A stretch of DNA of 64,000 bases, taken from contig CACYJH010000008.1 in the NCBI GenBank assembly GCA_902774685.1, forward strand, positions 62,001 to 126,000. Reading direction: 5' to 3'. This document shows positions 1 to 64,000 of this stretch, piece by piece. The number at the start of each line of letters is the position of its first letter. The stretch's first letter is position 1. The notes under the pieces were generated by a model. The model ran no database searches. It worked only from the letters and a program-made list of their open reading frames with translations, and was not told the DNA's origin. Origin of the DNA: an uncultured Methanobrevibacter sp. (lineage in GTDB: Archaea > Methanobacteriota > Methanobacteria > Methanobacteriales > Methanobacteriaceae). The position numbers were made by a program, and so were the translations under genes.

Positions 1-197
1 AAATAGCCGTCTTCAACAACCACAACTGCAGGATAGACTTCACCTAATTCCACTTCCAATATTTTTGCAGTGATAACAAGATCCCCTTCAGGCTCTTCTG
101 CATCTTCAATGATTATATCGCTTATCTCAATATCATCAAGACCTTCTGCAGTGATTATAATCTCATTGCCATCAACATTAATTATCTTTTCATCCAT
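1..197 (-). CDS. hypothetical acidic protein, N-terminal part only
   Basis: The reading frame starts at an ATG at 197 and runs off the left edge, so only about 65 residues are visible. The fragment is rich in Asp, Glu, Ile and Val (MDEKIINVDGNEIIITAEGL...), with alternating hydrophobic and acidic residues that suggest a small beta-rich domain. I do not recognise a family. The stop codon and downstream context lie outside the window. Confidence 0.6.
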   Translation of the reverse strand, partial: MDEKIINVDGNEIIITAEGLDDIEISDIIIEDAEEPEGDLVITAKILEVELGEVYPAVVVVEDGY

Positions 198-543
198 TTT
201 AAACACCAAAGAAAAGTAAGTCAGTTTTCACTTTTAACTCAAATATAACTCATTAATTAATCTTAAAATTATTATAATTTTTAACTATTAAATTAAATAA
301 TTAAAAATAATTTTTATCTAATTAAAAATCTATAAAAACTTAATAAAAAAAGTTTCTAAAAAAACTTAATGAAATTAACTATATGATGAAATTTTTAAAA
401 AAATTGAGGATGAAAACTAATAAAAAACTGTGAAGAATTGATAAAAAAATAATACAAAAAATAGTTAAAAAATAAGGCAAAAAATAGTAAAAAAACAAAA
501 ATAGTTAAATTAATTAAAAAAATAAAAAAGAAAGAATAAAAAT
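198..543. other. AT-rich spacer, no gene seen
   Basis: About 345 bases of nearly pure A/T between the edge gene and the 3' end of the disrupted ornithine-cyclodeaminase-type gene. Read on the minus strand, the part next to 543 is a series of T-rich tracts, which is how archaeal termination regions usually look. I see no RNA gene or open frame here. Confidence 0.5.
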
Positions 544-1711
544 TTATTCTTCTTGTAATGCATCATATAAAACTGGTAAGAATGCTCCTACATCAGTTAC
601 AATACCTACAACTTGTGCACTACCTCTATCTGAAAGTTTAGTAACGGTAGATGGATTGATATCTACACAAATACTTTTAACTCTTGAAGGCAATAAGTTA
701 CCAGTTGCAATGGAATGTAACATTGTGGAAATCATAATGACCATGTCAACTTCTTGAGCATATTTACGCATTAGTTTTTGAGACTCTACAGTGTCTGTAA
801 TTACATCAGGAAGTGGACCATCATCACGAATGGAACCTGCCAATACAAATGGAACATCATTTTTAATACATTCATACATGATTCCGCTTTTTAAGGTTCC
901 GTCTTCTACAGCTTCTCTAATAGAACCGGATTTATTGATTCTATTGATTGCTCTCATATGGTGAGTATGACCATGAGCAACAACTTCACCGGTCTTTACA
1001 TTTACACCAAGAGAAGTTCCGAATTGATCGCATTCAATATCGTGAGTAGCTAAAGCGTTACCTGCAAAAATAACATCGATGATTCCATCCTTTACAAGTT
1101 GTGCAACGATTCCTGCAGAACCTGTATGCACAATAGCTGGACCTCCAACAAGTGCAATCTTTCCGCCTTTAGCCTTGACATTCTTAATCTCAGTTGCAAC
1201 ATCATTGATGATGCTCATCATAGGTTTTTCAGAAGAAACTTCACTGTTCATGAATTCAAATACACCTTGCTTGCCTCTTGATCTTTGAGGTGGTGTGATT
1301 TTAACTCCTTCCCTACCAACTACAATCAAGTCTCCTTTCTTAATGTCTGCAATTGGTTTGCATCTGGCAGTCTTGTTTTCTTCATCTATAACGATTAAAC
1401 AGTCCATTTCAATTTCATCTACAAGAATCCATTCATCTTTATAATAAATATGAGTTACATGATGGCTTGTTGAGTAAAAACCTTCTGGAGCTACTTGATC
1501 TTTTGGAGAAGGGACTAAATTGACCTCTTCAATTTCAGATATTGAAACCCCAATAAAGTTAAGTTCATCAAGAAGTATCAGATTTGCGTTTTCCTATATC
1601 AAACTCTAGTATATCAAAGTCTCCACCCTTATCCATAATAATATCCATGGTTTTAGGAAGAGTTAAAGAATCAATGATATGACCAGACAATTCTATTTCT
1701 CTTTTATACAT
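544..1711 (-). pseudogene. LOR/SDH-type archaeal ornithine cyclodeaminase family gene, disrupted
   Basis: The family (TIGR00300-like; an archaeal member is known as an ornithine cyclodeaminase, making proline from ornithine) has an N-terminal LOR/SDH domain and a C-terminal NAD-binding domain, about 400 residues. A start with an AGGAG site lies at 1711 and gives [20 protein letters not shown], but the frame stops after 47 residues at GKRKSDTS. The remainder resumes one frame over at about 1590 ([12 protein letters not shown]) and is intact to 544, including [20 protein letters not shown] and [10 protein letters not shown]. About 17 codons expected between the two parts are missing. The same 24 bases encode family-like residues in both frames. 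Either a real repeat-mediated deletion or an assembly collapse. A shorter protein from the ATG at 1407 (287 residues) would keep only the C-terminal domain. Confidence 0.75.
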
Positions 1712-1800
1712 TAAAAATCTCCTAATTTTTTATAATTTGTAAAAATGATTTAAATTAATATTTTTTAAAAATATGATTAATAAATTTTATAATTTGATTT

Positions 1801-1836
1801 TTATAATTTAAATTTTACTTATAATTTAAATTTTAC
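1801..1836. repeat. 18-bp tandem repeat, two copies
   Basis: Two adjacent identical copies of an A/T-rich 18-mer beginning TTATAATTTAAA lie in the spacer between agmatinase and the disrupted gene. It is low-complexity and probably reflects slippage. No function is evident. Confidence 0.5.
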
Positions 1837-1963
1837 TTATATAGTAAATAATAAATTATAATTAAAATATGTGTTTAAGTAATATTTAATATTATTTGTT
1901 GAAAAACAATAGCCAAATAAAAAGTAAAAAATGATAATTGAAAAATGAAAAATAAAGACTTAT

Positions 1964-2905
1964 CTAAGCAAATAAAGTCAAGAAATCATAGATTATTTTA
2001 GCTGCAAGTACAGCGGTTACATCACCTAACCTATCACTTGCAACCTCTACAAGGTCAAATCCGATGACATCAATATTCTCATTATTTGCCAAAGCCTCAA
2101 AAATATTTTCAACATCAATCGGATGCAATCCATTTGGAGTCGGGTTTCCTACAGACGGGGCAAATGCAGGGTCTATTGCATCCATATCAATGGAAATGTA
2201 AACCTTACCTTCAATTGAATCCAACTTTTTCAAAAGTGCATCAAAATCATCGAAAAGGTCCTTTGCCAAAAAGCTTGAGATATTGTTTTGCCCTTCAACA
2301 AATTCCTTCTCTTCAATGGAGAATGATCTTATTCCTATCTGAATCAATTCCTTAGGATTCAAATCATGAACTCTTCTCATAATGGTTGCATGAGAATCCT
2401 TTTCTCCAATATAAGTGTCAATAATGTCTCTGTGAGCATCTAAATGGATGATTGTAATATCAGACAAGTCATTGCTTTCCTCTTTAGCACACAATGCCTT
2501 GATGGATCCTATGCTTACACTATGCTCTCCACCAATGAGGATTGGCTTAATCTTGGAACCGATCAACTCACTTACAGCATCTTCAAGAGAATCGCAGGTT
2601 TTCCTGCAGTTTCCATGAACAACATTAAGGTCCCCACAGTCATAGAATTCTCCATCCAAAAGCTTTTCAAAGGTTGAATTATACTGTTCAAAACCAAATG
2701 ATGCCTCTCTTATGATTGTTGGACCATACCTTGAACCATGATGATAAGAACAAGTGCTGTCAAAGGGAACTCCGATTATTCCCCATTTTTTTGACTTTAC
2801 AAAATCAACAGAATCCTCAGATTGACTATCATCATCCAATCCATATAGATCAATTGATTCTGCTGAAAAAGCAAATTTTCCTGGTTCAAAAGTATTAAAA
2901 AGCAT
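1964..2905 (-). CDS. speB: agmatinase (ureohydrolase family)
   Basis: Hydrolyses agmatine to putrescine and urea, a cytosolic step of the arginine-to-putrescine route. At 313 residues it is close to the usual family length. The binuclear manganese ligands are visible: GGEHS near residue 124, DAHRD near 155 and SIDMDAIDP near 238, with the HHGSRYGP loop near 55. It is on the same strand as and downstream of the aIF5A gene, and pyruvoyl arginine decarboxylase, which makes agmatine, lies divergently at 3887. Together they form a polyamine cluster. Formiminoglutamase or another ureohydrolase is possible, but the neighbours support agmatinase. Confidence 0.9.
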   Translation of the reverse strand: MLFNTFEPGKFAFSAESIDLYGLDDDSQSEDSVDFVKSKKWGIIGVPFDSTCSYHHGSRYGPTIIREASFGFEQYNSTFEKLLDGEFYDCGDLNVVHGNCRKTCDSLEDAVSELIGSKIKPILIGGEHSVSIGSIKALCAKEESNDLSDITIIHLDAHRDIIDTYIGEKDSHATIMRRVHDLNPKELIQIGIRSFSIEEKEFVEGQNNISSFLAKDLFDDFDALLKKLDSIEGKVYISIDMDAIDPAFAPSVGNPTPNGLHPIDVENIFEALANNENIDVIGFDLVEVASDRLGDVTAVLAAKIIYDFLTLFA

Positions 2906-3126
2906 TTATATCACTATTTCATCTTGTTTAATTTTAAATTAATTGCATATTCAATTAATTATTTGATTAATTAATAATTTCAGTTAATCAAGTAATTAAT
3001 TAAAAATAGAAATAAATAAAAAATAAAAAAAGTTGATTTGATTTTAGATTTGATTTGATTTGACTTGAAAAAAGATTGAAAACGGATTTTGATAAAATCC
3101 GCAAAAAGTGTAAAAAAACTAAAAAA

Positions 3127-3501
3127 TTATACTTTTTTAGTTCTCATGATTTTCATATTGCCTAAAGCAATGATATATTCTACACCTAAATCAGTACCTA
3201 CAGCACCTCTGATTTCTTCATCGAATTCAGCAGGTATAGGTAATTCAAAGGTTTCGAAAGTTTCTAAGTCCATGATTTGAACTTGGTCACCCATAACAGC
3301 TAAAATTTGACCGATTCTTTTGTCAAGAATAGGTACTTCAACTTTAGTGTCTACAGGTTTTACTAAACTTCTTTTTTGACCATCAAAAATACCAACAGCT
3401 TCTAATCTTGCTTTTGCAGCTCCATGTTTACCAGGAGATGAAGTGGTTAAGCTAGTTACTTTAGAAGCTTCTCCATCTAATACAATATATTTTATTTTTA
3501 A
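3127..3501 (-). CDS. translation initiation factor aIF5A, 5' end abnormal (no start codon found)
   Basis: aIF5A binds ribosomes and helps peptide-bond formation at difficult sequences; its lysine is modified to deoxyhypusine or hypusine. The body is intact: [13 protein letters not shown], then [20 protein letters not shown] with the modified Lys in SPGKHG, then the OB-fold domain ending MKIMRTKKV. Homology starts at [10 protein letters not shown] (3501). The expected first 10 or so residues (MSxKxVExxx) are absent: upstream the frame reads only A/T-rich codons to a TAA at 3519-3517, with no ATG, GTG or TTG, and no Shine-Dalgarno. No other frame nearby supplies the N-terminus. As the factor is essential and normally single-copy, this may be a misassembly; otherwise it is a damaged copy or uses a very unusual start. 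Confidence 0.8.
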
Positions 3502-3886
3502 ATTGCAATTATTTAATTAACAATTTATCTATAAATTAAAAATTTTGTTAAAAATTAATAATTTTTATATTTAATTGAAATTAAATACGATTAACCTAAT
3601 AAAATATAGATTAATAATATATTAATTTAAAATTATATATAAACTTTCGTATGAAAAAAGCAAATTTTAATCATGAAAAAATGAATTATTAAATCAAATT
3701 ATTAAATCAATTATTAAATTATTTTAAAATATTAATATATTATAAAAGATAAATATTAATTAAGACAAATTATTTTGATTAATTGATATTCGTAATGTTT
3801 GATATTTAAAAAATATTGATATTAAAAATTAGAATATTTCTTAACAAAAATAAGGCAAAAGAAAATCGTATAAATAAAGTGGTAAA
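3502..3886. other. AT-rich spacer between aIF5A and pdaD
   Basis: Almost entirely A and T, with no reading frame worth calling. It should hold divergent promoters for aIF5A and the decarboxylase. I could not find a coding start for aIF5A anywhere in it. A break or collapse of sequence on the aIF5A side near 3500 is possible. Confidence 0.5.
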
Positions 3887-4348
3887 ATGAGAATAGCTAT
3901 TGTTTCCGGAAACTCCGAAGGTCCGACTGAATTGAATGCATTTGATAATGCTCTCTATGAAGCGGAAATCGGGGATGTTAATCTAATAAAAGTGTCCAGT
4001 ATGCTTGAGGCCAATACAAAAGTAGAAAAATTACCTAAATTAAAGGCAGGTTCAATGGTAAACTGCGTTTTATCAAGCTTAACCTCAAAAAACAAGGGTG
4101 ATGAACTGGTTGCATGCATTGCAGTAGCTATTGGTGAAGAGTTAGGCTGTGTTGTAGAGACAAACGGAATCAATCAAAACCCGGAAGATGTGAAAAGCGA
4201 AGCAATCGAAATGGTAGAATACATGATGAATAAACGTGGTGTTGAAATCAAGGAACTGATTGTTGAAGAGGCACATCATACCGTTGATGAAATAGGATCT
4301 GCAATAGCTGCAGTCATATACTTAAGAGATGACATAATAGAAAACTAA
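3887..4348 (+). CDS. pdaD: pyruvoyl-dependent arginine decarboxylase
   Basis: Decarboxylates arginine to agmatine. It is made as a proenzyme that cleaves itself to create an N-terminal pyruvoyl cofactor. At 153 residues it has the family length. The processing site is in LIKVSSMLEANTKV (about residues 37-50), where chain cleavage occurs between the two serines. The C-terminal half holds the acidic EELIVEEAHHTVDEIGSAIAAVIYL-like segment. The product feeds agmatinase (1964-2905); putrescine in turn leads to spermidine, used in modifying aIF5A. The start is the ATG at 3887, preceded by GGT. Confidence 0.92.
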   Translation: MRIAIVSGNSEGPTELNAFDNALYEAEIGDVNLIKVSSMLEANTKVEKLPKLKAGSMVNCVLSSLTSKNKGDELVACIAVAIGEELGCVVETNGINQNPEDVKSEAIEMVEYMMNKRGVEIKELIVEEAHHTVDEIGSAIAAVIYLRDDIIEN

Positions 4349-4401
4349 AATTATGATTATAAAAAGAAAATGATATAATTGATTAATAAAGGAGGGAGAA
4401 G

Positions 4402-6270
4402 ATGAATCAAGATGATATAAATATGTGCAGAAATATAGCCACAACAGTTTTTGAAAAAGTGGAAAATCTCCTTGAGGGACAAGTAGGAAATCCAAAAGCG
4501 GGAGAATTTGTTAAAATAGGTGCAGACGGCACCCCTACATCATATATTGATATTATTGCTGAAGATGAAGTAATCAAACTCCTTAAAGATGCTGATTTTG
4601 AATCTTACTTGATTAGTGAGGAAATCGGTGAACTTAAACTAGGAAAAGGAAAACAGGAATCAATTAGCCTTAGTGAAGAATTACTTAATAATGTGCCAAA
4701 AACCAAAAAGGAAAAAGAGCAGGAAAAACCTAAATTCATATTCCTGATTGATCCTCTTGATGGGACAAGCAATGCAATAAAAAACATTCCTGCATACGGA
4801 ATGTCAATTGCAGTGGCTAATGTGCCTGAAGGAAGGGAAGCGACATTGGATGATGTGCAACTTGGTTTTGTAAAGAACTATGCCAATGGAAACTTCTATG
4901 AAGCGATTAAAGGAAATGGTGCTAAAAGAAATGGAGAACCAATGACTCCAAGCAGTGAAACCGACTTGACTAAAATAAGCCTTGGAGGATTCACTAAAAG
5001 TAAAACATTATCCGTTTCCAAATTAGTGGACACTGCAAGAAGAATGAGGGTATTAGGTTCTGTAGTATTGGAGCTTGCTTATGTTGCAAGTGGAAAATAT
5101 GATGCGTTTCTTGATTTGAGAGGAAGTAGAATTATCGATATTGCTGCCTCAAAGCTTATTGTAGAGGAAGCAGGAGCTATTGTAACCGACAAATATGGTG
5201 AAAAGCTAAACAGCAGATTAAGCATTTATGAAAAGGCAGTAGTTGTCAGTGCAGGAAATCCTGACCTTCATAATCAAATCATCAAGATCATAAACAACGA
5301 TGAATTGGAAAAGATTCAAAGCGTTGCTATTGTAAGTAGAGTTGATGAGTACAAATCCGTATTGTTCTCACTTAAAATCTTCGAAACATTGGTAAATAAG
5401 AATTTGGAAATAGTTTTGGAATCATCTCTAGCAGAGAAGTTGGAAGAGATTAAGGAAGATCCAGAACTCCACAAAATCATTGCAAGAACCATGAATGAAA
5501 CTCCTGAAATCGCAAAGCATATTGAAAGCTTGAACTTCAATTACAATTTCAGGGATTATGCAAAGGAATTGAATGAACTTAGAACAGATATGGCAATCAT
5601 TCTTGGAGGAGATGGAACACTTCTCAGGACTCAAAACCAATTGACAAAGGAAATCCCAATATTCGGAATCAATATGGGTACTGTAGGATTCTTAACAGAG
5701 ATTGAGGTTGAAAACACATTCGAGGCTCTTGATGCAATCCTTGATGGAGAATGGTCCAAAGAGAAAAGAACACAAATCATCATTTCCCATGAAAACCAAA
5801 GCTTCCGTGCATTGAACGAAGTTGTAATCATGACTGCAAGGCCTGCAAAAATGCTCCATTATGAGATTTCCGTTGACGGAGAGGTTGTCGAGGAATTAAG
5901 GGCAGACGGATTGATTATTTCCACACCAAGTGGATCAACTGCATATTCAATGTCTGCAGGAGGACCTATTGTAGACCCTAAGGTAGGAGCATTCATCATA
6001 GTACCTATTTGCCCATACAAATTGGGAGTCAGGCCATTCGTTGTATCTGATGCAAGTGAAATCAGAATCAAGCTCCTCAAGAGAGGTAAAAAGGCTATTT
6101 TCGTAATGGACGGACAAGTCCAAAAAGAAGTGAACTATATGGAAGAGCTCATAATCAAGAAGTCAGAAAAAGACGTTTACTTTATGAGAATCAATAAGAA
6201 ATACTTCTATAAGAAAGTAAAAGATAAACTTAATGAAGGAGGATTAGACAGTATAAATAGAGTATTATAA
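4402..6270 (+). CDS. bifunctional NADP phosphatase / NAD kinase fusion
   Basis: Two enzymes joined: residues 1 to about 295 are an inositol-monophosphatase-type phosphatase, with the metal-binding DPLDGTSNA near 116 and the C-terminal DIAAS element near 250. Residues about 305 to 622 are an NAD kinase, with GGDGT near 401, INMGTVGFL and a TPSGSTAYSMSAGGP motif. The family includes the characterised Methanocaldococcus MJ0917, which both makes and dephosphorylates NADP. A Lys/Glu-rich linker (NNVPKTKKEKEQEKPKF) is inserted before the DPLDG motif and is probably a surface loop. A strong GGAGGGAG site lies just before the ATG at 4402. It probably sets the NADP/NAD ratio. Confidence 0.93.
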   Translation: MNQDDINMCRNIATTVFEKVENLLEGQVGNPKAGEFVKIGADGTPTSYIDIIAEDEVIKLLKDADFESYLISEEIGELKLGKGKQESISLSEELLNNVPKTKKEKEQEKPKFIFLIDPLDGTSNAIKNIPAYGMSIAVANVPEGREATLDDVQLGFVKNYANGNFYEAIKGNGAKRNGEPMTPSSETDLTKISLGGFTKSKTLSVSKLVDTARRMRVLGSVVLELAYVASGKYDAFLDLRGSRIIDIAASKLIVEEAGAIVTDKYGEKLNSRLSIYEKAVVVSAGNPDLHNQIIKIINNDELEKIQSVAIVSRVDEYKSVLFSLKIFETLVNKNLEIVLESSLAEKLEEIKEDPELHKIIARTMNETPEIAKHIESLNFNYNFRDYAKELNELRTDMAIILGGDGTLLRTQNQLTKEIPIFGINMGTVGFLTEIEVENTFEALDAILDGEWSKEKRTQIIISHENQSFRALNEVVIMTARPAKMLHYEISVDGEVVEELRADGLIISTPSGSTAYSMSAGGPIVDPKVGAFIIVPICPYKLGVRPFVVSDASEIRIKLLKRGKKAIFVMDGQVQKEVNYMEELIIKKSEKDVYFMRINKKYFYKKVKDKLNEGGLDSINRVL

Positions 6271-6405
6271 ATGAGTATTAAAATAGATCATTTAATAAAT
6301 TGTTATAAATACTCTTTACTATCTTTTATCCCCTAATTCTTTTTTTAATTATTTTTTATACAAATACAGTTTTAACAATTTTTAAAATATCTTAAGAGTG
6401 AAACA

Positions 6406-8046
6406 ATGAATGTTTTTTTAGTTGATTTGACACATGGTGGAGTGAAGATATCCTCTGAACTTGCTAAATCAGGCAAATATGAAAAAGTGTTTGCCTTTGA
6501 CATCTACAATACTTTAAAAAAAGAGGATGAAGACCTTTTAAACACTTATGATGTTAATATAATCAAGGGTTTAGACTCATTTAAAAACCAAATCAAATCC
6601 AATTCAATAAGCAATATTGAAAGCAACAATACTCATAAAGATTTGATAATCAATCCGATTCACTCTTCACTTAATGTAAAAGAACTGTTAATTGAAATAA
6701 GCGGTTCAATGGATTCAAATGAAGATGAAATTTTAGGCCAATATGAAATCCTCAATCATCATGAAGCGACAGAGCTCGTTTTAAGAAATTGGAAAGAGGA
6801 AACAAAAAACCAAAACATTAAAACAATTGAAATCACTGGAGTTAAAGGAAAAACCAGCGTATCATTCCTTTTAAAAGAGATATTTATAGAAAATAACAAA
6901 GATACACTGCTGTTATCCAGTTTAGGGGCTTATCTATTTAGAAAAAATAATGACTCCCAGCAAAAAATCATATTGCAGAAGAACATCAGCATAACTCCTG
7001 CAAATATCATAAACACAATCCAATTAGCTAAAAAGATAGCAAATCCTAAATGCAATACATTTCCAATATGCGATAAGAACAAGGATTTAGATGAAATGAT
7101 TGAAGATGAAATCATTTCTGAAGAATACAATGACAACCCTTACAAGGATTTGAATTATGATATGGCTATTTTTGAAAATTCCTTAGGAATCTGCGGTTTA
7201 GCGGATATTGGAATCCTAACCAATCTGGTGGAAAACTACTCCATTGCAAAAGGAAGCTCAAATGCAAGAGAAGCTAAAAAACAAGTCTTCAAATCTCCTT
7301 TGGTAGTAATAAACTATGAAACATTAAATGAATTCTACAAGGATGAAAAGGAGAAATATTCCAATAAGATCAATAGCTTCTCACTTGATAATACTGATGC
7401 AAATGTATTCTGTGAATCCATTGACTATGACATTGACAATACAAACATTAAAATCACTTACCATAATCTAAGAACAATTGACAATAAATTGATAAAGGGT
7501 AAGCTAAATATAGATAGCTTTGCTCCTGGATCACATCATGTATCAAACATCCTATCTGCTGCGACAACTGCCCTTGCATTAGGCATAGATGAAGAAACAA
7601 TTCAAAATGCTTTGTCAAAATTTAAAGGAATCGATGGGAGAACAAACGTAAGGCAAATCGATGGTACTGATTTGAGAATTATTGAAGAAATCAATCCAGG
7701 AATAAATACAAAAGCAATTGAAAGTTCAATAAACATGATAAAAGACATTGACAATTACTACATTATCATTGGTGGAAAGTATGGAGTCACATGTGAAGAG
7801 ATAGATGAAGATAAACTATCCAAATTCTTACATGAATATATGATGAACAATCCTAACACCAATCTTATTTTAACAGATGAACTTGGAGCGAGTTTAGAAA
7901 CAAAAATAAGCTCATTGAATGAAAAAGGTGATTTTAAAATAGGTTTTATTGAAGACTATCATGAAGCTCAAAATAAGGCAATAGATGACAATAAGAATAT
8001 CCTATTCATTTACAGATCAAACTATTCACAAGTTTCCAAACGTTAA
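6406..8046 (+). CDS. cfbE: Mur-ligase-type coenzyme F430 synthase (CfbE-like)
   Basis: Starts MNVFLVDLTHGGVKISSELAKSGK, as F430 synthases do, and carries a Mur-ligase P-loop EITGVKGKTS near residue 143. A middle domain (GICGLADIGILTN) and C-terminal domain (GRTNVRQIDG, EEINPGIN) follow. CfbE performs the last ATP-dependent step, ring closure of the propionate side chain to give F430, the nickel cofactor of methyl-coenzyme M reductase. At 546 residues it is long for the family because of low-complexity insertions near 65-80 and 215-250. The next gene is hemC, also in tetrapyrrole synthesis. Other Mur ligases are possible, but the N-terminus favours CfbE. Confidence 0.8.
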   Translation: MNVFLVDLTHGGVKISSELAKSGKYEKVFAFDIYNTLKKEDEDLLNTYDVNIIKGLDSFKNQIKSNSISNIESNNTHKDLIINPIHSSLNVKELLIEISGSMDSNEDEILGQYEILNHHEATELVLRNWKEETKNQNIKTIEITGVKGKTSVSFLLKEIFIENNKDTLLLSSLGAYLFRKNNDSQQKIILQKNISITPANIINTIQLAKKIANPKCNTFPICDKNKDLDEMIEDEIISEEYNDNPYKDLNYDMAIFENSLGICGLADIGILTNLVENYSIAKGSSNAREAKKQVFKSPLVVINYETLNEFYKDEKEKYSNKINSFSLDNTDANVFCESIDYDIDNTNIKITYHNLRTIDNKLIKGKLNIDSFAPGSHHVSNILSAATTALALGIDEETIQNALSKFKGIDGRTNVRQIDGTDLRIIEEINPGINTKAIESSINMIKDIDNYYIIIGGKYGVTCEEIDEDKLSKFLHEYMMNNPNTNLILTDELGASLETKISSLNEKGDFKIGFIEDYHEAQNKAIDDNKNILFIYRSNYSQVSKR

Positions 8047-8157
8047 AATGAAAAATATTAAAAATTTAAATAATTTTATTAAGAACAATTTACAAAATTA
8101 TAATGGTAAACCTTTTAAAAATCAAATTTGATTAAAACTAAAACCAAGGCGAATTAA

Positions 8158-9027
8158 ATGATTGTTGGAACTAGAGGAAGCAAACTTGCACTTGTACAGA
8201 CAGACTACATAAGAAGCTGCCTATACAATATCACTGGAGAAGAAGTGGAAAAGAATATTATAAAGACAAAAGGGGACAAAATCACCAACTCCCAATTATA
8301 TAATATGGATTCCAAAGGACTATTTACAAGAGAACTTGATAATGCATTGCTTGAAGAGGAAGTTGATTTTGCAGTGCACAGCCTAAAGGATGTTCCTACT
8401 GAATTGAATGAAGATCTTGAAATTGTTGCAGTTCCCCCAAGAGAAAGCCCTAATGAAGTGCTTATTTCAAACTACAGCTGGAGCGAACTTGAAGAAGGTT
8501 CCACACTTGGAACAAGCAGCTTAAGAAGAGAAGCATTCTGCAAGCTCCATGATAAGGATTTTGAATTGAAGCCTATCAGAGGCAATGTTGAAACAAGAAT
8601 CAAAAAGGTAATGGATGGAGAAGTTGATGCTACAATCATGGCTGAAGCAGGATTGAACAGATTAGGTTTACAAAAATACATTAAAACCCAGTTTCCAACA
8701 GATTACATAATGCCTGCAGCAGGACAAGGAGCATTAGCCGTTATTACCAGAAAGGATAGTGAATTCAAAGAAACAATCGCTAAATTAAACCACTATTTCT
8801 CATTCCAAGAGGTATTGGCTGAGAAAACCATTCTTGAAGAGATTGGAGTCGGTTGCCAATGGCCGATTGGAGCAATAGCAAGAATAAAAGACAAGAAATT
8901 TGAGCTTAATTCCATCTTGTTGGATAAAAATGGAGAAATCCTATATAAGGAAAGCCTTAATGGAAGCATAAGAGAAGCTGAAGCTATGGGAAGAAAAATA
9001 GGAAAAGATATGCTCGAATTCCTTTAG
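8158..9027 (+). CDS. hemC: hydroxymethylbilane synthase (porphobilinogen deaminase)
   Basis: Joins four porphobilinogens into hydroxymethylbilane, the linear precursor of uroporphyrinogen III and hence of F430, corrinoids and siroheme. The 289 residues begin MIVGTRGSKLALVQTDYI. The substrate-binding HSLKDVPTE is near 80, SSLRREA near 120 and RGNVETR near 141. The cofactor-attachment Cys lies in GVGCQWPIGA near 230, with Trp where many homologues have Val. It lies 111 bases after the F430 synthase gene on the same strand. Confidence 0.95.
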   Translation: MIVGTRGSKLALVQTDYIRSCLYNITGEEVEKNIIKTKGDKITNSQLYNMDSKGLFTRELDNALLEEEVDFAVHSLKDVPTELNEDLEIVAVPPRESPNEVLISNYSWSELEEGSTLGTSSLRREAFCKLHDKDFELKPIRGNVETRIKKVMDGEVDATIMAEAGLNRLGLQKYIKTQFPTDYIMPAAGQGALAVITRKDSEFKETIAKLNHYFSFQEVLAEKTILEEIGVGCQWPIGAIARIKDKKFELNSILLDKNGEILYKESLNGSIREAEAMGRKIGKDMLEFL

Positions 9028-9459
9028 AATAGCTAAGAATTCTATCTTTTATTGAAAAAAACTAATTTATTTTAAATTTTTTTAATATTTTTTTAAAATT
9101 ACTTTAATATTTTTTTAAAATATCTTTAATATTTTTTTAAAATATCTTTAATAATTTTTTAATTTTTTTTAATATTTTTAAATGATAAATCCATTTCATG
9201 AAAAAACTTGAATTTTCATGAAATCAAAAATTTATCAAAATTTAAAAACTGATTAAAAATTCTTAAAAATTAATTTATCCTATTTTTTAGAGTATTTTAA
9301 GAAAAATAACAGTTTATTTATTTTCATTTTTAATTTAAATCTATTTAAGTACGATTAATATAATTATTGAGAAAAAATTATATAAAAAAATATAAAAATT
9401 TAATAATATTTATAAGTTATAAGACACAAAAATATATCTGAATAATTGGAGGAATATAT
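9028..9459. other. AT-rich spacer with tandem repeat and promoter region
   Basis: Non-coding. The first half holds the 22-bp tandem repeat described separately. The second half has a TATA-like stretch (ATTATATAAAA near 9377) suitably placed for a promoter of the oxidoreductase gene starting at 9460. No open frame or RNA gene seen. Confidence 0.5.
9081..9168. repeat. 22-bp tandem repeat downstream of hemC
   Basis: Three consecutive 22-base units (9081-9102, 9103-9124, 9125-9146), of the form TTTAAT-A-T8-AAAA-TNNC, followed by a degenerate fourth. Units two and three are identical. The period is about two helical turns and each unit holds one T8 tract, so intrinsic curvature or a multi-site U-tract terminator for hemC on the plus strand are possible roles. 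Confidence 0.7.
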
Positions 9460-10407
9460 TTGAGAACTATAAATGTTGGAGTTATAGGTGTAGGTGCAAT
9501 GGGATACAACCATGCCCGTGTATATTCGAAATTAGAAAATGCTAATCTCGTAGCGGTGGCTGATGTAGTAAAGCCAACCTTAGACAAAGTTGTAAAAAAA
9601 TATAAGACAAAAGGCTACTCAGAAATCGAAGACTTATTGAAAGATCCTGAAATTGAAGCAGTAAGTGTCTGTGTGCCAACAACCTTCCACCACGAAGTCG
9701 TAATGGAAGCTATTAAACATGGAAAGCACGTTTTAGTTGAAAAGCCAATTGCTTTTACTGCTGAAGAAGCTGAAGAAATGATTGAAGCTGCAAAAGAAGC
9801 AGGCGTTAAGCTTGCAACTGGACATGTAGAAAGATTCAATCCTGCAGTGCAAAAAGCTAAGGAACTCATTGAAAATGAGGTTATTGGTGATTTAGTAACA
9901 ATTTCAGCTAAAAGAGTAGGTCCTTTCCCACCAAGGATAAAAGATGTAGGTGTGGCTATTGACCTTGCAATTCACGATTTAGATGTAATGAACTTCTTGA
10001 TTGAAGCTCCTGTTAAACAGGTTTATGCTACCATGAGCAGTATCTTAGATCAATCTGACTTTGAAGACCATGCAGAAATCATGATAAGCTTTGATGAAGA
10101 CATTACAGGTATTTTAGAAGTAAACTGGTTAACTCCATACAAACGTAGACAAATTGAAATTACTGGTACCGACGGAATCATTACCATTGACTACATAGAC
10201 CAAAGCATTGAAGTTTATGGTAAATTTGCACAAGATATCCAAATCAAACCAGTAGAGCCATTAAGTGAAGAATTAAACTCATTCCTATGTAAAATTGAAG
10301 CAGATGAAGAACCTGAAATTACAGGTGAAGATGGTCTTAAAGCTCTTAAGATGGTTCTTGCAGCAAACAAATCATCTAAAGAACACAGCCCAATCAATTT
10401 TAAATAA
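9460..10407 (+). CDS. Gfo/Idh/MocA-family NAD(P)-dependent oxidoreductase, possibly UDP-GlcNAc 3-dehydrogenase
   Basis: A Rossmann domain opens with NVGVIGVGAMGYNHARVY. EKP (near 93) and the downstream GHVERFNPAVQKA and DLAIHDLDVM elements carry the residues typical of the family's active site. The 315-residue length and the GHVERFNPA segment resemble archaeal UDP-N-acetylglucosamine 3-dehydrogenases, which start acetamido-sugar synthesis for surface glycans. The substrate is inferred only. The start is TTG at 9460, fixed by a GGAGG site at 9448-9452; the first ATG would cut the NAD-binding strand. Confidence 0.8.
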   Translation: MRTINVGVIGVGAMGYNHARVYSKLENANLVAVADVVKPTLDKVVKKYKTKGYSEIEDLLKDPEIEAVSVCVPTTFHHEVVMEAIKHGKHVLVEKPIAFTAEEAEEMIEAAKEAGVKLATGHVERFNPAVQKAKELIENEVIGDLVTISAKRVGPFPPRIKDVGVAIDLAIHDLDVMNFLIEAPVKQVYATMSSILDQSDFEDHAEIMISFDEDITGILEVNWLTPYKRRQIEITGTDGIITIDYIDQSIEVYGKFAQDIQIKPVEPLSEELNSFLCKIEADEEPEITGEDGLKALKMVLAANKSSKEHSPINFK

Positions 10408-10529
10408 TCTCTTCAAAATTACAGAAGATTAGTTTGAAAATATATTCTTAAGATTAAATCAAAAATTCAACAAAAATTAATTTAAAAAACAATTATTATG
10501 ATTATAACACATATAAGTGAGGAGAAAAA

Positions 10530-11144
10530 ATGAACCAAGATCTTATTAATAGAGCTCAAGAACTTAGAAACCATGGATTTACCACTGGTGAAATAGCAGA
10601 TGAGCTTAATGTATCCATGGATACTGCACAATGGTTAACCTTACAAAGAAAAGAGGAAACTGTAGAAGCAGAAGCACCTGTTGACATTGCAATCAACTGG
10701 AACAGTTTAGGCGGAAGTGCTTCCAGACTCAGATATGTTGCAGCAGCTTTAAGTGACATTGCATTAAAGCATGGCGACCTTGACCTTGTTTTAGGAATTG
10801 CAACAAGTGGAGTTCCATTTGCAACCATGATGGCAGATGTAATTGAAGAATTGACTGGAACCACTACATGCATATCTATTTTCCACCCTAAAAAACACAG
10901 AACTAATCCAACAAACAGTGATGAAGGAGCTATAAGCAGCAATTTCGGAACTGTTGAAGGTAAAAAAATAGTTGTTGTCGATGATGTAATCACCAGCGGT
11001 GACACCATCACAGATGTAATTAAAGTAGTTAAAGACCATGGTGGAGACCCAGTTGTAGTAACTGTTTTAATTGATAAGTCAGGACTCGAAGAAGTGGATG
11101 GAGTCCCAGTAGAATCATTAATAAAAGTAAGTCAATTAAGATAA
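10530..11144 (+). CDS. GfcR/PyrE-like transcriptional regulator (HTH plus phosphoribosyltransferase fold)
   Basis: Residues 1-40 form a helix-turn-helix ([27 protein letters not shown]). The rest is a phosphoribosyltransferase domain with the PRPP loop [12 protein letters not shown] near 148. The haloarchaeal homologue GfcR activates glycolytic genes; in methanogens the protein is often annotated as an orotate phosphoribosyltransferase-like protein. The true PyrE of this genome is probably the gene at 47263, so a regulatory role is more likely here. SD site GTGAGGAG precedes the ATG. Its ligand and targets are unknown. Confidence 0.85.
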
Positions 11145-11207
11145 TTAACTTACTTTATTTTTTTTATTAAAAAATTTTTTAGTTTTATATTTTACGAATT
11201 ATTTATT

Positions 11208-12014
11208 TCATTTATTTCCAAAATCGTCCCAGAAATGAGTTTGGAAAACACTTTTTTTACTTAATTCCTCTAATTTCAAGAACAATTTCCAAGGCATGGA
11301 CAAGTTCATGTAATCATCTGGAATCAATCTTCTCATATGAGCCCTTGCTGCAAAGTCAAGTGGACTTAATACAGGGACAGGGTCATCACTATCTGCTTGC
11401 TCGAAAGTGAATGCACCAATAGCTTGACATGCAGATGCTTGAGGAGTCATTACATATGCACTATTTGACCTGAATGATCCATTCAATTGAAGTATTGCAG
11501 ATAGTTCCATAGTGTTTAATGTAAAGACAACAGAATCTGGAATTTCACCTTCTTCAAGAAGTTCTATCGGCTTAAAGATTACATACTGCCCTTCATCATA
11601 ATAAGGCCTATTCTTTATGTGTTCATATGCAGTATCAAAGTCTGAATAGATTCTCTCACCCTTTTTAAACATTTCTGCAGTAGGTTTTGGCATAAAGCTT
11701 AACCTATGTAGAAATGCTTCCTTATCTTTAGCGGATTCTGTACCTAAAGATAAAAAGGTGGCTTGAAATTCCCTGTCTTCATCTGTCTTGAATCCAGTTC
11801 CCCAACCAAAACCTGCAGATACCCCTCCACAAGTAATGTTTTCACGACCAAAAGCAGTGACTTTCCTCTTTGCAATGGCTTGTGCAACTAAAGACATTAC
11901 ACAGCCGCCTCTACCTGCTTTAGGAGCCAAAGCATCATCTGGCTTTTCATCAGATTTAATCAATACAATTGGATCAAACTGCCCATTCAATTCCTTTACA
12001 ATATTAAATTCCAT
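11208..12014 (-). CDS. DUF169 family protein
   Basis: 268 residues, resembling DUF169 proteins found in methanogens and many anaerobes. The Gly/Cys-rich GRGGCVMSLVAQAIAKRK (near 34) and CGGVSAGFGWGTGFK (near 62) segments are the conserved part of that family. No catalytic role is established. It converges with the GfcR-like gene (63 bases apart). SD is weak. Confidence 0.75.
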   Translation of the reverse strand: MEFNIVKELNGQFDPIVLIKSDEKPDDALAPKAGRGGCVMSLVAQAIAKRKVTAFGRENITCGGVSAGFGWGTGFKTDEDREFQATFLSLGTESAKDKEAFLHRLSFMPKPTAEMFKKGERIYSDFDTAYEHIKNRPYYDEGQYVIFKPIELLEEGEIPDSVVFTLNTMELSAILQLNGSFRSNSAYVMTPQASACQAIGAFTFEQADSDDPVPVLSPLDFAARAHMRRLIPDDYMNLSMPWKLFLKLEELSKKSVFQTHFWDDFGNK

Positions 12015-12176
12015 TTTAAAACAACCCTTAATATTAATTGATTTAAGATTTATTCAATGGAATATAAAGATTTTACTATTTAAAAGAAGAAAAAGGATTA
12101 ATAACTAAATTAAGTATTAAAATAAAACAAAACTTAAAACCAGACAATCAAGGTTACTATGCAGTTACAAAAAAGA

Positions 12177-12187
12177 TTTATATATAT
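12177..12187 (+). promoter_or_regulatory. probable TATA box/BRE of the macrodomain-sirtuin operon
   Basis: AAAAAAGATTTATATATATG ends about 48 bases before the ATG at 12235. The purine-rich BRE-like stretch followed by TTTATATAT fits an archaeal promoter with a leader of about 25 bases containing the GAGGT ribosome site. Confidence 0.5.
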
Positions 12188-12234
12188 GCGAACAATAGTT
12201 AATATAAGAAATAAGATAATCCATGAGGTTAAAG

Positions 12235-13053
12235 ATGAAAGAATTCGATAAAAATACTGAAATAGATTTTCTGATAAATGAATTGATTTCCACCAATGAA
12301 AGAATAGACAATAATATGGAAATTCCTGACAATTATGATGAAAAGAGAAAATTGCTTAGAGCATTGATGAATACACAAACTCCAGTGCAGTTAAGTGATG
12401 AATTCTATGAAATTCAAGATAGGATCCTTAGCGATGAAACAAATAACAAAGATTTGGTCTCCTGGGAAGATATAGAAACAATTAGTCAAAATCCCAATGA
12501 AATAGACTCAAAGATAGCTTTATGGCAAGGAGACATCACTTATCTAAAAGCAGATGCAATAGTGAATGCAGCAAACAGCCAAATGTTAGGATGCTTTATT
12601 CCTTTGCACAACTGCATTGACAATCAGATTCATTCAGCAGCAGGATTCCAGTTAAGAATGGATTGCTATAAGATCATGCAAAATCAAGGGCATGAAGAGG
12701 CGAATGGAAATGCAAAAATCACATCAGCCTATAACCTCCCTTCAAAATATGTCATCCATACTGTAGGCCCAGCAATACCTTATGGAAGAGAACCTGATGA
12801 GAATGAAATAAGAGAGCTTGAAAGCTGTTATCAATCCTGTTTGGAACTTGCAGATGAGCACGAATTAAAATCAATAGCTTTTTGTTCAATATCAACTGGA
12901 GTCTTCAACTTCCCAAAAGACCAAGCTTCCAAATTAGCTATTGAAACTGTAAGAAACTACTTAAAGAACAATCCAAATACAAATATTGAAAAGATAATAT
13001 TCAATACATTTTCAGATGAAGCAACAGAAATCTATAGGAAAAATCTAAAATAG
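12235..13053 (+). CDS. zinc-containing macrodomain ADP-ribosyl hydrolase of the SirTM type
   Basis: Removes ADP-ribose from proteins. The first 90 or so residues are a helical extension. The macrodomain begins at KIALWQGDITYLKADAIVNAANSQ, and the zinc-site motif MLGCFIPLHNCIDNQIHSAAG (about 116-136) marks the class that pairs with class M sirtuins. IHTVGP and FCSISTGVFNFP complete the ADP-ribose pocket. It is followed 10 bases later by the sirtuin gene. The start is the ATG at 12235, five bases after GAGGT; an in-frame ATG at 12223 sits on that site and is less likely. Confidence 0.88.
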   Translation: MKEFDKNTEIDFLINELISTNERIDNNMEIPDNYDEKRKLLRALMNTQTPVQLSDEFYEIQDRILSDETNNKDLVSWEDIETISQNPNEIDSKIALWQGDITYLKADAIVNAANSQMLGCFIPLHNCIDNQIHSAAGFQLRMDCYKIMQNQGHEEANGNAKITSAYNLPSKYVIHTVGPAIPYGREPDENEIRELESCYQSCLELADEHELKSIAFCSISTGVFNFPKDQASKLAIETVRNYLKNNPNTNIEKIIFNTFSDEATEIYRKNLK

Positions 13054-13063
13054 GGGTGAAAAT

Positions 13064-13981
13064 ATGGAAGAATACAATTTAAGAGTGGAAAAATTGAAAG
13101 AGCTCATTGATGATGCAGATTACATATTGATAGGTGCAGGTGCTGGACTATCAACTGCTGCAGGAGTGGAATACGCAGGGAAAAGGTTTACAGATAATTT
13201 CCCAGAATTTATTGAAAAATATGGATTTCAGGACATGTACACTTCAATGTTCTATCCATTCAAAAGTCCAGAGGAAAGATGGGCATATTTTGCTAAGCAT
13301 GTTTATGTAAACAACATTGGAATAGAAGGAACAGACCTTTATAAAAAACTCTTCAGCATAGTGAAAGATAAGGATTATTTCGTAATCACAACAAATACTG
13401 ATGACCAATTCCTGAAATCCGGATTTGACAAGGACAGATTCTTTAGAACACAAGGGACATACAGCAAAATCCAATGCTCTAAGGCATGCCATAATAAATT
13501 ATATGACGATACAGAATTGATCTTGGAAATGATGGAAAAGACTGATGAAGACTTGAAGATACCAAGTGAACTCGTCCCTAAATGTCCAGTTTGCGGTGAG
13601 GAAATGGACCTGAACTTAAGAAAAGACAGCTTCTTTGTAGAGGATGATGAGTGGCATGAACAAAATAGGAACTACATTGATTTTAGACAAAAGGCACTAA
13701 ATGGAAAATTGCTCCTTCTGGAATTTGGAATTGGATTCAACACCCCAATTATAATTCGTTTCCCATTCGATGATTTAGTGAAATCATATGAAAATGTCAA
13801 TCTTGTGAGATTCAACAGAAGCCACACTGAATTAACAGTTAAACATAATGGAAATTATTATTTGGTTCCAGAGGATGAACTTGACAAGTATGTCTCACCA
13901 GACATTAAAGAGAGATATGTTCCTTTCAAGGAGAGCATTGGCGAAACATTGAAAAAGATTAAATATTTTGTGCAGATATGA
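13064..13981 (+). CDS. class M sirtuin (SirTM), protein ADP-ribosyltransferase
   Basis: A Sir2 NAD-binding fold: GAGAGLSTAAGVEY near 24 and TTNTDDQF near 109. The catalytic histidine region of ordinary sirtuins (HGS) is replaced by RTQGTYSKIQC, i.e. Gln, as in the bacterial SirTM enzymes that mono-ADP-ribosylate a lipoylated GcvH-like protein. A zinc site is formed by Cys about 138 and 143 and CPVC about 174-177. SD GGGGTGA overlaps the end of the macrodomain gene, so the two are coupled. The usual bacterial neighbours (GcvH-like protein, lipoate ligase) are not in this window, so the target is unknown. Confidence 0.88.
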   Translation: MEEYNLRVEKLKELIDDADYILIGAGAGLSTAAGVEYAGKRFTDNFPEFIEKYGFQDMYTSMFYPFKSPEERWAYFAKHVYVNNIGIEGTDLYKKLFSIVKDKDYFVITTNTDDQFLKSGFDKDRFFRTQGTYSKIQCSKACHNKLYDDTELILEMMEKTDEDLKIPSELVPKCPVCGEEMDLNLRKDSFFVEDDEWHEQNRNYIDFRQKALNGKLLLLEFGIGFNTPIIIRFPFDDLVKSYENVNLVRFNRSHTELTVKHNGNYYLVPEDELDKYVSPDIKERYVPFKESIGETLKKIKYFVQI

Positions 13982-13991
13982 TCTTCCAGAA

Positions 13992-15368
13992 TTACTCCTT
14001 ATTGGATCTAATCAATCTTTTTATATGCAAATCTGCCCAAATCATTGTGATTGTATTTACAACAATCTCTCCTAGGATTATTCCCCACCAAGCACCATAT
14101 TCTCCATATCCCAATACAATAGCTAAAAGTATTGCAAATGCAAGAGTGAATACTGTTTCCCTTAATATTGTCTGGAACATTGCAGTTATGCCGTTTCCTG
14201 TTCCTTGGAAAACAAAGGTTGAAGTACATCCATATCCCATAGTTGGGAAATAAATGACTATTACAGACAGGAATGCAATAAGCTGTGGAGTCAATCTTGT
14301 ACTTGTACCTGTGTATGCAAATACTGAAACGATTTGTGGAGCAAATAGATAAACAACTATTGCAGCTATGAATCCGAATAGGATAGCTATCTTCATGGAA
14401 TATCTATGAGCCACCAAAATCTCATCATACTTTTTAGCCCCATAATTTGCACCTACAACAGATATTAAGGCTGTAGCTATTGCAATTATTGGAGTTGTTG
14501 CAATTGTAACCACTCTCCAGCCAGTTGAATATACTGCAACAGCATCTGTATTTGCTACAACAACAAGCAAAAGTGAGAATATTGCTGCAAACAAAGCATT
14601 GTTAATCAATTCCAGACTTGCAGGAAAACCTACTTTTATGATATCCACAGTAATGTCTTTATTAAACTTATAATTAGAATAAAATGGCTTTAAATAAGTA
14701 TCTTTCTTCATATAGAACCAATATGCCAGAATAATATTCACAAGCAACAATGAGATTAATGTGGCAATTGCTGCTCCCTTAACTCCCAAATTAAGACCAT
14801 AAATAAGAATTGGATCCAATATCATGTTGAAGATTGAGGAAAATAGCATTGCATACATTGTTCTGTTTGCATCACCTTCTCCTCTTAGGACCCCATATAA
14901 TGCATTTGATAAAATAACAAGAATGGAACCAATAGAAAGAATCATACCATAATCCATCGCATAATCGATTGTGCTTCCTGCACCCATCCCAAGGAGAATG
15001 TCCTTCAGGAATATGAGGAGTAGGATTGTTGTAATAACAGAAACAATGATTGTGATAAAAATTGTATGAATGGCACCATTATCCGCCTTTTCCTTATTGC
15101 CTTCACCAATATATTTGGATAATGCAGAAGCAGAACCTGCTCCCAAACCATTTCCTATTCCCATAAGTGCAATGAATATAGGGCTTACAAAACCAACTCC
15201 TGCAAGAGCATCTGCACCTAAGCCAGATACCCAAATGGCATCGATTACGCTATAAAGACTTGTGATAAACAAAGAAATGATAAGTGGAATGGACATTTTC
15301 CACAAAGCCTTCTTAGGATCTCCTAATATTGAGTCCACCCCTTGATGATTTTTTATGTTTTCATTCAT
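13992..15368 (-). CDS. MATE family efflux transporter
   Basis: 458 residues with about 12 hydrophobic segments in two similar halves, opening with WKMSIPLIISLFITSLYSVIDAIWVSGLG, the typical MATE start. Such exporters move cationic drugs or metabolites out using a Na+ or H+ gradient. Its 3' end faces that of the sirtuin gene 10 bases away. Substrate cannot be inferred. A second MATE protein lies at 27310-28710. Confidence 0.9.
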   Translation of the reverse strand: MNENIKNHQGVDSILGDPKKALWKMSIPLIISLFITSLYSVIDAIWVSGLGADALAGVGFVSPIFIALMGIGNGLGAGSASALSKYIGEGNKEKADNGAIHTIFITIIVSVITTILLLIFLKDILLGMGAGSTIDYAMDYGMILSIGSILVILSNALYGVLRGEGDANRTMYAMLFSSIFNMILDPILIYGLNLGVKGAAIATLISLLLVNIILAYWFYMKKDTYLKPFYSNYKFNKDITVDIIKVGFPASLELINNALFAAIFSLLLVVVANTDAVAVYSTGWRVVTIATTPIIAIATALISVVGANYGAKKYDEILVAHRYSMKIAILFGFIAAIVVYLFAPQIVSVFAYTGTSTRLTPQLIAFLSVIVIYFPTMGYGCTSTFVFQGTGNGITAMFQTILRETVFTLAFAILLAIVLGYGEYGAWWGIILGEIVVNTITMIWADLHIKRLIRSNKE

Positions 15369-15457
15369 TTTATCACAAAGCTTTAAATTGATTAAATTGA
15401 TTAAATTGCATTTAATTATTAAAAATTAAGTTCCTTATAACTATATATTGAACAAAA

Positions 15458-15469
15458 TTTATATAAATA
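15458..15469 (+). promoter_or_regulatory. probable TATA box
   Basis: TTTATATAAATA ends 19 bases before the ATG at 15489, which would place transcription start at or a few bases before the start codon. The 15489 gene may thus have almost no leader, although a GTGAT lies just before its ATG. Confidence 0.45.
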
Positions 15470-15488
15470 ACTATTAAGATGTGATATT

Positions 15489-15815
15489 ATGGCTGAAAAC
15501 AATTATGTAATCTTCAAAAAACAATATGGAAACATCAAAAGACCAAGAGTTAAAGAACTATACATCAATCAGAATGGAGTGAAAATATACGAAAAGGACC
15601 AATCCATGATAATCAATATCATTGTACCTGTTGAAGAGTCAACTAAGACAGTCCAATACTTTGAAGAGTTCAATTTAGGTGAAGACATCCAATTCAATAT
15701 TGCAGATACCGGGGACTTCGAATGCATTTTCAGAGGAATTTCTCCAGTTATAGATAAGCAAAGCTATTCATCATTCTCAATCACAGTTCAAGAAAAGGAT
15801 CCGAAACAAGATTAA
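15489..15815 (+). CDS. hypothetical protein, 108 residues
   Basis: I do not recognise the family. The protein is soluble, with alternating hydrophobic stretches suggestive of beta strands (VKIYEKDQSMIINIIVPVEE, FSITVQEK) and no cysteines apart from one. Start ATG at 15489 after GTGAT. It stands alone between a divergent MATE gene and a 440-base spacer. Confidence 0.7.
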   Translation: MAENNYVIFKKQYGNIKRPRVKELYINQNGVKIYEKDQSMIINIIVPVEESTKTVQYFEEFNLGEDIQFNIADTGDFECIFRGISPVIDKQSYSSFSITVQEKDPKQD

Positions 15816-16257
15816 CTTCAAGTGGAAGCTGATTGAAATAGAGAGTAAAAGCATAATATCACAAAAGTGAAAAATCACAAAATAAATTTCACCAATTTAA
15901 ATAAAAATACGCCAAATATTTTTAATACTTATTAAAAAAAATACCAATTTAATCAATCATACATCTAATTATTTTATATTTGAAACTTTTTTTGGAAACA
16001 AATCCTCACCTCTGATGCATCACTTCATACTTATTTCTAATTTTATAAAAATTTTTAAAAAATGATCCCCTAAAAAAGAATGCAAAATTTTTCATTTTTA
16101 TTTTAAAATTACAAAATGACATCAATATTAAAATAAAGTTGTAAAATTGCTTTAATTTAGTTATAATATTCTAAAAACTTTTTATAACCGATAATAATTT
16201 ATATAATAAGGATAAATAAAAAAATAAAGAAAATTAAGCTAAATTTAGGTGAAATAC
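15816..16257. other. AT-rich spacer with promoter of the next operon
   Basis: Non-coding. TTTATATAAT at about 16198-16207, with an expected start site near 16232, fits a promoter for the 16258 gene. Nothing else supported. Confidence 0.45.
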
Positions 16258-17112
16258 ATGATTGATGAAATCTTTGATGAATACGAAAAGCAACAAAAAG
16301 AGAATTTCTTAATGATAGGAAAACATTTTGGCATTGAAGGGGAATTTCTCTCAAGACCTAATGCAAACCATGATCTAATAATTATCCTAAAGAGCACCAA
16401 TCTATTGAATGAAGAGATAGACTCATTTGAACTTATTGATGATTTCTATGAGAAAATCGTTAAGGAAGGAATATTATTTGGATTAGGGTTTGGAAAAGCA
16501 CATATGATTAAGAAAGTCATGGAGTTGCCATTAAGCAAAAATGAAATTTCTGAAATAGATCTGGATGATTATAATGAGTTTTTTCCAAAGTTCGATGAAT
16601 CAAAATCAGTTTTGAATGAATATTGCGAAGATGGGATGAAAAGGGTTCTTGTAACAATGAATGCAGAACTAAGTGATATTGAAAAAGAGGCTGAAGAAGT
16701 ACTTTTTATCGCTAAAATTATTGATAAAAACCATAACGAACTGAAAAAAATGCTATATGAAGAGTTTTTGGATGCTTTTGAAATTGATAGGAAAAAGGCG
16801 AAATACGGTTTCCAGAAAAATATCAGAATCGACTCAGAAATATTGAGGCCACAAATAAGATCCCGATTTTTTAAGGAGAAGGAAGGGACTTTTAAGGTCA
16901 AGGAAATTCTTGAAGACTATTTTGAGCTGATGATAGATACCGGTGCGGAAATAGGAATAAAGGTAGGATTTGGAATAGTGATTGGGGATATTCAAAAAGA
17001 CCAGATAAACTACGACAAACTAAAAAACTTAAGCGAAACTGAAATCATGATGTATATCCAAAAGGAGCACAGCGATTACATATTCAAAAAGCACAACAAT
17101 TGTGCTTGCTAA
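16258..17112 (+). CDS. unknown protein, first member of a tandem related pair
   Basis: 284 residues, charged, no signal peptide or membrane segment. It contains two related elements: near 70, VKEGILFGLGFGKAHMIKKV, and near 235, IDTGAEIGIKVGFGIVIGDI. The next gene (17133) has the same two elements at comparable positions and a similar N-terminus (DEIFDEYEK versus NEIYELYEK). The start is the ATG at 16258 because AGGTGA (16247-16252) lies five bases ahead; an in-frame GTG at 16249 overlaps that site. It ends 20 bases before the next start. Family and function unknown. Confidence 0.75.
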   Translation: MIDEIFDEYEKQQKENFLMIGKHFGIEGEFLSRPNANHDLIIILKSTNLLNEEIDSFELIDDFYEKIVKEGILFGLGFGKAHMIKKVMELPLSKNEISEIDLDDYNEFFPKFDESKSVLNEYCEDGMKRVLVTMNAELSDIEKEAEEVLFIAKIIDKNHNELKKMLYEEFLDAFEIDRKKAKYGFQKNIRIDSEILRPQIRSRFFKEKEGTFKVKEILEDYFELMIDTGAEIGIKVGFGIVIGDIQKDQINYDKLKNLSETEIMMYIQKEHSDYIFKKHNNCAC

Positions 17113-17132
17113 AACAAGAAGGCGGTGAAGAT

Positions 17133-18086
17133 ATGAGCTATTTGGTTAATGAAATTTACGAACTTTATGAAAAGCATTTGGAACTTACAGAACCTGTTTT
17201 AAAGGACATTGGAGTGGATGCCAACATACACAATTACCTCATTGATGTGAATATAGACCTCGAAATATTGCTTGAATCAAATGACCTGATTAAATATGAC
17301 CATAACAAATTGCAGGAAAAGATCAAGGAGGCATACGATGAAGTGTTTAAGGAAGGAATCCTGTTTGGAATCATAGTGGGAAAGATAATTAAGCTGAATA
17401 ACTGTTTGGAAAACAAGGAAAAATACAGCGAGTATCTCGAAAGGGAATATGATTATTATACAGAATATAACTTTAAGATTGATTTCTTTAAAAAGACAAT
17501 ACCTCCAATAAAAATAAGGAAATCAACAAGGGAAGCAAGTCCAAGACAGCTGAATTACAGAAACAAGAAGTATGAGGAAAAAAGGGAAGTGGATGGGATA
17601 GATGTTAATTGCGAGATGGTGAAAGATGGAATATACACCATCAATGAAGAGATAATCGAATATAAGGAAAGAATCGAAAGAAATGGAATAATCAGTTTTT
17701 TAGAATCTGAAGGCATTGATGATGGATTGAATGATAAATTCTCAGATATCAATGACCGACTGTTTGAAAAGCTATTCAATATATTGGAAGTGAATCTGAA
17801 TAATGCAGAAAGGGCATGCCAGAATTTTTATCGCTTTGATACATTTACAGCCCATGACATGTTTGTATCCGACATTTTTGCAAATCTTGAAGGAGAATTT
17901 GAAGCTAAGGAACTGGTGGAACTTTATTTAAAATATGTTTTCTTCAAAGGATTGGATATAGGGATATTGAATGGAAAAATGTTTTTTATATATGATATCC
18001 AAGAGGGATTCCTGAATTACTATAAAATACAGAATATGGACTCGAATGAAAAAAGCAGATATTTGATAAAAGAATTGTTTGATTAA
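17133..18086 (+). CDS. unknown protein, second member of the tandem pair
   Basis: 317 residues from the ATG at 17133, preceded by GGCGGTGA. It shares with the preceding gene an N-terminal NEIYELYEK, FKEGILFGIIVGKIIKL near 75 and a C-terminal FKGLDIGILNGKMFFIYDIQ followed by a region like IQKDQINYDKLKNLSE of its neighbour. The middle carries a basic segment (IRKSTREASPRQLNYRNKKYEEKREVDG) absent from the first gene. Probably co-transcribed and perhaps a hetero-complex. No function recognised. Confidence 0.75.
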   Translation: MSYLVNEIYELYEKHLELTEPVLKDIGVDANIHNYLIDVNIDLEILLESNDLIKYDHNKLQEKIKEAYDEVFKEGILFGIIVGKIIKLNNCLENKEKYSEYLEREYDYYTEYNFKIDFFKKTIPPIKIRKSTREASPRQLNYRNKKYEEKREVDGIDVNCEMVKDGIYTINEEIIEYKERIERNGIISFLESEGIDDGLNDKFSDINDRLFEKLFNILEVNLNNAERACQNFYRFDTFTAHDMFVSDIFANLEGEFEAKELVELYLKYVFFKGLDIGILNGKMFFIYDIQEGFLNYYKIQNMDSNEKSRYLIKELFD

Positions 18087-18101
18087 GGATTATCCTTAAT
18101 C
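18081..18101 (+). terminator. hairpin overlapping the stop of the tandem pair
   Basis: GATTAAGGA-TTA-TCCTTAATC is a perfect 9-bp stem with a 3-base loop that includes the TAA stop codon at its 5' arm. It is followed by A/T-rich sequence and probably stabilises the 3' end or ends transcription. Confidence 0.6.
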
Positions 18102-18122
18102 AAAGAAGTAAAAAAAGAATAG

Positions 18123-18149
18123 TTTAAGCTAAGCAACGCTTAACTTAAG
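18123..18149 (-). terminator. hairpin after the M48 protease gene
   Basis: On the minus strand, just past the stop at 18161, CTTAAGTTAAGC and GCTTAGCTTAAA pair with one mismatch around a short loop, giving an imperfect 11-bp stem. It probably marks the 3' end of the protease transcript. Confidence 0.5.
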
Positions 18150-18160
18150 AAATAAAAAGT

Positions 18161-19090
18161 TTATCCTATTTGAGTACCGCAGTTGGTACAGAACTTATCT
18201 CCAGGATCTACCTGAGCGCCACATTTAGGACATGCAGGAGCTTGTGGAGCTTCTGGCTTCTTACCATATTCCTTGGTTGGTTGAGCATCACCAATAACAG
18301 GACCGCTGGTGAAATCTTTTTGACTGTTGATTTCATCTATTAGTGCCCTCATATTTGCAATCCTCTTGTCATCAGATGGGTGAGTTGAGAAGAAGTCAAA
18401 TTCATTACCTCCCCTTTGGCTCATGCTTTCCCAAAATGCAGGAATTCCATTGATGTCATAACCAGCCCAATGAATGATCAGCATACCTAACCTATCAGCT
18501 TCCAATTCATGGCCTCTTCCAAATGGCTTGACGAACAGGAAGTCAGAACCGATATTTGCAGCATTGATGGATGCTCTTGTAATGTCTCCCACTGCACCTA
18601 AACCGAAGATATCCAAAATGAAACTTCCGAAGTAACCTGCAGTTGCAATGGTGTTCTTTGCACTTTCAACACTTGCACGGGTTCTTGAATGGTCAAGTAA
18701 AGCGTGTGCCATTTCGTGCCCTAAGATAAAAGCAATCTTCTCTTCAGTGTTTGCAATCGAAAGGATTCCGGAAAACATGATTATTTTTCCACCAGGCATA
18801 CAAAATGCATTTACGGTATTGTCTGCAATCAAATGCACATCCCAATCATAATAATCCTGAATATAGTCCATCCTGCCTATTTTTGTCAAGTAAGCTTCAA
18901 CAGCCTTGATCAATCTGACAGCTACAGCTCTCACCAATTGACCTTCAGGAGCATTATCCAATACTTGAGCCTTTTGGACCATAGCATAGTATTGCCGGTA
19001 TGAGTCTTCCAAGAACTTGTCATCATTTACAATATCAAAATGACTTTTACCTGTAAACGGATTTAAACTACTTCTTTTATCTTTTGCCAT
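18161..19090 (-). CDS. M48 family zinc metalloprotease with C-terminal zinc ribbon
   Basis: A peptidase domain with FILGHEMAHALLDHS (HExxH near 121) and a downstream zinc ligand in GHELEADRLG, typical of M48/HtpX-like enzymes. Near the end, CPKCGAQVDPGDKFCTNCG is a four-Cys zinc ribbon. There is no obvious signal peptide; a hydrophobic stretch (TIATAGYFGSFILDIFGLGAVG) after the HExxH may associate with membrane. SD GGTGAT precedes the ATG at 19090. A small separate zinc-ribbon protein is at 60083. Confidence 0.9.
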   Translation of the reverse strand: MAKDKRSSLNPFTGKSHFDIVNDDKFLEDSYRQYYAMVQKAQVLDNAPEGQLVRAVAVRLIKAVEAYLTKIGRMDYIQDYYDWDVHLIADNTVNAFCMPGGKIIMFSGILSIANTEEKIAFILGHEMAHALLDHSRTRASVESAKNTIATAGYFGSFILDIFGLGAVGDITRASINAANIGSDFLFVKPFGRGHELEADRLGMLIIHWAGYDINGIPAFWESMSQRGGNEFDFFSTHPSDDKRIANMRALIDEINSQKDFTSGPVIGDAQPTKEYGKKPEAPQAPACPKCGAQVDPGDKFCTNCGTQIG

Positions 19091-19147
19091 CTAATCACCA
19101 AACGACTAATAATTATATTTAAATATGTAATAAGTAATAAAAATAAT

Positions 19148-19546
19148 TTACATTTTGTATCCAGTTCCAACAAACTGGGCAATTTCCCTGCCTGTGTCAT
19201 CTGTAATGTCCACATTTATTACAGAGGTTGTCCTTCCATCCTTACGGACTGTAGCCTTTGCTATGAGCTTTTCTCCTTTTGCTCCGCTTAAATAGTTTAT
19301 GCTTACCTGAAGACCTACTGTCAGCTTGTGGAGTTGATTGGACATAACTGCAAAGGCAAAATCACCGAGAGTGAATATTGCTCCGCCCATTACAGCACCG
19401 AAACCATTTCTGAAATCATCCTTGATTTCTACACTGCAAATGCAATAATCATCTCCAAGCTCATCCAAATGAATGCCTAATTTTGCTGCAAATTTATCTC
19501 CATTGAAAAACTCTCTTGCTTCTTCTATTGATTCAAAAGTTGTCAA
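19148..19546 (-). CDS. PaaI-type hotdog-fold thioesterase
   Basis: 132 residues with the hotdog signature FRNGFGAVMGGAIFTLGDFAFAVMSN (near 45-70) and a C-terminal strand pair ending in VGTGYKM. Such proteins hydrolyse acyl-CoA or related thioesters; the substrate is unknown. The start is TTG at 19546, chosen because an AGGTGA site lies five bases upstream. It shares orientation with the protease and acetyltransferase genes around it but is separated from both. Confidence 0.8.
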   Translation of the reverse strand: MTTFESIEEAREFFNGDKFAAKLGIHLDELGDDYCICSVEIKDDFRNGFGAVMGGAIFTLGDFAFAVMSNQLHKLTVGLQVSINYLSGAKGEKLIAKATVRKDGRTTSVINVDITDDTGREIAQFVGTGYKM

Positions 19547-19704
19547 AAAATCACCTAATTAAAAATGTGAATAAAATTATTCTCAATTAATATTATTATA
19601 TTGAAAATCATTTAAAAGATTATTCTACTTAATAAGGTTCAGAAATAAAAAATTAACAAATCAAATCATTAAAAAGATTATAAGGTTCAGAGAAAAAAGA
19701 CAGA

Positions 19705-20283
19705 TTATTCATCTGTTTTAACCTTTCTAATAAACTTAGCAGGAATTCCTGCAACAATGGAACATTCATCCACATCTTTTGTCACTACTGCACCAGCTGC
19801 AATGATTGCTCCATCCCCTATTGTAACTCCAGGCAAAATGGTTGCATTTGAACCTATCCAAACCTTGTTTCCGATTCTTATTGGAGCTGCAATTAAATTT
19901 GCCCTATTTTTTGGATTCTCATCATGATTTAAAGTAGCCATAACAACATTATGGCCAATCAATACATCATCACCAATATAGATTCCTCCTTGGTCCTGGA
20001 ATTTGCATCCTGCATTGATGAAAACATTTCTGCCAAGATGAATGTTCTTTCCAAAATCTGTAAAGAATGGGGTGAAAACCCTAAATTCATCATCCAATTC
20101 TTTGCCAATCAATTTGGAGAAAAGTTCTCTTCTTTCATCAAAATCATGAAAATTATAATTTAATTCACAAGCGATCTTTTGAGCTTCAATGCTGTAATAA
20201 TTGCATGCATCTGCAGCTTCCTCATCCATAACCAATGCATCACCTGCATTGAAAATATCCAATAATTCATTAAGTTCCAACAT
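19705..20283 (-). CDS. hexapeptide-repeat O-acetyltransferase (maltose/galactoside acetyltransferase family)
   Basis: 192 residues. The N-terminus ([16 protein letters not shown]) matches the helical cap of sugar O-acetyltransferases; from about 75 the left-handed beta helix runs through [24 protein letters not shown]. The catalytic His lies in ATLNHDE near 117, followed by [22 protein letters not shown]. It transfers acetyl from acetyl-CoA to a sugar or similar acceptor. No ribosome site is visible before the ATG at 20283, so the message may be leaderless. Confidence 0.85.
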
Positions 20284-20497
20284 AATTATAAATTGGTTTT
20301 GATAAGATATAAAAATTTTTAAAAAAAGCCGAAGGATTTGAAAAACCTAAGGAAACAGTAAAATAGAATATTGGAAAAATAAGTAAAAAAAATAAAAAAA
20401 GAAAAGATTTGCAAAAAAACTTCAAATAATAAAAATTATAGGATTTAAGTTAAATCAATATAATCTTCATTAAGTCACTTTGATATTTTTTATGCAT

Positions 20498-20830
20498 TTA
20501 TTTTTTATCGAATTTAATAAAGGATTTAATGATTTCTTCAAATCCTTTTCCTTCTTCTGCAGATTCAATTACTTTTTTGATTACATCAAAAAGGTTGTGT
20601 TCATTCTCTGCAGGAGTGTCAGAAGTTGTTGTAACTCCAGTAGCTAATGCAATATCTTCTGCTTTTACAGTTTGTCTTTTTGCGACTTTTGCGTATTCAA
20701 TTGCTTTTTTAGCAACTGCATCTGCGTCTGCTTCTAAGTATGCAACTAATGCATCTACTGCATCAGCACTTACTCTTTCAGCACCTTCTTCTTGAATAAT
20801 CCTTTTTACAGGAGCTTTTGGAATTGCCAT
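20498..20830 (-). CDS. archaeal histone with long C-terminal extension
   Basis: Residues 1-66 are a complete histone fold: PKAPVKRIIQEEGAERVSAD, a long central helix and the KRQTVKAEDIALATG loop-helix, which bind and wrap DNA as dimers. The remaining 44 residues (TTTSDTPAENEHNLFDVIKK to the end) are absent from ordinary archaeal histones of 65-70 residues. They start with a flexible Thr/Ser/Pro linker, then a likely amphipathic helix pair that may mediate contacts. SD AGAGGTG and a good TATA box support the start. Confidence 0.93.
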   Translation of the reverse strand: MAIPKAPVKRIIQEEGAERVSADAVDALVAYLEADADAVAKKAIEYAKVAKRQTVKAEDIALATGVTTTSDTPAENEHNLFDVIKKVIESAEEGKGFEEIIKSFIKFDKK

Positions 20831-20875
20831 AATTTACACCTCTTAATAATTGTATAATTTTTATTTTATTCTACT

Positions 20876-20885
20876 TATTTATATA
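20876..20885 (-). promoter_or_regulatory. TATA box of the histone gene
   Basis: On the minus strand GGAAAAACTATATAAATA gives a purine BRE followed by TATATAAATA. Transcription would begin about 25 bases later, leaving a leader of some 20-25 bases with the AGAGGTG ribosome site. This is one of the cleanest promoters in the window, fitting an abundant protein. Confidence 0.6.
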
Positions 20886-21097
20886 GTTTTTCCATATTTC
20901 TTACTAAATTAACTTAATAATTATACAAACTAATAAAAAACAAACAAGTTAATGAATATTAAAATAAATTAATGTGATAAAATTATATAAAAAATAAGAA
21001 AATTTCTGATTAAAAAAAATGAAAAAAAAGAATTGGAAAAGAAAATAAGGACTAAAAAAGTAGGATAAAAAAGAAAAAATAAGGAAGTATAGGCTAT

Positions 21098-22438
<1,341 letters not shown>

Positions 22439-22714
22439 TTAATCTCCGTTTGTTTAAATAAATAAAAAATTAATGAATTTAAGATATTTTTAAATTTGAA
22501 AAATTAATTAAACTAATATTGTTATCGTTGATCAAAAATAGCGATACAAAATTCAACTATATTTCAACTAACTATACTTAACTACAAAAGACATTTAACT
22601 ATAGCTATTTCCAAACAACAATAAGGAATATTAGTTAAATCAATTTTAGTGAAAAACAATTATTTAAAAAAAAATTTAAATAATATCTTAGGACATTCTT
22701 TTCAGATAAGATTT

Positions 22715-22775
22715 CACTATCATAACTTAAACATTTAAGATATTTCTATCAAAAAAGTTTATGCCTATGATAGTG
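22715..22775. repeat. inverted repeat CACTATCATA...TATGATAGTG
   Basis: Ten-base perfect arms at 22715-22724 and 22766-22775 separated by 41 bases; similarity continues inside (ACTTAAAC versus GGCATAAAC). It directly abuts the GGAA-N6-TTCC palindrome. It could form a stem in RNA or be a pair of protein sites. Confidence 0.6.
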
Positions 22776-22788
22776 GAAAACCTTTTCC
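22775..22788. promoter_or_regulatory. GGAA-N6-TTCC palindrome, candidate NrpR-type nitrogen operator
   Basis: GGAAAACCTTTTCC matches the operator form GGAA-N6-TTCC known for the methanogen nitrogen repressor NrpR. The nearest nitrogen gene is gdhA, whose start is about 340 bases away on the minus strand, further than usual. By chance roughly one such match per 100 kb of this composition is expected, so position near gdhA is suggestive only. A second perfect palindrome, TTGAATAATATTCAA, lies at 22811-22825. Confidence 0.4.
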
Positions 22789-23438
22789 GATTTTGATGTC
22801 TAATAATAAATTGAATAATATTCAATATAAAGGTACCTATTTTTAAAAAATTTTTATTTACAATTCAATATTAAAGGTATACAAATTCCAAGTAAATTAT
22901 GAAAATTAGGAATAAAAATACCCAATATTTGAAAATAAAGCTTTAAAATAAAAAAAATAGCAAAAATAATATATTGACAAGTAAATGTTAAAGGTTGACA
23001 AAAACAAAAAGTTTAATAATAACCAACAATAATAATAAAAAATAACAGCAAATTATTAAGAAAAAAAGCTTATTTTTTTTCAAATAGGGAAAATTTTGGA
23101 AAATCAGATTTTTCTAAGAATCTAAAAAAATTTGTTGACCAAGATAAGAATGATTTTTAAGAAATTTAAACAATATAAAAATTTTAGTAATATTATTAAA
23201 AAATGTATAAAAAACTTATCAAATAATAAATATTTGTTTAATAAATCAATGAAAATTTTTCCAATGAAAAAAGGATCCGAAAAATCATGCCAGTAGGCAA
23301 CAGTCGGAAAATAAAGTGCCAACCAAAATTGAACAAAATAACAAATAAATTAAAAATTTTTTAGACATCATAACAAAGTTTACAGTAAAATATTGAACAT
23401 GAAATAATTTAAAATTTTTAAGAAATGAGGTAAAATGC

Positions 23439-23987
23439 ATGAAAATCTTAATATCAAACCTAAAGGGAAAGGAACTTATGGACATAGCTTTGAAAAATGG
23501 CATAGACAAATTGATATCAGTATACATGAACTATAATGAAACCAGTTTGCTTGATCAGTACATGACCAAGGAAAACATCAAAATCAGCACAACAAATGCA
23601 ATAGAAGCTTCAAAACAATTAACTGACATAATAAGAAAATCAAAAGAGGGAAATGAAATCTATGTAGCTACTGATGGAAACTTCCTGGGATCCATTTTAA
23701 ACTTCGTTGCAAATAAGGAAGGGGCAAACTATATCTATTACTGCTTTTATGACCAAGCTATACAAATGCCAAAGTTAAGCATAAACCTTTCAGAAACAAA
23801 AATGAAAATTCTAAAAACCCTTGAAGAGTCCGAACAAACTGCAATCCTAATTGGAAAGAATGTGGGAATCTCAAGAGCTATGGTCTACAAACACATAAAT
23901 AGCCTAATGGAAGATGGATTAGTTGGCCAAACAAAACAATATGAAAAATATTACCTTACAAATGCGGGCAAGATGGCAATTATCTAA
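23439..23987 (+). CDS. winged-helix transcriptional regulator with CARF-like N-terminal domain
   Basis: 182 residues. The last 65 form a winged helix (SETKMKILKTLEESEQTAILIGKNVGISRAMVYKHINSLM, then YYLTNAG). The first 110 alternate strands and helices like a Rossmann fold: KILISNLKGKELMDIAL, then EIYVATDGNFLGSILNFVANKEGANYIYY. This is the layout of Csa3-type regulators, whose CARF domain senses cyclic oligoadenylates, with TDGNFLGS where they have a GGTK-like loop. The CARF assignment is by eye. No CRISPR genes are nearby. GAGGT precedes the ATG. Confidence 0.7.
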   Translation: MKILISNLKGKELMDIALKNGIDKLISVYMNYNETSLLDQYMTKENIKISTTNAIEASKQLTDIIRKSKEGNEIYVATDGNFLGSILNFVANKEGANYIYYCFYDQAIQMPKLSINLSETKMKILKTLEESEQTAILIGKNVGISRAMVYKHINSLMEDGLVGQTKQYEKYYLTNAGKMAII

Positions 23988-24139
23988 AAAATAGTCTAAA
24001 AATGAATAAAATCTAAGAAAATAAATTAGCAGCTTTAAAAAAAAAAGAAATATCAAAATGTGAAAATAATCATTCACATTTGATTTGAAATTTTAATTTT
24101 CGAGTTTTCAATAACTAATTCATATTATGCATTATCAAA

Positions 24140-24781
24140 TTAAGCTTCTGCAGGTTTGCCTTTTTCAGCCCATCTTACAGTCATGGTTGTGAATGGCTGA
24201 GCAATAGCAGTCCAAATTAAACTGAGTATCCAATGAGTGATAATCATAACCAATATATCAACGACAGAGTAAACGCCAACAAATGCTAATCCAATGAATA
24301 CGAAGTTGTCGATGAATTCACTGAAAGCAAGAACCAATAAGTTAATACCGGATGCGTAAGCTTTACCTTCGTTTACAATTGTAGTTAATCTTGCATTTAC
24401 CAAGTTACCGATCAAGTAACTGATGTATGAAGCCACAAGAATTCTTGGGGTTTGGGTAAATACAAAGGATAATGCTGCATCACCAGTGAAGAAATCTGGG
24501 GATGGCAAGAATAATATTAAAGTAGTCATAAATACGAATAATACGTCAGCAGCAATACCTAATATAAGGGTTCTTTGTGCAACTCTTTCACCGTATACAT
24601 CAGCAATTACATTGGTTAAGATATACACTAAAGGATAAATTAAAACTCCTGCAGGAGTTTCCATACCTAAAAAGTTAATATTAATAATCTTAACGGTAAT
24701 TAAGTTTGCAATGGTAAAAGCCATACAGAAGAATACTGTGAGTATTACTCTTTTTTCTGTAAAGTCAAAGTTTAAATCCAT
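24140..24781 (-). CDS. VUT/YhhQ family queuosine- or archaeosine-precursor transporter
   Basis: 213 residues, about six membrane helices. LIYPLVYILTNVIADVYGER (near 46), then the SYLIGNLVNARL and FSEFIDNFVFIGLAF segments are typical of the VUT family, which imports 7-deazaguanine precursors of queuosine; in archaea a link to archaeosine precursors is plausible. SD is weak. An inverted repeat lies about 60 bases upstream (24844-24894). Confidence 0.88.
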   Translation of the reverse strand: MDLNFDFTEKRVILTVFFCMAFTIANLITVKIININFLGMETPAGVLIYPLVYILTNVIADVYGERVAQRTLILGIAADVLFVFMTTLILFLPSPDFFTGDAALSFVFTQTPRILVASYISYLIGNLVNARLTTIVNEGKAYASGINLLVLAFSEFIDNFVFIGLAFVGVYSVVDILVMIITHWILSLIWTAIAQPFTTMTVRWAEKGKPAEA

Positions 24782-25104
24782 TAAATCAATCCTTAATTAA
24801 TAAAATTATAAAATTAATTATAATCGATTAAAAATCATAAGTTTATGAAATATTAAATTTAAAAGAAGATTTTTAAAAAATATGATATTTCATAGAACAT
24901 ATTAATATTTAATTTAATCTAATATAAATATGTGGTATTAATTATACAAATATCGATTTAATCCACCGAATTATTTTAAATCTAAGAAAATTTTATATAA
25001 TCAATAAACATATTAAATAATAGAAATTAATTAATGAATTTATTAATGAATTTATTAATGAAATTAATTCAAATATCTGATTTTAAAAACTAAGGAATCA
25101 AATC
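24782..25104. other. AT-rich divergent spacer
   Basis: Holds the promoters for the VUT transporter (minus) and the 25105 small gene (plus) and the inverted repeat listed next. Otherwise A/T-only with no frame. Confidence 0.4.
24844..24894. repeat. inverted repeat upstream of the VUT transporter
   Basis: TATGAAATAT (24844-24853) and ATATTTCATA (24885-24894) are perfect ten-base arms, with weaker pairing continuing inward over an A/T-rich 31-base loop. It sits about 60 bases before the transporter start, where an operator or leader hairpin could act. Chance is possible at this base composition. Confidence 0.4.
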
Positions 25105-25338
25105 ATGAGCTCTAAAAACAATCCAGAAGATTTAAGCCCAATTGAAGAAATCAAAAAGGAATACTTGGAAAAGATAGACTATTATGGGAATAGAAGAAGC
25201 AAATATGCCCTTTATAAGAAATTTTCCAAAAAATACAACCTTAACAAGAGAGTTTTCCTTTATATCATAAATCAAGCTCATGAAGATGTTGGAAGTCCTA
25301 AAAGATATGAGTTAAGATCCAATAGAAATAGAAAATGA
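25105..25338 (+). CDS. small basic hypothetical protein, 77 residues
   Basis: Lys/Arg-rich. After an acidic first 20 residues, RRSKYALYKKFSKKYNLNKRVFLYIINQ looks helical and might fold as a small nucleic-acid-binding domain; it ends RYELRSNRNRK. AAGGA lies 12 bases before the ATG. It is flanked by long spacers on both sides. I do not recognise a family. Confidence 0.6.
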   Translation: MSSKNNPEDLSPIEEIKKEYLEKIDYYGNRRSKYALYKKFSKKYNLNKRVFLYIINQAHEDVGSPKRYELRSNRNRK

Positions 25339-26148
25339 TATTTTTTTAATTGCTTTTTTTGAAATAAATAAAAATTCATATCAAAAAAAATAAACCACCA
25401 AAAATAAAACGAAATATTTATATACCCACAAAACATAATATTATACGATGTGTATATAATTACATATCAATATTTTAATAAATTTATAATCTCCAATAAA
25501 TAATTTATTAAACAATAATATTAATTTAAGAGGATATTAAAACCATTATCTTTTAAAAAGTCCTATATAAATTACCTTAAAACTTTATTTGTACCCAGTA
25601 CGAATATCTTTATACAAATTACCTAAATACTATTATTAATAACAAATACTTATTAATTTATTAAAGAAAGATAATGATAAATATCCTCTTATTTTACAAC
25701 TAATTTTTAAACATACAAACAAATAAAAATTATTTTTATTTTACAGATGATAATTATTTTTTTAATATTTTAAACAATTATAAGAAATTTTTATAAATTT
25801 ATGATAATTTTTACAAAATTGAAAAACTTAAAAATTGTTATAAAATATGAAAATATTTATAAATTAAAAAAATAAAAATAAGTATAGGATTAACATCCAT
25901 TGGGAAATGAAGAATATTATAAATTTTTATAATACTTTTCATTAAAGAACATAGTAAAACGGAATTTTTATGATTTATATTGTAAAAATAAATTTTAAAA
26001 ATTTTTTAAAAGATTAGAAGCTAACAAACTAACTACTATGTTCTTTCCTATTTTTTTCTATTTTTGCTATTTTTACAATTTTTAAAATTATTACAAATCT
26101 AAAAATGTTGCATTTTACTATTTTTAAAATAAAAAAATTTAAAAAAAG
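25339..26148. other. 800-base AT-rich gene-free region
   Basis: No protein frame is credible. It holds the long inverted repeat at 25527-25691 with a less A/T-rich loop containing GTACCCAGTAC, and T-rich sequence on the minus strand next to the dphB stop at 26149. No tRNA or known RNA recognised. Confidence 0.5.
25527..25691. repeat. long inverted repeat, two-part stem with 113-base loop
   Basis: Left arm TAAGAGGATATT (25527-25538) and ATTATCTTT (25545-25553); right arm AAAGATAAT (25667-25675) and AATATCCTCTTA (25680-25691). This gives 12 and 9 perfect pairs with a 6/4 internal loop. The loop includes two copies of AAATTACCT. It could be a structured RNA or a small inverted-repeat element. 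Confidence 0.65.
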
Positions 26149-26946
26149 TTAGATATCATCTAAGATCTCTTTAGGAGCTCCAGCCACTTCAACCAAATAT
26201 TCCGCTTCTACAATATGCAATTTGGAAGGAATGACAATGCAATGAAGAGGACCACCAAAATCAAAATCAATCAAATCCTTGATGTATCCAGCATGCACAA
26301 GATTGTCCTTTGATCCAACTCTTGCAATACCAATAGCTAAAGTGTCCTCATTGATCATACCCTCATAGTCAAGATTTTCCTTAATTGTCATTAGATTTTC
26401 CAATCCCTCATTGACAGTCATATACTTGTCCTTATGAGCTTGAATGTCCAAAAGAACCAAAGTGTGCATATCCATTTTCAAATTTTCTTCAATTGCCATG
26501 TAAGGGGATTTAGGGAAGTAATTATATTCCAAATCTGGAAATGGAATAGTGGTTACTTTACCGAACTTATAAGCTTGAAGACCTGAAATTGCAGGTGCAG
26601 AAGACAAGATTGAGGAACCATGAATGACTTCAAATTCTATTCCATCCCTTGCACATTCAACTAAAAAGTCCGAATGTGTTGTTGCAATCAAAGGATCTCC
26701 ACCAGTAATCAATGCAACATCCATCTCCTTTGCTTCCTTTAAGAATATGGATTCCTCTTCCACTTGAGTCCTGTCAAGAACAATGATTTCCTTGCCTATG
26801 ATTGACTCAATAGCTTCAAAATTGGAACCGAATAATCGTGAAGTGAAAAACTCAGCATATACCTTATCCACTTTCTGCAATGCTTCCACTCCTTTTAATG
26901 ATATGTCCTTTTCATCAAATAATCCTAAACCGACCAAATAAAACAT
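26149..26946 (-). CDS. dphB: diphthine synthase (diphthamide biosynthesis methyltransferase)
   Basis: Uses S-adenosylmethionine to methylate the modified histidine of elongation factor aEF2 on the way to diphthamide. 265 residues of the tetrapyrrole-methylase fold: MFYLVGLGLFDEKDISLKG at the start, the ALITGGDPLIATTHSDFL motif near 78, HGSSILSSAPAISGLQAYKFG near 109 and KFGKVTTIPFP following. SD GAGAGGG precedes the ATG. It stands alone between long spacers. Confidence 0.95.
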   Translation of the reverse strand: MFYLVGLGLFDEKDISLKGVEALQKVDKVYAEFFTSRLFGSNFEAIESIIGKEIIVLDRTQVEEESIFLKEAKEMDVALITGGDPLIATTHSDFLVECARDGIEFEVIHGSSILSSAPAISGLQAYKFGKVTTIPFPDLEYNYFPKSPYMAIEENLKMDMHTLVLLDIQAHKDKYMTVNEGLENLMTIKENLDYEGMINEDTLAIGIARVGSKDNLVHAGYIKDLIDFDFGGPLHCIVIPSKLHIVEAEYLVEVAGAPKEILDDI

Positions 26947-27076
26947 AATACCCTCTCTTGAAAATATAATTTAAATTATAAATAATTATTATAATATTAA
27001 ATATAAACTTTTGAATTTTAAATTAACCTAAGATAAATAAATATAAATTAATTAGAATAAGTAAAAATAGATTAAT

Positions 27077-27147
27077 AAAAAAAAGGGCGCTTTAAAACAC
27101 AGGCCCACCATAAACCTGCTATAAATTGTTAAAAAGCAACCCTTTTT
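27077..27147 (-). ncRNA. candidate structured RNA ending in a T8 tract
   Basis: Outer stem: AAAAAGGG (27147-27140) with CCCTTTTT (27087-27080), continued by GCTTT (27137-27133) with AAAGC (27093-27089) across a small internal loop. Inside, CAGG (27118-27115) pairs with CCTG (27103-27100) around TTTATGGTGGG. The strand ends with T8 at 27084-27077. The C/G content stands out from the surrounding A/T. It may be a small RNA, an attenuator ahead of dphB or a terminator. Not matched to a known family. Confidence 0.4.
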
Positions 27148-27172
27148 ACACCATACATCACCACTTTATTTT

Positions 27173-27206
27173 AAAAAAAAAAGCGTAGCTGTTTTAATAA
27201 CAGCTA
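27173..27206 (-). terminator. hairpin plus T10 terminator downstream of the MATE gene
   Basis: TAGCTGTT and AACAGCTA (27206-27186) form an 8-bp stem with a 5-base loop, then ACGC and ten T residues on the minus strand. It is a textbook hairpin/U-tract terminator. Confidence 0.7.
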
Positions 27207-27293
27207 ATAATATTTTAGATATACTTATATTTAAAGTTAATTAATAATAATACTATTTTTAAATAAAGTAATACTTAATATAACCGACCATTT

Positions 27294-27318
27294 AGCGTTG
27301 CTTTTCAAGCTAAACGCT
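27294..27318 (-). terminator. hairpin overlapping the MATE stop codon
   Basis: AGCGTT/AACGCT and GCTT/AAGC form a ten-pair stem with a two-base bulge and a three-base loop. The TAG stop at 27312-27310 lies inside it. Likely protects or defines the transcript 3' end. Confidence 0.55.
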
Positions 27319-28710
27319 TTCCCCTACAGCCCTATATTCCATCCATTTGCCACTGAAGTATCTATAGATATAGAACCCTGCTCTCACATACCAATCTATA
27401 AACATTGCAATCCATGTTCCGAACACACCGACTCCCATGAAGTCTGCGATAACATAGGACAATCCGATTCTGCAAATGAACATCACTGATAAGCTAACGA
27501 TCATAGGCCATCTTGCATCACCTGCTCCCCTGAACATGGTAGGTAAAGTAAATGCAATCGGCCAAATCAATATTGCAAAAATACCATGCCAAATAACCAT
27601 TTCAGAGGTCATGGCAGCAGTTGCCGGAGACAAGGCATATATCTGCAATATATATGGCAGCAATGCAAATATGATTAAATTAACAATTAAATGAGCAAGG
27701 AAAACATTCAACAATATCTTTTTATTATAGAATTTAGCCTGCTCATAATCATTGCTTCCTACACAACGTGAAATAACCGCAGTGAAACCAAGATTTATTG
27801 CAAAGCCAGGCAATACTGAAAATATTCCAATGGCATAACCGACCGAATTTGCAGCAATAGCCATTGTACCGAATGTGGAAACCAAACTTAAAATCAAAAC
27901 CCTGCCTAATTGGAAAAGACCATTTTCAATACCATATGGAATGCCCACATCCAAGACTTTCTTAAGCAAGGACTTGTCAAACCTATGTTTTAAGGTCTTT
28001 TTAATATGTATTTCATATCTTTCTTGAAGCATGTAATACAAGATTATAAAAGCTGCAAGAGCTCTTGCCAACACTGTAGGAATTGCTACACCTTCCACTC
28101 CGAAGCCAAATCCGAAAAGCAAAATGGCATTTCCAATAATATTCAGAATATCACAAACGAACATTATCTGCATAGGCAAAATAGATTTCCCTAATGTTCT
28201 AAACATTGCGGCACCACAGTTAAAAATAGCTATAAATGGAATTGAAATAGCCATATAACTTAAATAGATATTTGCAGTGTCAAATACATCCTGATCTATT
28301 TGTCCAAACAATGTATTGATTAAAAAAGATTTTGCAAATAATACAAGCACAGTCATTATGATTGCCAGTAAAGTTGTAAACCACACCAATTGATTAGATG
28401 CATCACAAGCCTTATCAGGTTCTCCATTTCCCAAGTATTGCCCCGCTATTACTGCACCTCCAGTAGCAAGTGCAGAAAAGCTGAAGATAAGTAGCTGAAC
28501 TAAAAAATCAACTAAGGAAACACCTGAAATTGCAACTTCACCAAGAGATGCAACCATCATCGAGTCAGCAAGACCTACGAAAAATTCCAATGCCTGTTCA
28601 ATTAAAAGCGGAATGAATAATGCCCATAAAAGCTTATTTGTAAAGAAATAACCTCTTTCATGAACCACCCTATCACTTAAAATATCTGCAAAACTTCTAA
28701 AAACGTTCAT
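27310..28710 (-). CDS. MATE family efflux transporter (second copy)
   Basis: 466 residues, about 12 membrane helices. FTNKLLWALFIPLLIEQALEFFVGLADSMMVASLG opens the first bundle and ARCVGSNDYEQAKFYN-like sequence starts the second. Proton- or sodium-driven export of unknown compounds. It differs clearly from the MATE protein at 13992. GGAG lies before the ATG at 28710. Two hairpins follow the stop. Confidence 0.9.
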   Translation of the reverse strand: MNVFRSFADILSDRVVHERGYFFTNKLLWALFIPLLIEQALEFFVGLADSMMVASLGEVAISGVSLVDFLVQLLIFSFSALATGGAVIAGQYLGNGEPDKACDASNQLVWFTTLLAIIMTVLVLFAKSFLINTLFGQIDQDVFDTANIYLSYMAISIPFIAIFNCGAAMFRTLGKSILPMQIMFVCDILNIIGNAILLFGFGFGVEGVAIPTVLARALAAFIILYYMLQERYEIHIKKTLKHRFDKSLLKKVLDVGIPYGIENGLFQLGRVLILSLVSTFGTMAIAANSVGYAIGIFSVLPGFAINLGFTAVISRCVGSNDYEQAKFYNKKILLNVFLAHLIVNLIIFALLPYILQIYALSPATAAMTSEMVIWHGIFAILIWPIAFTLPTMFRGAGDARWPMIVSLSVMFICRIGLSYVIADFMGVGVFGTWIAMFIDWYVRAGFYIYRYFSGKWMEYRAVGESV

Positions 28711-28867
28711 AAAAACTCCGATTCAAAAGAAAATATTTTAAAATAAAAAGAATTAAAAAAAATAAAAATTAAAAAAAAAAAATAAATTAAAAATCAAATT
28801 TAAACCATGAAAGATTAAATCTAATTAATAAAAAATTAAATCTAATAAAAGATTATGAATAAACTAA

Positions 28868-30019
28868 TTAATCTTTAGTAAATCCATAAACTTCTGTTTC
28901 AAAGGTTTTAGCAACTTCTGGCATCAAGCTAGCAATGTCTAGCTGTTGAGGACATTCCTTCATGCATGCTTCACAGCCAGTACAATCAGAAGCGATTCCT
29001 ACTCCATCCAAACAGGAATAGTTCCTATATGCATTTCCAACTGCAGTGAATTCACCAACCTTCAAACCTTGAATCTTCTCATTGTTATACAAATCAAACA
29101 ATTTAGGAATCATGATGTTTGATGGGCAGGAACTAATGCAGTAATTGCATTTGGTACAAGGAATTGCAATGTTGCTGTTGATGATTTCAGTAACATCTTC
29201 AATGATTTTATGCTCTTCATCATTAAGTGGCTTATAATCCTCCATGAAGCCTATGTTCTCTTCCATTTGCTCCAAGCTGCTTGCACCAGACAATACCATG
29301 AATACCCCATCTATTCCTGCAACATAACGTAATGCCCAGGATACTGGAGATTCATCAGGATTATACTCTTTCAACTTTTTCTCTGCTTCTTCAGGAAGAT
29401 CTGCCAAAAATCCTCCTTTCAATGGTTCCATAACAATTATTGGCAAATCATACTTATGAGCAACTTCTACACATTTTCTTGATTCCACACCATCATTTTC
29501 CCAATCCAAATAGTTAATCTGCAATTGGACAAACTCCATTTCAGGATGTTCCTTCAAGATATTGTCCAAAAATTCCGCATTTGCATGAGTGGAAAGACCT
29601 AACCTCTTGATTTTGCCTTCCTCTTTCATCTTTTTACAGAAGCCGAAGGTGTCTACATATTTCCATCCAGCTTCAGAGAAACTGCTTACATTATGAACCA
29701 TATAATAATCAAAGTAATCTACACCACAACGTTCCAATTGTTCCTTGAATATTGGTTCCACTTGTGATTCTTCAGTGATTAAGAAAGTTGGCATCTTATC
29801 TGCAATGACAAATGAATCCCTTGGGTAACGTTCTACAACAGCTTTTCTTAAAGCGACTTCACTTGCTCCATCATGATAAGCATAAGCTGTATCAAAGTAA
29901 TTGAATCCATTTTCCATATAAACGTCAGCCATCTTATTAACCTGTTCAAAATCCACACTTGAGTAATCGTTTTCATCAAGCTGCGGCAATCTCATCATTC
30001 CAAATCCCATATTCTTCAT
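28868..30019 (-). CDS. aldo/keto reductase with C-terminal 4Fe-4S ferredoxin domain
   Basis: Residues 1-270 are an aldo/keto reductase barrel: MGFGMMRLPQ, FDTAYAYHDGASEVALRKA with catalytic Asp and Tyr, and VHNVS. The tail carries two cysteine clusters, CTKCNYCISSCPSN near 285 and CTGCEACMKECP near 345, typical for binding 4Fe-4S centres. Such fusions are common in anaerobes and probably exchange electrons with ferredoxin; the substrate is unknown. SD AAGGAGA precedes the ATG. Confidence 0.9.
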   Translation of the reverse strand: MKNMGFGMMRLPQLDENDYSSVDFEQVNKMADVYMENGFNYFDTAYAYHDGASEVALRKAVVERYPRDSFVIADKMPTFLITEESQVEPIFKEQLERCGVDYFDYYMVHNVSSFSEAGWKYVDTFGFCKKMKEEGKIKRLGLSTHANAEFLDNILKEHPEMEFVQLQINYLDWENDGVESRKCVEVAHKYDLPIIVMEPLKGGFLADLPEEAEKKLKEYNPDESPVSWALRYVAGIDGVFMVLSGASSLEQMEENIGFMEDYKPLNDEEHKIIEDVTEIINSNIAIPCTKCNYCISSCPSNIMIPKLFDLYNNEKIQGLKVGEFTAVGNAYRNYSCLDGVGIASDCTGCEACMKECPQQLDIASLMPEVAKTFETEVYGFTKD

Positions 30020-30112
30020 ATTTAATCTCCTTAATGCGCCAATAACTATTTTAATTCTATAATTGTTTAAAATCCATTTAAACTATTCATAATTCATATA
30101 TCTTAATAATTC

Positions 30113-30460
30113 TTAATCATTATACAATATTTGCTTATTATATTCCTTTTCCAATTCCAACTGCCTTATCTTTCTATCATATTGAGCAGCTTCTTCCTCT
30201 TTAAATTCAATCAAACCACTGATAAGAATATCAATCTTCTTTTGACAATCCCTCATTGCCTTTTCCTTTTGAATCTTCAATGACTCGATTTCATTATCTA
30301 TTTCCATTAGTCGCAGCTCACTCATAGGATAATAGCTAAATCCTAAAGCCTCATCAAGGGCATGATCCAACAAATCCTGCAATTTCAATCCCTTTGATTT
30401 GGCAAGGTCTTTTTTCTCCTTATTTATTTTCACACTAGTTGTTTCATTAAAACAACCCAT
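30113..30460 (-). CDS. hypothetical protein, possible ribbon-helix-helix plus coiled coil
   Basis: 115 residues from the ATG at 30460, chosen because AGGTGA lies just before it; a longer frame reaches 30502. TTSVKINKEKKDLAKSKGLKLQDLLDHALDEALG resembles the strand-helix-helix start of CcdA/MetJ-like DNA-binding proteins. The rest (IDNEIESLKIQKEKAMRDCQKKIDIL...) is a coiled coil. There is no toxin gene beside it, so an antitoxin role is unsupported. Confidence 0.6.
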   Translation of the reverse strand: MGCFNETTSVKINKEKKDLAKSKGLKLQDLLDHALDEALGFSYYPMSELRLMEIDNEIESLKIQKEKAMRDCQKKIDILISGLIEFKEEEAAQYDRKIRQLELEKEYNKQILYND

Positions 30461-30774
30461 AAAATCACCTAACAATATAAAATCAAAAATATTTGTTAAC
30501 AAAGTTAATATAATATATAATCTAAAATTTTATATATATAAATTTAATGTTGAAGAATAATATATATGATTTTGAAAAATGATTTTGAAAGATAAGATAA
30601 TATTAAAAACAATAAAAATTAAATATTTATTCAAAAGATAAAGACAATTTAAAATAATGAAAATTCGATGAGAAAAAACTATCGATTTAAATAAAATAAC
30701 GATTGATAAAACTTAAAGTATATAGAACAAATAGTAAAATTATCAATCTTAAAACTAATTTAATAAAAGATACT
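30461..30774. other. AT-rich divergent spacer
   Basis: Contains promoters for the 30460 gene and trm5. An in-frame TTG at 30703 could extend Trm5 by 24 residues but has no ribosome site. No other feature seen. Confidence 0.4.
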
Positions 30775-31872
30775 ATGTTAACACTAAAAATTCCAGTGCA
30801 GAATATAGAGGCAACAAGGCAAATTGTGCTAAATCATAAGATTATTGACTTTGACTATAAGATAAAAGTCGAAAATGGTTTCGGACATATTCCAATTAAA
30901 GAAGGAACAGATGACAAATTGCTTTCAAAAGTGATGGAAGAGTGCAAGGAAGAAATCATTAAGCAAAATGACAAGTATACAATCGAAATAATAGATTTAA
31001 GCCAAGATGAAGACCTTGAAACTGTAAAAAGATTTCCAAGAAGCATAACTGAACTTCTAAAAGACAAATTAACCGAAGAAGAAATCGAAGAGCTTAAAAA
31101 ATCCTTTGACATTATTGGTGATGTTGTCATTGTAGAGATTCCAGAAGATCTTGAAGCACATAAAAAGGAAATAGGCCAAGCCACTCTTCAGTTCACCAAA
31201 CGAAAAACTGTGTATATGAAAAAAAGTGCAGTTAAAGGTGTTACAAGAGTTAGGGAACTTGAACTTATCGCTGGAGAAGACAATCCAATTACAATCCATA
31301 AGGAACATGGCACAAGATTGAAATTGGATGTAAAAAACGTTTACTTCTCACCAAGACTTGCTACTGAAAGGAAAAGGGTCCAAGAAGCAACACAAGATGG
31401 AGAAGAAATTCTTGACATGTTTGCAGGAATCGGACCGTTTCCAATTGTAATAGCTCATGAAAAGAATGTGAACATCACTGCAGTGGACATTAATGAATAT
31501 GCAATCAAATACTTAAATGAAAATATTAAGCTAAATAAACTAAAGGATAATGCTCACATCACTGCAATTTGTGGAGATACCAACGAAGTTGCATTAAATG
31601 AATTGAAAGGCAAGAAATTCGATAGACTTATCATGAATCTTCCAGGATTAGCACCAGAATTCCTTGATTTAGCAGTATCCCTTTGTAAGGATGGCGGAAT
31701 AATTCACTACTACGAATTTTCAGATGGATTTTCACAAGGAATAGAAAGAGCACAAATAGCTTGTGAAAAGCAAAATAAGGAAGTTGAAATACTAAATACA
31801 CGTAAAGTTAAATCATCAAGTCCTGGAATGTGGCATGTGGCTATTGATTGTAAAGTAACTGAAAAGAAATAA
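30775..31872 (+). CDS. trm5: tRNA (guanine(37)-N1)-methyltransferase Trm5
   Basis: Methylates N1 of G37 next to the anticodon, preventing frameshifts. Residues 1-70 form the D1 domain (LKIPVQNIEATRQIVLNHKIID), and the class I methyltransferase domain follows: YFSPRLATERKRVQ near 190, DMFAGIGPFPIVIAH near 215 and the NLPGLAPEFLD catalytic loop near 288. The start at ATG 30775 fits the N-terminus of MJ0883; the TTG at 30703 is an alternative. No clear SD, so possibly leaderless. Confidence 0.92.
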   Translation: MLTLKIPVQNIEATRQIVLNHKIIDFDYKIKVENGFGHIPIKEGTDDKLLSKVMEECKEEIIKQNDKYTIEIIDLSQDEDLETVKRFPRSITELLKDKLTEEEIEELKKSFDIIGDVVIVEIPEDLEAHKKEIGQATLQFTKRKTVYMKKSAVKGVTRVRELELIAGEDNPITIHKEHGTRLKLDVKNVYFSPRLATERKRVQEATQDGEEILDMFAGIGPFPIVIAHEKNVNITAVDINEYAIKYLNENIKLNKLKDNAHITAICGDTNEVALNELKGKKFDRLIMNLPGLAPEFLDLAVSLCKDGGIIHYYEFSDGFSQGIERAQIACEKQNKEVEILNTRKVKSSSPGMWHVAIDCKVTEKK

Positions 31873-31960
31873 AAATAGCTAAAAAATTAAATCTAAATAG
31901 ATTAAAAAAAATCAAAAAAAATTAATTTAAAAAATAAGTTTAAAATAAAAAAGAAATGAT

Positions 31961-32920
31961 TTAGAAAAGATCCTTAAAGTCCTTTTCTAAATTGTTTAAA
32001 TCTATTACTCCTTTTTCTGTAATGATTCCTGTAATCAAGTCTTTAGGAACTATATCAAAAGCAGGATTGATTACTTCAGTTCCTTCAGGACAGATTCTTG
32101 CACCACCATAATAGATCACTTCGTTAGGATCACGCTCTTCAATAACTGTATCAAATATGGAAATCTCCTTATCAAAGGTACTGAATGGCGCTGCAATATA
32201 GAATGGAATGTCAAATCTTTTAGCTGCAAGAGCCACCATAAATGAACCTATCTTGTTTGCAATACCATCGTGAGCCACTCTATCTGCACCGATAACAACC
32301 TTATCAATTTTTCCTATTGACATAAGGTAACCGCTTGCAACATCAGGAATAAGCTTTACAGGAATTCCTTCCTGTTGCATTTCCCAAACGCTTAAGCTTG
32401 CACCTTGTCCTCTTGGACGGGTTTCATCACAGATGACTTGAATGTCCTTTCCTTGATTGAATGCAGAACGGAAAACACCTAATGCAGTACCATAGTCTAC
32501 ACATGCAAGTGCACCTGCATTGCAGTGGGTTAAGACTGTATCTCCATCATCAATAAGTTCAGCACCATATTCGCCAATAGCTAAGTTTGTATTGATATCT
32601 TCGCCAGCCATTGCCATTGCTTCATCAAGCATATTATCCGCTTTCATGACTCTGTCTACCGCCCACATAAGATTGACTGCAGTAGGTCTTGCATTTTTCA
32701 TCTCTACGGCGACCTTTTCCATATCTTCACCTGCAATCTGAGCAAGAGCCATACCGAAGGCAGCTGAAACACCTATAGCAGGAGCTCCACGAACAACCAT
32801 GGTCTTGATTGCATCTATTACTTCCTGATAAGTGCTGCAATAGACATAAGTCAATTCATCAGGCAATTTGGTTTGATCTATAAGCTTTAATTTATTGTCT
32901 TCCCATTCTAAAGTTCTCAT
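31961..32920 (-). CDS. mtnA: S-methyl-5-thioribose-1-phosphate isomerase family protein
   Basis: Isomerises methylthioribose-1-phosphate to the ribulose form in methionine salvage; relatives include ribose-1,5-bisphosphate isomerase and eIF2B alpha-type proteins. VVRGAPAIGVSAAFG near 43, LTHCNAGALACVDYGTALG with catalytic Cys near 145 and the GADRVAHDGIANKIG segment with catalytic Asp near 225 match MtnA. The start is the ATG at 32920 with GTGAT upstream, not the GTG at 32929 that overlaps it. Confidence 0.88.
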   Translation of the reverse strand: MRTLEWEDNKLKLIDQTKLPDELTYVYCSTYQEVIDAIKTMVVRGAPAIGVSAAFGMALAQIAGEDMEKVAVEMKNARPTAVNLMWAVDRVMKADNMLDEAMAMAGEDINTNLAIGEYGAELIDDGDTVLTHCNAGALACVDYGTALGVFRSAFNQGKDIQVICDETRPRGQGASLSVWEMQQEGIPVKLIPDVASGYLMSIGKIDKVVIGADRVAHDGIANKIGSFMVALAAKRFDIPFYIAAPFSTFDKEISIFDTVIEERDPNEVIYYGGARICPEGTEVINPAFDIVPKDLITGIITEKGVIDLNNLEKDFKDLF

Positions 32921-33140
32921 AATAATCACATGAAAAATAATTAATAATAAAAATAATTAATTAATGAAATAAAAATTGTTAAAATACAATAAAATATTGG
33001 TCTTTTTTAAATAAATAGATTATTATAAAAAAATAGTTAAAAAAACTAAAAAAAGCAAAAATAAGTAAAAAAAATAAGTAAAAAAAGTAGATAGGAAAAA
33101 TCCTATTTAAAATAAAAATTTAAAAACAATCATTTATCGC

Positions 33141-34031
33141 TTAGAAGTGAGACTGAGGAGCATTTCCTAAGTGATGGTCTTCGTGTTTCTTTCCAGGAAT
33201 TCCATAAGCATCCGCTCTGCATTGAGTGCATGCTCTGAATACTGGAAGATACTCTTCCACATCACTACGTGCCTTTTCAATCTCTCCACAACCAGGTCTT
33301 GGATAATCAGCCATTTTGTTTAATGGAATGAGTGGAAGAACATTCACTAAGTCTGCACCGCATTCCTTAACGGTTTTAGCGATTTCTACAATATGCTCAT
33401 CATTCAATCCAGGAATAAGAACAATGTTGACCTTAACGACTACACCAAGATCGGTGATCTTTTTGATTCCTTCCAATTGGTTTCTGGAGAGAATTTCAGC
33501 TGCTTCAAGTCCTTTGTATGCTTTGCCTTCATATACAATGAAGCCATTGATTTCCTTTAGGATTTCAGGATCCACTGCATTGACTGTAACAGTTACGGTA
33601 TTTACACCAAGCTCTGCAATTCTTTCTGCATATTTTGGAAGCAAAAGACCATTGGTACTCATACATTTGATTAAATCCGGCTTTACCTCATTGATCTTTT
33701 CAAAGAATTCAAAGGTAGCCTCATTAGCTAATGAATCACCAGGACCTGCAACACCAACAACAGTGATTGCACTGTCTTTAGTTACATTCAATACATGTTC
33801 CACTGCAGCATCTGCATCCATAATGGAACCTGCAACTCCTGGCCTGTCCTCTTCAGTATTAATTGATCTTATACAGAAGTTACATCCAATATTACATTTA
33901 GGAGCAATAGGTACGTGAACTCTTCCAACCTTATCATGCAATTTTTCATTATAGCATGGATGCACTTTTGTAATATGTGCAAATTTTGCACCTTTATGAC
34001 TTCCTCCACAAGTTAAATCTTTTTTAGTCAT
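33141..34031 (-). CDS. nifB: NifB radical-SAM protein (iron-sulfur-carbide cluster assembly)
   Basis: Builds the [8Fe-9S-C] L-cluster, precursor of nitrogenase cofactor. 296 residues, the stand-alone archaeal form. HPCYNEKLHDKVGRVHVPIAPKCNIGCNFCIRS (near 25-57) holds the radical-SAM CxxxCxxC; VGVAGPGDSLAN follows. The C-terminal ACTQCRADAYGIPG is also typical. It lies on the same strand downstream of marker genes 17/15/5/6/3. No nifHDK is in the window, and many methanogens without nitrogen fixation keep nifB. SD GAGGTAAT. Confidence 0.95.
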   Translation of the reverse strand: MTKKDLTCGGSHKGAKFAHITKVHPCYNEKLHDKVGRVHVPIAPKCNIGCNFCIRSINTEEDRPGVAGSIMDADAAVEHVLNVTKDSAITVVGVAGPGDSLANEATFEFFEKINEVKPDLIKCMSTNGLLLPKYAERIAELGVNTVTVTVNAVDPEILKEINGFIVYEGKAYKGLEAAEILSRNQLEGIKKITDLGVVVKVNIVLIPGLNDEHIVEIAKTVKECGADLVNVLPLIPLNKMADYPRPGCGEIEKARSDVEEYLPVFRACTQCRADAYGIPGKKHEDHHLGNAPQSHF

Positions 34032-34456
34032 AGTATTACCTCAACACAATATTTAAATTAATATAATTATTTTAATTAATCTAATCATTTTAATTAATCT
34101 AATCATTTTAATTAATTGATTCATTTAATTAACTTAATTTTTTCTCCAATTTTAATTTATCCCACTACAATTTACAAAATTTATTCGTTAAATATCCATT
34201 TACGCTTAAACTTATAACTATTGTTATTAACAGTATAGTATTTAAAGCTTCCTATTTGTTTCTAATACATACGAACAAACTATTGGAAATTACGAACCGT
34301 TTGAAAAAATCTATGAAAAATTGGACAAAAAATTAAAACAACCTTAAAAATAATTAAAAAATAATAAATAATAAGATTGAATCTTTTAAAAGACTTAAAA
34401 ACACACATCCTCTTTTAAATCTTTAAAAAAGATTAAATCCTTTCTATAATTTGAAA
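34032..34456. other. spacer between marker protein 17 gene and nifB
   Basis: Contains an 18-bp tandem repeat (34071-34124) near nifB and an imperfect inverted repeat around ACTATTGTTATTAACAGTATAGT (about 34216-34240). It could hold a separate nifB promoter, so nifB may not be in one transcript with the marker genes. Confidence 0.45.
34071..34124. repeat. 18-bp tandem repeat, three copies
   Basis: TTTAATTAATCTAATCAT occurs twice exactly and a third time with changes, in the nifB leader region 40-90 bases before the ATG. It might be slippage-generated, or a set of sites on one helix face every 18 bases. Confidence 0.6.
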
Positions 34457-35023
34457 TTAATCCCAAGTTTTAGGGGTGTTCAATTCTACAATATATCCTT
34501 CAGCCTTTTCAACCCATTCATCCTTAATGAGTTCATCAGTAGCTATAACAGAAACGATATCGTCACGGGAAATATCCTTCATTATCTTGAATCCTTCAGG
34601 AACTATTCTGAATATTGCATCATAGATTCTTCTTTTAAGGTTTTCATGAGGGTCATCTACAACCAAATCAGAAACATTATGCTGTCCTTTCATATGAATC
34701 ACATATCTGCTTGGCTGATGGACATTTTCCCTGCCGTTGGTATTCCAGAGGGTTCTTAGGATATTCGGAAGATAGTTTTCATCATCTATCAAAACAACGG
34801 TTGTATCATCATCCGCTTCATAATTTACTTTAGCAACTTCCTTTAAGGTAATGTGTTTGGAAGTCTTTCTCATCTTTATCGCTATGATGAAGCAGACTTC
34901 ATCCGGATTGACATAAGCTCTCATATCATCAATGGAAGGTGGCAAGACCAAATCCTGCAAGATTTGCCTAATGATCATGTCGTAGACTTTTGCTCCTTCA
35001 GGGTCATTTGATTCAATATACAT
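34457..35023 (-). CDS. methanogenesis marker protein 17
   Basis: 188 residues. Sequence such as YIESNDPEGAKVYDMIIRQI and the context, last of a five-gene run with markers 3, 6, 5 and 15, identify it. Marker proteins of this set have been found in the ATP-dependent complex that reductively activates the nickel of methyl-coenzyme M reductase. No cysteine motif is obvious, so it may be structural in that complex. SD GAGTGAT before the ATG. Confidence 0.85.
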   Translation of the reverse strand: MYIESNDPEGAKVYDMIIRQILQDLVLPPSIDDMRAYVNPDEVCFIIAIKMRKTSKHITLKEVAKVNYEADDDTTVVLIDDENYLPNILRTLWNTNGRENVHQPSRYVIHMKGQHNVSDLVVDDPHENLKRRIYDAIFRIVPEGFKIMKDISRDDIVSVIATDELIKDEWVEKAEGYIVELNTPKTWD

Positions 35024-35103
35024 AAAATCACTCTACTTAAAATAACAAATAAAATGAAAATAGATAAAAATATTTGAAATATTTAAATCCAATCCAAAAT
35101 TAT

Positions 35104-36339
35104 TTATTCATGTCTATTTCCCATACCAGATACAAGCAATGCTGCACCTACAGCACCAATGTGTTGTGAGTATTCTGGCACGATAACTTCAATTCCACCT
35201 AAAGTTTCACTTACAGCTTCAACAAGTCCGGAAATCAAACTGGTTCCACCTACTTGGATTAAAGGTTCACGGATGTCAATTTCCTGTAATTGCTGTTCAT
35301 ATACCTGTTCAGATACGGAGTGACATGCAGCAGCTGCTACATCTGCCTTAGATCCTCCAGCTGCAAGAGTGGTAACCAAGTCCTGAATACCGAATACAAT
35401 ACAGTAGGAGTTAAGCATAGCCTTTCTCCAGTCACCTTGCACAGCAAGAGGTCCAAGTTCTGTAATGTCTACATCTAACCTTCTTGAAGTCATGTCCAAG
35501 AATCTTCCGGATGCACCTGCACAGATACCTCCCATGGTGAAGTTGTCAGGAATACCATTGTTTACGGTAATTACCTTGTTGTCCATACCACCGATATCGA
35601 GTACTGTAGCTTCACCTTTTTGACAATCTGCCAAGTATACTGCACCTTTTGCGTTAACAGACAATTCCTCTTGAATAAGTTCTGCTCCAAATTCCTGACC
35701 CATAGTGAACCTACCGTAACCGGTAGTTCCTATACCCTCAACATCTTCCCATTTGTAGCCTGTGCCTTCAAATGCCTCTGCAGCTGCAGTTTGAGCAGAT
35801 GCAATGATGTCTTTGGTGGAAGTCCAACCAGTTCCAATAACCTTGTTGTTTTCCATAAGGACCGCTTTTGTAGTTGTTGAACCTGAGTCAAGTCCAAGAG
35901 TAAGTCCTTCTTGCTTTTCACGAGCAAGAATGCTTCTACGAGTAACAGTGGTCGCCAATGCTTCCATACGGATGAATAATTCATCTGCTTTTGTCCTTTC
36001 AGTGAAGGAATATGTTACCACAGGAATACGGGTATTGTTTTGAATGAAACGTCTTACTTCATTTCTAACAAGTGCTCCTTCTGCACATCTGAAACAAGTT
36101 GCAATAAATACTGCATCAGGTTTGCATTTTCCTTCTACAATAGACATTGCTCTTGCAATCATAAGCTTTAAGCTTGAACTTTGAGCAGAGAAACCGAATT
36201 TCTCATAAGCTTCATTAATATAATCCAAATCAATTTCAGGAAGAATAATTTCAGCTCCAAATTTTAAAGCTGCCTTTTCGATTTCCTTTTGGATACCACT
36301 ATATTCAGTACCGCAGGAAACCAATGCAATTTGTACCAT
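35104..36339 (-). CDS. methanogenesis marker protein 15 (BadF/HgdC-type ATPase)
   Basis: 411 residues. The N-terminal domain ([20 protein letters not shown]) is followed from about 140 by an ASKHA ATPase fold: [37 protein letters not shown] and [23 protein letters not shown] supplies a cysteine that in homologous activators binds an iron-sulfur cluster between subunits. ATP hydrolysis here probably drives low-potential electron transfer for MCR activation. The start is the ATG at 36339 because a GGAGG site lies eight bases upstream, inside the end of marker 5, giving translational coupling. Confidence 0.92.
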
Positions 36340-36340
36340 A

Positions 36341-36847
36341 TTATTTTCCTCCTTTATTTGCAATTGGTTCACCTAAAACATCACTGTCTCCTTCCAAGTC
36401 TCCTCCGCCACCCGGCAAGGAATCTAGGAATTCCATGATTTGATTTACCATAAGTCTTGTTCCATCTTCATCATCAGGGTATGTAACTTCCAAGACAGGG
36501 ATGTCTTTTTTACGTAAACAGAAAATAGATAATTCGTTTGTTCTTGCACATCCTACACAACCAAAACCAAATGGAGCGCCATCAACAATGATTGCTGCTT
36601 CTGCAGCATCTATAAGTGGTCCAATAATGGACATTCTTCCTCTGACTCCTGAAGGCACTTCAATAGCTGCATACTTCAATCCGTTAATCGGATCTTCTTC
36701 TGTAATGTTCATTGGAGGAGAATCAATCTCCGGGTCTTTAATCTTTTGTCTTATTTGTTTTTGAAGAGCTAAAGGAGTGTGACCTTTCCTCTCAATCAAG
36801 TCAGCTAAAACCAATGAATTTGGGGGATAAATAGCTACTTTTACCAT
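36341..36847 (-). CDS. methanogenesis marker protein 5
   Basis: 168 residues, starting [34 protein letters not shown] near 95 has a close Cys pair that may bind metal or an iron-sulfur cluster. The C-terminus is Gly-rich. It ends one base before the start of marker 15, and its last codons carry that gene's ribosome site. Part of the marker run associated with MCR activation. Confidence 0.9.
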
Positions 36848-36917
36848 AATACCATCCTCTTAAATAATCTCAAGAAAACTTTTACAAAATTATATCAATC
36901 CCATTTAAAAAGTTTTC

Positions 36918-37400
36918 TTATTGTTTATCATCCTCTCTTTTATTTTCTTCTTCTTCTAAAATCTCTTTGAAGTAATCAACAGAAACAGGTTCCTTTTTCT
37001 CAATTACAACTTCCTTAGGGTTCTTTAAAGCTTCACCAACATAATCAAGAATTCTGAATTCCTTTTCCATTTGGTGGAAACCTTCCCTTGGCCCATATCT
37101 GTGACCTCTGCATCTTCTTGGGTCACCTGGAGCAAAACCTCTTTCCTTTGTAAAAATTCCATAAGGATCTAATTTACGGAGTTCACGAATAGCTTCTCTA
37201 ACATATTCATCTTTTCCACTAATCATAGCCCCATAACAAGTCCATTTGATTGTAATAGGCAAATTTAACATGTGCAAGAAGTTTACAACTTCACTTTCAC
37301 TCACATTTGCCTTGGAACTTAAGATAATCATCCTTGTTGAAACTTCAGGATCCATATCCTCTTTACCTAAATCTGGAGTTATACATAAATTTGCAGGCAT
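36918..37400 (-). CDS. methanogenesis marker protein 6
   Basis: 160 residues. [39 protein letters not shown] and the Arg-rich [21 protein letters not shown] segment (near 90-110) are characteristic. The tail is Lys/Glu-rich. SD AGGAGG. It sits 11 bases after marker 3 and before marker 5, clearly one operon. Confidence 0.9.
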
Positions 37401-37411
37401 AATAATTCCTC

Positions 37412-38965
37412 CTAATCATCATCCTCGTAAACTTCATGAATATAAAGAGTGCTTCCGTCTTTAAGCTTGTTCAAGCCTTCAATGTTTCCAACAACTTCAC
37501 CAACAAGATTTGTAGCAGAGAACGGTTCACCGGTAGGTCCGAAATCAGTGGTGTCAATGGTTCTTATACCGACAAGTCCCACATTCTTCTTGGACATGTT
37601 TGTTACACCTATCTCTCCTGCTTTCATGACATCTGTTGGATTGTTTTCAGGAATGAGTCCCTTGGATTCCTCGCTATCACCATTGAACATGAACATGTTC
37701 ATGTCAGGAACTGCAAAGTAGACCTTCAATGTTCCAACAGGCTTTTCTGCAAGACCAGTGATTTTCTCAAGATACCATCTGGTTCTTGGAGCCTTATCAG
37801 TCAATTTGACTTTCAATAGCTCATCGCTTGCAAGACCAAATGTGGTTACTTCTCCAGCATCAATGATGCCAACAGTGCTTTCAGGTTCTTGGGTTACGAC
37901 AATTGCATCATCATCTTCATTTCCAGTTCTGATGTGATTGATGCCTAAGGCTTGAAGTTTCTCTTCAGCCTCTTTTTGAGTCATCATCATAAGCATGATT
38001 CTGTCAGGACTGCTTCTAACGGTGATGAAATCTCCCTCTTTGGCTATATCAAACAATTCCATACCTTGTTTGACTGTAGCCAAATTTGTGTGGGTTTCAG
38101 CTCTTACTCTGTCTTCTCTATAAATATAAACTCTACCTTTACCGAATCCATCATTTCTCAATGTAACTGTTCCTCTTTTACGTTCAGTGATTTCTTCCTT
38201 CTCCTTAGTTAAACCAGTCAATTCATAGAATCCTACAAATGAGTTGGATTCAAAACTGACTTCAATCTTATCATTTCTAATAAGTGAGAATAAGTGTTCA
38301 ACTGATTTAGGAGAATTGAAGTTAGGTTCAAAAAGAACATAAGTGAACAATTGATTTCCTTCCTCCAAAACTTCATCCAAGTTTGAACCGCCAGTGCTCT
38401 CTCTAACTGTACTGCGCTCAATTACAGGTTCAATGGCTAGGATTTCATCATCATCAGTTAATGAGAACAATGTTTTTCTTCCACCTATAACCCTTGCAAA
38501 GACTCCACGATCACTGTATTTTGGAACACCATAAACATTCCTGTGGTCATCCTTGACAAAAATTACGTGAGTGGCATCATTTGAAAAACCAGATAAGCTG
38601 ATTAGAACCTCATTGTCGAAATATGCAAATTCGTCATGTGATGGTTCAAAATTAGAGCTTACAGGACCAATAGCCACTTCATTAGATGTCTCCCAACGAA
38701 CATTATTAGAGATAAACTGAGAATAGTTTTCCTTGAAGAAATCAGTTAAAGGTTTTGATTTTTCAGAAACTTCCAATTCAATGAGAATACTTCCCTTAGG
38801 TGTTTTGATCTTATATTTGAGAATGTTACTTTGTATTTCACTTTCTCCTTTGATAAGACAAACGATACTGCCTTTCTTGTAAGGAGCATTTGAAATTTCA
38901 ATTGCATCCTTGATGGTAGAACCTTCAGGAATATCCACATCTTCTCCATTAATCTTAATTAGCAT
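37412..38965 (-). CDS. methanogenesis marker protein 3 (UPF0288 family)
   Basis: 517 residues, first gene of the marker run. The N-terminus [24 protein letters not shown] resembles a small beta-grasp domain; the body has [22 protein letters not shown] (near 265) and [19 protein letters not shown]. The start is the ATG at 38965 with AGAGG upstream; longer frames to 39010 have a non-family N-terminus. A component or assembly factor of the MCR-activating machinery by family knowledge. Confidence 0.9.
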
Positions 38966-39144
38966 AGGCTTGCCTCTTTTATCTAATAAAATAATAATCA
39001 TCAATTGCAATTATAAGATAGGGCAAATTAAATTTAAAAAAATCCCCTATATTATAAATTAAATATATGTATATTTTTAATGATATAAAACAGTTTTTAA
39101 ATAAATTTATAATAATAAAAAAAGAGCAATAAATAATACAAATT

Positions 39145-39208
39145 TAGAATAAAATAAAATGAATAAAATTAATAAAATAAAATGAATAAAATGAGTAAAA
39201 TGAATAAA
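39145..39208. repeat. AATGAATAAAAT-type low-complexity repeat
   Basis: Several imperfect copies of AAAATGAATAAAAT and AAAATTAATAAAAT in the short spacer between the amino-acid ABC ATPase 3' end and marker 3 upstream region. Read on the minus strand these are T-rich tracts past no gene end, so they probably belong to the promoter side of glnQ. Low information. Confidence 0.4.
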
Positions 39209-39241
39209 AAAAGAAAAATAGAAAAAAATAGTAAATCCTAC

Positions 39242-39925
39242 TTATTCATAGAATTTACCTAAGAATTCCTTCATTCTTTGATTGTCTGATGAGAATACCT
39301 CTTCAGGAGAACCTTCCTCTACAATAACTCCACCATCCATGAAGATAATGGTATCAGACACATTACGAGCAAAGTTCATCTCGTGTGTAACAATTACCAT
39401 TGTCATATGCTCTGCAGCCAAATCCTTGATAACCTGCAAGATTTCACCAGTAAGTTCAGGGTCAAGTGCAGATGTAGGTTCATCAAAGAACAGAATATCT
39501 GGATCCATACAAAGTGCTCTTGCAATAGATACCCTTTGCTGCTGTCCACCAGAGAGCTCAGAAGGATATGCATCTTCCTTATCTGACAATCCCATCTTCT
39601 TCAGCAAGTCTCTTGCATGAGCGTAGACCTCTTCCTTGTCTCTTTTCTGAACCCTTATAGGAGCATTAGTAATATTCTTCATCACAGAATGGTGAGGGAA
39701 TAGATTGAAGTTCTGGAACACCAAACCAAAAGTTCCATCAAAATCTATTTCTCCACTGTCTTCAGTTTCCAAATCTGTAATGCACCTTAACAAGGTAGAT
39801 TTACCTGATCCTGAAGGCCCAATGATGGATAATACTTCTCCCTTTTCAACATTAAAAGAGATATCCTTTAAAACTACATTATCGCCAAAACTTTTTTTAA
39901 GATTTTTAACTTCCAATAAACTCAT
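39242..39925 (-). CDS. polar amino-acid ABC transporter, ATPase
   Basis: 227 residues. Walker [10 protein letters not shown] near 36, signature [15 protein letters not shown] near 124, Walker [15 protein letters not shown] and the switch His in VTHEMNFA. It powers uptake together with the permease (11 bases upstream) and the binding protein (40766), GlnQ/HisP type. SD AGGAGAG. Confidence 0.93.
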
Positions 39926-39935
39926 GATATCTCTC

Positions 39936-40589
39936 CTATGTATCGTAATAATCTAATCTTTTCTCGAAGCGTTCCATTACAATTGCCACAAGTGCATTGA
40001 ATACATAATAGAACACACCTGCAATCAATAATGCGGAAATAGATGCTTCAGCAGCTGCAATCTGCTTTGCAACAGTGAACATCTCTGGAATTGCAAGTAC
40101 AAATGAAAGGGAAGTATCCTTAACAAGTGTAATGACCTCATTGGTAATGGAAGGAAGCACTATTTTCACCACTTGAGGCAAAATGATTATGAAAAAGGTT
40201 TCTATCTTATTATAACCTAAAACTTGTGCAGCTTCATACTGTCCATTCGGAATGGATTCGATTCCTCCACGGAAAATCTCTGCAAAGTATGCAGCATAGT
40301 TGATTGTAAATGCAATAATAACTGCAACCATCCTGAATCCACTTGAAAGGGTGAACCCGAATATGTAATATGGTGAAAAGAATACAACAATCAATTGCAG
40401 CATCAATGGAGTACCTCTCATGATTGAAATATATGCTTTCATTAACATTTGCAATGGTTTAAAACTACTCATTCTTCCTGCGGCTACAGCCAAACCAAGA
40501 GGAATAGAGAATAATAATGTAAGCAAGAATATTTCAATGGAAGTACCCATACCCCACAGTAATTCTTCTAAAATTTTACTTAATAACAT
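39936..40589 (-). CDS. polar amino-acid ABC transporter, permease
   Basis: 217 residues, about five membrane helices. [32 protein letters not shown] and the EAAxxLG-type contact loop [22 protein letters not shown] (near 137) match HisM/GlnP-type permeases. It is followed after 10 bases by its ATPase gene. Confidence 0.93.
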
Positions 40590-40765
40590 TTAAATTCTCC
40601 AAAATTAACGCCAATGTTGAAATTTAATTAAATAAATTTAAATAAATCATTAAACAATCATTTAAATTCAATAATTTATTTAAACTTAAAAAATCGATTT
40701 CGAAAAAATTAGATTAAGAATAAAAAAGTTTATACATAATAAATTATGCATAAACTAAAAATTAT

Positions 40766-41596
40766 TTATTGGTTCATAATAAGAGAACCAGGAATACCGT
40801 CATCCGCATATTTTTGTGCAATTTTGAGAACAGTACCGTCTTCAAACATTTCATTTAAAGTGTCTTGAACTTGGTCTCTTAATTCTTCATTTCCTTTTTT
40901 GAATCCTACACCATATTGTTCAGAAGAAATTTCTTGAGGGATGATGTAGTAATCGGCAGGATTGTCTTTAGAGCTGATATCGTGTTGAGCTACACCAATA
41001 TCCATAGCTACTGCATCACATGCACCAGATTCTAAGTCCATGAATCCAGTGTTATAGTCAGCAACTTGAGTTAAGGTTTCAAAGGTGTCAGCTAAAGCTT
41101 TTTGATCTCCTTCAAGAGCAGCTAAAGCGGAAGAATCTTTTTGGGTTTCTACGATTTTACCTTCTAAGTCAGCGAAAGTCTTAATACCAGAGTCAGCTTT
41201 TACAACGAATATTTGTTTGTTGTTGATGTAAGGGTCAGACCAGGTATAGTCGTCTTCTCTACCGTTGATGGTAAATCCGTTCCAAATACAGTCGATAGAA
41301 CCGGATTCTAATTCTGCGTCTTTAGCATCCCAGTCTATTGGCTGTTTTACTAAAGTCCAATTGTTTCTGTCACAAACTTCTTGTGCTAAGTCTAAGTCAA
41401 ATCCTACATATTCCCCACTGTCATCTTTGTAACCGTATGGAGGGAATTCTGCATCGAATCCAACAACTAAAGTGTTTTCATCATTATCAACAGCTTGATC
41501 TCCGCCTAAGAAATCAAAGAATCCTGCACTGGATGCACCAATGACTAAGAATGCTAATAATGCGATTCCTATAATAATTCCTATTTTTTTATTCAT
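40766..41596 (-). CDS. polar amino-acid ABC transporter, membrane-anchored binding protein
   Basis: 276 residues. A single hydrophobic segment near the N-terminus (IGIIIGIALLAFLVIGASSAG) secretes or anchors it. The ligand domain starts LVVGFDAEFPPYGYKDDSGEYVGFDLDLAQEVC, typical of family 3 solute-binding proteins. The exact amino acid is unknown. The start is the ATG at 41596, six bases after GGTG; a GTG at 41605 overlaps that site. Confidence 0.9.
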   Translation of the reverse strand: MNKKIGIIIGIALLAFLVIGASSAGFFDFLGGDQAVDNDENTLVVGFDAEFPPYGYKDDSGEYVGFDLDLAQEVCDRNNWTLVKQPIDWDAKDAELESGSIDCIWNGFTINGREDDYTWSDPYINNKQIFVVKADSGIKTFADLEGKIVETQKDSSALAALEGDQKALADTFETLTQVADYNTGFMDLESGACDAVAMDIGVAQHDISSKDNPADYYIIPQEISSEQYGVGFKKGNEELRDQVQDTLNEMFEDGTVLKIAQKYADDGIPGSLIMNQ

Positions 41597-42110
41597 ATTT
41601 AACACCGAAATATTTTAATTTATAATATATTATAAATTAGATAGATAGAAAATCTAATCTACATAATTATTTAAGAAAATCATATTATATAAAATAGTGT
41701 CATTTATTCAAAAAAATTTTAAAAATCATACCAATAAAGCAAGTTATGGCTTTTAAAACTATAAAATAATAAATAATGTTTAAATTTTAATAAATTAGAA
41801 AATGAATAAAATTTGATAAAAATTATAAAACAATATACTAAAATTTTTTAATAAAAATAGAAATTATAGTAAAAATTAGTTTTATATGATTAGAACAGTT
41901 CAAAAATTGATAAATTAGAGAACTATGAATCGAATAAAAAGAAAATAAAGAACAAATAACTGTTTAAAATTTAAATAAAGAATTTTAAATTGAAATAGTA
42001 AAAAAATTGAAAAATTAAAAATTTAAAAAATAGATTAAAAAAAGATTTTAAAAAATATTTAATAAAAAATTTAATAAAAGATTTAATAAAAGTTATGAAT
42101 GATAAAAAAA
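41597..42110. other. 500-base AT-rich spacer
   Basis: Near the transporter, ATTAGAT and ATCTAAT (about 41637-41660) form a short inverted repeat that might be an operator. Toward 42110 there are several copies of ATTTAATAAAAG, T-rich on the minus strand, past the marker 2 stop. No gene. Confidence 0.4.
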
Positions 42111-43091
42111 TTATTCATTCATCTTCAAAACAGGATTTTTCTCTTGGCTAAATAAAACTGCCTTTTCATCACCATATTCTAAATAAAGCACTTTTTCTTC
42201 AATTACATCTCCCACTACAGCAACTTCAAATGAATATGGGCTTAATGTATCGATGATTTCTTGGCAATTCTCTTCTTTTGCAGTTAAAACGAAAGCAGCT
42301 CCAGGATAAGCCCTGAGCCAATCTTCCCATTCGACATTTGGATTTCTTGGAATCTTCTCAAGAGAAACGCAAGCTCCAACACCTGATGCCTCAAGCAACA
42401 TTTCCAAAGTACCGAGTGTTCCAGGATTGCTGATATCCTTTCCAGCTGTAGGAAGATGAGCCTCTGCAATTTCCTGCATTGCAATTATCTGATCTTGAAC
42501 CAATTTTTTATCCTTTTCATATGTGGTATCCCAGTTTAGAGCAAATTGAGGGTGTTGCCTTCCATCTGTATCAATGGCTACAATCACCTTATCTCCAACA
42601 CTTGCACCTGCAGAGGTAATCAATGAATCTTTCTTTGCAATCCCTGCAATTGCAACATCCAATGAATTGAATTCAGAATCCGGGTGCAGATGTCCTCCAA
42701 CCATAGGAACATTGAATTTCTTGCATCCATCAACAATACCCTGAAGAAGATCTTCATAGATTTCATCATCATTGATAGACATTGTATTTACCATAGCTAT
42801 CGGTTTTCCACCCATTGCAGCTATGTCATTAACATTTACAAGCACAGAACAATAACCTGCCCAATAAGGATTTACACTCATCAATTGACCCCAAATCCCA
42901 TCAGCAGCTAACAATATAACCTGATTATTTCCAATGTCAATAGCTGAAGCATCATCTCCAAAATCAAGGAGGACTTCGCCAGAAATATTATAGACTTCTT
43001 CCAAAGTTTTTGTAACCTTTTCAATAGAATTCTTACGACTGACTCCTACAAATTCTTGGAGTGATTTAACAAGTTCATTAAAATCCATCAT
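42111..43091 (-). CDS. methanogenesis marker protein 2 (AIR synthase-related)
   Basis: 326 residues of the PurM/SelD/HypE fold: [13 protein letters not shown] near 43, [27 protein letters not shown] near 88 and GGHLHPD near 138. Members of this superfamily bind ATP and activate a substrate phosphate or carboxylate. The reaction here is unknown. Two adjacent ATGs (43091, 43088) follow AAGGTG; the second has the better spacing. Confidence 0.88.
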
Positions 43092-43214
43092 TACACCTTA
43101 CAAATAAAATAATAAGTTAAATAAAATAATAAAATTTAAATAAATAATAAAATTTAAAATTAATAAAAAATAATAAGATTAATTCTTATTAAGGAAATAT
43201 CTAGAAAATTAATT

Positions 43215-45251
43215 TTATTCTTTTGAATCATCTGAATCATCTTCAGAATCTCCAAATTCCTCTTCTATATATTCTGCCCATCCATCATCTTCTTCCAATT
43301 CCTCTTGAGTTTCCTCTTCAATTGACTCTTCAGATGATAAATCGCTTACTTCCTCATCAAGATAAACCTCTTCAATTGGAGCATCCTCATAAATGATTTC
43401 TTCCACATCTTCTTCTACATAAATCTCCCCAATAGGAGACTCTGCAACTTCATGCTCCACATAAACCTCCTCAACAGGAGACTCAACAAGGTCATGCTCC
43501 ACATAAATCTCTTCTATAGGCGCCTCTGCAACTTCATGCTCCACATAAATCTCTTCTACTGGAGACTCAAATTCAGATTCTTCAACAGGAACTTCATCAT
43601 AATAGATTTCATCTTCAAGATATTCGTCACCATATTCCTCAGAACCATGTTCAACAATTATCTCTTCAAGTTCTGCATCGGAAATGTCTCCAACGTCATC
43701 TTCAAGATATTCATCTTCATACTCATCATCGAAGTAAATTTCTTCATCATCATAATTTTCAGATTCAAATCCATCTATAAAGTCATCTAAGTTATCATCC
43801 AATTGAGGATTTTCATCAACGACTGCATGATATGAATTGATTACATTATAATTATAATCCTTCTCAACAAAACTTGGAACGACTTCTGTCGCTTTTTCCA
43901 ATACACGAGATTTGAATACCTTAAACATGACTGTCTTGAATTCCTCTACAGACTCAGCCTCTTCATCGAATGGAATCTCCAAAGCATCTTTGGAAAAGAA
44001 GAGCTCTTCATGAATATATTGTCCGACAATATCATCGAAACCTGAAGCAACTTCCAGAATTGTTGATCTTTCATTTATGAAACCGCTTTCAACAACCTTA
44101 TCCAAGTCACCATCTGTAATTCCTATAATCGGAATATTGAAACGGTGCAAGATATCAGAAGCAACCAATGATGTGTCATCACCTACTGTTACAACCAAAT
44201 CAAAGTCCTTGAATTTAAATATGTCATAAGCTGCATGATCAACATAAGCCACCTTAAATGAGTAGTCGTCTTCAGAAATCTCTTCAGAATACATTACTCT
44301 TTCAGTATCGCTTATGGAAATATCATTTTTAGATAGAACACGTGGATTGACATTATCTGATTTTCTTAAAAGTCCTGTTTTGACAATCACTCTTTCCAAA
44401 TCAACAGGGCCTAATTTCTCCACACCATGATACTTCACAGTAGCATTAAGAATATCCACTAAGATGCCATCACGGGCAATGAGAACAATGGAATCTGCTT
44501 CGGAACGACCTACAACAATTCCGTTTATAAAAATATTCTCTCCTTCGCTGACTCCATGGATTTTACGATAAGTATAATGGCTGGTTTCATAACCCTCATA
44601 AGACTCCAATAGCTTTTCAATGGAATGTTCATCCTCTTTTTCCTGACTATTTGACAAGTATTGAGAAACAACATCTTCCGGCGCGATTTCAGTTAAATCC
44701 AAAGCTGCCTTTAAGCCATCAAACAATTCTTCAAAATTAAATGTGAGAGATTCAACCATATTCTTTTTGCCTAAACCTAACTTGGCCCTTTTGCTTTTTT
44801 TGCTTTTAGCCAATTGTTGGTTTAATGTATAATTCCAACTGATAATTGAACCGTCAGGTTCACCAGGCCTTTCTATTTGAATTACAGGAATGCTTGATTC
44901 ATATAATGATTTATGATTTGTAGCCAAGTAATCTTCATTGGAAATCTGTTTGAAATAATGCATAAACACTTTATAGCCAAAAACTCTTCCAGTTTCGGCA
45001 GATTTACCATAATTCAATAGGAAAATGACATCTGCATGGTCCCTATTGAATAGCTCCAATGATTGACTAGGCAATAATTTTAATGAGATGTCTATAACAT
45101 CCTCCAAACCTGCATCAATTACTGCAGTTCTGCCCATTGTTCCCCCTAAGCGACAACGAACATTTCCAAAACCAGATAACATATCAATGATTTTCTTGGC
45201 CCATCCAGAATCAACGATTCCAGGGCCATGTACAACCACACCGATTTCCAT
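43215..45251 (-). CDS. DUF2117 protein with acidic repeat tail
   Basis: 678 residues. The first 430 or so are the methanogen DUF2117 region: MEIGVVVHGPGIVDSGWAKKII, GNVRCRLGGTMGRTAVIDAG, FKDFDLVVTVGDDTSLVASDIL. From about 500 the protein becomes strongly acidic, with four consecutive 14-residue units of the form PVEEIYVEHEVAES, then degenerate ones, ending GDSEDDSDDSKE. The tail is probably disordered and may bind basic partners. No signal peptide or membrane helix. Function unknown. SD GGTGGGG. Confidence 0.82.
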   Translation of the reverse strand: MEIGVVVHGPGIVDSGWAKKIIDMLSGFGNVRCRLGGTMGRTAVIDAGLEDVIDISLKLLPSQSLELFNRDHADVIFLLNYGKSAETGRVFGYKVFMHYFKQISNEDYLATNHKSLYESSIPVIQIERPGEPDGSIISWNYTLNQQLAKSKKSKRAKLGLGKKNMVESLTFNFEELFDGLKAALDLTEIAPEDVVSQYLSNSQEKEDEHSIEKLLESYEGYETSHYTYRKIHGVSEGENIFINGIVVGRSEADSIVLIARDGILVDILNATVKYHGVEKLGPVDLERVIVKTGLLRKSDNVNPRVLSKNDISISDTERVMYSEEISEDDYSFKVAYVDHAAYDIFKFKDFDLVVTVGDDTSLVASDILHRFNIPIIGITDGDLDKVVESGFINERSTILEVASGFDDIVGQYIHEELFFSKDALEIPFDEEAESVEEFKTVMFKVFKSRVLEKATEVVPSFVEKDYNYNVINSYHAVVDENPQLDDNLDDFIDGFESENYDDEEIYFDDEYEDEYLEDDVGDISDAELEEIIVEHGSEEYGDEYLEDEIYYDEVPVEESEFESPVEEIYVEHEVAEAPIEEIYVEHDLVESPVEEVYVEHEVAESPIGEIYVEEDVEEIIYEDAPIEEVYLDEEVSDLSSEESIEEETQEELEEDDGWAEYIEEEFGDSEDDSDDSKE
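43411..43569 (-). repeat. 42-bp in-frame tandem repeat in the DUF2117 gene
   Basis: About four units of 42 bases, each encoding a 14-residue PxEExYVExxxxES segment. The DNA copies share long identical stretches such as CATGCTCCACATAAA on the plus strand, so expansion was recent and copy number may vary between strains. Confidence 0.75.
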
Positions 45252-45330
45252 ATGTCCCCACCATCATTAGTTTAATAATCATAACAGTAAAAATAGGTTA
45301 AAAAATTCATTCCCCGATTATAATCCTATT

Positions 45331-45840
45331 TTAATATGTTTTTATTCTTCTCTTGAATACTTTAGATCCGCATATTTCACAATCATCAAAAGGATAATCT
45401 GCATCAAATTCCTTTTTACATCCTTCACAAGTCTTAACCCAATTATAAACCCCTTTAATGCCTTCAGTTATTATACTGTCATAAGGAATATCCAGTATCT
45501 TCAAAACATTTTGCATTGAATAATCGTCGGTTAAAACTTTAATACTAGTATTTTTATCATTTAATAAGTCTAAAGCCAGAGCCAATAATTTCTTATCTGC
45601 ATAAGACAAGCGCAAATCATCCCCAGATTTGGAAATTATCTCATCCAATTCATCAACAAATTCTTGATTTGGCTCTTTAATTATAATTTTTCCTTCTTCA
45701 ATTGCTTGATTCAATAATATCTTAGATTTCAAGTCTTTAACTTCATCAGTTATTTCAGGAACAGTGAAATTGAATTGACCTTTAGGTTCAAAACCATTTA
45801 TAAATGCTGAAGCATCTAAGACATAATATAAATCATTCAT
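45331..45840 (-). CDS. nob1: rRNA maturation endonuclease Nob1 (PIN domain plus zinc ribbon)
   Basis: Cuts the 3' end of pre-16S rRNA. The PIN domain has YVLDASAFINGF at the start, the acidic pair in SYADKKLLALALDL near 79 and VLTDDYSMQNVLK near 102. The C-terminus has a zinc ribbon: CEGCKK and CEICGSKVFKRR. 169 residues, family length. No SD: a TATA-like stretch ends close to the ATG, suggesting a leaderless message. Confidence 0.92.
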   Translation of the reverse strand: MNDLYYVLDASAFINGFEPKGQFNFTVPEITDEVKDLKSKILLNQAIEEGKIIIKEPNQEFVDELDEIISKSGDDLRLSYADKKLLALALDLLNDKNTSIKVLTDDYSMQNVLKILDIPYDSIITEGIKGVYNWVKTCEGCKKEFDADYPFDDCEICGSKVFKRRIKTY

Positions 45841-45990
45841 GATAAATATATTTATATTTTATATAAATAAACTTAATGATATTATTCTGAGTAATACTTT
45901 TTAAATTAAATATTTATAAAAGGTATGTTTAATATTAAAACAACAAAGCAAAATAAAAAAAAATTAAAAGAATGAAAATGAGGTTATTTT

Positions 45991-46509
45991 ATGAAAAGTG
46001 AAACAATGGAATTACATAAAAAGAAAGCACCAATAAAAGTATCATGCGGAGTTATAACACTTAGTGACAGATTTTCAAATGATAAGGAAGGGGAAGAAAA
46101 AGACTTGTCAGGAAAATACTTGAAAGAGGAATTAGCTAAAAAATACGATGTGGATGCTTATGCAATTATTCCTGATGAAATAGATACTTTAAGAAACAAC
46201 ATTGAAGAGATGATCGATTCAGGAGTGGAAGTCATCATCACAACTGGCGGAACCGGTCTTGAATCCAGAGACATTACCATTGAAACAATAGAACCTCTTT
46301 TCGAAAAGGAAATCAAAGGATTTGGAGAAATATTCAGAGCAATTTCATATGAGGAATTAGGTGCAGGATCTCTTTTATCAAGAGCTACTGCAGGAATCTA
46401 CAGAAAAACCATGATATTTGCAATGCCTGGATCTCCTAATGCTGTAAAAACCGGTTTAGGAATCATAATTGATGAATTAGGCCATTTAAAAAAGCATGCA
46501 ACAAAATAA
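45991..46509 (+). CDS. moaB: molybdenum cofactor biosynthesis protein MoaB/MogA
   Basis: Adenylates molybdopterin before metal insertion. In methanogens the cofactor serves formylmethanofuran and formate dehydrogenases. CGVITLSDRFSNDKEGEEKD near 19, ITTGGTGLESRDITIE near 83 and FAMPGSPNAVKTG near 148 are the MPT-binding motifs. 172 residues. SD GAGGT. Confidence 0.92.
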   Translation: MKSETMELHKKKAPIKVSCGVITLSDRFSNDKEGEEKDLSGKYLKEELAKKYDVDAYAIIPDEIDTLRNNIEEMIDSGVEVIITTGGTGLESRDITIETIEPLFEKEIKGFGEIFRAISYEELGAGSLLSRATAGIYRKTMIFAMPGSPNAVKTGLGIIIDELGHLKKHATK

Positions 46510-46614
46510 TATGCTAAAATTAAAAATAAAATAAAATAGAATAAAATAAACTAGAAAAAATAGCAAAATATAAAAAATTAATTAATATAAAAAAAGAAAA
46601 TTCCAAGAAATAGT

Positions 46615-47229
46615 TTATCTATTTCTTAAAGGAACTACAATTAAAAATAATAAAGATAGCAATAAAATTGCAATTGGATTTCCAGCTTGATGACTTAAAT
46701 CCTCATTTTTTAGAGAATCTTCTTGAGAATTATTCTGAGAATTATCATTAGCACCTGATAAATCATTGGAATTCATACTTTTATCTCCTAAAGCAGCGCC
46801 TAAAGCAAAAAAGGTAATTCTCTCTTCAAATGATCCATCAAATCCTTCACCATCTCCATAATCCTCATCATCTTCAAAGTCTTCATCGTCTTCATAATCA
46901 TCATCAGAATCATCATCTAAATCAGAATCATCCTCATCATCCTCAAAATCATCATCAGAATCAGAACCATCATCTAAATCAGAATCATCCTCATCATCCT
47001 CAAAATCATCATCAGAATCAGAATCATCCTCATCATCTTCATAATCCTCATCGGAATCAGAATCATCCTCAGCATCGTCCTCATCTAACTCAAAATCATC
47101 ATCAGAATCATCATCCAAACTATTCGAATTAGAAAATGAAACATCTCCAGATACTGCGCAAACAGAACCAATGGAAATCATCAAAATAATGAAAATTGCC
47201 AAAATAAAATAATTATTAATTCTTTTCAT
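46615..47229 (-). CDS. secreted, Asp/Glu-rich repeat protein with C-terminal anchor
   Basis: 204 residues. A signal peptide (MKRINNYFILAIFIILMISIGSVCAVSG) leads to a tract of about 90 residues nearly all D, E and S, with repeated DDDFEDDEDDSDLDD units. A short middle segment (ERITFFALGAALGDKS) follows, and the end is GNPIAILLLSLLFLIVVPLRNR: a GNP motif, a hydrophobic stretch and terminal Arg. The same end occurs in the 52671 protein. Likely a wall- or membrane-attached acidic surface protein. No enzymatic domain. Confidence 0.8.
   Translation of the reverse strand: MKRINNYFILAIFIILMISIGSVCAVSGDVSFSNSNSLDDDSDDDFELDEDDAEDDSDSDEDYEDDEDDSDSDDDFEDDEDDSDLDDGSDSDDDFEDDEDDSDLDDDSDDDYEDDEDFEDDEDYGDGEGFDGSFEERITFFALGAALGDKSMNSNDLSGANDNSQNNSQEDSLKNEDLSHQAGNPIAILLLSLLFLIVVPLRNR
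46847..47120 (-). repeat. coding repeat for the acidic tract
   Basis: Imperfect repeats of GAT/GAA/TCT codons, with a longer unit of about 54-60 bases seen twice (plus-strand TCATCATCCTCAAAATCATC blocks). An opposite-strand frame here encodes His/Asn/Pro-rich nonsense and is not a gene. Confidence 0.65.
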
Positions 47230-47262
47230 AGTTTTCCCAAATCAAATATTTTCTAAAATCAA

Positions 47263-47787
47263 TTATTCAAAAAATTCGCTTACGGAAATTAAAGGTTCAA
47301 GTGTGATTCCTTCATTTGCAAAGGTCTCCATTGCACCTTCTTCTCTGTCCACAACAACAAATGCTTTTTTAACTACTCCACCATTATCAACTATTGCATT
47401 AATTGCTTTTAATAGTGAACCGCCAGTTGTTGTAACATCTTCAACAAGAATTACATTATCTCCTTCAATCAAAGTTCCTTCAATCAATTTTGAAGTTCCG
47501 TAACCTTTTTTCTCTTTTCTAATCATAAGGAGAGGCTTTTTTGATTCAAGTGAAACTGCAGTTGCAATAGGAACTGCACCTAAAGCAGGACCTGCAATCT
47601 TGTCAATGTCATCATCAATTTTTTCATTGATCAATTGAGCTATTGTGGATAAAATTTCAGGTTCTGTAATAGCCCTTTTCATATTAACATAATAATTGCT
47701 TTTTTTACCTGAAGCAAGAGTGAATTCACCCTCTTCAAATACCTTATTTTCTTTCAATATTTCTATCAGATATTCTTTTGAAACCAT
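47263..47787 (-). CDS. pyrE: orotate phosphoribosyltransferase
   Basis: Makes OMP from orotate and PRPP in pyrimidine synthesis. 174 residues: [20 protein letters not shown] near 19, [14 protein letters not shown] near 66, [17 protein letters not shown] near 88 and the PRPP loop [13 protein letters not shown] near 115. The start is ATG 47787 (MVSKEYL); the longer frame to 47811 has no ribosome site. Distinct from the HTH-bearing relative at 10530. Confidence 0.93.
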
Positions 47788-47826
47788 AAACTCATCCCAT
47801 AATCGATACACTAATTATTAAAAAAA

Positions 47827-48111
47827 TTATAATTGACTTTTTAAATCCTCAATTTCCTCTTCCAATTGGGAGAAATCTTCATCAAAGACATCTTTTAAGA
47901 TTATTTTATCACCAATTTTATGAACCATATCCAAAGGAATTACCAATTCACTTTTGCTGATGTTTAAAGTTTCTTGGATTCCTCCTTTGCTGACGATTAT
48001 GGATTCAACCTTTTCTTCATCGAAATCAAAATCAACATCCACAACCTTACCCATAATCATTACGTCATTGCCTAACACTTCTTTACCGACTAACTCTTTG
48101 ACTATTCTCAT
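47827..48111 (-). CDS. PRC-barrel domain protein
   Basis: 94 residues. RIVKELVGKEVLGNDVMIMGKVVDVDFDFDEEKVESIIV is a PRC-barrel: short strands with the G..V...D pattern. Small archaeal PRC-barrel proteins are frequent; some relatives act in RNA or division complexes, but the role here is unknown. The start is the ATG at 48111, six bases after GGAGATG. It is 40 bases upstream of pyrE on the same strand, probably one operon. Confidence 0.85.
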   Translation of the reverse strand: MRIVKELVGKEVLGNDVMIMGKVVDVDFDFDEEKVESIIVSKGGIQETLNISKSELVIPLDMVHKIGDKIILKDVFDEDFSQLEEEIEDLKSQL

Positions 48112-48440
48112 AAAAAACATCTCCGAAATAAGCTTGAAAATTATACTAAATTATTTTATCAATCCGATTATATTTAATAACCGATTATTTTTTAATAAGA
48201 TTTTATAATTAATTAATATTCTTTTTATTTAAATCAATTAATAAATATTTTGAAAAATTTTAGAATAAGAATTTTAAAGAGAAAAAGAAATGATTAAAAA
48301 ATCAGAATAAATAAAAAAAAGACTGGATAAAATAGATAAAAAAGATAAACAATTAAAAAAGATAAATAGAATAAAAATAGAATAAAAAAAATAATAAAAA
48401 TAGAAAAAAAAGAATAAAAAATAATGAAAATAAAAGAGAT
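48112..48440. other. AT-rich spacer
   Basis: Low-complexity A-rich sequence on the plus strand (many AGATAAAAAAGATAAA words), T-rich on the minus strand downstream of the symporter pair, consistent with termination. No gene seen. Confidence 0.4.
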
Positions 48441-48554
48441 TTAATCTCCTTTATTCCAATTGATTGCACCATAAATAACACAAATAAGAGTCATTAAAAT
48501 CATTAGAATGTATACACTCCAAATCCATGGATCTTCTATTCCTAAAACCATCAT
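48441..48554 (-). CDS. 37-residue symporter small accessory membrane protein
   Basis: Translates to a single membrane helix: MMVLGIEDPWIWSVYILMIL, then MTLICVIYGAINWNKGD. The GIEDPWIW start and INWNKG end are the hallmark of the small partner of SSS symporters. It follows the symporter gene by 8 bases, and its ribosome site AGGTGAT overlaps the symporter stop codon, so translation is coupled. Probably stabilises or regulates the transporter. Confidence 0.85.
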   Translation of the reverse strand: MMVLGIEDPWIWSVYILMILMTLICVIYGAINWNKGD

Positions 48555-48562
48555 GATATCAC

Positions 48563-50218
48563 CTATTTAGCACCATCGTCAAGTCCTTTGAAAGACCTGT
48601 TAAGAATTTTCTCATCCATCGGTTGTGTTAATAAGCTTACAACTACTAAAACTATTGCAGAAACTGGGATTGCAAATATCATTACGTCAATGGTATACCA
48701 AGGCATAGTATTGATTAACATATCTACACCGAAAATGAATTTACAAATACCTAATCCGGTTGCAGTTTTCTTGAATACGAATACAAGCAAGAACAAGCTT
48801 GTAAAAGTACCTGCGAATAATCCTGCAAGAGCCCCTTGTTTTGTTGCCCTTTTCCAGAATAAGGCAGCACAGTAAACCGGCAAGAATGCAGCTGCACATA
48901 AACCCATAAACAAGGAAGTACCTAATGCAACAATACTTCCAGGCAAGGATAAACCTATGATTAATGATAATACCACTGCAATCAAAATACCTAATTGGCT
49001 TATGGAAATAAATCCAATTCTAGTTTCTTTAGTAGTAGCACTTGTTTTAAGTTCCTCATCAGTGAATCCTTCAGAATGACCTCTGTTCTTAAATGCATCC
49101 GCAATATCGTGTCCCAATGCGGTTCCTTGAGTGTGATACTGTGAGGATAATGTGGACATAGCCGCTGCAAGCAAGGAAAGCAAGAATATGTATACAAACC
49201 ATTCAGGAAGTGCAGTTGAAATGAATGTTGGGATGATTGAGTCCATGTTTCCTCCAACAAAATCAATAGCTATCTGTCCAAAGTTCTGATAGAAGTATAC
49301 ATTACATAAGGATCCTACAACATAAGCGCTTCCAGTCATTACAAAGATGAATATAGCACCAATTAAAAGGGATCTATGCAATTCTTTGTCAGATTTGACT
49401 GTCATGAATCTTACTGCAAGCTGTGGTTGAGCCAATGCACCGATACCCACTCCCATAATGGTGGTTGTTACAAGTGACCACCAGAATGGACTTGCAAATT
49501 TAGGGAAGCTTGTCCAACCTGTACCCCCTTCAGCCAGAGCATCTGCAGGGTATAAATGAGCCATATTGGTTAAAGCGGTGTTCGCTTCGGTTACACCACC
49601 TAAGACCCAGTAAATGAATACGAGTAAAATCAACATTCCAATAAACATGATACTTCCTTGCAATGCATCAGTATACATAACCCCTCTTAATCCACCGAAC
49701 AATACGTAACCACAGATTACGATAGCTAGAACTAAAAGAGCCACATTAAAATCAAGCATTAAGGAAGATTCCATAAATCTTGCTGCACCAATAAGTACCA
49801 CTGCCGCATAGATAGGCATAGCACAGAAGATTAAAACTCCACTGAAAAATTGTAGGAATTTACTATCAAATCTACGGCCTAAAAACTCAGGGAATGTAAG
49901 TGAACCAAGATTTTTACCCATCTTACGAGTTCTTTTACCGAAGAATACAAATGCAATGAATATTCCAATGAGAATATTTAAGAATGCAAGCCATAGTATC
50001 CCCATACCATATTTACCTGCAACTCCTCCAAAACCTACAATAGCTGCTGTAGAAATAAAGGTAGCCCCATAACTCAATGCCATGATGTAAGGGTGAGTCT
50101 GTCTACCTGCAACCATGAAGTCTTCAGAGGAATTGGTTCTTTTCCATGCTAGGTAACCTACGTAACCTACCATTAGGAAGTAAATAATAAAAACAATTCC
50201 TAGTATAAAATAATCCAT
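48563..50218 (-). CDS. sodium/solute symporter (SSS family)
   Basis: 551 residues, about 13 membrane helices. GYVGYLAWKRTNSSEDFMVAGRQ at the start, then FGGLRGVMYTDALQGSIMFIGM (near 175), the SSS sodium-site region, and ALAQPQLAVRFM near 255. Related to PutP/PanF-type carriers, moving an organic substrate with Na+. The substrate is unknown. SD AGAGGT. Paired with the 37-residue protein downstream. Confidence 0.92.
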   Translation of the reverse strand: MDYFILGIVFIIYFLMVGYVGYLAWKRTNSSEDFMVAGRQTHPYIMALSYGATFISTAAIVGFGGVAGKYGMGILWLAFLNILIGIFIAFVFFGKRTRKMGKNLGSLTFPEFLGRRFDSKFLQFFSGVLIFCAMPIYAAVVLIGAARFMESSLMLDFNVALLVLAIVICGYVLFGGLRGVMYTDALQGSIMFIGMLILLVFIYWVLGGVTEANTALTNMAHLYPADALAEGGTGWTSFPKFASPFWWSLVTTTIMGVGIGALAQPQLAVRFMTVKSDKELHRSLLIGAIFIFVMTGSAYVVGSLCNVYFYQNFGQIAIDFVGGNMDSIIPTFISTALPEWFVYIFLLSLLAAAMSTLSSQYHTQGTALGHDIADAFKNRGHSEGFTDEELKTSATTKETRIGFISISQLGILIAVVLSLIIGLSLPGSIVALGTSLFMGLCAAAFLPVYCAALFWKRATKQGALAGLFAGTFTSLFLLVFVFKKTATGLGICKFIFGVDMLINTMPWYTIDVMIFAIPVSAIVLVVVSLLTQPMDEKILNRSFKGLDDGAK

Positions 50219-50693
50219 TTAAAGACCTCTAAACTAAAATTAATATAAAAAATGATTTAAAATAAATATTTTATTCCAAAATCACACAATCCAAAAAGAA
50301 ATTTTGTTTAAATTTATCAGATTTATAAATTAATCGTGCAAAATTTTTCATTTTCAGAATATAATATTTAACATATTCTTAAAATTTAAACATTAATCAT
50401 TTTCACATTAATTTTTAATTTATATTATATATAAATTTTTTTTAAATTGAAATAATTTAATAAAAAACTTAATTAAGTCTTAATATGGTTAATAGATTAA
50501 AAAAAAGGAATTAATTAAAAAATAGAAAACAAAATATCCATAAATGAACAAAAAATATACAATTTAGACAATAAAAAGATTTTTTAGAATAATATATTTA
50601 TTAATGATTAAAAATAAATCATATAATGTTATCAATTATGAAATTTAACTATAATAACTCAAAAGCAAATTAAAAAAATCATGGAGAAGTTAT
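50219..50693. other. AT-rich divergent spacer
   Basis: Lies between the symporter and phenylacetate-CoA ligase starts; holds their promoters. I saw no palindrome, RNA or frame that stands out. Confidence 0.4.
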
Positions 50694-51995
50694 ATGATTT
50701 GGAATCAAGAAGCAGAATGTATGGGTAAGGAAGAAAGGGAAGAAATGCAACTTGCCCTACTCCAAAAACAAGTAAAGAGAGTTTATGAAAATGTACCATT
50801 TTACAAGAAGAAGTTTGATGATGCAGGATTTCATCCAGATGATTTAAAGACCCTTGATGATATCAGCAAAATACCATTTACAACTAAAGATGACTTAAGA
50901 CAAGCTTATCCATTTGGATTATTCGCTGTTCCAGATGATGAAATCATAGAAATACACAGTACCTCCGGAACTACAGGAACTCCTGTAGTATCAGGATATA
51001 CAAAAAAAGATATCGAAATTTGGGGAGAATGTACCGCAAGAGCAATATCAATGGCTGGCGGAGACAAAAATTCAAAGATCCAAAACTCATATGGGTACGG
51101 ATTATTCACTGGAGGATTTGGAATTGACCACGGTGCAAAATATATGGGGGCAACAGTAATACCAATGTCTTCTGGAAACACTGCAAGACAATTGAAAATC
51201 ATGGAAGACTTCCAAAGCGATATTCTTACATGCACTCCATCATATGCAATGTATTTGGCAGAATCCCTTGAAAAAGAAGGATACAAAGCAGAGGACATCA
51301 GCTTAAAAGGAGGAATATTTGGAGCTGAAATGTGGACTGAAGAAATGAGAAACAGCTTACAAGAAAAATTAGGAATTACTGCACACAACATTTATGGATT
51401 AACTGAATTGATGGGACCGGGAGTAGCTACCGAATGTAAATATCAAACCGGTTTGCATATTCAAGAAGACCATTTCTATCCGGAAATCATTGACTCTGAT
51501 ACTGGAGAAGTTTTAGGAGATGATCAGAAAGGAGAATTGGTTTTAACCAACCTTACTAGAGAAGGAATGCCTGTAATAAGGTTCAGAACAAAAGACATAA
51601 CCACCCTTAGAAGAGATGAATGTCCTTGTGGAAGAACTACTGTAAGAATGGATAGAATCACCGGTAGAAGCGATGACATGTTAAAAATCAAAGGAGTTAT
51701 GGTTTACCCATCACAAATTGAGGCTGCAATTCTACAGGTTGAAGGCCTAACAGCAAACTATCAAATACATGTATCAAGACCTCACACCCTTGATGAGATT
51801 GAAGTGAAAGTAGAAGCTTCACCTGAGGTATTCTCTGATGAAATGAAAAAGATAGAAGAATTTGAAAGAAGAGTGGCTAAAAAAATCCAAAGCAAAATTG
51901 GTATCAGTGTAGATGTAACCTTAGTGGAACCGGAATCATTACCAAGAAGTGAAGGAAAAGCCATTAGAGTGATTGACGAAAGAAACTTTGATTAG
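50694..51995 (+). CDS. paaK: phenylacetate-CoA ligase family protein
   Basis: 433 residues of the AMP-forming ligase class: [15 protein letters not shown] near 88, [17 protein letters not shown] near 230 and the C-terminal [16 protein letters not shown] near 325. It activates aryl acetates to CoA thioesters. In methanogens such genes accompany indolepyruvate oxidoreductase and serve aromatic amino-acid synthesis from aryl acids; here an ACT-domain gene follows 22 bases later. SD GGAG. Confidence 0.92.
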
Positions 51996-52017
51996 ATAAT
52001 AATAATGAGATGATACT

Positions 52018-52449
52018 ATGAGCGTAAAACAAGTTTCCGTATTTATTGAAAACAAAGAAGGAAAACTAAAAAAAGCTGTTAATGCAATGTCCCAAAAAGG
52101 CGTAAACATTAGAGCGCTTTCCATTGCAGACAGTTCCAAATATGGAATTTTAAGATTGATCGTTTCAGACAATGAAGCTGCAATAGAAGCATTGAAAGAT
52201 GAGAAGTTCACTGTCAAAGAAACAGATGTGATTGTCGTAGGAGTCAAAGACGAACCTAATGGTCTCAACACAATTCTTGGAATTCTTGAAAAAGAAAGCA
52301 TCAATGTTGAATACCTTTATGCATTTGTAAGCACTAAAGTTGATGAAGCTATTGTTGTTTTCAAAATCGAAGATTATGAAGCAGGTATGAAAGCATTGAA
52401 AGATGGTGGAGCAACTTTATTAAGCAAAGAAGATTTAGACGAAATATAA
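52018..52449 (+). CDS. tandem ACT-domain protein
   Basis: 143 residues with two ACT domains: VKQVSVFIENKEGKLKKAVNAMSQKGVNIRAL and, from about 73, VKDEPNGLNTILGILEKESINVEYLYAFVS. Such domains bind amino acids. Its position right after paaK suggests it senses an aromatic amino acid and regulates that pathway. SD GAGATGAT. Confidence 0.9.
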   Translation: MSVKQVSVFIENKEGKLKKAVNAMSQKGVNIRALSIADSSKYGILRLIVSDNEAAIEALKDEKFTVKETDVIVVGVKDEPNGLNTILGILEKESINVEYLYAFVSTKVDEAIVVFKIEDYEAGMKALKDGGATLLSKEDLDEI

Positions 52450-52670
52450 ATCTTCTTATTTTCTCTTTTTTTAAACCTTTTTATTTTTTCTTAAATCATT
52501 CTCTTTTTTAAAATACATTTAGACAAAAAAATTTAATAAATATGAAAATAGTTTTTTTTAAAAAATTATAAAAAACTAAAAAAAAAATAATTTTAAAATG
52601 TAAAAAATAGTTAAAATATAAAAAATAGTAAAAAAATAGTAAAATAATAAAAAATAGTAAAAATAAATAA

Positions 52671-53432
52671 TTAATATCTTCTTTTAAAACTTGTAGTTAA
52701 TAATACTAAAACTGACACTAAAAGAACTGCAATAGGATTTCCTGTTGGATACATGAGACTAGAAACTTTCTTAGCTTGAACTTTTTTATATTGGCTGTCC
52801 TTATATACGTCAATCTCTTCTTCCTCATAGCATCTATCAGGAGTAGTGCTTTCAGTATCACTTGTTAAATTAGCTTTATTAACCTTTTCACCAGTAGTCA
52901 ATGCTTTAGTAACTATTTTTAAAACTTGTTCTTCACCCACTTCCAAATCACCAATGTCCCAAACACCAGTGCTGCTATCAAAATCACCTTTAGTTGCAGA
53001 GTATGTGACAAATTTTAAACCATCAGGCAATTGATCTGAAACCTTAACATTTTTAGCCACATTAGGCCCTTTGTTTTTAGCTTCGATAACCCAAGTAACA
53101 AAATCACCGACTTTAATATTTTCCTTATCTGCATCGTTGTCCAATTCTAACTGTGTAGCACCTGAATCTCCCAATTTTGCTTTTTTACCAGTAGACAAGA
53201 TTTCATCCTCTGAAGAAATATCTTCGTTGGAATCAGATTCATCATTACCAATAAAAACTTCATTGGCATCATCAGAAGAACTTTGCATTGAATCGTCAAT
53301 TTCAAGAACTTGAACTTGAATCAAATCTTCCTCTAATGTCTCTAAATTTTGAGAGTTCAAATCGCTAGCACTAACACATGTTAAAGATAAGATGGAAATT
53401 AAAAAGATAATGCAGATAATTATCTTCTTAAT
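52671..53432 (-). CDS. secreted DUF11-domain protein with C-terminal anchor; ATT start proposed
   Basis: Read from an ATT at 53432 the protein begins (M)KKIIICIIFLISILSLTCVSASD, an ordinary signal peptide cleaved after VSA, three bases after GGTGAT. No ATG, GTG or TTG gives this peptide: the nearby GTG and ATG are in another frame that stops at once, and the TTG at 53360 falls after the cleavage site. The mature part has an acidic segment, then a DUF11 domain (ADKENIKVGDFVTWVIEAKNKGPNVAKNVKVSDQLP), then TGNPIAVLLVSVLVLLTTSFKRRY, the same anchor as at 46615. Probably a wall-associated surface protein. Confidence 0.78.
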   Translation of the reverse strand: MKKIIICIIFLISILSLTCVSASDLNSQNLETLEEDLIQVQVLEIDDSMQSSSDDANEVFIGNDESDSNEDISSEDEILSTGKKAKLGDSGATQLELDNDADKENIKVGDFVTWVIEAKNKGPNVAKNVKVSDQLPDGLKFVTYSATKGDFDSSTGVWDIGDLEVGEEQVLKIVTKALTTGEKVNKANLTSDTESTTPDRCYEEEEIDVYKDSQYKKVQAKKVSSLMYPTGNPIAVLLVSVLVLLTTSFKRRY

Positions 53433-53486
53433 AACATCACCTCAATTAGTTAGTTTTAGTAATAAAATAAAAATAAACCCTAAAAA

Positions 53487-53765
53487 TTAAAACTCTTTAA
53501 GCATTTCAACGATTTCATCTCTGTTGTATCCTAATTTGACAAGAATAGCTTTGAGACTGTCATCATCTTCCCACTTAACATCTCTCCATGCTTTGAAATC
53601 GTTTCTGATAATTGCATTAATTACTAATTGCATAGTAATAAAGTCATCACTGTTAACTACCATCAAAGCATCTTTTTTATTGAATTTTCCATCTGGATCA
53701 ACCAAATCATATTTGCCTGATTCAGCATCCAATTTCATTATTGCACTATCAATCTTAAAAGGCAT
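53487..53765 (-). CDS. hypothetical protein, 92 residues
   Basis: A small soluble acidic protein (MPFKIDSAIMKLDAESGKYDLVDPDGKF...). The C-terminal segment SLKAILVKLGYNRDEIVEMLKEF is helical. GGTGGGAT precedes the ATG. It is 74 bases downstream of carB on the same strand, so it may share its transcript. No family recognised. Confidence 0.7.
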   Translation of the reverse strand: MPFKIDSAIMKLDAESGKYDLVDPDGKFNKKDALMVVNSDDFITMQLVINAIIRNDFKAWRDVKWEDDDSLKAILVKLGYNRDEIVEMLKEF

Positions 53766-53839
53766 AATCCCACCAAATAATTATAATTTAATCCTTTTTA
53801 TAGTAAACATAAAAATAAAAAATAGAGAATGAATCTCCA

Positions 53840-56800
53840 TTAAATATTTGCTATATGATCATTTAAAGATTTAACTTTCAATTCATTTTCCTTAACAGCT
53901 TCAATAGCATTTAAAGCAGCTCTTGCTCCTGCTAAAGTAGTTACATAAGGAATACCTAATTCAACAGCCAAACGTCTAATGGTATAACCATCTTTGGAAG
54001 CCTGTTCACCATGAGGAGTGTTGATGATCATGTCAATCTTTCCTTCTAAGATAGCTTCCTTAATATTTGGGGTTCCTTGAGACACTTTCTTGATTCTTGT
54101 AATAGGAACATCAAATATTGCATTAGCTGTACCTTTTGTAGCGAATATATTAAATCCTAATGCATGAGCCTTTTCCGCAATTGGCTGGATTTTCTTTTGG
54201 TCTTGTTCTCTTACACTAATCAAGAGGTTTCCTTCTTTAGGCAAGTCCATACCAGCTGAAAGCTGTGACTTGTAGAATGCAAGACCGAAGTTTTCATCTA
54301 TACCGATACTTTCACCGGTGGATTTCATTTCAGGACCTAATATACTGTCGGATTCTGTTAATTTCAAGAATGGGAAAACAGACTCTTTTACAGCTACATG
54401 GTTAATCTTAATTTCTTTAGTTAAATTGAGGTCTTTGAGTTTTGCACCCATCATCAATGAGGTTGCAACTTTTGCAAGAGGAACTCCAATAGCTTTACTT
54501 ACAAATGGAACGGTCCTACTTGCCCTTGGGTTAGCTTCGATGATGTAAACTTTTTCCTCATCCAATTTAACTGCATATTGAATATTCATCAATCCAATAA
54601 CATCCAATTCTAAAGCCAATTTTCTTGTATTTTCTCTAATCACTTCAAGTAAGTGTTCTGGAATTGTTTGAGGAGGTATTACACATGCGGAGTCACCGGA
54701 GTGAACACCTGCTTCTTCAATGTGTTCCATAATACCTGCAATGAATACATCTTCACCATCACATAAAAGGTCCACATCAAGTTCCACTGCATCTTCAAGG
54801 AACTTGTCTACAAGAATAGGGTGTTCAGGAGAAACCTTTACAGCTTCTTTCATATATTCCTCAAGTTCTTCCAAGCAGTAAACAATTTCCATTGCTCTTC
54901 CACCAATTACATAGGATGGACGAACAAGAACTGGGAAACCGATTCTTTCTGCAGCTTCTTTAGCTTCATCAAATGAATTAGCCAATCCATAAGGAGCTTG
55001 GCGAATATTCAAATCATTTAACACTTCAGTGAATCTTTCTCTGTCTTCAACTCTGTCAATGCTTTCATATGGAGTACCTAAGATCTTGACTCCTGCTTTT
55101 GCAAGAGGAACAGAAAGGTTAATTGAAGTTTGACCACCGAATTGAACGATTACACCTTCAGGTTCAACCTGTTCAATTATTCCCATGATGTCCTCATAGG
55201 TCAATGGTTCAAAGAACAATTCATCTGAAATGTCATAATCAGTACTTACTGTTTCAGGGTTGTTGTTTACAAGAATGGTTTCGATTCCTTGATCTTTCAA
55301 TGCAAGAGAGGAATGTACACAACAGTAATCGAACTCAATACCTTGTCCAATTCTGATTGGACCTGCACCGATAATCAATATTTTCTTCTTGTCAGTCTTG
55401 ATGAGTTCGTTACCTTTATCATAACTGCTGTAATAATAAGGAGTTTTTGCTTCAAACTCTGCTGCACAAGTATCTACCATCTTATAGGATGGCTTAATGT
55501 CAAACTTGTCAAGAAGTGCTTTAACATCTTCTTCCTTAATGCCTGCGAGTTTTGCAAGAGTGAAATTGGAGAATCCTAATTTTTTAGCTTTGAGCAAGAA
55601 TTCTTCATCTTCAAGTGCTTCTTTTGTTACCTGATTTTCAAACTCTACAATGTTTTCTATTTTGTATAGGAAGAATGCATCCATTTTAGAGAGTTCTGCA
55701 AGTTCTTCTACACTTCTGCCATCTTTAATTGCAGAGTACATGTGGAATAGTCTTTCATCAGTTGGGTTTGCCAAATTGTCTTCAGTGTATTCCAAATATT
55801 CGAATCCGTGCAATCCGATATCCAAGGAACGAATAGCTTTTTGAATAGCCTCTTCATAGGTTCTACCAATAGCCATTACCTCTCCAGTAGCTTTCATTTG
55901 AACTCCAATCTTTCTGTCAATGCCTTTGAACTTGTCAAATGGCCATCTTGGGATTTTAACTACGATATAGTCAATGGATGGCTCAAAGGAAGCAGGAGTT
56001 TCTTTGGTAATGTCGTTTCTGATTTCATCTAAAGTCAATCCAAGAGCAACTTTTGAAGAGATCTTTGCAATCGGATAACCTGTTGCCTTAGATGCAAGTG
56101 CACTACTTCTACTTACACGAGGGTTTACTTCAATGATCTTATACTCATTGGTTTCAGGGTTCAATGCAAATTGGATGTTACATCCACCATTGATTCCTAA
56201 GTTTCTGATAATCTTAATGGAAGCGTCCCTTAATCTTTGACATACTTCATCATTCAAGTTTTGAATAGGAGCGACTACGATACTGTCACCTGTGTGAATA
56301 CCCATTGGATCCACATTTTCCATATTACATACAATGATACAGGTATCGTTCTTATCCCTCATAACCTCAAACTCGATTTCTTTCCAACCAAGAACAGATT
56401 CGTCAATCAATACTTGGTTGATGTAACTCATGTCGAGACCATGGGTGGTAACTTCTATAAGTTCTTCCTTATTGTGAGCTATTCCACCACCAGTTCCACC
56501 TAAGGTAAATGCTGGACGGACAATTACAGGGAAACCGATTTCTTCAACAGCCTCTAAAGCAGCTTCAACAGATTCCACTGCATGACATTTAGGGATAGGT
56601 TCATCCAATCTGTCCATAAAGTTAGCGAACAAATCTCTGTCTTCCACATCTGCAATGGTTTGAACATCAGAACCGATAACCTTTATTCCTTCCAACAGAC
56701 CTAATTTTCCAAGTTCAGTTGCAATGTTTAAACCGGTTTGTCCTCCCATAGTAGGCAAAATAGCATCAATATTCTCTTTTTCAATAATTTGAGCAACAAG

Positions 56801-57016
56801 TTCTGCAGTCAACGGCTCAGTATAGACAGTATCTGCCATATCCATATCAGTTTGAATGGTAGCAGGATTACTGTTTACAAGAACTGTTTCCAATCCCTCT
56901 TCTCTAAGTGATTTACAAGCTTGAGAACCAGAGTAGTCAAACTCAGCTGCTTGACCGATCTGAATAGGTCCAGAACCAATTATAAGCACTTTTTTAATAT
57001 CCTCATCAACAGGCAT
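53840..57016 (-). CDS. carB: carbamoyl-phosphate synthase large subunit
   Basis: Makes carbamoyl phosphate from bicarbonate, ammonia (from CarA) and two ATP, for arginine and pyrimidines. 1058 residues, full length. Each half has an ATP-grasp module: GSGPIQIGQAAEFDYSG near 14 and GAGPIRIGQGIEFDYCC near 555, plus GGTGGGIAHN and GGRAMEIVY. The C-terminal regulatory domain starts near 930. SD AGAGAGG. It follows carA by 89 bases. Confidence 0.97.
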   Translation of the reverse strand: MPVDEDIKKVLIIGSGPIQIGQAAEFDYSGSQACKSLREEGLETVLVNSNPATIQTDMDMADTVYTEPLTAELVAQIIEKENIDAILPTMGGQTGLNIATELGKLGLLEGIKVIGSDVQTIADVEDRDLFANFMDRLDEPIPKCHAVESVEAALEAVEEIGFPVIVRPAFTLGGTGGGIAHNKEELIEVTTHGLDMSYINQVLIDESVLGWKEIEFEVMRDKNDTCIIVCNMENVDPMGIHTGDSIVVAPIQNLNDEVCQRLRDASIKIIRNLGINGGCNIQFALNPETNEYKIIEVNPRVSRSSALASKATGYPIAKISSKVALGLTLDEIRNDITKETPASFEPSIDYIVVKIPRWPFDKFKGIDRKIGVQMKATGEVMAIGRTYEEAIQKAIRSLDIGLHGFEYLEYTEDNLANPTDERLFHMYSAIKDGRSVEELAELSKMDAFFLYKIENIVEFENQVTKEALEDEEFLLKAKKLGFSNFTLAKLAGIKEEDVKALLDKFDIKPSYKMVDTCAAEFEAKTPYYYSSYDKGNELIKTDKKKILIIGAGPIRIGQGIEFDYCCVHSSLALKDQGIETILVNNNPETVSTDYDISDELFFEPLTYEDIMGIIEQVEPEGVIVQFGGQTSINLSVPLAKAGVKILGTPYESIDRVEDRERFTEVLNDLNIRQAPYGLANSFDEAKEAAERIGFPVLVRPSYVIGGRAMEIVYCLEELEEYMKEAVKVSPEHPILVDKFLEDAVELDVDLLCDGEDVFIAGIMEHIEEAGVHSGDSACVIPPQTIPEHLLEVIRENTRKLALELDVIGLMNIQYAVKLDEEKVYIIEANPRASRTVPFVSKAIGVPLAKVATSLMMGAKLKDLNLTKEIKINHVAVKESVFPFLKLTESDSILGPEMKSTGESIGIDENFGLAFYKSQLSAGMDLPKEGNLLISVREQDQKKIQPIAEKAHALGFNIFATKGTANAIFDVPITRIKKVSQGTPNIKEAILEGKIDMIINTPHGEQASKDGYTIRRLAVELGIPYVTTLAGARAALNAIEAVKENELKVKSLNDHIANI

Positions 57017-57105
57017 ATTATCCTCTCTTAATCCACATTAAAGTATAAATTTCATATTTTAATAATTTCAATAATTTTTAATTATAATACAATGAATCCT
57101 AATTC

Positions 57106-58185
57106 CTAATACTCCTTAATCATATTGCTGAATTCTTCAAACAATACTCTTGTATCATTTGGTCCAGGACCAGATTCCGGGTGGTATTGGATGGTTCTTA
57201 AAGGCAATTCCTTATGTAAGAATCCTTCAGGAGTACCATCGTTCAAGTTTATTTGGGTCAATTCCAAATCAGTGCCCTTTAAGGAATCCGGATTAATAGC
57301 GAATCCATGATTTTGGGAAGTGATGAACACTTTTCCAGTTTGCAAGTCTTTCACAGGTTGATTTGCTCCTCTGTGACCAAATTTCATCTTATAGGTAGTT
57401 GCACCGAATGTCTTTGCAATTACATGTTGACCCATACAAATACCAAATATAGGGAATCTATTAAGTAATTTCTCTACATTTGCAATGGTTTCAGTTAATC
57501 TTTCAGGGTTTCCAGGACCCGGTGAAACCATAAGCCCATTTACACCATAATCCAAAATGGTTTGATAATCGGTATCATAAGGGAATAAAGCAACACCAAT
57601 ATCATTTTCCAAGAAACAGTTGATAATGTTCTTTTTAACACCACAATCAAGAATAGCTACAGTCTTATCAAAGTCTCCAAAGGTCTTTAATTCTGGAGTT
57701 GATACTAAAGGAACCAAATCCAAATCAATTATGCTTTTATGTTCCTGAGCACGAGCCACTAACTCATCATCATCAATCTCTTCAGTAGCAAGTGCTGCTT
57801 TTAGAGATCCTTTTTCACGTATCTTTAAAGTTAAGTCTCTTGTATCTATGTCTTCAATTCCAGGTACTTTAAATTCCTTCAAGAAATCATCCAAAGTCTT
57901 TTTTGTACCGAAGTTAGATAATTTTTTACAAGCTTCTCTCACTACAAAACCTTCAACTTGTACCTTATCGGATTGATACCAATCTTCACTGACTCCATAG
58001 TTACCTTCCAATGGGTAGGTGGACATCAATATTTGTCCTTTAAAGGAAGGGTCAGTGAGTGCCTCGGTATAACCGGACATACCAGTTGAGAAAGCAAGTT
58101 CACCTACAGTTACGGTTTCGTAACCGAAGGCTTTTCCTTTTAGAATAGTTCCATCTTCTAAAGCCAATTTTGCTTCATTTCCCAT
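57106..58185 (-). CDS. carA: carbamoyl-phosphate synthase small (glutaminase) subunit
   Basis: Releases ammonia from glutamine and passes it to CarB. 359 residues. The N-terminal domain has STGMSGYTEALTDPSFKGQIL near 33; the glutaminase has the nucleophile Cys in PIFGICMGQHVIAK near 243 and the His/Glu pair in QYHPESGPGPND near 335. SD GGTGA. First gene of the carAB unit. Confidence 0.97.
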   Translation of the reverse strand: MGNEAKLALEDGTILKGKAFGYETVTVGELAFSTGMSGYTEALTDPSFKGQILMSTYPLEGNYGVSEDWYQSDKVQVEGFVVREACKKLSNFGTKKTLDDFLKEFKVPGIEDIDTRDLTLKIREKGSLKAALATEEIDDDELVARAQEHKSIIDLDLVPLVSTPELKTFGDFDKTVAILDCGVKKNIINCFLENDIGVALFPYDTDYQTILDYGVNGLMVSPGPGNPERLTETIANVEKLLNRFPIFGICMGQHVIAKTFGATTYKMKFGHRGANQPVKDLQTGKVFITSQNHGFAINPDSLKGTDLELTQINLNDGTPEGFLHKELPLRTIQYHPESGPGPNDTRVLFEEFSNMIKEY

Positions 58186-58618
58186 ATTTTCACCAAATTA
58201 TAATTCATTGTATTTTATGTCAAAATAATAATTAAATTAATAGCTATTGCTAAATTAATTTACCTTAATTATTTATGTAATTTATTTAATTTAAAGTATT
58301 CTATAAATTAGATTTAATTAAAAAAAATGTTCAAAATAGCTTAACTAACTAAACTGTCAAACTAAACATTTTAATTGAAAAATTTATGAAAACTTACAAA
58401 ATATTACATTATGATATAATATATATTTAATAAAATATTTTAAGTTATCTATTAGAGAATAATTTGAAAAAAATAGTTCGATTATAATGAAAAAATTTAA
58501 TAAAAATAGAATAAAATTAGAATAAGAATAGATGAGGAGAATAAAATTAGAATAAGAATAAATTAGAATAAATATAAAATAAGAAAAAAATAGGGCAGAA
58601 TATGAAAGAAATGTAAAA
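58186..58618. other. AT-rich spacer with direct repeats
   Basis: Non-coding; the frame on the minus strand at 58384-58647 encodes only Phe/Ile/Tyr-rich chance sequence. The spacer holds a 23-base direct repeat (58508-58560). The carA promoter is on the left, the 3' end of the 58619 gene on the right. Confidence 0.45.
58508..58560. repeat. 23-base direct repeat, two copies
   Basis: AGAATAAAATTAGAATAAGA and the next three bases occur at 58508-58530 and again at 58538-58560, separated by GATGAGG. On the minus strand this is a pair of T-rich blocks after the 58619 stop. It might be a double terminator or simple slippage. Confidence 0.55.
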
Positions 58619-59212
58619 TTAATATTCTCCACTTGAACATCTGTCAAATTTCATTTGCTTAGAAATCTGTTTCTTTCTTTTATCAGATATTTCCGCATTC
58701 ATCTGATTCATGAAATCATCAAAATTATCCGAATCCTTTGAAATCTCATTTTCCTTTAAAAATTTCTCTTCATTGGATTTGAGAATATCTGGCTTGTCCA
58801 AATTAGATTTCTTTAGTGAATACCTGACAACCAACTCATCATAGAACCATCTTACAGCAAAACCATCGCTGCTGCTTAAGGAAATTAGATGTTTAGTATA
58901 ACCGTTTTTGGAATAAACGATCACTATGGATGAATATAAGGATGACAAATTTGACTTGTTCAGTTTCAAATCAATTATTTCACTGTAAAATATCTTCAAA
59001 GAACCCATAGATTTACGTTTAAGCAATGATTTCTTTTTTAGCAAAATATGATTTTCTTCCAGAGAAGTTTCAGATATCACATTTGAACTCATGCAAGACT
59101 TAGATGATGAGGTATAATCAGGAGCATTCTCATTTGCACCTAATCTCTTTTGTGAAAATGAAAAATTGAGAAGATATCTGGATTCTGGAGAGTAATTTGA
59201 ATTGTTTTCCAT
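58619..59212 (-). CDS. hypothetical protein with a possible PH-like domain
   Basis: 197 residues. The start is Ser/Asn-rich and probably disordered. About residues 55-130 (LKKKSLLKRKSMGSLKIFYSEIIDLKL, SSIVIVYSKNGYTKHLISL, then GFAVRWFYDELVVRY) alternate strands and end in a helix, as in bacterial PH domains. The tail is Lys/Asp-rich. GTGAT precedes the ATG. It follows the 59237 membrane protein by 24 bases, probably co-transcribed. Assignment by eye only. Confidence 0.65.
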   Translation of the reverse strand: MENNSNYSPESRYLLNFSFSQKRLGANENAPDYTSSSKSCMSSNVISETSLEENHILLKKKSLLKRKSMGSLKIFYSEIIDLKLNKSNLSSLYSSIVIVYSKNGYTKHLISLSSSDGFAVRWFYDELVVRYSLKKSNLDKPDILKSNEEKFLKENEISKDSDNFDDFMNQMNAEISDKRKKQISKQMKFDRCSSGEY

Positions 59213-59236
59213 AATATCACATACGCAAATAATGAA

Positions 59237-59641
59237 TTAAATTGAAGTGTTGATTTTCCCCTCTATAAAGTACAATATAATCAAATAAATCACCATAGAA
59301 CCAAAATAGCAAATGATATCCATAGGATCAAATATGGCCCCTTTCTTTATGAATAAGGTAACATACTCCCATACAAATGATGCCAAGGCAGTTACAATAA
59401 TTATTAACCAAATATTTGTCAGCTTAAAGGGATAGACAATATTCAAAAAGCTCAGCAATACTACAATAGCTAAAAAATCATTGAAGTAAAACATGAAAAA
59501 CCAATTGATTTCATGCATGAAATGATTGTTCAACAGATAAATGGATAAAGCCAAAACCAATATTATGAGATTATAAGCTCTGAAGTTCTTATCATTTTTC
59601 TCAAATGAAAATCTTTTAAAACAATTAGCTAAATCAAACAT
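59237..59641 (-). CDS. small integral membrane protein, unknown
   Basis: 134 residues with about four hydrophobic segments (LIILVLALSIYLL, WFFMFYFNDFLAIVVLL, IWLIIIVTALASFVW, ICYFGSMVIYLIILYF). FDPMDIICYFGSM resembles the D..D...Y..G element of VanZ-like small membrane proteins. No function can be assigned. It lies between two other unknown minus-strand genes. Confidence 0.65.
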   Translation of the reverse strand: MFDLANCFKRFSFEKNDKNFRAYNLIILVLALSIYLLNNHFMHEINWFFMFYFNDFLAIVVLLSFLNIVYPFKLTNIWLIIIVTALASFVWEYVTLFIKKGAIFDPMDIICYFGSMVIYLIILYFIEGKINTSI

Positions 59642-59689
59642 TATATCAGTGAGAATTATAGTTTATATTAAATTGGATTGTTGAATGAA

Positions 59690-59917
59690 TTAGTCAAAAG
59701 TCATTATGATAATAACCACAAATAAAAGGACAACCATCCCAATAATCAATAAGGAAGTATTATTCAATGTAAATGATTTATAGAATCCTGTAGTGCTGCC
59801 TTGATTATCATATTCCCTTTGATTGTATTGCCCTCTGTAATCATCTTCATCTGAAGTTTCTACAATCTGTGTATCTGTTACTTCGTAATCCTCAATGTCA
59901 ATAATATCATCAGCCAT
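59690..59917 (-). CDS. small tail-anchored membrane protein, unknown
   Basis: 75 residues from the ATG at 59917 (AGGTG ahead; the GTG at 59926 overlaps that site). An acidic cytosolic part (ADDIIDIEDYEVTDTQIVET) is followed by one C-terminal membrane helix (LLIIGMVVLLFVVIIIMTF). It looks tail-anchored. First gene of the minus-strand set 59917-58619. Confidence 0.65.
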   Translation of the reverse strand: MADDIIDIEDYEVTDTQIVETSDEDDYRGQYNQREYDNQGSTTGFYKSFTLNNTSLLIIGMVVLLFVVIIIMTFD

Positions 59918-60082
59918 TTTATGCACCTAAATAGAGAAAATTATCTTAAAATTTTAGTTTTAATAATTAAAGATTATTTTACTAATTATTTATAGATATC
60001 TATAAAAGCAATTAAAATAATAATTAAAATATGTTTAAAAAACATGATTTAAAAATTAAAGTTTAAAATCGAAGGTGAAATT

Positions 60083-60313
60083 ATGAACCAATTTTGTCCA
60101 AAATGTGGAGCAAAGCTATTTGATCCGAATGCAAAGTTTTGCAGCCAATGCGGTAATAATTTAACTGAAAAAAAGGAAATTAACCCTAAAAACATGCCGG
60201 ATGATAGAATTGATTTAAGAGAAGGCATGACCAATAGAAATACTGGAATGTGGAAATCAACCAAATGGGGTAGACGAAAGAAAAAACCGGTTAATTGGGA
60301 TATGGAAAAATAA
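60083..60313 (+). CDS. small zinc-ribbon protein
   Basis: 76 residues. CPKCGAKLFDPNAKFCSQCG is a four-Cys zinc ribbon, like the one at the end of the M48 protease (18161). The remainder is basic (KSTKWGRRKKKPVNW). AGGTGA precedes the ATG. It may bind nucleic acid or protein. Function unknown. Confidence 0.75.
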   Translation: MNQFCPKCGAKLFDPNAKFCSQCGNNLTEKKEINPKNMPDDRIDLREGMTNRNTGMWKSTKWGRRKKKPVNWDMEK

Positions 60314-60358
60314 AATCTGATGAAAACTAATTTATTAAGACTTATTGGAGATTATAAA

Positions 60359-60706
60359 ATGAGAACTAAAGAAGAAATGGAAGAAAAAATAGAGAAATTA
60401 AACGATATAACCGTAGCATTAAGAGCTGAAGAAGATAACTTAAGCAATGAGCAGAAAGTTATCCTTGCAGGATCTGAATTGCAATCAATCATGTTAACAA
60501 GCTTGTTAATAAACACTGAAGAGCAAACCCGTGAATTGCTTGAAAAATTCGAAAGAAGAGCTGAGGAATTGGATGCAAAATATGTGGAAGCATCTGAAGC
60601 GAACAATGCTGAACTAAAAGCTAGAATCCATGGAATGATTTGGACAAATGATATAAGATTAGACACCATCAAATGGGTTCTTGAAGTAGAACCAGAAGTA
60701 TTTTAA
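60359..60706 (+). CDS. hypothetical helical protein, 115 residues
   Basis: The start at ATG 60359 follows GGAGAT; a frame from 60320 overlaps that site. Charged and helical throughout (RTKEEMEEKIEKLNDITVALRAEEDNLS, LLEKFERRAEELDAKYVEASEANNAEL), suggesting a coiled-coil bundle. No membrane segment or cysteines. Between the zinc-ribbon protein and the pseudomurein-associated protein. Family not recognised. Confidence 0.7.
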   Translation: MRTKEEMEEKIEKLNDITVALRAEEDNLSNEQKVILAGSELQSIMLTSLLINTEEQTRELLEKFERRAEELDAKYVEASEANNAELKARIHGMIWTNDIRLDTIKWVLEVEPEVF

Positions 60707-60820
60707 TTCTTCAAAATTTAAAAGTTTATATTTATATATGGATTACATCAATAATCAAAACAAAATTAAATTGATTAAAAACTATTAAAAATATTAAAAA
60801 ACTAATTAAGAGTTCAAACT

Positions 60821-62128
60821 ATGAAAAAGATTATTCCGATATTGATTATATCATTAATCATATTATCCCCAATATTTGCTGAAAGTGTGGATGCAACCAC
60901 CGTATTCTTAACTTCAGACAATATGCATGGGCATGATGCAGATCTGCACAGATTAAATGATATCAAAGATAGGATTGAATCAAAAACCAATGGGGAAATA
61001 ATTGTTATAGTGGATGATTCCGCTTCAAATCCTGGAGAAGGGACAAGGCTAATGACTGCAAGAAGTGATGTTGGAGTTACAATTTCAGCAGCATGTGCAG
61101 GAAATCTTGTAGAACTTGCAGATTACTCTTCAAGAACAACCAGAAAAGTAATTTATATCAATGCAGGTTCAGTTGATTTGAACAATATAAATTTCTTGAG
61201 AAGGTCCTATGATGATAATTGGTCACATTACACCTTTGCATCAATAAATAGCCCGGGAAAATTCTTGAATGATGCTGGAATAAGTTTAATCCAGCCTGCA
61301 ATTGAATATCCTGATGAATGCCATAAAGGAATAATCAAAGCGGACAGTGATGAGGTTAATGAGTATATTGCAAATGAGATCATCAATGCAATTTATTCCG
61401 GAACAAGCGATAATAGACAATTGGATACTGATTTAATAGTCAATCACAAAATGGATCCAAAGTATTTGGCTCAAGATTCAAAACTAATAGTTGAAGGTCA
61501 TGGATCAGATATGAAAGAATCATATGGTTCCTACAGCACACAGCAACTATTATACATGAGCTCTTCATACATAGCAGGTTATAGCCTTGAAGTTCCCCCA
61601 TACTTTGAAGCGCCGGACAATCCTCAAAAGCATTCCATCTTCAATAGATGGAGATATTCATTCAATGACTACTGCAAAATGGCAGACATAGTAGTGGACT
61701 ATATGAATGAGCATGGAAAGGCACCTGATTCCATCAATTACGAAGGTGCAACAATAGGATATTACGATTTGGTTTATAATTTTGCTTTGCTTACAGAAGA
61801 TGACACAAGTGCAAGCACCATGGACTTCCCTTCAAAAATGGAATTCCATAAATATTATGATAGCTTACTATTCACCTTATTGCCAATAGCCATCTTGCTG
61901 GTTGCACTAATTGTAGTGTTGCTGATTATTAGGAAAATAATCAGAAGCATTAAAAGAAGAATCAGAAGAAGAAAAGAAAGAAGGTATATGAAAAAAAGGC
62001 AAAGGGCGATGTATGGCAGAAATCCTAGAAGATTCCACAATAGCAGGAATTCAGGACATTATTCAGATTATGATTATCCGCCTAATCAACCAAGAAGATT
62101 GGATAGGCAGCAAAGAAGACGCAGATAA
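60821..62128 (+). CDS. secreted membrane-anchored protein with pseudomurein-binding-like repeat
   Basis: 435 residues. Signal peptide (MKKIIPILIISLIILSPIFAESVDA), then a domain of about 200 residues (FLTSDNMHGHDADLHRLNDI, GEIIVIVDDSASNPGEGTRLM). Near 285, YCKMADIVVDYMNEHGKAPDSINYEG resembles a pseudomurein-binding repeat. A membrane helix near 355 (LLPIAILLVALIVVLLII) is followed by about 60 cytosolic residues, very rich in Arg (RRIRRRKERRYMKKRQR, end RLDRQQRRRR). It probably links the wall to the membrane; the Arg tail may touch nucleic acid or phospholipid. TATA near 60732. Confidence 0.78.
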   Translation: MKKIIPILIISLIILSPIFAESVDATTVFLTSDNMHGHDADLHRLNDIKDRIESKTNGEIIVIVDDSASNPGEGTRLMTARSDVGVTISAACAGNLVELADYSSRTTRKVIYINAGSVDLNNINFLRRSYDDNWSHYTFASINSPGKFLNDAGISLIQPAIEYPDECHKGIIKADSDEVNEYIANEIINAIYSGTSDNRQLDTDLIVNHKMDPKYLAQDSKLIVEGHGSDMKESYGSYSTQQLLYMSSSYIAGYSLEVPPYFEAPDNPQKHSIFNRWRYSFNDYCKMADIVVDYMNEHGKAPDSINYEGATIGYYDLVYNFALLTEDDTSASTMDFPSKMEFHKYYDSLLFTLLPIAILLVALIVVLLIIRKIIRSIKRRIRRRKERRYMKKRQRAMYGRNPRRFHNSRNSGHYSDYDYPPNQPRRLDRQQRRRR

Positions 62129-62190
62129 AAAACAAATATAAAATACAAATTTTATTATTGGATTATTAAAATAAAACAAGGAGTTTAAAA

Positions 62191-63111
62191 ATGACAAACA
62201 CTCAAAAAGCAGATGAAAATGAAGAGTACATAAATAGTTTAAAGGATGAAATAAGCTATTTAAAAGAGATTCTTGCCAGCAAACTCTTTGAAGAAGATCA
62301 TTTAATAAATTTTACCTGCAAACAGATAGAAACAGATTATGCACTAAAATTTGGCGTATACAAATACAAAATCAATGAATACAAACTTAAGATCAAGAAA
62401 ACAAAAAGAACCATTCAATTGATTAAAAAAATGATTGAAAAGCAATCTGCAAATCAATTTAAAGATCAGAATCTTGAAGAAAACCAAAAGAAGATCAATC
62501 AAACAAAAATCAACAAGCCAAAAATCAATATGAGTGAGATTGAAAGCCATATTGCAAATGAGTTTAAAGAGGAAGAGAACGAGTTGGAAACTGAAACTGC
62601 AAAAGTGAACATCCTCATTGAAGAGCATAAAAATAATCTTAATAAGAAACAGGATTTCAAGGAATTGGACACCATATATAAGGATTGCATAAGAAAGATC
62701 CATCCGGATTTACTGTTCGAACCAACAACTTATGAAGAAAACTTATTTTATAGCTCCAAAGAAGCATATGAAGATAGGGATTTGGAAGAGTTAAAATCAT
62801 CACAAAATTTAATCAACAGGCATCAGATTAATAAGATTCCTCAAACAGTAGATGAATTTGAGAGATTTAGGGATAATTTGGAAATAAACATTGAATTGGA
62901 AGATAAGGAAATTTCCGAAATCATCAATTCCAAACCATACACACAACAAAAATTCCTATTGGACAACAAAAAGGTCAATAGCTATAGGGAAGGTTTGGTA
63001 ACATCCCTATTGGAAGTTGAAAAGGAATACATCAGAATAAATAAGGAATTGACTGAATTGAAAAAAGAGAACAATCTTAGCTATAGGCTTGATTTGACTA
63101 AAGAAAACTAA
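62191..63111 (+). CDS. coiled-coil protein with an HPD motif (J-domain-like)
   Basis: 306 residues, Lys/Glu/Asn-rich. Residues 10-155 are coiled coil (SLKDEISYLKEILASKLFEE, KLKIKKTKRTIQLIKKMIEK). Near 163, LDTIYKDCIRKIHPDLLFEP has the helix-HPD arrangement of DnaJ-type domains, followed by a second helix (FYSSKEAYEDRDLEELKSSQ). Such a domain would contact DnaK. AAGGAG precedes the ATG. It overlaps the convergent rimI gene by four bases. Confidence 0.7.
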   Translation: MTNTQKADENEEYINSLKDEISYLKEILASKLFEEDHLINFTCKQIETDYALKFGVYKYKINEYKLKIKKTKRTIQLIKKMIEKQSANQFKDQNLEENQKKINQTKINKPKINMSEIESHIANEFKEEENELETETAKVNILIEEHKNNLNKKQDFKELDTIYKDCIRKIHPDLLFEPTTYEENLFYSSKEAYEDRDLEELKSSQNLINRHQINKIPQTVDEFERFRDNLEINIELEDKEISEIINSKPYTQQKFLLDNKKVNSYREGLVTSLLEVEKEYIRINKELTELKKENNLSYRLDLTKEN

Positions 63112-63554
63112 TTTTGAAACATGTCTGTATTGAAGAACATGACATAGGCATCAGATCCATCTTCATAATAGCCAGGAACTTTCCTGTCAATTTTAAATCC
63201 AAACTTTTCATAAAAGGCTACAGCAACATCGTTATGTGATTTCACTTCCAAAGTGATTCTGTGAATATCACAATTTTTGAATATTGTTACAGCCATCATA
63301 AGTAAACGGGTTGCTATATGTTGACCTCTGAATTTCTTATCAACTGCAAGAGCTATTATATGACCTAAACCTTCTTCTTTCACCCAAAAAATGATATATC
63401 CAACAACTTCGCCATCTTCAACCGCAACAAGAAAACCAGCGCCTATATCATATAGCTGCTGAAGAATGGCAACTTCATAGGGTGTTGAAAAAGACTCCAC
63501 TTCAATTTGATAAACCCTTCCCAAATCAGAAGGGACAAATTCACGAATAAACAT
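63108..63554 (-). CDS. rimI: ribosomal-protein-alanine N-acetyltransferase (RimI-like GNAT)
   Basis: 148 residues, GNAT fold. VGYIIFWVKEEGLGHIIALAVDKKFRGQHIATRLL carries the acetyl-CoA binding loop (RGQHIA); ITLEVKSHNDVAVAFYEKFGFKI matches RimI/Naa10-type N-terminal acetyltransferases. In archaea it acetylates N-termini of several proteins. Its stop overlaps the end of the 62191 gene. Confidence 0.88.
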   Translation of the reverse strand: MFIREFVPSDLGRVYQIEVESFSTPYEVAILQQLYDIGAGFLVAVEDGEVVGYIIFWVKEEGLGHIIALAVDKKFRGQHIATRLLMMAVTIFKNCDIHRITLEVKSHNDVAVAFYEKFGFKIDRKVPGYYEDGSDAYVMFFNTDMFQN

Positions 63555-63792
63555 ATAAAAACCTTAAGATAATTTAAATAAATAAGATATTTAATTTTGA
63601 TATTTGATTTTGATTTGATTCTAACTTGCAAATTTACTATTATAACTATATACTTTACTCTATTAAAAAGATTTCTAAAAATAAAATAAGAATCGTGATA
63701 AGAATAATAAGGATAAGAATAATAAATAGAATATATTAAATTATTAAAAAATAGATATAAGTATAACTAGAAAAAACTTGAAAGGAATAAAA

Positions 63793-64000
63793 ATGTGGAA
63801 TGATCTAGAGGAATACATACTTAAATTAGCTATTGAAAATAGTAAAAAAACAGGAAAAAAGACAAAGATAGTTGAAATTGGAGTAGGGAAATTCCAAACA
63901 ATCTCCAAAAATTTAAGTAAAAATGAAAACATTGAATTGATAATGACAGACATAGATCCTGCAAATGAGGATATTGTGAAAGATGATGTATTCAATCCAG
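63793..64000 (+). CDS. UPF0146 family protein, N-terminal part
   Basis: From the ATG at 63793 the frame runs to the window edge. MWNDLEEYILKLAIENSKKT then IVEIGVGKFQTISKNL and LIMTDIDPANEDIVKDDVFNP show the shortened Rossmann/methyltransferase-like pattern of UPF0146 archaeal proteins. Whether it binds S-adenosylmethionine is not known. GAAAGGA precedes the start. Confidence 0.82.
   Translation, partial: MWNDLEEYILKLAIENSKKTGKKTKIVEIGVGKFQTISKNLSKNENIELIMTDIDPANEDIVKDDVFNP

Follow-up and report, generated by a model that had tools for sequence, protein, structure and literature searches.

A minimal zinc macrodomain–SirTM operon of Methanobrevibacter and a conserved GTTAC-type element that may link it to an HxlR-type redox regulon

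The macrodomain–sirtuin locus

The window, by which is meant the whole 64-kb stretch of uncultured Methanobrevibacter sp. DNA that was analysed, carries two adjacent, co-directional genes that lie 10 nt apart and constitute a two-gene operon (Table 1). An earlier note had read them as a SirTM and a zinc macrodomain pair, and profile and structure matches have confirmed that identification for both genes. The first product matched the NCBIfam model NF003163 with 350.9 bits (cut-off 272) in a profile search and Pfam Macro at 2e-37, and its closest solved structure is 8RSI (7.4e-88). A zinc-binding catalytic loop replaces the Gly-rich stretch in this protein, and alignment with solved structures revealed that the loop, LGCFIPLHNC, possesses the Cys and His positions common to the Zn-Macros of Methanobrevibacter oralis and Staphylococcus aureus; these we take to be the zinc-binding residues. 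Of the two possible start codons, 12235 is preferred over 12223, since GAGGT is then suitably placed as the ribosome site and close relatives have ATGAGGTTAAAGATG as well.

The second product had no Pfam match at E 0.001 and matched the NCBIfam deacylase models weakly, far under their cut-offs (best 7.8e-6), while its matches to SpySirTM (5A3A, 7.1e-53) and to the fungal fusion protein 8RSN (1.2e-29) were strong. Alignment with 5A3A equates N111, Q130, and R186 with N118, Q137, and R192 of SpySirTM, using a numbering offset derived within this analysis, and all three residues are invariant across an alignment of 11 archaeal SirTMs. Mutation of N118, Q137, or R192 in SpySirTM causes transfer to drop dramatically (PMC4518038), and the window protein is accordingly best described, by homology, as a putative ADP-ribosyltransferase. 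Class M sirtuins were defined by Rack et al. in 2015 through their QG motif and macrodomain linkage (PMC4518038). Both features occur here, as QG (Q130-G131) stands in place of HG alongside the Asn118 and Arg192 equivalents, and the gene neighbours a Zn-subclass macrodomain gene recognized by NF003163. The glutamine that the earlier note singled out as a peculiarity of this sirtuin is indeed present, but it is a defining trait of the class.

Table 1. Features of the macrodomain–sirtuin locus (window coordinates)
Feature	Position	Strand	Basis and remarks
Zn-Macro, protein-ADP-ribose hydrolase	12235..13053	+	272 aa; alternative ORF start 12223; NF003163, 8RSI, Cys/His loop
SirTM, class M sirtuin, ADP-ribosyltransferase by homology	13064..13981	+	305 aa; 5A3A; N111, Q130, R186
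Putative Shine-Dalgarno-like GAGGT for Macro gene	12225..12229	+	sequence, conserved in close relatives
Putative Shine-Dalgarno-like GGTGA for SirTM gene	13055..13059	+	sequence
Operator-like element GTTACTATGCAGTTAC, GTTAC-N6-GTWAC, just before promoter	12153..12168	+	pattern counts; HxlR/flavoprotein intergenics
TATA-box-like TTTATATATA after A-rich BRE-like stretch (putative promoter)	12177..12186	+	sequence, genus alignment conservation
Divergent DUF169 gene (COG2043), neighbour kept in genus, candidate member at most	11208..12014	-	PF02596 6.2e-30; synteny
Convergent MATE transporter gene bounding unit, 10 nt past SirTM	13992..15368	-	PF01554; synteny

The MATE transporter gene that bounds the unit is probably a mere neighbour.

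Absence of recognizable lipoyl machinery

The genome containing the window (2.07 Mb in 61 contigs, 87.13% complete) yielded no match to the LplA-type lipoate ligase model PF21948, which was positive in 13 of 14 control genomes. Its sole match to PF01597 (GCV_H) is the biotinyl end of pyruvate carboxylase subunit B (PycB), and no free GcvH was found. The search was extended to a family sample of 138 Methanobacteriaceae genomes, the window genome included. PF21948 was matched in 42 of these, five over the cut-off, mostly over part of its length (profile positions about 99–200) within frames of about 300–350 aa, and the two matches tested were both BirA. PF01597 was matched in 38 genomes, 20 over the cut-off, and 36 of the 38 matches lay within frames of 568–609 aa, one of which was scanned against protein families and proved to be PycB. 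The two shorter frames, in G124 (177 aa, the shortest of all) and G003 (465 aa), have the look of biotin carriers on inspection, that of G124 resembling the end of PycB, and none of the 38 matches is a free-standing frame of GcvH size.

No lipoate ligase or GcvH was thus recognized in the 138 genomes, the matches checked being biotin enzymes, and the idea of a lipoyl carrier encoded elsewhere in the window genome was rejected on the same profile searches. The earlier statement that the pair lacks lipoyl-carrier partners is borne out by this genome-wide search, as is its suggestion of a different target, at least as far as the searches of genome and family reach: a lipoyl-carrier target does not appear to be available in this lineage, given that they yielded no lipoyl machinery.

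Relation to known systems

The window pair, which has neither carrier nor ligase gene, is a minimal SirTM/Zn-Macro operon and a further case of an already known kind. Bacterial pairs occur in independent or extended operons, and one extended type, found in Lactobacillales and Staphylococcaceae, includes GcvH-L and LplA2 (PMC4518038). The earlier premise that bacterial pairs sit with these two genes consequently holds for those groups and not in general, as independent pairs were described in 2015 and the M. oralis pair in 2024 (PMC4518038, PMC11490716). In the latter work, Ariza et al. crystallized MorMacro (8RSI, 8RSJ, and 8RSK) from a minimal operon that consists of the pair alone, and demonstrated that it demodifies Asp/Glu-ADP-ribosylated PARP1 E988Q and not SpyGcvH-L (PMC11490716). 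That operon resembles the one in the window in its two genes, its named genus, and its lack of GcvH-L and LplA2. Neither a methanogen pair without lipoyl partners nor its glutamine is therefore new, as the M. oralis operon and the definition of class M had already been published (PMC11490716, PMC4518038). The M. oralis study, in the parts covered here, is concerned with the macrodomain and does not give a regulator, operator, or neighbours (PMC11490716).

The extended operon of S. aureus and S. pyogenes (GcvH-L, Macro, SirTM, LplA2, OYE, and LLM) encodes homologous Macro and SirTM proteins with the same catalytic residues (PMC4518038). Flavin-type proteins are found nearby in both systems if relatives of the window pair are counted, and the OYE and LLM flavin enzymes are mirrored by flavoproteins near bacterial SirTM loci (see below). 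The window pair differs in that no lipoyl carrier or ligase gene was found with it and no OYE or LLM gene lies beside it, and in having an HxlR-type operator-like element instead. Both of its domains are also homologous to those of the fungal Mfs1 (Foc1Mfs1, 8RSN), a eukaryotic protein in which they are fused.

A literature search, the scope of which left out most subscription papers and bioRxiv preprints, found no work joining sirtuins, macrodomains, and HxlR regulators and none, by title, on the ACGX peptide system described below; among the papers listed on sirtuin ADP-ribosylation in Methanobrevibacter, PMC11490716 was the one of relevance. Within the literature and the parts of papers so covered, no description was found of the operator-like element, of the recurring flavoprotein and ACGX associations, or of the pseudo-SirTM.

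Distribution, genomic site, and evolution

Strong SirTM matches (E < 1e-40) were found in 75 of the 138 family genomes and in 15 of the 19 genomes of the genus; weaker sirtuin matches were left out of the count and taken as canonical, the one in the window genome having been read. Wherever loci with assembled flanks were read, the main pair occupies a single chromosomal place in the genus, with the DUF169 gene upstream and the MATE gene downstream. Additional genes at times separate SirTM from MATE: four genomes have another SirTM there, and five (G005, G014, G015, G017, and G018) have a co-directional NAMPT-family gene. In G015 the latter lies past two other ORFs, and this copy matched NF006629 with 584 bits and NAMPT_N at 3e-43. 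NAMPT was rejected as a constant partner, as the window genome has no match to it. Pairing is itself not universal, since no Macro was called beside SirTM in loci L068 and L081. In Methanosphaera, to which L068 belongs, the pair lies within a same-strand run of genes, with an alpha/beta hydrolase, a GNAT-like protein, an EFR1 ferredoxin, or CDF efflux encoded in some cases and glutathione peroxidase and a flavodoxin-like protein in most.

In a quick tree, from which broken, short, or contaminant rows were left out (L043–L047, ORFs under 250 aa), the window genus groups with Methanosphaera (SH-aLRT 87). Archaeal and bacterial SirTM rows interleave, which makes transfer between the domains likely, at dates that the tree does not give. 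A divergent second pair on contig C61 of G002 was rejected as a genuine copy and is probably cross-contamination, since contig C3 of G125 has, at the same coordinates, the very same Macro and a SirTM that differs at a single residue. The broken Macro and SirTM frames of G017 likely reflect sequencing errors, as other genes at that locus are broken too. Of the genes compared in G015, just these two have broken frames, and true decay may have occurred there.

A conserved element upstream of the pair

The upstream regions of the genus align as GTTAC-N6-GT(T/A)AC followed by an A-run and then a TATA-like box, and the form in the window is GTTACTATGCAGTTACAAAAAAGATTTATATATA, beginning at 12153. The promoter of its own that the earlier note ascribed to the pair is plausible in view of this TATA-like sequence, TTTATATATA, at 12177–12186. 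The 20-base pattern GTTACN6GTWACAAAA, with up to one mismatch, matched once in the 64-kb window against an expectation of 0.03; a second window site of the motif, at 58109–58124, falls inside the carA coding sequence and was taken as incidental. The 21-base pattern GTTACN6GTWACAAAAA occurs exactly once per genome in 11 of the 19 genus genomes, each time at the Macro promoter (in G008 this was confirmed on a second contig), and a reversed control of the pattern had no match in the 19 genomes.

A looser pattern returned 53 sites in 50 of the 138 family genomes. By script, 48 of these lie 600–1300 bp upstream of a same-strand SirTM gene, and inspection added a 49th (G008). Another, in G029, lies between HxlR and flavoprotein genes, and three occur in G052, where one accompanies an HxlR gene and a Cys-rich peptide ORF, one precedes an ACGX-type radical-SAM gene, and one is near a contig end. 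The loose motif is absent from 26 of the 75 genomes with SirTM, including all 11 of Methanosphaera, and two of those 26 (G014 and G018) possess the strict motif.

Of 57 archaeal loci, comprising the window and 56 that were fetched, 22 have an HxlR-type gene directly next to Macro, and in 18 it is divergent. Moreover, seven of the 19 genus genomes have an HxlR gene that forms a divergent pair with a gene for a 134-aa PNPOx-type flavoprotein (PF01243, with a weak match to the F420-dependent PPOX subfamily), and in six of them this pair lies just beyond DUF169. The intergenic region between the two genes carried the GTTAC motif in all seven cases examined (six from the genus, G008 excluded, and one from another genus), six having perfect GTTAC/GTAAC arms. 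Because the motif is present in every one of these intergenics, it is read as an HxlR operator, and an HxlR protein would presumably bind the GTTAC-N6-GTWAC element. A representative of the regulator matched PF01638 at 5e-23, and its nearest named models, below cut-off, are the redox regulators RrpB and RrpA. Redox sensing by this regulator would follow by analogy with other members of the HxlR family, YodB and HypR.

What chiefly weakens the regulon reading in the window genome (87% complete) is that no close ortholog of either gene was found there, the best matches being 43% for HxlR and 28% for the flavoprotein. Two genus genomes that are both 99% complete (G001 and G005) likewise lack a close ortholog of either gene, and for the nearest HxlR gene of the window genome itself (C27), the 9 kb that were read contain no motif. 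With close orthologs in just 7 of 19 genus genomes, the regulator and flavoprotein were rejected as obligatory partners. As close copies of the two were not found in the window genome, regulation there would call for an HxlR paralog or for a gene that was left unassembled. The earlier note had the pair standing alone. This holds within the window, where none of the other ORFs matches the HxlR, PNPOx, or NAMPT examples, but not for its promoter element, which is common to the HxlR/flavoprotein pair of relatives.

Neighbours of bacterial relatives

Bacterial loci were drawn from the best 80 of at least 564 confirmed relatives and, as a result, lean towards archaeal-like SirTMs. Eighty-two loci were clustered, and removal of six archaeal loci, two viral loci, and two without a called SirTM ORF left 72, of which 58 have a called Macro. 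Genes within three places of SirTM were compared with those farther away (397 versus 544 genes) in 12 categories, uncorrected, with labels assigned by BLAST to archaeal examples or from one representative per cluster. In this sample from the best 80 of at least 564 relatives, near and far counts were 23 and 6 for HxlR (p 4e-5), 12 and 0 for PNPOx-ferredoxin, 7 and 0 for PNPOx, 14 and 1 for an MBL-like protein (a label that rests on a weak match), 13 and 2 for DUF1848, 8 and 3 for Rrf2, 5 and 0 for nitroreductase, and 4 and 1 for flavin reductase (p 0.10). An ABC protein was also enriched (11 and 5, p 0.03), and LysR was not (4 and 6, p 0.67). Overall, an HxlR or Rrf2 regulator lies within three genes in 31 of these 72 best-matching loci, and a split-barrel or nitroreductase-type flavoprotein in 22.

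A radical-SAM gene belonging to a single cluster is present in eight of the 72 loci (again from the best 80 of at least 564 relatives), within three genes of SirTM in seven, and the cluster member that was scanned matched TIGR04340 at 5e-175. In six of these eight, an ACG-repeat peptide is encoded upstream, one of which was scanned and matched TIGR04341 (8.9e-20). The GTTAC motif occurs in four of the eight ACGX loci versus none of the other 64 in this best-80 sample (p 6.8e-5, post hoc), with two of the four sites lying within small script-called ORFs. For the bacterial motif, placement alone speaks, because the total of seven strand-counted matches at four sites is not far above the shuffled expectation of 2.95.

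In the archaeal family, ACGX radical-SAM genes were found in 33 of the 138 genomes, and 30 of these 33 belong to the 75 that have SirTM (Fisher 6e-7; p 4e-4 when stratified by genus). All p-values of this sort, the bacterial one included, are weakened by the common descent of the genomes. The motif is present in 9 of the 16 archaeal ACGX loci fetched; of the seven without it, five are truncated or have no full precursor and two (L227 and L228) have a full one. The motif is found at ACGX clusters in archaea and, less firmly, in Bacillota. The ACGX system (TIGR04340/TIGR04341) has the GTTAC-N6-GTWAC motif and HxlR-type neighbours in common with the window pair, and SirTM/Macro genes lie in or beside some bacterial clusters among the best 80 of at least 564 relatives; it differs in that the window genome has no match to an ACGX radical-SAM gene.

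Proposed function and its alternatives

We consider it probable that the operon encodes a writer and an eraser of protein ADP-ribosylation, acting on a non-lipoyl target within an HxlR-type redox or electrophile regulon. SirTM would use NAD+ to ADP-ribosylate an acidic residue in a protein other than a lipoyl carrier, and Zn-Macro would remove the modification. A regulator of the HxlR family could bind the element at 12153 and switch the pair under redox or electrophile stress, and in relatives the PNPOx-type split-barrel flavoprotein may be switched together with it. Our first guess for the target is a regulon member that is flavin- or redox-active, and our second is a biotinyl carrier domain. 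The earlier interpretation is partly supported at this point. A target other than GcvH-L fits; the bacterial premise, the peculiarity of the glutamine, the stand-alone status, and a defence role do not, and of its “stress or defence” guess the better half, in view of the neighbours, is stress. Targets of SirTM/Zn-Macro outside the extended operon were described as elusive by Ariza et al. (PMC11490716), and it is here that the operator-like element and its recurring partners offer concrete candidates as well as a class of inducer. Moreover, since the system is found in methanogens as well as pathogens, limiting its role to oxidative stress of host origin may be too restrictive.

One alternative has the biotinyl carrier domain of PycB standing in for lipoyl-GcvH-L as the target. 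PycB is the sole GCV_H match in the window genome, and the only target known for a SirTM is a carrier of the swinging-arm type (PMC4518038, PMC11490716). We nonetheless regard this as improbable, because proteins of the biotin-carrier kind match the GCV_H model even where a genome, such as G003, has no strong SirTM match, no genetic linkage of PycB to the pair was seen, and the deacylation part of Rack et al. (2015) reports no SirTM activity on biotinyl-BCCP (PMC4518038).

About equally doubtful is the proposal that SirTM mainly consumes NAD+, or signals via nicotinamide or ADP-ribose, and that Macro clears free or O-linked ADP-ribose, so that the pair would tune NAD. It is at odds with the SirTMs tested in other systems, which act as specific transferases on proteins (PMC4518038). 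The same-strand NAMPT-family gene that follows the pair in five genus genomes argues for it, as does co-occurrence in the family, where NAMPT is present in 49 of the 75 genomes with SirTM versus 19 of the other 63 (p 0.044 when stratified by genus), but the gene lies elsewhere in most other genomes and the window genome does without a match.

Finally, a stand-alone defence or toxin-antitoxin-like module, in which SirTM harms and Macro protects, is very improbable: the adjacency of writer and eraser does recall the similar layout of DarT/DarG, but PADLOC returned no matches for four proteins (Macro, SirTM, the pseudo-SirTM, and the DUF169 neighbour), leading us to reject a defence island, viral contigs held just two partial relatives of the pair, the chromosomal site is fixed in the genus, evolution is constrained (SirTM1 dN/dS 0.03–0.12 in 10 pairs, with dS exceeding 1 in most of them), and the neighbours include a regulator and a flavoprotein.

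A possible wider redox module

Returning to the redox-regulon reading, it is conceivable, if rather unlikely in its full extent, that minimal SirTM/Zn-Macro pairs provide reversible ADP-ribosylation within a redox module under HxlR control, one that spans methanogens and Bacillota and includes split-barrel flavoproteins and the ACGX radical-SAM peptide. A module member, either the flavoprotein or the ACGX repeat peptide with its Asp/Glu residues, would then be the substrate, and genomes that lack these, as that of the window does, would keep the pair for a remaining host target. The ACGX associations described above, in the archaeal family and in the bacterial loci, speak for such a module. 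A conserved and probably inactive second SirTM (SirTM2, the pseudo-SirTM) could serve such a module as a regulatory partner in some relatives, and this protein and the ACGX link would, if confirmed, be new biology.

The pseudo-SirTM is a SirTM-like protein of 285–287 aa encoded 170–250 nt after SirTM in four genomes (G001, G002, G014, and G018), with 39–43% identity to the window SirTM (alignment A3). It is probably inactive. GAGAGLS has become GGEYLS, QG has become NG, T occupies the R192 position, and IGFNTP has disappeared, as has the Asn in G002. The zinc-ribbon Cys residues have been retained. In the two pairs for which dS was estimable, dN/dS was 0.06–0.07 (four other pairs were saturated), a value which argues that the pseudo-SirTM has been maintained by selection.

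Second sirtuin copy in the genus

In four genomes of the window's genus, a SirTM paralog lies in tandem with, and immediately 3′ of, the class M sirtuin gene (SirTM). To judge from its sequence, this second copy is catalytically degenerate, and it is under purifying selection. A same-strand NAMPT-family gene also occurs downstream of Macro-SirTM in five genomes of the genus (L036, L037, L038, L043, and L045), and a search of the window's genome returned no match to it.

Gene settings of the pair

A DUF169 (COG2043) gene (window 11208-12014) shares an intergenic region with the Macro promoter, a position that is conserved; in L076, from another genus, a DUF169 gene likewise lies near the pair. 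Also conserved in the genus are two mutually related tandem paralogs of unknown family (window 16249-18086; 287 and 328 aa).

In Methanosphaera (L064-L074), Macro-SirTM belongs to a same-strand gene run with glutathione peroxidase and a flavodoxin-like protein, in some cases with an EFR1 ferredoxin or CDF efflux gene as well, and SirTM of L068 has no called Macro adjoining. Two bins assigned to different species (G002:C61, L044; G125:C3, L067) hold a near-identical pair region with matching coordinates; the M. olleyae SIG14 MAG (G002) is probably cross-contaminated.

The GTTAC-N6-GTWAC motif of the Macro-SirTM promoter is often also present at ACGX radical-SAM peptide clusters, of which SirTM/Macro can be members in bacteria. 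A DUF1848 protein occurs near SirTM/Macro in 13 of the 72 bacterial loci (13 within three genes versus 2 beyond).

Loci and coordinates of the associated features
Feature	Locus	Coordinates
Degenerate SirTM paralog	L038	6665-7522
Degenerate SirTM paralog	L037	1987-2844
Degenerate SirTM paralog	L039	10054-10908
Degenerate SirTM paralog	L040	11603-12463
ACGX cluster/motif	L218, L219, L215, L223-L238	
ACGX cluster/motif, bacterial	L139, L170, L184, L194	
DUF1848 example, bacterial	L150	121-1053

Follow-up and report, generated by a model that had tools for sequence, protein, structure and literature searches.

Conserved linkage of nifB to mmp17 in Methanobacteriales and Methanopyri supports a role for NifB in methyl-coenzyme M reductase activation

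Methyl-coenzyme M reductase (MCR) is the source of nearly all biological methane, and its reductive activation was long an open question. NifB proteins, best known from nitrogenase, whose iron-sulfur core they build, join two [4Fe-4S] units and a carbide taken from SAM to form the [8Fe-9S-C] L-cluster. In a 64,000-nucleotide stretch of Methanobrevibacter DNA (the window), a nifB gene directly follows a set of methanogenesis marker genes, which raises the question of what enzyme its product serves. The initial annotation of this locus had proposed that the primary job of NifB is methanogenesis.

The MCR activation complex of M. maripaludis is composed of McrC, Mmp7, Mmp17, Mmp3, A2 and DUF2098, and carries three nitrogenase-like clusters bound by McrC and Mmp7 (PMC12176620, Nature 2025). 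Its authors noted that NifB is essential in methanogens without nitrogenase and probably makes the clusters of the complex (PMC12176620). A role of NifB in MCR activation is hence an earlier proposal; our literature search found no depletion, biochemical or genetic test linking the two.

The nifB locus and its neighbours

Searches of the window with NCBIfam profiles identified six minus-strand genes, mmp3-6-5-15-17 followed by nifB, in the order and on the strand previously described, with a gap of 425 bp before nifB. Curated cut-offs were exceeded by all five marker proteins. The block starts with mmp3 (37412-38965; TIGR03268, 3.9e-176), of an MCR activation complex subunit family, for which we retained the ATG at 38965; the frame can be extended to 39010 from a TTG, and the TIGR03268 match begins at residue 18 of this longer version. 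It continues with mmp6 (DUF2102; 36918-37400; TIGR03272, 1.9e-44), mmp5 (DUF2112; 36341-36847; TIGR03271, 3.1e-71) and mmp15, coding for an N-terminal domain and a 2-hydroxyacyl-CoA dehydratase activase (archerase) domain (35104-36372; TIGR03286, 2.4e-216). Then come mmp17 (methanogenesis marker 17, DUF2113; 34457-35023; TIGR03291, 3.1e-53; PF09886), also of an MCR activation complex subunit family, and nifB (33141-34031), encoding a radical-SAM cofactor maturase of 296 aa without NifX domain.

An mtnA-like isomerase gene (31961-32929, minus strand; TIGR00512, 1e-107, over the cut-off) is located downstream of nifB, as it is across the order. For MtnA-type isomerases, a part in salvaging the radical-SAM by-product 5'-deoxyadenosine has been suggested (PMC6079011), and a link between this gene and NifB turnover is therefore possible. 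On the other side, mmp2 (AIR-synthase-like; 42111-43091, minus strand; TIGR03267, 4.1e-133) belongs to the same block in relatives by gene order, and is split off in the window by a polar amino-acid ABC transporter (39242-41605). A homologue of this transporter lies between mtnA and nifB in G008 (L013:3874-5991). Between mmp6 and mmp5, Methanothermobacter (L019:5680-6051) and genera g6, g14, g16 and g19 carry a DUF2111 gene, of which the window's genus retains none, only 70 bp being left (36848-36917). A DUF2117 protein (43215-45251; 678 aa) bears a long, acidic and repetitive C-terminal tail; its Methanothermobacter homologue, of 341 aa, lacks the tail or has a far shorter one.

The marker set had been assigned to the MCR activation complex. 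For Mmp3 and Mmp17, subunits of the purified M. maripaludis complex, the assignment stands, whereas the main text of PMC12176620 says nothing of Mmp5, Mmp6 or Mmp15. Nitrogenase-type clusters are indeed reported for the complex, but they are bound by McrC and Mmp7, and neither of these, nor A2 or DUF2098, was identified in the window's block.

The absence of any further nif gene from the window was borne out and holds for its whole contig, on which there is no NifH- or NifDKEN-type match. Elsewhere in the genome (87% complete), NifH-family matches occur on contigs C13, C2 and C28 and the sole PF00148 match on C6. The two strong nitrogenase-superfamily proteins, on other contigs than the window's, correspond to CfbC and CfbD of F430 synthesis, and no nifHDKEN was found to accompany nifB. 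Similarly, the near-complete genus relatives G025, G031, G041, G054 and G081 contain no nifDK-like genes. Diazotroph nif clusters differ from this locus: their NifB is of the same family and presumably makes the same product, but they hold nifHDKEN together with nifB, while here nifB is linked to mmp genes.

Linkage of mmp17 and nifB in two lineages

We then located NifB and Mmp17 in 150 genomes of Methanobacteriales and combined the positions, scoring the genes as linked when nifB followed mmp17 on the same strand at a distance of less than 1 kb, and nifDK-like genes at E<=1e-30. Of the 131 genomes in which one contig carries both genes, 130 showed linkage, the lone exception being the fragmented genome G135 with a gap of 3.4 kb. 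No nifDK-like gene was detected in 94 of these 130 genomes, an absence that weighs less where genomes are incomplete. Adjacency hence extends to Methanobacteriales with and without nifDK and far beyond a single genome. Among 90 good-quality genomes of the order, NifB is present in 89 and nifDK-like genes in only 34. Linked genomes span 16 of 19 genera. Of the rest, g13 has the two genes separated, and g9 and g12, with the pair split over different contigs, count neither way. The distance between the mmp17 and nifB matches varies by genus: g18 shows a median of 22 bp, g19 of about 30 bp, g3 of 85 bp and g1, the window's genus, of about 430 bp. In a Methanothermobacter locus (L019, genome G017), the nifB frame begins 4 bp past the mmp17 stop. 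The Methanothermus-like genome G150 (L053) still pairs mmp17 with nifB, although mmp15, mmp5, mmp6 and mmp3 are no longer upstream.

Three irregular cases were set aside. An apparent NifB-MtnA fusion in G082 and a 1990-aa NifB frame in G011 both run through N stretches and were rejected. In the single-contig genome G020, the apparent absence of nifB was not taken as biological, since it coincides with that of mmp15, mmp17 and mtnA, and relatives have N stretches at the locus.

Such figures could reflect passive synteny, that is, a slowly rearranging block in Methanobacteriales whose NifB supplies some cluster enzyme unrelated to MCR; accordingly, the unrelated neighbours Nob1, Trm5 and DphB likewise stay near in the order. 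The nifB-mtnA junction served as a control. All 117 contigs carrying both genes have mtnA downstream of nifB in the same orientation, yet only 50 place it within 1 kb, the other 67 distances being wider (mostly 1-13 kb). The difference (130/131 versus 50/117) gives a Fisher p of 4.5e-27, for genomes that are related and not independent. Because the nifB-mtnA junction is broken in 67/117 cases and the mmp17-nifB junction in 1/131, the latter pair appears to be specifically kept rather than merely located in a slow-rearranging region, and we regard passive synteny as improbable.

Counts of genomes inside one order overstate the evidence because these genomes are not independent, and the independent lineages are few: Methanobacteriales, including Methanothermus, and Methanopyri. 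The latter emerged from a contig search with the crystallised Methanothermobacter NifB, which returned few relatives but yielded a Methanopyri MAG locus (L031), to which we added further genomes of its phylum, five in all. The order mmp5-mmp15-mmp17-nifB-mmp7 was found in all four Methanopyri genomes with NifB, the fifth genome of the phylum giving no NifB match. In L031 the longest mmp17 and nifB frames overlap by 26 bp. Further surroundings differ from those of Methanobacteriales. The kept core is restricted to mmp5-15-17-nifB, with mmp7 next, which again argues against passive synteny. Mmp7, a subunit of the M. maripaludis complex that thereby joins directly after nifB, is one of the two proteins binding nitrogenase-type clusters, the distal one being held at the Mmp7-Mmp17 interface (PMC12176620). 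In Methanopyri, nifB is thus flanked by the genes for Mmp17 and Mmp7, two subunits in contact at a cluster. Nitrogenase was found in none of the five genomes, each of which shows one weak PF00148 match in the CfbD size class.

The linkage is not universal. In g13 (L045-L052), nifB lies apart from mmp17 in five genomes bearing nifDKEN-type genes; in G098, the 8 kb after mmp17 contain no nifB, and the nifB genes of g13 are on other contigs. Methanocaldococcus nifB is also located elsewhere. In strain FS406-22, however, the gene sits outside the nif cluster and lacks the nif operator, and non-fixers possess homologues of it (PMC8809328), which favours the MCR-activation reading. The gene-order sample itself covers Methanobacteriales and Methanopyri. 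A literature search, which left out most subscription journals and preprints and is no proof of absence, found no earlier report of nifB-mmp17 linkage. New here are hence the conserved mmp17-nifB linkage and the mmp17-nifB-mmp7 arrangement of Methanopyri, the functional idea itself being already published as a hypothesis.

The NifB protein and the region upstream of its gene

The window NifB matches TIGR01290 over residues 21-286 (E 4.8e-83, 279 bits), below the cut-off of 343.65. The crystallised Methanothermobacter NifB, at 308 bits, is likewise below it, because the 441-position model includes a C-terminal region that these proteins lack. PF04055 is matched at 9.7e-23. The crystallised protein (PDB 7JMB/7BI7/7JMA), 65% identical to the window's, is similarly a stand-alone radical-SAM protein without NifX domain, and its sequence (7JMB/7BI7) matches the NifB encoded in L019 (G017). 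SAM cysteines, essential histidine and most cluster ligands are common to the Methanothermobacter, M. acetivorans and window proteins. In 13 aligned homologues we found invariant the radical-SAM CxxxCxxC motif (C46, C50, C53), H39, counterpart of M. acetivorans H43, which is essential for joining K1 and K2 (PMC7145814), the K1 ligands C26 and C123, matching M. acetivorans Cys30 and Cys129, and the K2 CxxC pair C268 and C271 with a candidate further ligand, C248. All nine Cys/His positions are kept in the NifB of Methanobacteriales, of Methanopyri and of a bacterium.

The third K1 cysteine (M. acetivorans Cys63) is by contrast missing from the window NifB, where Thr59-Glu60 (33852-33857) replace it, as in the window's genus compared with Methanothermobacter. 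Its equivalent is absent as well from genera g1-g5, g10 and g13, all Methanopyri and the bacterial L030, and present in Methanothermobacter, g6, g14, g16, g19 and the Methanothermus-like NifB. Such a loss, together with the low identity of Methanopyri homologues to the window NifB (36-38%), would fit a radical-SAM protein that has given up L-cluster synthesis for a different radical reaction, acting on MCR or on a subunit of the complex. This we consider extremely unlikely, as every other Cys/His position checked is invariant and relatives of g5 and g13 with nifDKEN-type sets do without the Cys63 equivalent too, indicating that the cysteine is not required in the family. For the same reason we rejected the idea that its loss tracks that of nitrogenase. 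The position varies within the NifB family and was not treated as defining.

In the window's genus, the 425 bp between mmp17 and nifB (34032-34456, minus strand) hold a promoter-like block kept among genus members, as seen in their alignment. It includes a TATA-like element, TTTAAATA (34239-34246, minus strand), starting 215 bp before the nifB start, with counterparts at -212 in G022 and -224 in G025. A tandem GTTCGTA repeat (34270-34297, minus strand) precedes it; motif searches matched it a single time in each of G000, G022, G025 and G031, invariably upstream of nifB, and never in 100 shuffles of the window. As a control with the pattern reversed likewise yields about one match per genome, weight should be given to the conserved place rather than to rarity. 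The element is a possible site for a nifB-specific regulator. We found no exact match to the NrpR-type operator GGAA-N6-TTCC within 500 bp upstream of the 25 nifB genes checked, which favours the MCR-activation reading. In published data, lauric acid induces M. ruminantium nifB by 2.6 log2, while mmp17 and other neighbour locus tags are not listed. From the conserved block and these induction data, nifB of the genus probably has its own promoter and is transcribed separately; co-transcription is doubtful here and the block is probably not one simple operon, which counts against that reading. Close spacing, on the other hand, suggests mmp17-nifB co-transcription in Methanothermobacter and Methanopyri.

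NifB as a probable cluster supplier for MCR activation

Could NifB instead serve nitrogen fixation or a nitrogenase-like enzyme, its place beside marker genes being incidental? Some Methanobacteriales do carry nifDKEN, and some gut Methanobacteriaceae (G022, L024:6701-10709; G021, L016:5169-10177) a NifH/NifD/NifK-like set that reaches none of the nitrogenase cut-offs and, in Methanosphaera-like g4 genomes, is followed by a second nifB. This set is a candidate second user of the NifB product. Its occurrence in three close relatives (G022, G094 and G137) means that it could be a further user there, which counts against an assignment to MCR activation. However, nifDK-like genes are lacking in 94 of 130 linked genomes and in Methanopyri, and the second nifB of g4 is an extra copy, the mmp17-linked one being kept. 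A purely nitrogenase-directed NifB is thus highly unlikely. In nifDKEN-bearing genomes, one shared nifB probably supplies both users. Separately, G148 (L026:382-2193) contains a tandem nifB pair. Identities to the window's gene are 63% and 75%, and the first copy diverges around the RPGV motif.

The block would then very probably represent the MCR-activation genes of Methanobacteriales, with NifB as a functional member supplying clusters to the activation complex. NifB would make the [8Fe-9S-C] clusters, whose most likely recipients are McrC and Mmp7, at the Mmp17 interface; the three clusters would pass electrons on to F430 nickel in a reaction driven by ATP. Within the block, Mmp15 shows the highest conservation (64% identity from the window to Methanopyri) and matches the HgdC-type activases 4EHT/1HUX, with both cysteines of the bridging [4Fe-4S] cluster aligned and present in all sequences inspected. 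We hypothesize that it is an ATP-driven electron donor, which may work in cluster assembly or in activation. More tentatively, and with less likelihood than not, mmp5-mmp15-mmp17-nifB(-mmp7) might form one assembly module: NifB would make the clusters, Mmp5 and Mmp6 would be carriers or scaffolds, and Mmp15 would supply low-potential electrons for assembly or to the activation complex, nitrogenase having borrowed the product later.

As to methanogenesis being the main job of NifB, gene order supports this but does not prove it. The linkage with and without nifDK, the mmp17-nifB-mmp7 arrangement and the reasoning of PMC12176620 all point in this direction; that the job is the primary one, we still infer. 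Linkage across an order and in a second lineage provides independent genomic support for a NifB role so far only inferred. Gene order also puts forward Mmp5, Mmp6 and Mmp15 as possible partners, and opens the question to testing. Finally, the linkage fits the proposal that the nitrogenase-type cluster first served methanogenesis.
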